Assembly: GCA_018903055.1 (NCBI GenBank)
Contig: JAHIPW010000149.1
Span: 1-11,995 of the forward strand
Direction of reading: 5' to 3'
DNA length: 11,995 nt
Origin: DRGV01 sp018903055 [NCBI: bacterium]
GTDB taxonomy: Bacteria; UBP18; UBA7526
How positions within the stretch are numbered: position 1 is the first letter of the stretch; each line of letters opens with the position of its first letter. Of the stretch, positions 1 through 11,995 are shown piece by piece. The notes beneath the pieces were generated by a model. That model was not told the DNA's origin. It did no database searches and saw nothing but the letters and a program-made list of their open reading frames with translations. The position numbers and the translations under genes were made by a program.

Positions 1-2162
<2,162 letters not shown>

Positions 2163-2220
2163 AGTTGCCCGATTCATCGGACTTGGTGCACACTTTCTCA
2201 CCTGCTCACTTTCACCTGAT

Positions 2221-2284
2221 AACCGATTACCGATCACCGATTACCAACTTTTCATCTATCGTCTATCGTCATCTATAGCTCATA
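2221..2284. repeat. ACCGATY and CTATCGT repeats in the ligA/beta-CASP gap
   Basis: Three head-to-tail 7-bp units ACCGATT, ACCGATC, ACCGATT occupy 2222-2242 and are followed by ACC. A second run of CTATCGTCTATCGT and ATAGCTCATAGCTC type occupies about 2253-2284. It extends past the stop of the beta-CASP gene at 2273, so its last codons (SYEL, stop) are written in repeat sequence. Confidence 0.8.
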
Positions 2285-3748
2285 GCTCCTGCCATATTCC
2301 GGGACGATTACCTGCCTATCTGCGCCTTCGAATTCTTTTCTTACCATCGCCCGGAATTCTTCTACTCCTTCTTGATCCAGGGGCACCAGATACTTTTTCT
2401 GGGGCGGCTGAATATGGATGAAAAAAAGTTGCCGGGGATTGATTTTCTCGATGATTTCTTTCAATTCTTTTTCTGAAGCATGGCCGGAACAGTGGCTCTG
2501 GAAAAACTTCAGCCGATAATGGTCTATCCAGTTCCTGAGCCGCTGATAAGCCATGGCCATCTCTTCATTAAAAGGCTCAGAAAGGGAATGAATGAAAAGG
2601 CTGCCGGATAGGGGCTGAATATCAATGAGTTCCTTTATCTTCCAGTAAGAGAAGCATAAAAGAACATTTTTCTGATCCAGGTTCCCGGCAGTTACGGTAT
2701 TGGGGTAGTGATAGAACTGCCTCTCCGCTTTCTGGTAGTCATCCTCCCGATAGGTCCCGCTCTGCCTTTTAGGCAGGAAAATAAGAATATTGGGGTCGTC
2801 CGGTTGAGGAAGGTCCAGGGCCGGGTCTTGAGAAAGATATTTCAGCAGAAAGACGTCCAGGAGATGAACAACCATCTTGCGTTTCGTCTCCCGGGCTATA
2901 GCATAGAAGGTCTTTACTCTATCGACATCCTTGAAGTTAAAATCGGCTATTACCAGCCCCCTGGTCTTTTTCACTTCCTTTAGACATTCCTTTCTTACTT
3001 CTTCCTCCCCTTCTTTTTCTTCTTTTCTATGTTTTTCTTTGAACCGGGTTCCCTCGCAAATAAGGGCAATAGGCCGGGCCTTTTGGGCCTTCTCAATGAA
3101 ATCCCTGGTCATTTGAGAGCGCCTTCCATGAAGTCTTAAATCCCCGGTGTAGGCCACGGCACCTTTTCTGGTATGGATAATAAAGCCATAGGCCCCGGGA
3201 ACAGAATGATCTACATGAACCGGCTCTACGAAAAGAGAGCCAATTTTTATTTTGTTTCCCGTGCGGAAGGTTTTTACTTTTCGCACTGTCGGGGGTTCTC
3301 CCCTCTTCCTGGTCCGTGGTCTTTTCATAAAGTCCAGGATTTCACTTTCGATGGTTCTGGTCTTTGACTCATTCAGCGATTGTAGGATGAGAAGGGCAGT
3401 GTGACCGCAGTATAGGGGAACATCCTCATGAAGGAATGAAATATAATTTACATGGTCAGCATGGGCGTGACTCAAGAATACAGCATTAATGACCGGGGGT
3501 TTTGGTTCCCGGCCCAGTAATCTTACCAGATCCGTTCTATAGACTCCTTTTAAGTTCGGAACCAAACCCATTTCTATAAAATCGCCCAGGGCATTTGATG
3601 TTCGGGGCATAAGATATTCTTCAAAAAACTCCTCTCTTTTTCCAAAAGACATACCAAAATCCAAGAATATCCTGGTTCCATTATCCTCTAAGAGAATTTT
3701 ATTTCCCCCGATCTCATTTATCCCGCCATAGAAAGTGAGTTTAGTCAT
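2273..3748 (-). CDS. RNase J-like beta-CASP metallo-beta-lactamase hydrolase
   Basis: A 491-residue metallo-beta-lactamase-fold protein with a beta-CASP insertion, the architecture of RNase J and related nucleases. Visible motifs are GGINEIGGN (8-16); the zinc motif SHAHADH (93-99); DHS with His181; TGDLR with Asp203; the late beta-CASP-type motif HCSGHAS (419-425); and a C-terminal FIHIQPP with His445. Family knowledge predicts a two-zinc phosphodiesterase acting on RNA; the substrate is inferred. It is shorter than classical RNase J (about 550 residues) and lacks the long C-terminal extension. A Lys/Arg-rich stretch (142-168) and a Lys/Glu-rich stretch (237-261) look like charged loops. The ATG follows the upstream phosphoesterase stop by one base, with GGAAGG overlapping that stop as ribosome site, so the two are almost certainly co-transcribed and translationally coupled. 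A small 6-bp hairpin lies in the coding sequence at 2762-2776. Confidence 0.85.
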   Translation of the reverse strand: MTKLTFYGGINEIGGNKILLEDNGTRIFLDFGMSFGKREEFFEEYLMPRTSNALGDFIEMGLVPNLKGVYRTDLVRLLGREPKPPVINAVFLSHAHADHVNYISFLHEDVPLYCGHTALLILQSLNESKTRTIESEILDFMKRPRTRKRGEPPTVRKVKTFRTGNKIKIGSLFVEPVHVDHSVPGAYGFIIHTRKGAVAYTGDLRLHGRRSQMTRDFIEKAQKARPIALICEGTRFKEKHRKEEKEGEEEVRKECLKEVKKTRGLVIADFNFKDVDRVKTFYAIARETKRKMVVHLLDVFLLKYLSQDPALDLPQPDDPNILIFLPKRQSGTYREDDYQKAERQFYHYPNTVTAGNLDQKNVLLCFSYWKIKELIDIQPLSGSLFIHSLSEPFNEEMAMAYQRLRNWIDHYRLKFFQSHCSGHASEKELKEIIEKINPRQLFFIHIQPPQKKYLVPLDQEGVEEFRAMVRKEFEGADRQVIVPEYGRSYEL

Positions 3749-3749
3749 T

Positions 3750-4481
3750 CTACCTTCCTAGGGAAAGGCGCCAGGCCAATTCTTGGGGAAGGCCGGCAGA
3801 GATTATCTTATCCTGGGCCTTCTTTATCTGGTAAGGAGTTCTTTTTAATTCTATCTCTTTTTTATCTCTGTCGTAGAGGCAGTAGCAGGCATCTGGATTA
3901 CCATCCCTGGGCTGGCCAACGCTTCCGATATTTATCAAATATCTATAATCGTCTCTTAGAGAAACTCTCATTCCCTTTACTCCTTCACACTTTCTTTCTC
4001 TGTCTTGAGAGATGATGAATGGCTGGTGGGAATGGGCGATGAAGCATATCCTCTTTTTCTGCTCGTCAAAGTTTCTCTTAGCATCCTGAAGGGTGAAGAT
4101 ATAGTGCCATTCTTGAGGAGCATATAGACTTCCATGAACAATGACAAAGTCATCGAATTCCTTGGTCAAAGGAAGATTTTGAAGAAAGTTCTTGTTCTCT
4201 TCCGTTAATTCCTTTTGGGTCCAGAGAATGGCCTCTTTGGCAAGGGAACGAAAGTAATCGATACCTGTTTTTCCCACGCTTGCCCAGTCGTGATTCCCAG
4301 CGATTATGGTCAGGGGATTTAATTCCCTTGCGAGATTGAGGCACTCGTTGGGATTAGCAGCATAGCCTACAATATCCCCCAAACAGACATATTCATCAAT
4401 CTTCTCTTTCTTGAATTCTTCCCGGACCGCCTGAAAGGCCTCCAGATTAGAATGAATATCGGCGAATAGAGCGTAGCGCAT
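3750..4481 (-). CDS. YfcE/MJ0936-like metallophosphoesterase
   Basis: A 243-residue calcineurin-like metallophosphoesterase. The full dimetal signature is present: DIH (D8, H10), GDIVGY (D36), GNHD (N63, H64), VHGS (H116) and AHSHQP (H150, H152), followed by NIGSVGQPRDGNP (184-196), typical of the small bacterial and archaeal phosphodiesterase subfamily. Known members hydrolyse phosphodiester or phosphomonoester bonds with Mn or similar metals; the natural substrate is usually unknown and I cannot assign one. The ATG is preceded by TGAGGAG at good spacing. It is the first gene of a pair with the beta-CASP hydrolase downstream. No signal peptide is seen, so it should be cytoplasmic. Confidence 0.92.
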   Translation of the reverse strand: MRYALFADIHSNLEAFQAVREEFKKEKIDEYVCLGDIVGYAANPNECLNLARELNPLTIIAGNHDWASVGKTGIDYFRSLAKEAILWTQKELTEENKNFLQNLPLTKEFDDFVIVHGSLYAPQEWHYIFTLQDAKRNFDEQKKRICFIAHSHQPFIISQDRERKCEGVKGMRVSLRDDYRYLINIGSVGQPRDGNPDACYCLYDRDKKEIELKRTPYQIKKAQDKIISAGLPQELAWRLSLGR

Positions 4482-4516
4482 AAACTCCTCAGGGATTAGC
4501 GGGGAAAACAGTTAAA

Positions 4517-4556
4517 GGTTACTAGCAGTTACTAATGGTTACTAAGGGTTACCAAT
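4517..4556. repeat. Four 10-bp GGTTACTA repeats
   Basis: Four consecutive 10-bp units (GGTTACTAGC, AGTTACTAAT, GGTTACTAAG, GGTTACCAAT) occupy the gap between the acylphosphatase stop and the phosphoesterase start. A 10-bp period would put every copy on the same face of the helix, but no regulator is known. The rest of the gap holds a 6-bp hairpin (ACTGTT, loop CGT, AACAGT; about 4572-4586). Confidence 0.85.
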
Positions 4557-4639
4557 AATTAGTACAAAAGCAACTGTTCGTAACAGTCCGGCTTTAGACG
4601 GATGTAGTAACCGTTATCCTTCCTGCTATCCCTTGTAAG

Positions 4640-4936
4640 TTAAAATCTAATATGGAAGTCTCGGAACGCTCCGGTATATCCACTATAGTGAGTCTCTACA
4701 TCGTCAATGTAACGAGAGAGGGGGCCGTTTTTAATTCTCTCTAAGAAGGTCTTCACCTTTTTCTTTTCACCTTCTGCCACTATTTCTACTTGACCACCCC
4801 AGAGGTTCTTGACGTAACCGGTTACTCCTGTCTCATTAGCATACCTCTGGGCAGTAAATCTGAAGCCCACCCCCTGTACCCTTCCTTTATAGATGGCATG
4901 GGCTCCTACTTTATCACTGTAATCTTTTTTACTCAT
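4640..4936 (-). CDS. acyP: Acylphosphatase (catalytically complete)
   Basis: A small cytoplasmic enzyme that hydrolyses carboxyl-phosphate bonds such as acetyl phosphate and 1,3-bisphosphoglycerate. Counting from a GTG at 4939 (99 codons), the signature GRVQGVGFR gives catalytic Arg27, and YVKNLWGG gives catalytic Asn45; VEIVAEGE and the C-terminal FRDFHIRF complete the alpha/beta sandwich. I prefer the ATG at 4936, one codon later. The ribosome site is weak. The N-terminal extension of about 12 residues before the first beta strand is partly written in a GATTACAGTGAT repeat that also lies just before the start codon. The gene is 21 bp downstream of a related but degenerate acylphosphatase-fold gene, suggesting tandem duplication and co-transcription. 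Confidence 0.93.
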   Translation of the reverse strand: MSKKDYSDKVGAHAIYKGRVQGVGFRFTAQRYANETGVTGYVKNLWGGQVEIVAEGEKKKVKTFLERIKNGPLSRYIDDVETHYSGYTGAFRDFHIRF

Positions 4937-4948
4937 CACTGTAATCTT
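4913..4948. repeat. Paired 14-bp direct repeat spanning the acyP start
   Basis: ATCACTGTAATCTT occurs at 4913-4926 and 4935-4948, 22 bp apart. On the coding strand each reads AAGATTACAGTGAT; one copy ends at the ATG and the other lies inside the first codons (KDYSD). Confidence 0.9.
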
Positions 4949-4957
4949 GTTTATTGT

Positions 4958-5239
4958 TTATCTCACCAGAAAGCCAGAAAACTCTCCGGTGGCCTCTTCC
5001 CAGGTGGTCTGGACGTCTGTGATCTGAGCAGCTACTTCTCCATACCTTATCTCTTCTAAGAATTGCTCTAAGGTATGCTTTTCCCCTTCGGCGATTACCT
5101 CTACCCTTCTATCCGGGAGGCGCTTCATCTGACCATTGATTCCCAGGTGTACAGCAGCGTGCTTCACTGCCTCACTGAACCCACCGTCATGCATCGTTCC
5201 TTTTATAAAGGAATGGATTCTTACTTTAGGGCCTATCAA
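4958..5239 (-). CDS. Acylphosphatase-fold protein lacking both catalytic residues
   Basis: A 93-residue protein that aligns without gaps to its downstream neighbour through VEVIAEGEKH, FLEEIRYGEV and ITDVQTTW, so the acylphosphatase fold is clear. The active site is gone: the neighbour's GRVQGVGFR is here GTMHDGGFS, so the phosphate-binding Arg is Ser22, and the neighbour's VKNL is here MKRL, so the catalytic Asn is Arg40. The frame is intact, with a conserved hydrophobic core pattern, so this looks like a retained pseudoenzyme, not a decayed gene. The start is a TTG at 5239; no other start codon lies between it and the upstream in-frame stop, and the ribosome site (GCGAG) is weak. Its role is unknown; ligand binding or pairing with the active paralogue are guesses. 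Confidence 0.8.
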   Translation of the reverse strand: MIGPKVRIHSFIKGTMHDGGFSEAVKHAAVHLGINGQMKRLPDRRVEVIAEGEKHTLEQFLEEIRYGEVAAQITDVQTTWEEATGEFSGFLVR

Positions 5240-5258
5240 GATATTCTCGCTTCGCTCA

Positions 5259-5293
5259 GAATCGGTGTAATCTGCCTTTTAATCGGTGTAATC
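5259..5293. repeat. Paired AATCGGTGTAATC repeat upstream of the degenerate acylphosphatase
   Basis: AATCGGTGTAATC occurs twice (about 5260-5272 and 5281-5293), 21 bp apart. On the coding strand it reads GATTACACCGATT, resembling the GATTACAGTGAT pair at the start of the next gene. Confidence 0.88.
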
Positions 5294-5320
5294 AAGCATC
5301 GGATCGAAATCCCGATGCTT
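5294..5320 (-). terminator. Hairpin directly after the LOG-like gene stop
   Basis: AAGCATCGG and CCGATGCTT form a perfect 9-bp stem that can be extended by GAT/ATC around a CGAA loop with one bulged C. It begins at the base after the TAG stop at 5321. There is no T-run on the minus-strand side, so it is a poor intrinsic terminator. It may protect the mRNA end or be another of the palindromes scattered in this window. Confidence 0.45.
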
Positions 5321-5791
5321 CTAAGTGCACCTCACGATCTTCTTCTCTCTCTTTAATGCTTGGAAAGCATGGCTTACTGCCGCCTGGGCATCGTCGGCCT
5401 TTATTACTCCTTCTATCTCCCAGGTTTCTATTCCAATGAGGGGAATTCTTAATTTTAAGGCGAAAGCAATCTCGGATAACGTTCCCTCTCGGCCACCAAC
5501 AGCAATGATGGCATCGCAACTTCTCACTACGATGATGTTCCTTCCATGGTCCATTCCAGTAACAATGGGAATATCAATATAGGAATTGGCGTCGGAGGAG
5601 GAGAATCCAGGAAGAATGCCTATAGTCAATCCCTTATTCTCCTTTGCTCCCCTGGCGGCCTCTTCCATCACCCCACCCAAGCCACCGCAGATAAGGATGG
5701 CTTTTCTCTTAGCAATCTCCTTCCCCACTTGATAAGCAATCCTTGCGATTTTTTTATTACAACGACTGGCACCAATTACACCGATTCTCAT
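5321..5791 (-). CDS. TIGR00725-like SLOG/LOG-family Rossmann protein
   Basis: A 156-residue protein from ATG 5791, which has GAGGAAAG just upstream; the frame is open eight codons further to 5815 but without a better site. MRIGVIGASR begins a nucleotide-binding Rossmann-like fold. CGGLGGVMEEAARGA (35-49) and AVGGREGTLSEIAFAL (97-112) match the paired Gly-rich motifs of the LOG/SLOG superfamily, the second being the GGxGTxxE-type signature. Known LOG enzymes release cytokinin bases from their ribotides, and other SLOG proteins bind nucleotide ligands. For this short bacterial subfamily the substrate is unsettled, so I do not assign a reaction. It precedes the two acylphosphatase-fold genes, separated by a hairpin and a repeat pair. 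Confidence 0.87.
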   Translation of the reverse strand: MRIGVIGASRCNKKIARIAYQVGKEIAKRKAILICGGLGGVMEEAARGAKENKGLTIGILPGFSSSDANSYIDIPIVTGMDHGRNIIVVRSCDAIIAVGGREGTLSEIAFALKLRIPLIGIETWEIEGVIKADDAQAAVSHAFQALKREKKIVRCT

Positions 5792-6121
5792 TCTTTCCTC
5801 ACTCTGTTCGGACACAGATTTTCACAGATGGTTACAGATTTGCACAGATCACAGATGCTGGATCCTAGATGCTTGATTCTGGATATTAGGGAATTTGGAT
5901 ATCAGGATTTGGAAATTAGGGTATTAGGAGATTAGGAACGCTTTTGTCCCCAATCCCCTCCGCCCCAGAGGGGCGAGACCTCGCCTTCGGCGGGCAGTCC
6001 CCTAATCACCAAATCCCAGTCTCCTCCCTCTGGGATCCTGAGGGTCCCATCGGGATCCGAAGGGCAATCACCGATCACTGGTTACCGATCACCGACTATT
6101 GACTATTGACTTCTTAACTGG
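5792..6121. repeat. 330-bp gene-free gap filled with repeats and palindromes
   Basis: No gene is seen. From left to right it holds five ACAGAT units (5814, 5824, 5834, 5844, 5851; period 10 bp, then 7); GGAT/ATTAGG repeats (about 5858-5936); a GC-rich palindrome cluster (5955-6064); and an ATCACCG/TTACCGATCACCG run ending in GACTATTGACTATTGAC (about 6067-6111). It separates the glycosyltransferase stop from the LOG-like start, so any promoter for the latter lies here, but I see no convincing -35/-10 pair. Confidence 0.8.
5955..6064. repeat. GC-rich cluster of overlapping palindromes
   Basis: Alternative stems include CCCCTC/GAGGGG (5955-5960 with 5968-5973), CGCCCC/GGGGCG around AGA (5961-5975), CGCC/GGCG around TTC (5982-5992), CCCTC/GAGGG (6026-6044) and GGATCC with GGATCC (6033-6038, 6053-6058). 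Its base composition differs sharply from the AT-rich gap around it. It resembles the multi-hairpin segments found inside the deacetylase-like gene. Confidence 0.7.
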
Positions 6122-7330
6122 CTAACTTTTGAATATTAATTTCTGTAGTTCATCCCGATGTTTTTCAACGTAGTTCATTAGCTTCTCCCAGACCCCTTGA
6201 AACTTAACCATATGCACGTAGGGATCAAATTTCGGTCTTGCCTTGTACTTTGCCAGATGGATATTTTCTAAGCATCCCTTCGCTCCTTCGAAATCCTTAT
6301 TGACCAAAGATTCCATAGCGAGCATAATATTGGTTTTGAAAATCCTTTCTTCTAAATCATCCTTTAAGAATTCTCCCGGAAAGGGGTCAAAATATTCTTT
6401 CGGGATACCTTTATGCTTTTCTAAAGAACGCACTTTCGCCCGAGCATAGATATATCTCTTTATGTCCTCACCAGTCAGTCGCCAAGCAGGATGGGTACGG
6501 GGAGGTGGAAGGTGTCTTACGCGTAGTTTATTGTCCACAAAGAACTTATAACCGAACATCAGGGCATTAACTACCCAGTCCATATCCTCTCCCCTATTTA
6601 TATTCGGATCCAGGGGAACTTTAGTAAAAAAATCCTTATGGACCACGATATTGGACATCACAACGTAGGAGGTCTCCTTTAGTCTTCCTTTGGAGAGGAT
6701 AAATTTCTCCCAGGCCTTGCGGGCAGGCGCTACATTATCCCAGTAGGTCCTCCATACGGGCGTTTCTATCTTTTCCCAGTCCGGCGCTGACTTGCCGTAC
6801 TGATACGGTCCGTAAATAGCAAGTGGTCTATCTTGCCCCTTTTTCTTACCGATGAACTCTTTTGCTTTCTTCATATAATTCGGGTCTTCAAATACCACAT
6901 CGTCATCTATGGAGATGGCGATATCTACACCTAAAATATGCGCGGCAAGAAGGCACATATTCCTTATGCCTGCATAGCCATACATATGAAGGGGACTCAG
7001 GAGACTCTTCTTTCCCTTTTTCTGCAGGTATCTTTTAAATCTCCTTAATTCCCGGTAGCCAAAGACCCTGATATCAAATTTCGTCCTTGTCTCCTCTATT
7101 AAACTTCTTATTTTTCTATCTACCTCATTCTCTACTTCAGGTCGGGTAGCGGCAGAGATGAGGATGAAGGTAAAATCTTTATCTTTCAACTTCTTCATGC
7201 TCTTGATGCATCTTACTAAGGTTCCCTTCTCCTCTAAGGGGAGGGGATGGTCATAGATTTGATCTCCCGGCTTGTAAAAATCCTTCCTCTTTCCACTCCA
7301 GAAGGAAGGACTAACAAAAGCAACTTTCAT
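6122..7330 (-). CDS. GT-A-fold glycosyltransferase-like protein
   Basis: A 402-residue protein with features of a family 2-like glycosyltransferase: an N-terminal strand MKVAFVSPSF; a multi-aspartate metal/nucleotide-sugar motif SIDDDVVFED (DDD at 142-144); and a later acidic motif NRGEDMDW (245-252), comparable to the ED motif of inverting GT-A enzymes, followed by RVRHLPPP with His273. The C-terminal 100 residues are helical and charged, with no transmembrane segment visible, so it should act in the cytoplasm or at the inner membrane face. Donor and acceptor are unknown and no sugar or envelope cluster surrounds it. The ATG follows a strong AAGGAG. It is the first protein gene after tRNA-Pro, with two hairpins in between. 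Confidence in the fold is moderate; specificity cannot be inferred. Confidence 0.72.
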   Translation of the reverse strand: MKVAFVSPSFWSGKRKDFYKPGDQIYDHPLPLEEKGTLVRCIKSMKKLKDKDFTFILISAATRPEVENEVDRKIRSLIEETRTKFDIRVFGYRELRRFKRYLQKKGKKSLLSPLHMYGYAGIRNMCLLAAHILGVDIAISIDDDVVFEDPNYMKKAKEFIGKKKGQDRPLAIYGPYQYGKSAPDWEKIETPVWRTYWDNVAPARKAWEKFILSKGRLKETSYVVMSNIVVHKDFFTKVPLDPNINRGEDMDWVVNALMFGYKFFVDNKLRVRHLPPPRTHPAWRLTGEDIKRYIYARAKVRSLEKHKGIPKEYFDPFPGEFLKDDLEERIFKTNIMLAMESLVNKDFEGAKGCLENIHLAKYKARPKFDPYVHMVKFQGVWEKLMNYVEKHRDELQKLIFKS

Positions 7331-7350
7331 TTTTTCTCCTTTTTCTTTGG

Positions 7351-7383
7351 CCCTATACCAGTCGCTTTCGCTCCGGTACAGGG
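7351..7383 (-). other. Hairpin with GAAA loop between tRNA-Pro and the glycosyltransferase
   Basis: On the minus strand CCCTGTACCGG pairs with CTGGTATAGGG (11 bp including G-U pairs). Then comes a small A/GA internal loop, two G-C pairs and a GAAA tetraloop. It lies 21 bp upstream of the glycosyltransferase ATG and could be part of its leader or of the tRNA trailer. Confidence 0.6.
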
Positions 7384-7385
7384 CT

Positions 7386-7422
7386 CACCCCGCGATGATG
7401 CTTTGCATCATTTTGCGGGGTG
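7386..7422 (-). terminator. Strong hairpin immediately behind the tRNA-Pro CCA end
   Basis: CACCCCGC (7386-7393) pairs with GCGGGGTG (7415-7422), and GATGATGC (7394-7401) with GCATCATT (7405-7412), around a TTT loop with a two-base bulge. The stem uses two bases of the tRNA CCA end. No T-run follows, so it may instead be a processing or stabilising structure. Confidence 0.5.
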
Positions 7423-7498
7423 GTCGGGGCGACTGGATTCGAACCAGCGACCTCCACGTCCCGAACGTGGCGCGCTAAACCAACTGCGCTACGCCCCG
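7421..7498 (-). tRNA. tRNA-Pro (CGG anticodon), CCA encoded
   Basis: A complete 78-nt cloverleaf. The acceptor stem is CGGGGCG/CGCCCCG, the D stem GCGC/GCGC, the anticodon stem CCACG/CGTGG with loop TTCGGGA (anticodon CGG, reading CCG), and the T arm GCTGG-TTCGAAT-CCAGT. Discriminator A is followed by a genomic CCA (7423-7421). The C at position 1 is normal for bacterial tRNA-Pro. It is transcribed in the same direction as its protein-coding neighbours. Confidence 0.98.
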
Positions 7499-7516
7499 AT
7501 AGCTCACTTCGTTCGC

Positions 7517-7544
7517 AGAAATCAGATATCAGAAATCAGATACA
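7517..7544. repeat. Two 14-bp AGAAATCAGATAYN units upstream of tRNA-Pro
   Basis: AGAAATCAGATATC is followed directly by AGAAATCAGATACA. The run occupies the 83-bp gap between the membrane-protein stop and the tRNA 5' end, where a tRNA promoter would be expected; none is convincing. Confidence 0.75.
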
Positions 7545-7581
7545 AAAGTATTAGAGTAAAAAAACAGTAGGAAAGTAAAAA

Positions 7582-8046
7582 TCAGTGTCCAATAAAGAGT
7601 AGAGCATGAATGATTGCCATCCAACCAAGACTAACAATTATTCCTGCTAGTAAGACTCCTAAGATAATGGCGGGAAAGGCAAATCGGAACCTTATTCCCA
7701 AGAGGAAGGCGACCACGCTTCCCGTCCAGGCTCCAGTAACCGGGAGAGGTATCATGACGAATAGAACCAATCCTAAGGCCTCATACTTCTCCACCAAACG
7801 AGAGCGTCTCAGGGTACGGGAAAACCACCAGGAAAAGAACTTATCAAATGGTCTGAACCTTCTCAAGAATTTGGAGACTGGCCCTAAAAATAGTAAAAGA
7901 GGAACAACGGGGATTATATTTCCAATTACTGATAGAACATAGGCCAGGGTGTGATTCATCCCCTGGCTCCAGGCATAGGGAATGGCAAGTCGAAGCTCAG
8001 AGACGGGGGCCATGGCCAAAAGAAGGGTGACTAATTCTGGTCTCAT
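7582..8046 (-). CDS. COG2426-family small membrane protein (Sm_multidrug_ex type)
   Basis: A 154-residue integral membrane protein. The conserved N-terminal motif PVSELRLAIPY (14-24) and the PLPVTGAWTGS motif (100-110) mark the family annotated as putative small multi-drug export proteins. Hydrophobic segments cover about 33-55, 91-117 and 124-152, with a very basic cytoplasmic-looking loop (56-88, rich in Arg and Lys) between the first and second. The family name comes from an early proposal; its transport role is poorly tested, so I treat function as unknown. The ATG has only a weak purine site (AAAGAGA). It is separated from adenine deaminase by a repeat-filled gap and probably has its own promoter there. 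Confidence 0.87.
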   Translation of the reverse strand: MRPELVTLLLAMAPVSELRLAIPYAWSQGMNHTLAYVLSVIGNIIPVVPLLLFLGPVSKFLRRFRPFDKFFSWWFSRTLRRSRLVEKYEALGLVLFVMIPLPVTGAWTGSVVAFLLGIRFRFAFPAIILGVLLAGIIVSLGWMAIIHALLFIGH

Positions 8047-8081
8047 TATTGTTCTCTTTAGAAATCAAATATCAATTTCTC

Positions 8082-8207
8082 AGGTTAAGTCTTTAGGTTA
8101 AGGTTAAGTTGTTAGTTTGGTTGTTGGGTTAGGTAGTTGGTCTTAAAAAAACCTAACCCTTACCGAACTACCAAACCCACTACTTTACCCTGACCCAACT
8201 ACCAATT
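8082..8207. repeat. GT-rich repeat followed by its AC-rich mirror
   Basis: On the plus strand, GGTTAAG/GTTAGG-type units (8082-8140) are followed by CCTAACCC/CCAACTACC-type units (8151-8207). GGGTTAGGT (8126-8134) and ACCTAACCC (8151-8159) form a perfect 9-bp inverted repeat, and GTAGTTGG (8132-8139) is mirrored by CCAACTAC further right. This fills most of the 186-bp gap between adenine deaminase and the membrane protein; no gene is seen. Confidence 0.75.
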
Positions 8208-8232
8208 ACACAGTTTATCTTCTATTCCTGTC

Positions 8233-9882
8233 TTATGTTATGAGTTTGGAATGCCTGACATCTACTAAACCCTTATCCGTAATCTTTAGTTCTGGTATGA
8301 CAGAGAGGGTTAGGAAGGATAGGGTCATGAACGGTTCTTTTAATTTTATTCCTAAGGATGCGGCTATGTCGTGTAGTTCCTCGAGTTTTGTCCTAACAGA
8401 TGTCAAGTTTTGATCAGACATAATTCCGGCAAGGGGTAAAGGTAAGGAACCAAGAACGTTGCCTTTATTGCAGATTACCAATCCTCCCTGCATTCTGATG
8501 ATTTCTTGAGAGACCAAGAACATATCCCTGTCATTCGTTCCTACAACAACGATATTGTGGCTATCGTGAGATACAGAAGTGCCTAACGCTCCCTCTTTCA
8601 GACCTACTCCTTTTATGAATCCCAGACCGATATTCCCCGTTTCCTTATGTCTTTCTATGACCGCAATCTTCAGGATATCTCTTGTTATATCTGAGATGGC
8701 GAACCCATTTCTTATCTTCACCCTTTCATCCAAGGATTGAGTTACTATTTCATTGAGGATGATTCCAATAATCATGGAAGGGATTTCTTTAATCTGGAAG
8801 TCTTCTTCCTTGAGCGGTTTGACATGAAAGGTCTTGGTGACCATGGGGGGTTTTTCCTCCTTTATGGGAGAAAGGAGTCTTCCTTCTTTTGCCACTATCT
8901 TCCCATCTTTGAATACCATTTCTACCTTAAAATTTTCCAGGTCATCAACCACTACTAAATCTGCTTTATATCCTGGAGCAATGACCCCTCTGTCCTTTAG
9001 TCTAAAGTAATGGGCGGTATTGATGGTCGCCAGCTGAATGGCCATTAAGGGTTCCAGGCCTAAATAAATGGCTCTCTTTATCAGGAAGTTGATGTGCCCT
9101 TCTTCCAGGAGGTCAACCGGGCTTCTATCGTCTGTACAGAATAAACATTTTTTGTAGGTTTCATCATTTACTACAGGAATAAGATCTTTCAGATTTTTAG
9201 AGGCCGAACCCTCCCGAATCATAATGGTCATCCCCGCTCTTAATTTCTCTTCTGCCTCCTCTCTTCTGGTACATTCGTGGTCTGAACCTATCCCAGCTTG
9301 AATATATCTCTTTAAATCCTCCCCAGATAACCCTGGAGCATGGCCATCGACTATCCTGTCCTTAAATAAAGCGATCTTCTCTAAAATCTTCGGGTCTTCG
9401 TTTATTACTCCCGGAAAGTTCAACACCTCTCCCAGTCCCAATACTCTGGGATGGTCAATTAATTGTTTTAAATCCTCTGCCTCCAGCCTCGCTCCCGAGG
9501 TTTCAAGCTCTGTTGCCGGAACACAGGAAGGAAGCATGATGAAGACATCCAGAGGAAGATCCTCGCTTGAATCCATGATATATCTGATACCCTCCAGGCC
9601 CAGGACATTGGCAATCTCGTGGGGATCAGTAATGACTGTCGTGGTCCCCTGGGGAACTACGGCCTTAGCATACTCTCCAGGAGTTACCATAGAACTCTCT
9701 AAATGGACGTGAGCATCCATAAGGCCAGGGAGTAAGAATTTATTCCTTAGATCAATCTCTTCTTTTCCTCGATAATTGCCGATACCAGTAATTACTCCCT
9801 TGTTAATTGCTACATCCCCTCGATAAATCTTCTCCTTCAGGGTATCGATAATCTTAGCACCCTTCAGGACTATCTCTTCCAT
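8233..9882 (-). CDS. adeC: Adenine deaminase
   Basis: Converts adenine to hypoxanthine and ammonia in purine salvage. This 549-residue amidohydrolase shows the family metal site: DAHVHLESS with His58 and His60; GLGEVLNFPG with Glu152; VDGHAPG with His181; GSDHEC with His202; and the catalytic FCTDDRSP with Asp251/Asp252. The C-terminal GTSVSHDSHN (about residues 435-444) and VCNKG segments of the adenine deaminase C-terminal domain are present. Length is close to the usual 560-590. The ATG is preceded by AGGAGA and overlaps the end of pcm by 13 bp, so the two are translationally coupled. It is the last gene of the deacetylase-pcm cluster. Confidence 0.97.
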   Translation of the reverse strand: MEEIVLKGAKIIDTLKEKIYRGDVAINKGVITGIGNYRGKEEIDLRNKFLLPGLMDAHVHLESSMVTPGEYAKAVVPQGTTTVITDPHEIANVLGLEGIRYIMDSSEDLPLDVFIMLPSCVPATELETSGARLEAEDLKQLIDHPRVLGLGEVLNFPGVINEDPKILEKIALFKDRIVDGHAPGLSGEDLKRYIQAGIGSDHECTRREEAEEKLRAGMTIMIREGSASKNLKDLIPVVNDETYKKCLFCTDDRSPVDLLEEGHINFLIKRAIYLGLEPLMAIQLATINTAHYFRLKDRGVIAPGYKADLVVVDDLENFKVEMVFKDGKIVAKEGRLLSPIKEEKPPMVTKTFHVKPLKEEDFQIKEIPSMIIGIILNEIVTQSLDERVKIRNGFAISDITRDILKIAVIERHKETGNIGLGFIKGVGLKEGALGTSVSHDSHNIVVVGTNDRDMFLVSQEIIRMQGGLVICNKGNVLGSLPLPLAGIMSDQNLTSVRTKLEELHDIAASLGIKLKEPFMTLSFLTLSVIPELKITDKGLVDVRHSKLIT

Positions 9883-10523
9883 CCATATTCTCCTATCAAG
9901 GGAACGAAGACACAGCCGCAGACACTGGTAGTCTTCACCTTATCTTTCTCTTTCTCCACCAAGAGCAGGGCCTGAGAGAAGGAACCACCCACAGGAATGA
10001 CCATCTTCCCTCCCTCGGCCAATTGATCAGCCAAACTTTTAGGTAATACGGGGGCTCCGGCGGTGACAACAATCCTATCGAAGGGAGCCTCCTCTTCTAG
10101 GCCTCGTGAGCCATCACCAACAATCACCTTTACATTCTTATACTCTAAATCACTCAATACTTTCTTGGCTCTTTCTGCTAAGCTTTCAAATCTCTCTATG
10201 GTATAGACCTCTTTGGAGAGTTCTGCCAGGATGGCTGATTGATAACCAGAGCCGGTTCCCACCTCCAATACCTTCTCAACCCCTTTCAATCCCAGGCACT
10301 CGGTCATTAAGGCCACCATGTAGGGCTGGGATATGGTCTGTCCCTCACCAATGGGCAGGGGATGGTCCTCATAGGCGCTATCCAGATACTTTGGCAGAAC
10401 GAACCTATGCCTGGGAACTTTGGCCATAACCTCTAAGACCTCCCTACCCTTAATCCCCCGATTGGCGATCTGGGTGGCCACCATTCTTTCTCTCAGGCTG
10501 CTAAATTCAACCTCATTCCTCAT
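9870..10523 (-). CDS. pcm: Protein-L-isoaspartate O-methyltransferase
   Basis: Repairs aged proteins by methylating isoaspartyl residues with S-adenosylmethionine, which starts their return to normal aspartate. The 217 residues hold the family blocks: the VPRHRFV region (37-43); GQTISQPYMVALM (61-73), which helps bind the substrate; the SAM motif VLEVGTGSGYQ (85-95); the acidic post-motif strand VYTIERF (106-112); and VGDGSRG with DRIVVTAGAP further on. Length is normal and no residue is missing. The ATG follows CTGGAG, overlaps the deacetylase-like stop by 11 bp, and the 3' end overlaps adenine deaminase by 13 bp, so it is the middle gene of a coupled trio. Cytoplasmic. Confidence 0.97.
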   Translation of the reverse strand: MRNEVEFSSLRERMVATQIANRGIKGREVLEVMAKVPRHRFVLPKYLDSAYEDHPLPIGEGQTISQPYMVALMTECLGLKGVEKVLEVGTGSGYQSAILAELSKEVYTIERFESLAERAKKVLSDLEYKNVKVIVGDGSRGLEEEAPFDRIVVTAGAPVLPKSLADQLAEGGKMVIPVGGSFSQALLLVEKEKDKVKTTSVCGCVFVPLIGEYGWKR

Positions 10524-11718
10524 TAAAACTCCAGTAATTGCTATGGATTCCCTTTATCTTTTTTACTATCTCTTTAACCCCGTTAGAAGTCCTCCGATAT
10601 TTATCGGAGGCAGTCGCCATAGGCGACTTACTTCTAACGGGGCTTACATCCTTACTGGGTTCCCCATCTATTTTCCCCTTAGAGAAAAAATTAAACTCTT
10701 TCCCTCGGGGACCTCGAGTCCCCTCGGGACGAGAGGCTAAAGAGTCCAGATGGGCAAGAACAGACTCGCTTAAGGCCTTTAGATTATATCCTCCCTCCAG
10801 ACAGGAGACTATACTTTTAGAGAACCCTTTCACTAAGGAGGTTAGGACTCCATATCCTTGAAAAGTGAGGCTCATTCCTCCCAAAGGATCATCCCGGTGG
10901 GCATCGAAGCCTGCGGAAACAAAGGTAATATCCGGTTTGAATTCCTTAGCGATAGGCAGGAGGATTTCTTTAAAGATGTAGACATAATCCTCATCCCCAC
11001 ATCTAGGAGGAAGAGGGAGATTCACCGTATATCCCTCTCCCTCTCCTTCCCCTATTTCTTTTATATTTCCTGTTCCTGGATAATGGGGATATTGATGGAC
11101 AGAAAAATATAGTACAGAAGGATCATGCCAGAAAGCCTCTTGTGTTCCATTTCCATGATGGACGTCCCAATCGATAATCAAGACCTTTTTTAGATGATGC
11201 TTATTTTGGGCATACTTTGCTCCCAAGGCAACATTATTGAAGACGCAGAAACCCATCCCCTTTTCTCTTAGGGCATGATGGCCTGGAGGACGAATGAGGC
11301 AGAAGGCGCTATCCAGATCATCCACCCCGTAAAGTCCGTCACGAGCGGACCACGGGGTAGGCACGTGGTCACCAAAGGTGACTTTACGTGCTACTACTCT
11401 ATCGATGGCAGAGAATACTCCGCCTGCTGCCAGGAGAGCCACTTCGAAGGATTCGCTGGATACCGGAGTATCGGAATCTAAAAATCCTCCTCCCCCTTGA
11501 CAAATCTCCCTTACTTCCTGGATGTAAGAAGGGCTGTGGATATATTCGATTTCTTTTAAGTCTGCCTTTCTGGGATTAATAAAGGTTAAATATTTAAGAA
11601 CGTTCTTCTCTTTCAGGAGGCTTAGAATGGCCTCAAGACGTTTGCTATTCTCTGGATGATTTCCCGTATCGTGTTTTAGATATTCATCTGAATAGACCAG
11701 ACCTGTTTTAGGAGACAT
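10513..11718 (-). CDS. Histone-deacetylase-family (AcuC/HDAH-like) zinc hydrolase
   Basis: A member of the arginase/deacetylase fold family, whose bacterial enzymes remove acyl groups from acetyl-lysine, acetylpolyamines or similar amides. Visible are HPENSKRL (21-28); RPPGHHA with catalytic His147/His148; IDWDVHHGNGTQ with zinc ligands Asp185 and His187; SAGFDAH with zinc ligand Asp272; and EGGYN with catalytic Tyr311. All active-site residues are intact. At 401 residues it is longer than the usual 310-370. The excess lies in three palindromic segments, encoding residues 111-131, 325-342 and 359-381, that look inserted in frame; the expected family sequence resumes after each (SAFCLIRPPGHH; EIVKKIKGIHSNYW). 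The ATG follows TAGGTG; the 3' end overlaps pcm. The physiological substrate is unknown. Confidence 0.95.
   Translation of the reverse strand: MSPKTGLVYSDEYLKHDTGNHPENSKRLEAILSLLKEKNVLKYLTFINPRKADLKEIEYIHSPSYIQEVREICQGGGGFLDSDTPVSSESFEVALLAAGGVFSAIDRVVARKVTFGDHVPTPWSARDGLYGVDDLDSAFCLIRPPGHHALREKGMGFCVFNNVALGAKYAQNKHHLKKVLIIDWDVHHGNGTQEAFWHDPSVLYFSVHQYPHYPGTGNIKEIGEGEGEGYTVNLPLPPRCGDEDYVYIFKEILLPIAKEFKPDITFVSAGFDAHRDDPLGGMSLTFQGYGVLTSLVKGFSKSIVSCLEGGYNLKALSESVLAHLDSLASRPEGTRGPRGKEFNFFSKGKIDGEPSKDVSPVRSKSPMATASDKYRRTSNGVKEIVKKIKGIHSNYWSFNEE
10578..10642 (-). repeat. In-frame palindromic segment, three-way junction
   Basis: The outer arms CCCCGTTAGAAGT (10578-10590) and ACTTCTAACGGGG (10630-10642) pair perfectly over 13 bp. 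They enclose CCTCCGATA/TATCGGAGG (10591-10599 with 10602-10610) and AGTCGCC/GGCGACT (10612-10618 with 10622-10628, loop ATA). Only two bases (10611, 10629) are unpaired at the junction. It encodes residues 359-381 of the deacetylase-like protein (SPVRSKSPMA, then TASDKYRRTSNGV), in the C-terminal tail. Confidence 0.9.
10695..10745 (-). repeat. In-frame palindromic segment, smaller three-way junction
   Basis: The outer arms ACTCTTT (10695-10701) and AAAGAGT (10739-10745) pair perfectly, followed inward by CCTC/GAGG (10703-10706 with 10733-10736). Enclosed are GGGGAC/GTCCCC (10707-10712 with 10718-10723) and TCG/CGA (10724-10726 with 10730-10732). It encodes residues 325-342, including the Arg/Gly/Pro-rich SRPEGTRGPRGKE. 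Confidence 0.8.
11328..11388 (-). repeat. In-frame palindromic segment, perfect four-way cloverleaf
   Basis: Four helices tile 61 bases with no unpaired junction base: CGTAAA/TTTACG (11328-11333 with 11383-11388); GTCCG/CGGAC (11334-11338 with 11346-11350); CACG/CGTG (11351-11354 with 11364-11367); and GTCACC/GGTGAC (11368-11373 with 11377-11382). It encodes residues 111-131 of the deacetylase-like protein (RKVTFGDHVP, then TPWSARDGLYG), between helix SAIDRVVA and strand SAFCLIRPPGHH. It is not a tRNA: there is no TTCGA loop and the acceptor stem is short. Confidence 0.88.
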
Positions 11719-11731
11719 TTGTCACCTATTA

Positions 11732-11773
11732 GGTTATCGGGTGATCGGGTTATCGGGTAATCGGGTAATCGGG
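11732..11773. repeat. 8-bp GGGTNATC tandem repeat
   Basis: GGGTGATC, GGGTTATC, GGGTAATC, GGGTAATC occupy 11739-11770, preceded by a degenerate GGTTATC and followed by GGG. It lies in the 84-bp gap between the YjbQ stop and the deacetylase-like start. Confidence 0.9.
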
Positions 11774-11802
11774 AAGTTCCTGATTCCCTAATATCCTGGC
11801 AC

Positions 11803-11995
11803 CTATTCTCCAATTACCATAACGGTAAGGTTTCGATTCCTGGGACCATCGAATTCGGCGAAGAAGATACTCTGCCACATCCCGAGATGGAGGCTTCCTC
11901 CAGTCACTGGAAGGGTAAGGGTACTACCCATGAAGGTTGACTTGAGATGGGCATCGGCATTGTTATCTATCCGGTTATGGAGATACTTTCCACCT
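11803..11995 (-). CDS. yjbQ: YjbQ/UPF0047 family protein, C-terminal part
   Basis: The last 64 codons of a gene that enters from the right edge; its start is outside the window. Readable motifs are YLHNRIDNNADAHLKS, TLPVTGGSLHLGMWQSIFF and FAEFDGPRNR, ending VMVIGE before a TAG. They match the C-terminal half of the small (about 135-140 residue) YjbQ/UPF0047 family. The AHLK His and the GMWQ/EFDGPR blocks are the most conserved parts. Some members have been reported to have weak thiamine phosphate synthase activity, but the physiological role is unclear. It is co-directional with the deacetylase-like gene 84 bp downstream and may share its transcript. Confidence 0.93.
   Translation of the reverse strand, partial: GGKYLHNRIDNNADAHLKSTFMGSTLTLPVTGGSLHLGMWQSIFFAEFDGPRNRNLTVMVIGE

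What the first reader, a model, noticed from the sequence alone, without database searches (positions are those of the whole stretch)
11328..11388. Perfect cloverleaf palindrome inside the deacetylase-like coding sequence
Sixty-one bases fold into four helices (6, 5, 4 and 6 bp) that tile end to end with no unpaired junction base, in frame within an enzyme gene and just before its catalytic RPPGHH motif. Coding constraint alone should not yield this. The encoded stretch (residues 111-131) is extra relative to the family pattern as I remember it, where a helix and short loop lead straight to the strand before PPGHH. This points to insertion of a small structured element, or to repeated local template switching.
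Basis: partly seen in the sequence, partly recalled or inferred. Interest (0 to 1): 0.8.

Follow-up and report, generated by a model that had tools for sequence, protein, structure and literature searches.

The report
Palindromic DNA inserted inside deacetylase gene
A bacterium of a little-known lineage carries a small, self-folding DNA repeat inserted in frame inside an intact enzyme gene, the most narrowly distributed of three different palindromic repeats found in this one gene, which makes it a good place to study how mobile hairpins add pieces to bacterial proteins.

Summary
Window 11328-11388 pairs as described; 0 of 1000 synonymous-codon shuffles of the 23 codons fold as well. Five same-family genomes have this HDAC/AcuC-type gene without 69 nt (23 codons, about 11325-11393), so this is an in-frame insertion. 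The insert is two inverted copies of a dispersed hairpin, E1 (stem, AAA/C internal loop, stem; free covariation). E1 matched all six genomes held of this lineage; under stricter filters it matched five of these six and 0 of 54 others. Two hairpins (-41.3 kcal/mol) beat the cloverleaf (-22.0). A DUF4416 gene carries a 36-nt in-frame E1 insert in one genome and not in four others.

The same HDAC gene holds two more palindromic families, both polymorphic in multiples of three: E3 (four of six genomes) and E2 (two of six). E2 has 4-bp target duplications (24 of 58 exact; 3.4 expected) and length 3n+2 in 53 of 58 copies, so insertion preserves frame; 29 of 58 lie in long ORFs.

Best reading: non-autonomous REP/RPE-like palindromes, tolerated where they keep frame and form floppy loops. 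E1 lacks the GTAG/CGTC tags of known REPs; no Y1 transposase was found in the six incomplete genomes. The mobiliser is unknown. Known kind, apparently new families, unusual stacking.

The parts
11325..11393 (.). E1 insert: 69 nt, in frame, absent from the orthologous gene of five same-family genomes; codes about residues 109/110-132 (boundary can slide by 2 nt)
   Evidence: tblastn and DNA alignment with L009-L013; gap placement
11323..11359 (+). E1 hairpin A
   Evidence: model R1, 43.1 bits; one of the sequences the model was built from
11359..11393 (-). E1 hairpin B, inverted relative to A
   Evidence: model R1, 42.3 bits; one of the sequences the model was built from
7386..7422 (-). third E1 hairpin of the window, single, abutting the 3' end of tRNA-Pro
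   Evidence: found by a structure scan, then used in model R1, 37.8 bits; ARAGORN tRNA-Pro at 7421-7498 -
10578..10642 (.). E2 palindrome (13-bp terminal inverted repeat CCCCGTTAGAAGT plus two inner hairpins), codes about residues 359-381 of the same gene; present in G000 and G001; G002 and G004 are 66 nt shorter there, G003 and G005 69 nt
10698..10735 (.). E3 palindrome, codes about residues 328-341, just after the deacetylase domain (Pfam 21-326); present in G000, G001, G004, G005; G003 is 36 nt and G002 45 nt shorter there
10513..11718 (-). host gene: HDAC/AcuC/HDAH-type deacetylase, 401 aa
   Evidence: Pfam PF00850 E = 2.3e-100; structural matches HDAC4, HDAC6, HDA15

Best explanation
The 69 nt are an inverted pair of REP-like palindromic hairpins (family E1), a non-autonomous dispersed element of this lineage that most simply inserted into the deacetylase gene after this species split from its nearest held relative. 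Because the insert is 23 codons without a stop in the used frame, the reading frame continues through it. The extra residues are predicted to form a disordered loop between a helix and the strand leading to the catalytic RPPGHH motif, and so are probably tolerated. Shown: the length difference between orthologues, dispersal of the hairpin, pairing with covariation, open reading frame, predicted disorder. Inferred: that an enzyme recognising the folded hairpin in single-stranded DNA moves it in trans, that the protein is made and active, and that the effect is near-neutral. The same gene holds two other palindromic families (E3, E2) with wider distributions, so the best overall picture is a lineage in which several families of small palindromic elements repeatedly enter genes and survive where they preserve frame.
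For: Shorter gene in G001-G005 and a clean 69-nt gap. Motif CGTRAARTC-N-GACCACG: 8 hits in 5 of 6 lineage genomes, 0 for the reversed control. Covariance model R1: matches in 6 of 6 lineage genomes, 29 rows at E<=0.001; with stricter filters 5 of 6 lineage genomes and 0 of 54 others at E<=0.01. Covariation on 10 copies: 98.3% of cells paired (shuffled 74.6), 28 double-change cells (shuffled 7.6). Inverted pairing recurs: 8 adjacent pairs among 37 hairpins, 7 of them 3'-to-3'. A second in-frame E1 insert, 36 nt in a DUF4416 gene, missing in four orthologues. Codon shuffles 0 of 1000. AlphaFold: residues 114-126 and 128-131 pLDDT<50 while 250 of 401 residues are >=90. Insert and shorter forms of E2 and E3 in the same gene.
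Against: No mobilising enzyme was identified; the Y1 transposase family gave 0 of 6 genomes, in assemblies 53-93% complete. No clear target-site duplication for E1 (at most about 2 nt). Movement is inferred from presence and absence, not observed. Most E1 copies lie outside convincing genes; only two genes have E1 in frame with shorter orthologues. The R1 alignment was partly chosen by pairing, which inflates, and one of its measures is weak (further pair types 15 against 11.5, reached by 25 of 500 shuffles). The genome searches scored only part of the first-look candidates (150 of 191-326 per genome, 113), and with its stricter filters also missed G002, so the 0 of 54 is not exhaustive. The insert was not checked on raw reads.
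Confidence: 0.92

Rival explanations
1. Local template switching (fold-back copying) created the palindromes in place, without transposition.
For: Arms are well matched even where copies differ, as arm-correction would produce; a hairpin nested in a hairpin and end-to-end arrays of hairpins exist (G001:C65 and G005:C67).
Against: The same motif with the AAA/C internal loop recurs on many different contigs in all six genomes of the lineage and was not found in 54 others (stricter filters). Local switching copies neighbouring sequence and would not give a shared family motif.
Confidence: 0.06
2. The structure is kept by selection as an RNA element in the deacetylase mRNA (pausing, stability or translational control).
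For: Very stable fold on both strands.
Against: Absent in the five orthologues of the family; folds as well on the complementary strand (-38.7 against -38.9), as expected of a DNA palindrome; no Rfam family matched there up to E = 1.
Confidence: 0.05
3. E1 hairpins are host RNA signals at tRNA 3' ends (processing or termination) and the copy in the gene is a stray duplicate.
For: 11 of 33 E1 hairpins lie within 150 nt of a tRNA gene, 8 of them on its 3' side, two abutting it; E2 0 of 29. These 11 fall at eight places, two of which are orthologous; no background rate was computed.
Against: 22 of 33 are not near a tRNA; the number of hairpins differs between the orthologous tRNA-Glu loci of G005 (three) and G001 (five); no run of T follows the two abutting copies as read.
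Confidence: 0.15
4. Chimeric assembly joined unrelated sequence into the gene.
For: Draft assembly in 191 contigs, probably metagenomic; the contig has an odd perfect fold-back at its left end.
Against: The insert is 23 codons, stop-free in the coding frame (three of its six frames are), with intact gene on both sides; another assembly shows the same kind of insert in another gene, and two other families sit in this gene in several assemblies.
Confidence: 0.02

Closest known systems
Rickettsia palindromic elements (RPE) and similar coding palindromes
   Same: Small palindromes of several families dispersed in one lineage and inserted in frame in unrelated genes; one tested Rickettsia protein keeps activity (passages of PMC10969869, PMC2229807, PMC6649704).
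   Different: Different lineage; shorter (36-69 nt differences against 105-146 bp, PMC2229807); E2 shows a 4-bp target duplication, whereas the table in PMC2229807 marks TSD of RPE as '?'; three families are found in one gene. No RPE sequence was compared here.
REP sequences and REP dimers (BIME), GTAG and CGTC superfamilies
   Same: Hairpins of about 30-40 nt, often as inverted dimers or clusters; dimers or groups inside ORFs encode 20-30 aa (PMC3733652, abstract and sections 5, 6, 14, 15).
   Different: E1 lacks the GTAG (2 of 37) and CGTC (0 of 37) tag in its 5' flank and has a conserved AAA/C internal loop; no Y1 transposase found; a third of the E1 hairpins examined lie near tRNA genes.
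Bacterial MITEs (Correia/NEMIS, ERIC, RUP, YPAL and others)
   Same: E2: terminal inverted repeats, target-site duplication, no room for an enzyme of its own; in-frame fusions are known for several MITEs (passages of PMC2229807).
   Different: Most E2 copies are only 62-71 nt, and length is 3n+2 in 53 of 58 copies.
Coding palindromes of Nematomorpha mitochondria
   Same: Inverted repeats inside functional genes with well matched arms (passages of PMC6649704).
   Different: Those are perfect repeats of up to 142 bp per arm in animal mitochondria and, in the passages seen, are not described as a dispersed element family.

Membership tests
REP (GTAG or CGTC superfamily) | small hairpin of about 20-40 nt in many copies | tested here: met
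   37 hairpins, mostly 30-44 nt (27-67); 29 rows at E<=0.001 over six genomes, fewer than in many REP-rich genomes
REP (GTAG or CGTC superfamily) | unpaired GTAG or CGTC motif at one end | tested here: not met
   GTAG in the 5' flank of 2 of 37 hairpins and in its complement 2 of 37; CGTC 0 of 37 in the 5' flank, 1 of 37 in the 3' flank
REP (GTAG or CGTC superfamily) | dimers in opposite orientation | tested here: met
   8 adjacent opposite pairs (15 of 37 hairpins), 7 of them 3'-to-3'
REP (GTAG superfamily) | RAYT / Y1 transposase in the genome | tested here: not met
   PF01797: 0 of 6 genomes; it rings in 5 of 14 controls; genomes 53-93% complete
RPE (as a class of coding palindromes) | in-frame insertion in a conserved gene with orthologues that lack it | tested here: met
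   HDAC E1 69 nt, DUF4416 E1 36 nt, HDAC E2 66 or 69 nt and E3 36 or 45 nt
RPE (the Rickettsia families themselves) | sequence homology to a named RPE family | not tested
   no RPE sequence was compared; shared class, not shared descent, is claimed
MITE (for E2) | terminal inverted repeats | tested here: met
   13-bp ends CCCCGTTAGAAGT/ACTTCTAACGGGG, 96.2% of cells paired in 20 copies
MITE (for E2) | target-site duplication | tested here: met
   4 bp: 24 of 58 exact against 3.4 in shuffles, 0 of 2000 shuffles as high; lengths 2, 3, 6 and 8 show nothing; length 5 shows a weak excess of matches (86 against 66.7; 1 exact)
MITE (for E1) | target-site duplication | tested here: inconclusive
   filled and shorter HDAC sites allow at most about 2 nt
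HDAC/AcuC-type deacetylase (host gene) | domain and catalytic motifs intact | tested here: met
   Pfam PF00850; H147 H148 D183 D185 H187 D272 invariant among 29 sequences; their catalytic roles are recalled, not from a call

The most novel reading that the evidence does not exclude
This lineage hosts a set of protein-invading palindromes. E2 in particular has been shaped so that element length (3n+2) plus its 4-bp target duplication is a multiple of three and two frames on each strand are mostly open: a mobile element selected to be harmless inside genes. The enzymes of the lineage are being lengthened by successive waves of different palindromes, as the deacetylase gene records in layers (E3 and E2 before E1).
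Probability: 0.55. Interest if true: 0.75.

Novelty: new variant of a known kind. Interest (0 to 1): 0.6.

Why it matters
In-frame coding palindromes are described most fully in Rickettsia, also in Wolbachia and, as MITE fusions or intragenic REPs, in a number of other bacteria (passages of PMC10969869 and PMC2229807; section 15 of PMC3733652). Here is a lineage with three such families, orthologues with and without each insert, layers in a single gene, a measurable target duplication and a frame-preserving length. That makes the question of how mobile DNA contributes new protein segments directly testable, including whether an element can itself be selected for being harmless in genes.

Tried and rejected
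Cloverleaf as the favoured fold: rejected, the two-hairpin fold is about 19 kcal/mol better. Known RNA family: of 11 Rfam matches up to E = 1, none lies on the insert; six of them fall on a perfect palindrome at the contig's start. Plasmid-borne element: no blastn match in the plasmid collection at E <= 1. Phage-borne: an exact E1 pattern had 0 matches in viral contigs; an exact E2 pattern had one contig, where it sits at the 3' end of an ORF. RAYT as mobiliser: PF01797 in 0 of 6 genomes. GTAG/CGTC tag: not present. E1 inside other ORFs: 11 of 33 hairpins overlap some open frame of at least 90 codons stop to stop, but only the two HDAC hairpins and the DUF4416 copy are convincing; the 403-aa TPR-type ORF (L162) has no orthologue test and may be chance. 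Whether the tRNA-Pro copy at 7386 has filled or empty orthologues was looked at and left undecided. E3 target duplication: suggested by flanks but confounded by simple repeats around many copies. Naming the phylum: not achieved; the held genome G003 has a contig of the same length (31160) as JAUWYL010000016.1, 'bacterium isolate CSMAG_2709', and the taxonomy look-up did not accept the name.

Full report
WHAT WAS CLAIMED AND WHETHER IT IS THERE. The gene around them runs on the - strand, 10513-11718, codes 401 aa and is a histone-deacetylase-type protein (Pfam PF00850, E = 2.3e-100). The 121-nt region folds better than dinucleotide shuffles on both strands (z -4.4 and -3.1); the bare 61-mer gives z -2.5. 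With 5 more bases on each side the favoured structure is two adjacent hairpins (-41.3) rather than the cloverleaf (-22.0).

IT IS AN INSERTION. The gene was found in all five other genomes held of this lineage; in each, the tblastn match to the window protein breaks at about residues 109-111 and resumes at 132-133, and residue and DNA alignments show a 69-nt gap at the same place, between AIDRVV (or close variants) and DDLDSAF. L038 also lacks it, but it comes from a contig of the same length as that of G003 and is not counted as independent. The insert occupies about 11325-11393; the boundary can slide by 2 nt. It is stop-free in the coding frame and in three of its six frames in all.

IT BELONGS TO A DISPERSED FAMILY (E1). 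The insert holds two hairpins in opposite orientation that share CGTAAAGTC...GACCACG. A looser motif gave 8 hits in 5 of 6 genomes of the lineage (none in G002) and none for the reversed control. An alignment of ten hairpins shows a 7-bp stem, an AAA/C internal loop, a second stem and a loop; 98.3% of cells pair and 9 of 12 pairs show changes on both sides. Some of these ten were found by a scan that required pairing, so these figures lean upward; the motif hits did not require the outer stem to pair. The covariance model R1 matched all six genomes, 66 rows at E<=1 and 29 at E<=0.001. Under stricter filters, 5 of 6 lineage genomes and 0 of 54 others matched at E<=0.01. E-values are rough because calibration is short, and only part of the first-look candidates was scored (150 per genome, 113), so weak copies can be missed in either group. 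A third copy lies in the window at 7386-7422, against the 3' end of a tRNA-Pro gene.

ANATOMY OF E1. Of 37 hairpins examined (weaker matches left out), 15 form eight adjacent opposite pairs, seven of them 3'-to-3'. Arrays tile end to end: five hairpins beside tRNA-Glu in G001, three at the orthologous place in G005. Eleven of 33 hairpins lie within 150 nt of a tRNA gene, eight on its 3' side; for E2 it is 0 of 29; no background rate was computed. The tags of the two known REP superfamilies are absent (5' flank: GTAG 2 of 37, CGTC 0 of 37). A second in-frame case supports the first: in G005 a DUF4416 gene carries 36 extra nt made of E1 sequence, and the orthologues of four other genomes lack these 36 nt. 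Two of those four matches (G003, G000) contain one stop codon; in G000 it stands at the C-terminal end in the alignment, and I did not place the other. G001 had only a partial match there and was not used.

TWO MORE FAMILIES IN THE SAME GENE. Downstream the same gene holds E2 (10578-10642) in G000 and G001; at that place G002 and G004 are 66 nt shorter and G003 and G005 69 nt shorter. It also holds E3 (10698-10735) in G000, G001, G004 and G005; there G003 is 36 nt and G002 45 nt shorter. All these differences are multiples of three. By distribution E1 is confined to one species, E2 to one genus, and E3 is wider; because G003 lacks E3 while its genus mates G004 and G005 have it, E3 needs at least one loss or more than one gain. 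E3 has 25 matches in the window's genome by pattern with up to 3 mismatches, 6 in G001, 2 each in G004 and G005, 0 in G002, G003 and 54 other genomes, and none for the reversed control.

E2 IS A FRAME-KEEPING MOBILE ELEMENT. E2 has 13-bp ends CCCCGTTAGAAGT/ACTTCTAACGGGG and two inner hairpins. Model R2 matched all six lineage genomes and, more weakly and with elements of 80-102 nt that share the ends, G025 and G006 among the 35 outside it. Among 58 distinct copies in hand, 24 are flanked by identical 4-bp duplications against 3.4 expected in shuffled flanks (0 of 2000 as high); lengths 2, 3, 6 and 8 show no signal, length 5 a weak excess of matches with one exact case. All 24 begin with C or T and end with A or G. 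Fifty-three of the 58 have length 3n+2 (53 of 54 by model boundaries). A 3n+2 element plus a 4-bp duplication adds a multiple of three. Twenty-nine of 58 lie in open frames with at least 150 residues outside the element; deleting one or two bases inside the element leaves 4 or 8. Twenty-four of these 29 use the same codon phase, which in the copies reads NPVRS...TSNGV or close to it. Hosts include an RluD-like pseudouridine synthase, an M24 peptidase, an amidase, Memo-AMMECR1 (in the linker) and EPSP synthase (inside the domain). Copies are related by descent, and some are orthologous, so these counts are not independent events.

HOW IT MOST LIKELY WORKS. E1, E2 and E3 are taken as non-autonomous mobile palindromes. 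For E2 the target duplication supports a transposase acting in trans. For E1 no duplication is evident, which would fit an enzyme acting on folded single strands, but no Y1 transposase was found in the six incomplete genomes, so the mobiliser is unknown. Survival in the deacetylase is explained by frame and place. In the predicted structure the segments with pLDDT below 50 are 114-126 and 128-131 (in E1), 337-343 and 345-350 (overlapping only the end of E3, residues 328-341) and 358-374 (most of E2, residues 359-381), while 250 of 401 residues have at least 90. The model matches HDAC4, HDAC6 and HDA15 structures, and the conserved His and Asp residues are invariant in the 29-sequence alignment. 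Activity was not tested.

WHAT IS KNOWN. Passages read in PMC10969869, PMC2229807 and PMC6649704 describe Rickettsia palindromic elements inserted in frame, one enzyme keeping activity, and in-frame fusions of other MITEs; the abstract and sections 5, 6, 14 and 15 of PMC3733652 describe REP dimers inside ORFs coding 20-30 aa and REPs without a known transposase. PMC2635572 was seen in passages only. The original RPE papers were seen only as references. Six literature searches, of which I saw listings and starts of abstracts, listed nothing that I recognised as these three families. The kind of thing is therefore known; what appears new is the families and their lineage, the presence of three in one gene, and the length rule of E2.

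Noticed in passing
window 1-102: Perfect fold-back palindrome at the very start of the contig, overlapping the 3' end of the DNA ligase gene (74-2125); probably an assembly artefact at a contig end. It draws low-score miRNA matches in Rfam.
   Followed up: partly
window 11732-11773: Tandem GGTAATCG/GGTTATCG units just upstream of the deacetylase gene; other short simple repeats at 2218-2245, 4513-4556, 5875-5938 and 7516-7542.
   Followed up: no
L263 (G000:C106): Three E3 copies in tandem with a 43-nt period; many E3 copies sit inside ACTCCGAACT-type simple repeats.
   Followed up: partly
L154 1364-1580 (G001:C65) and L121 1496-1606 (G005:C67): Arrays of E1 hairpins ending against tRNA-Glu, five against three hairpins at orthologous places, one hairpin with another nested in its loop.
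   Followed up: partly
L307 2297-2354: An E2-like palindrome of 58 nt in a contig of the viral collection, at the 3' end of a 352-aa ORF.
   Followed up: partly
L221, L228, L234 (G025) and L222 (G006): Longer elements with E2-like ends in two genomes outside the lineage, so the E2 ends are more widespread than E1 or E3 appear to be.
   Followed up: partly
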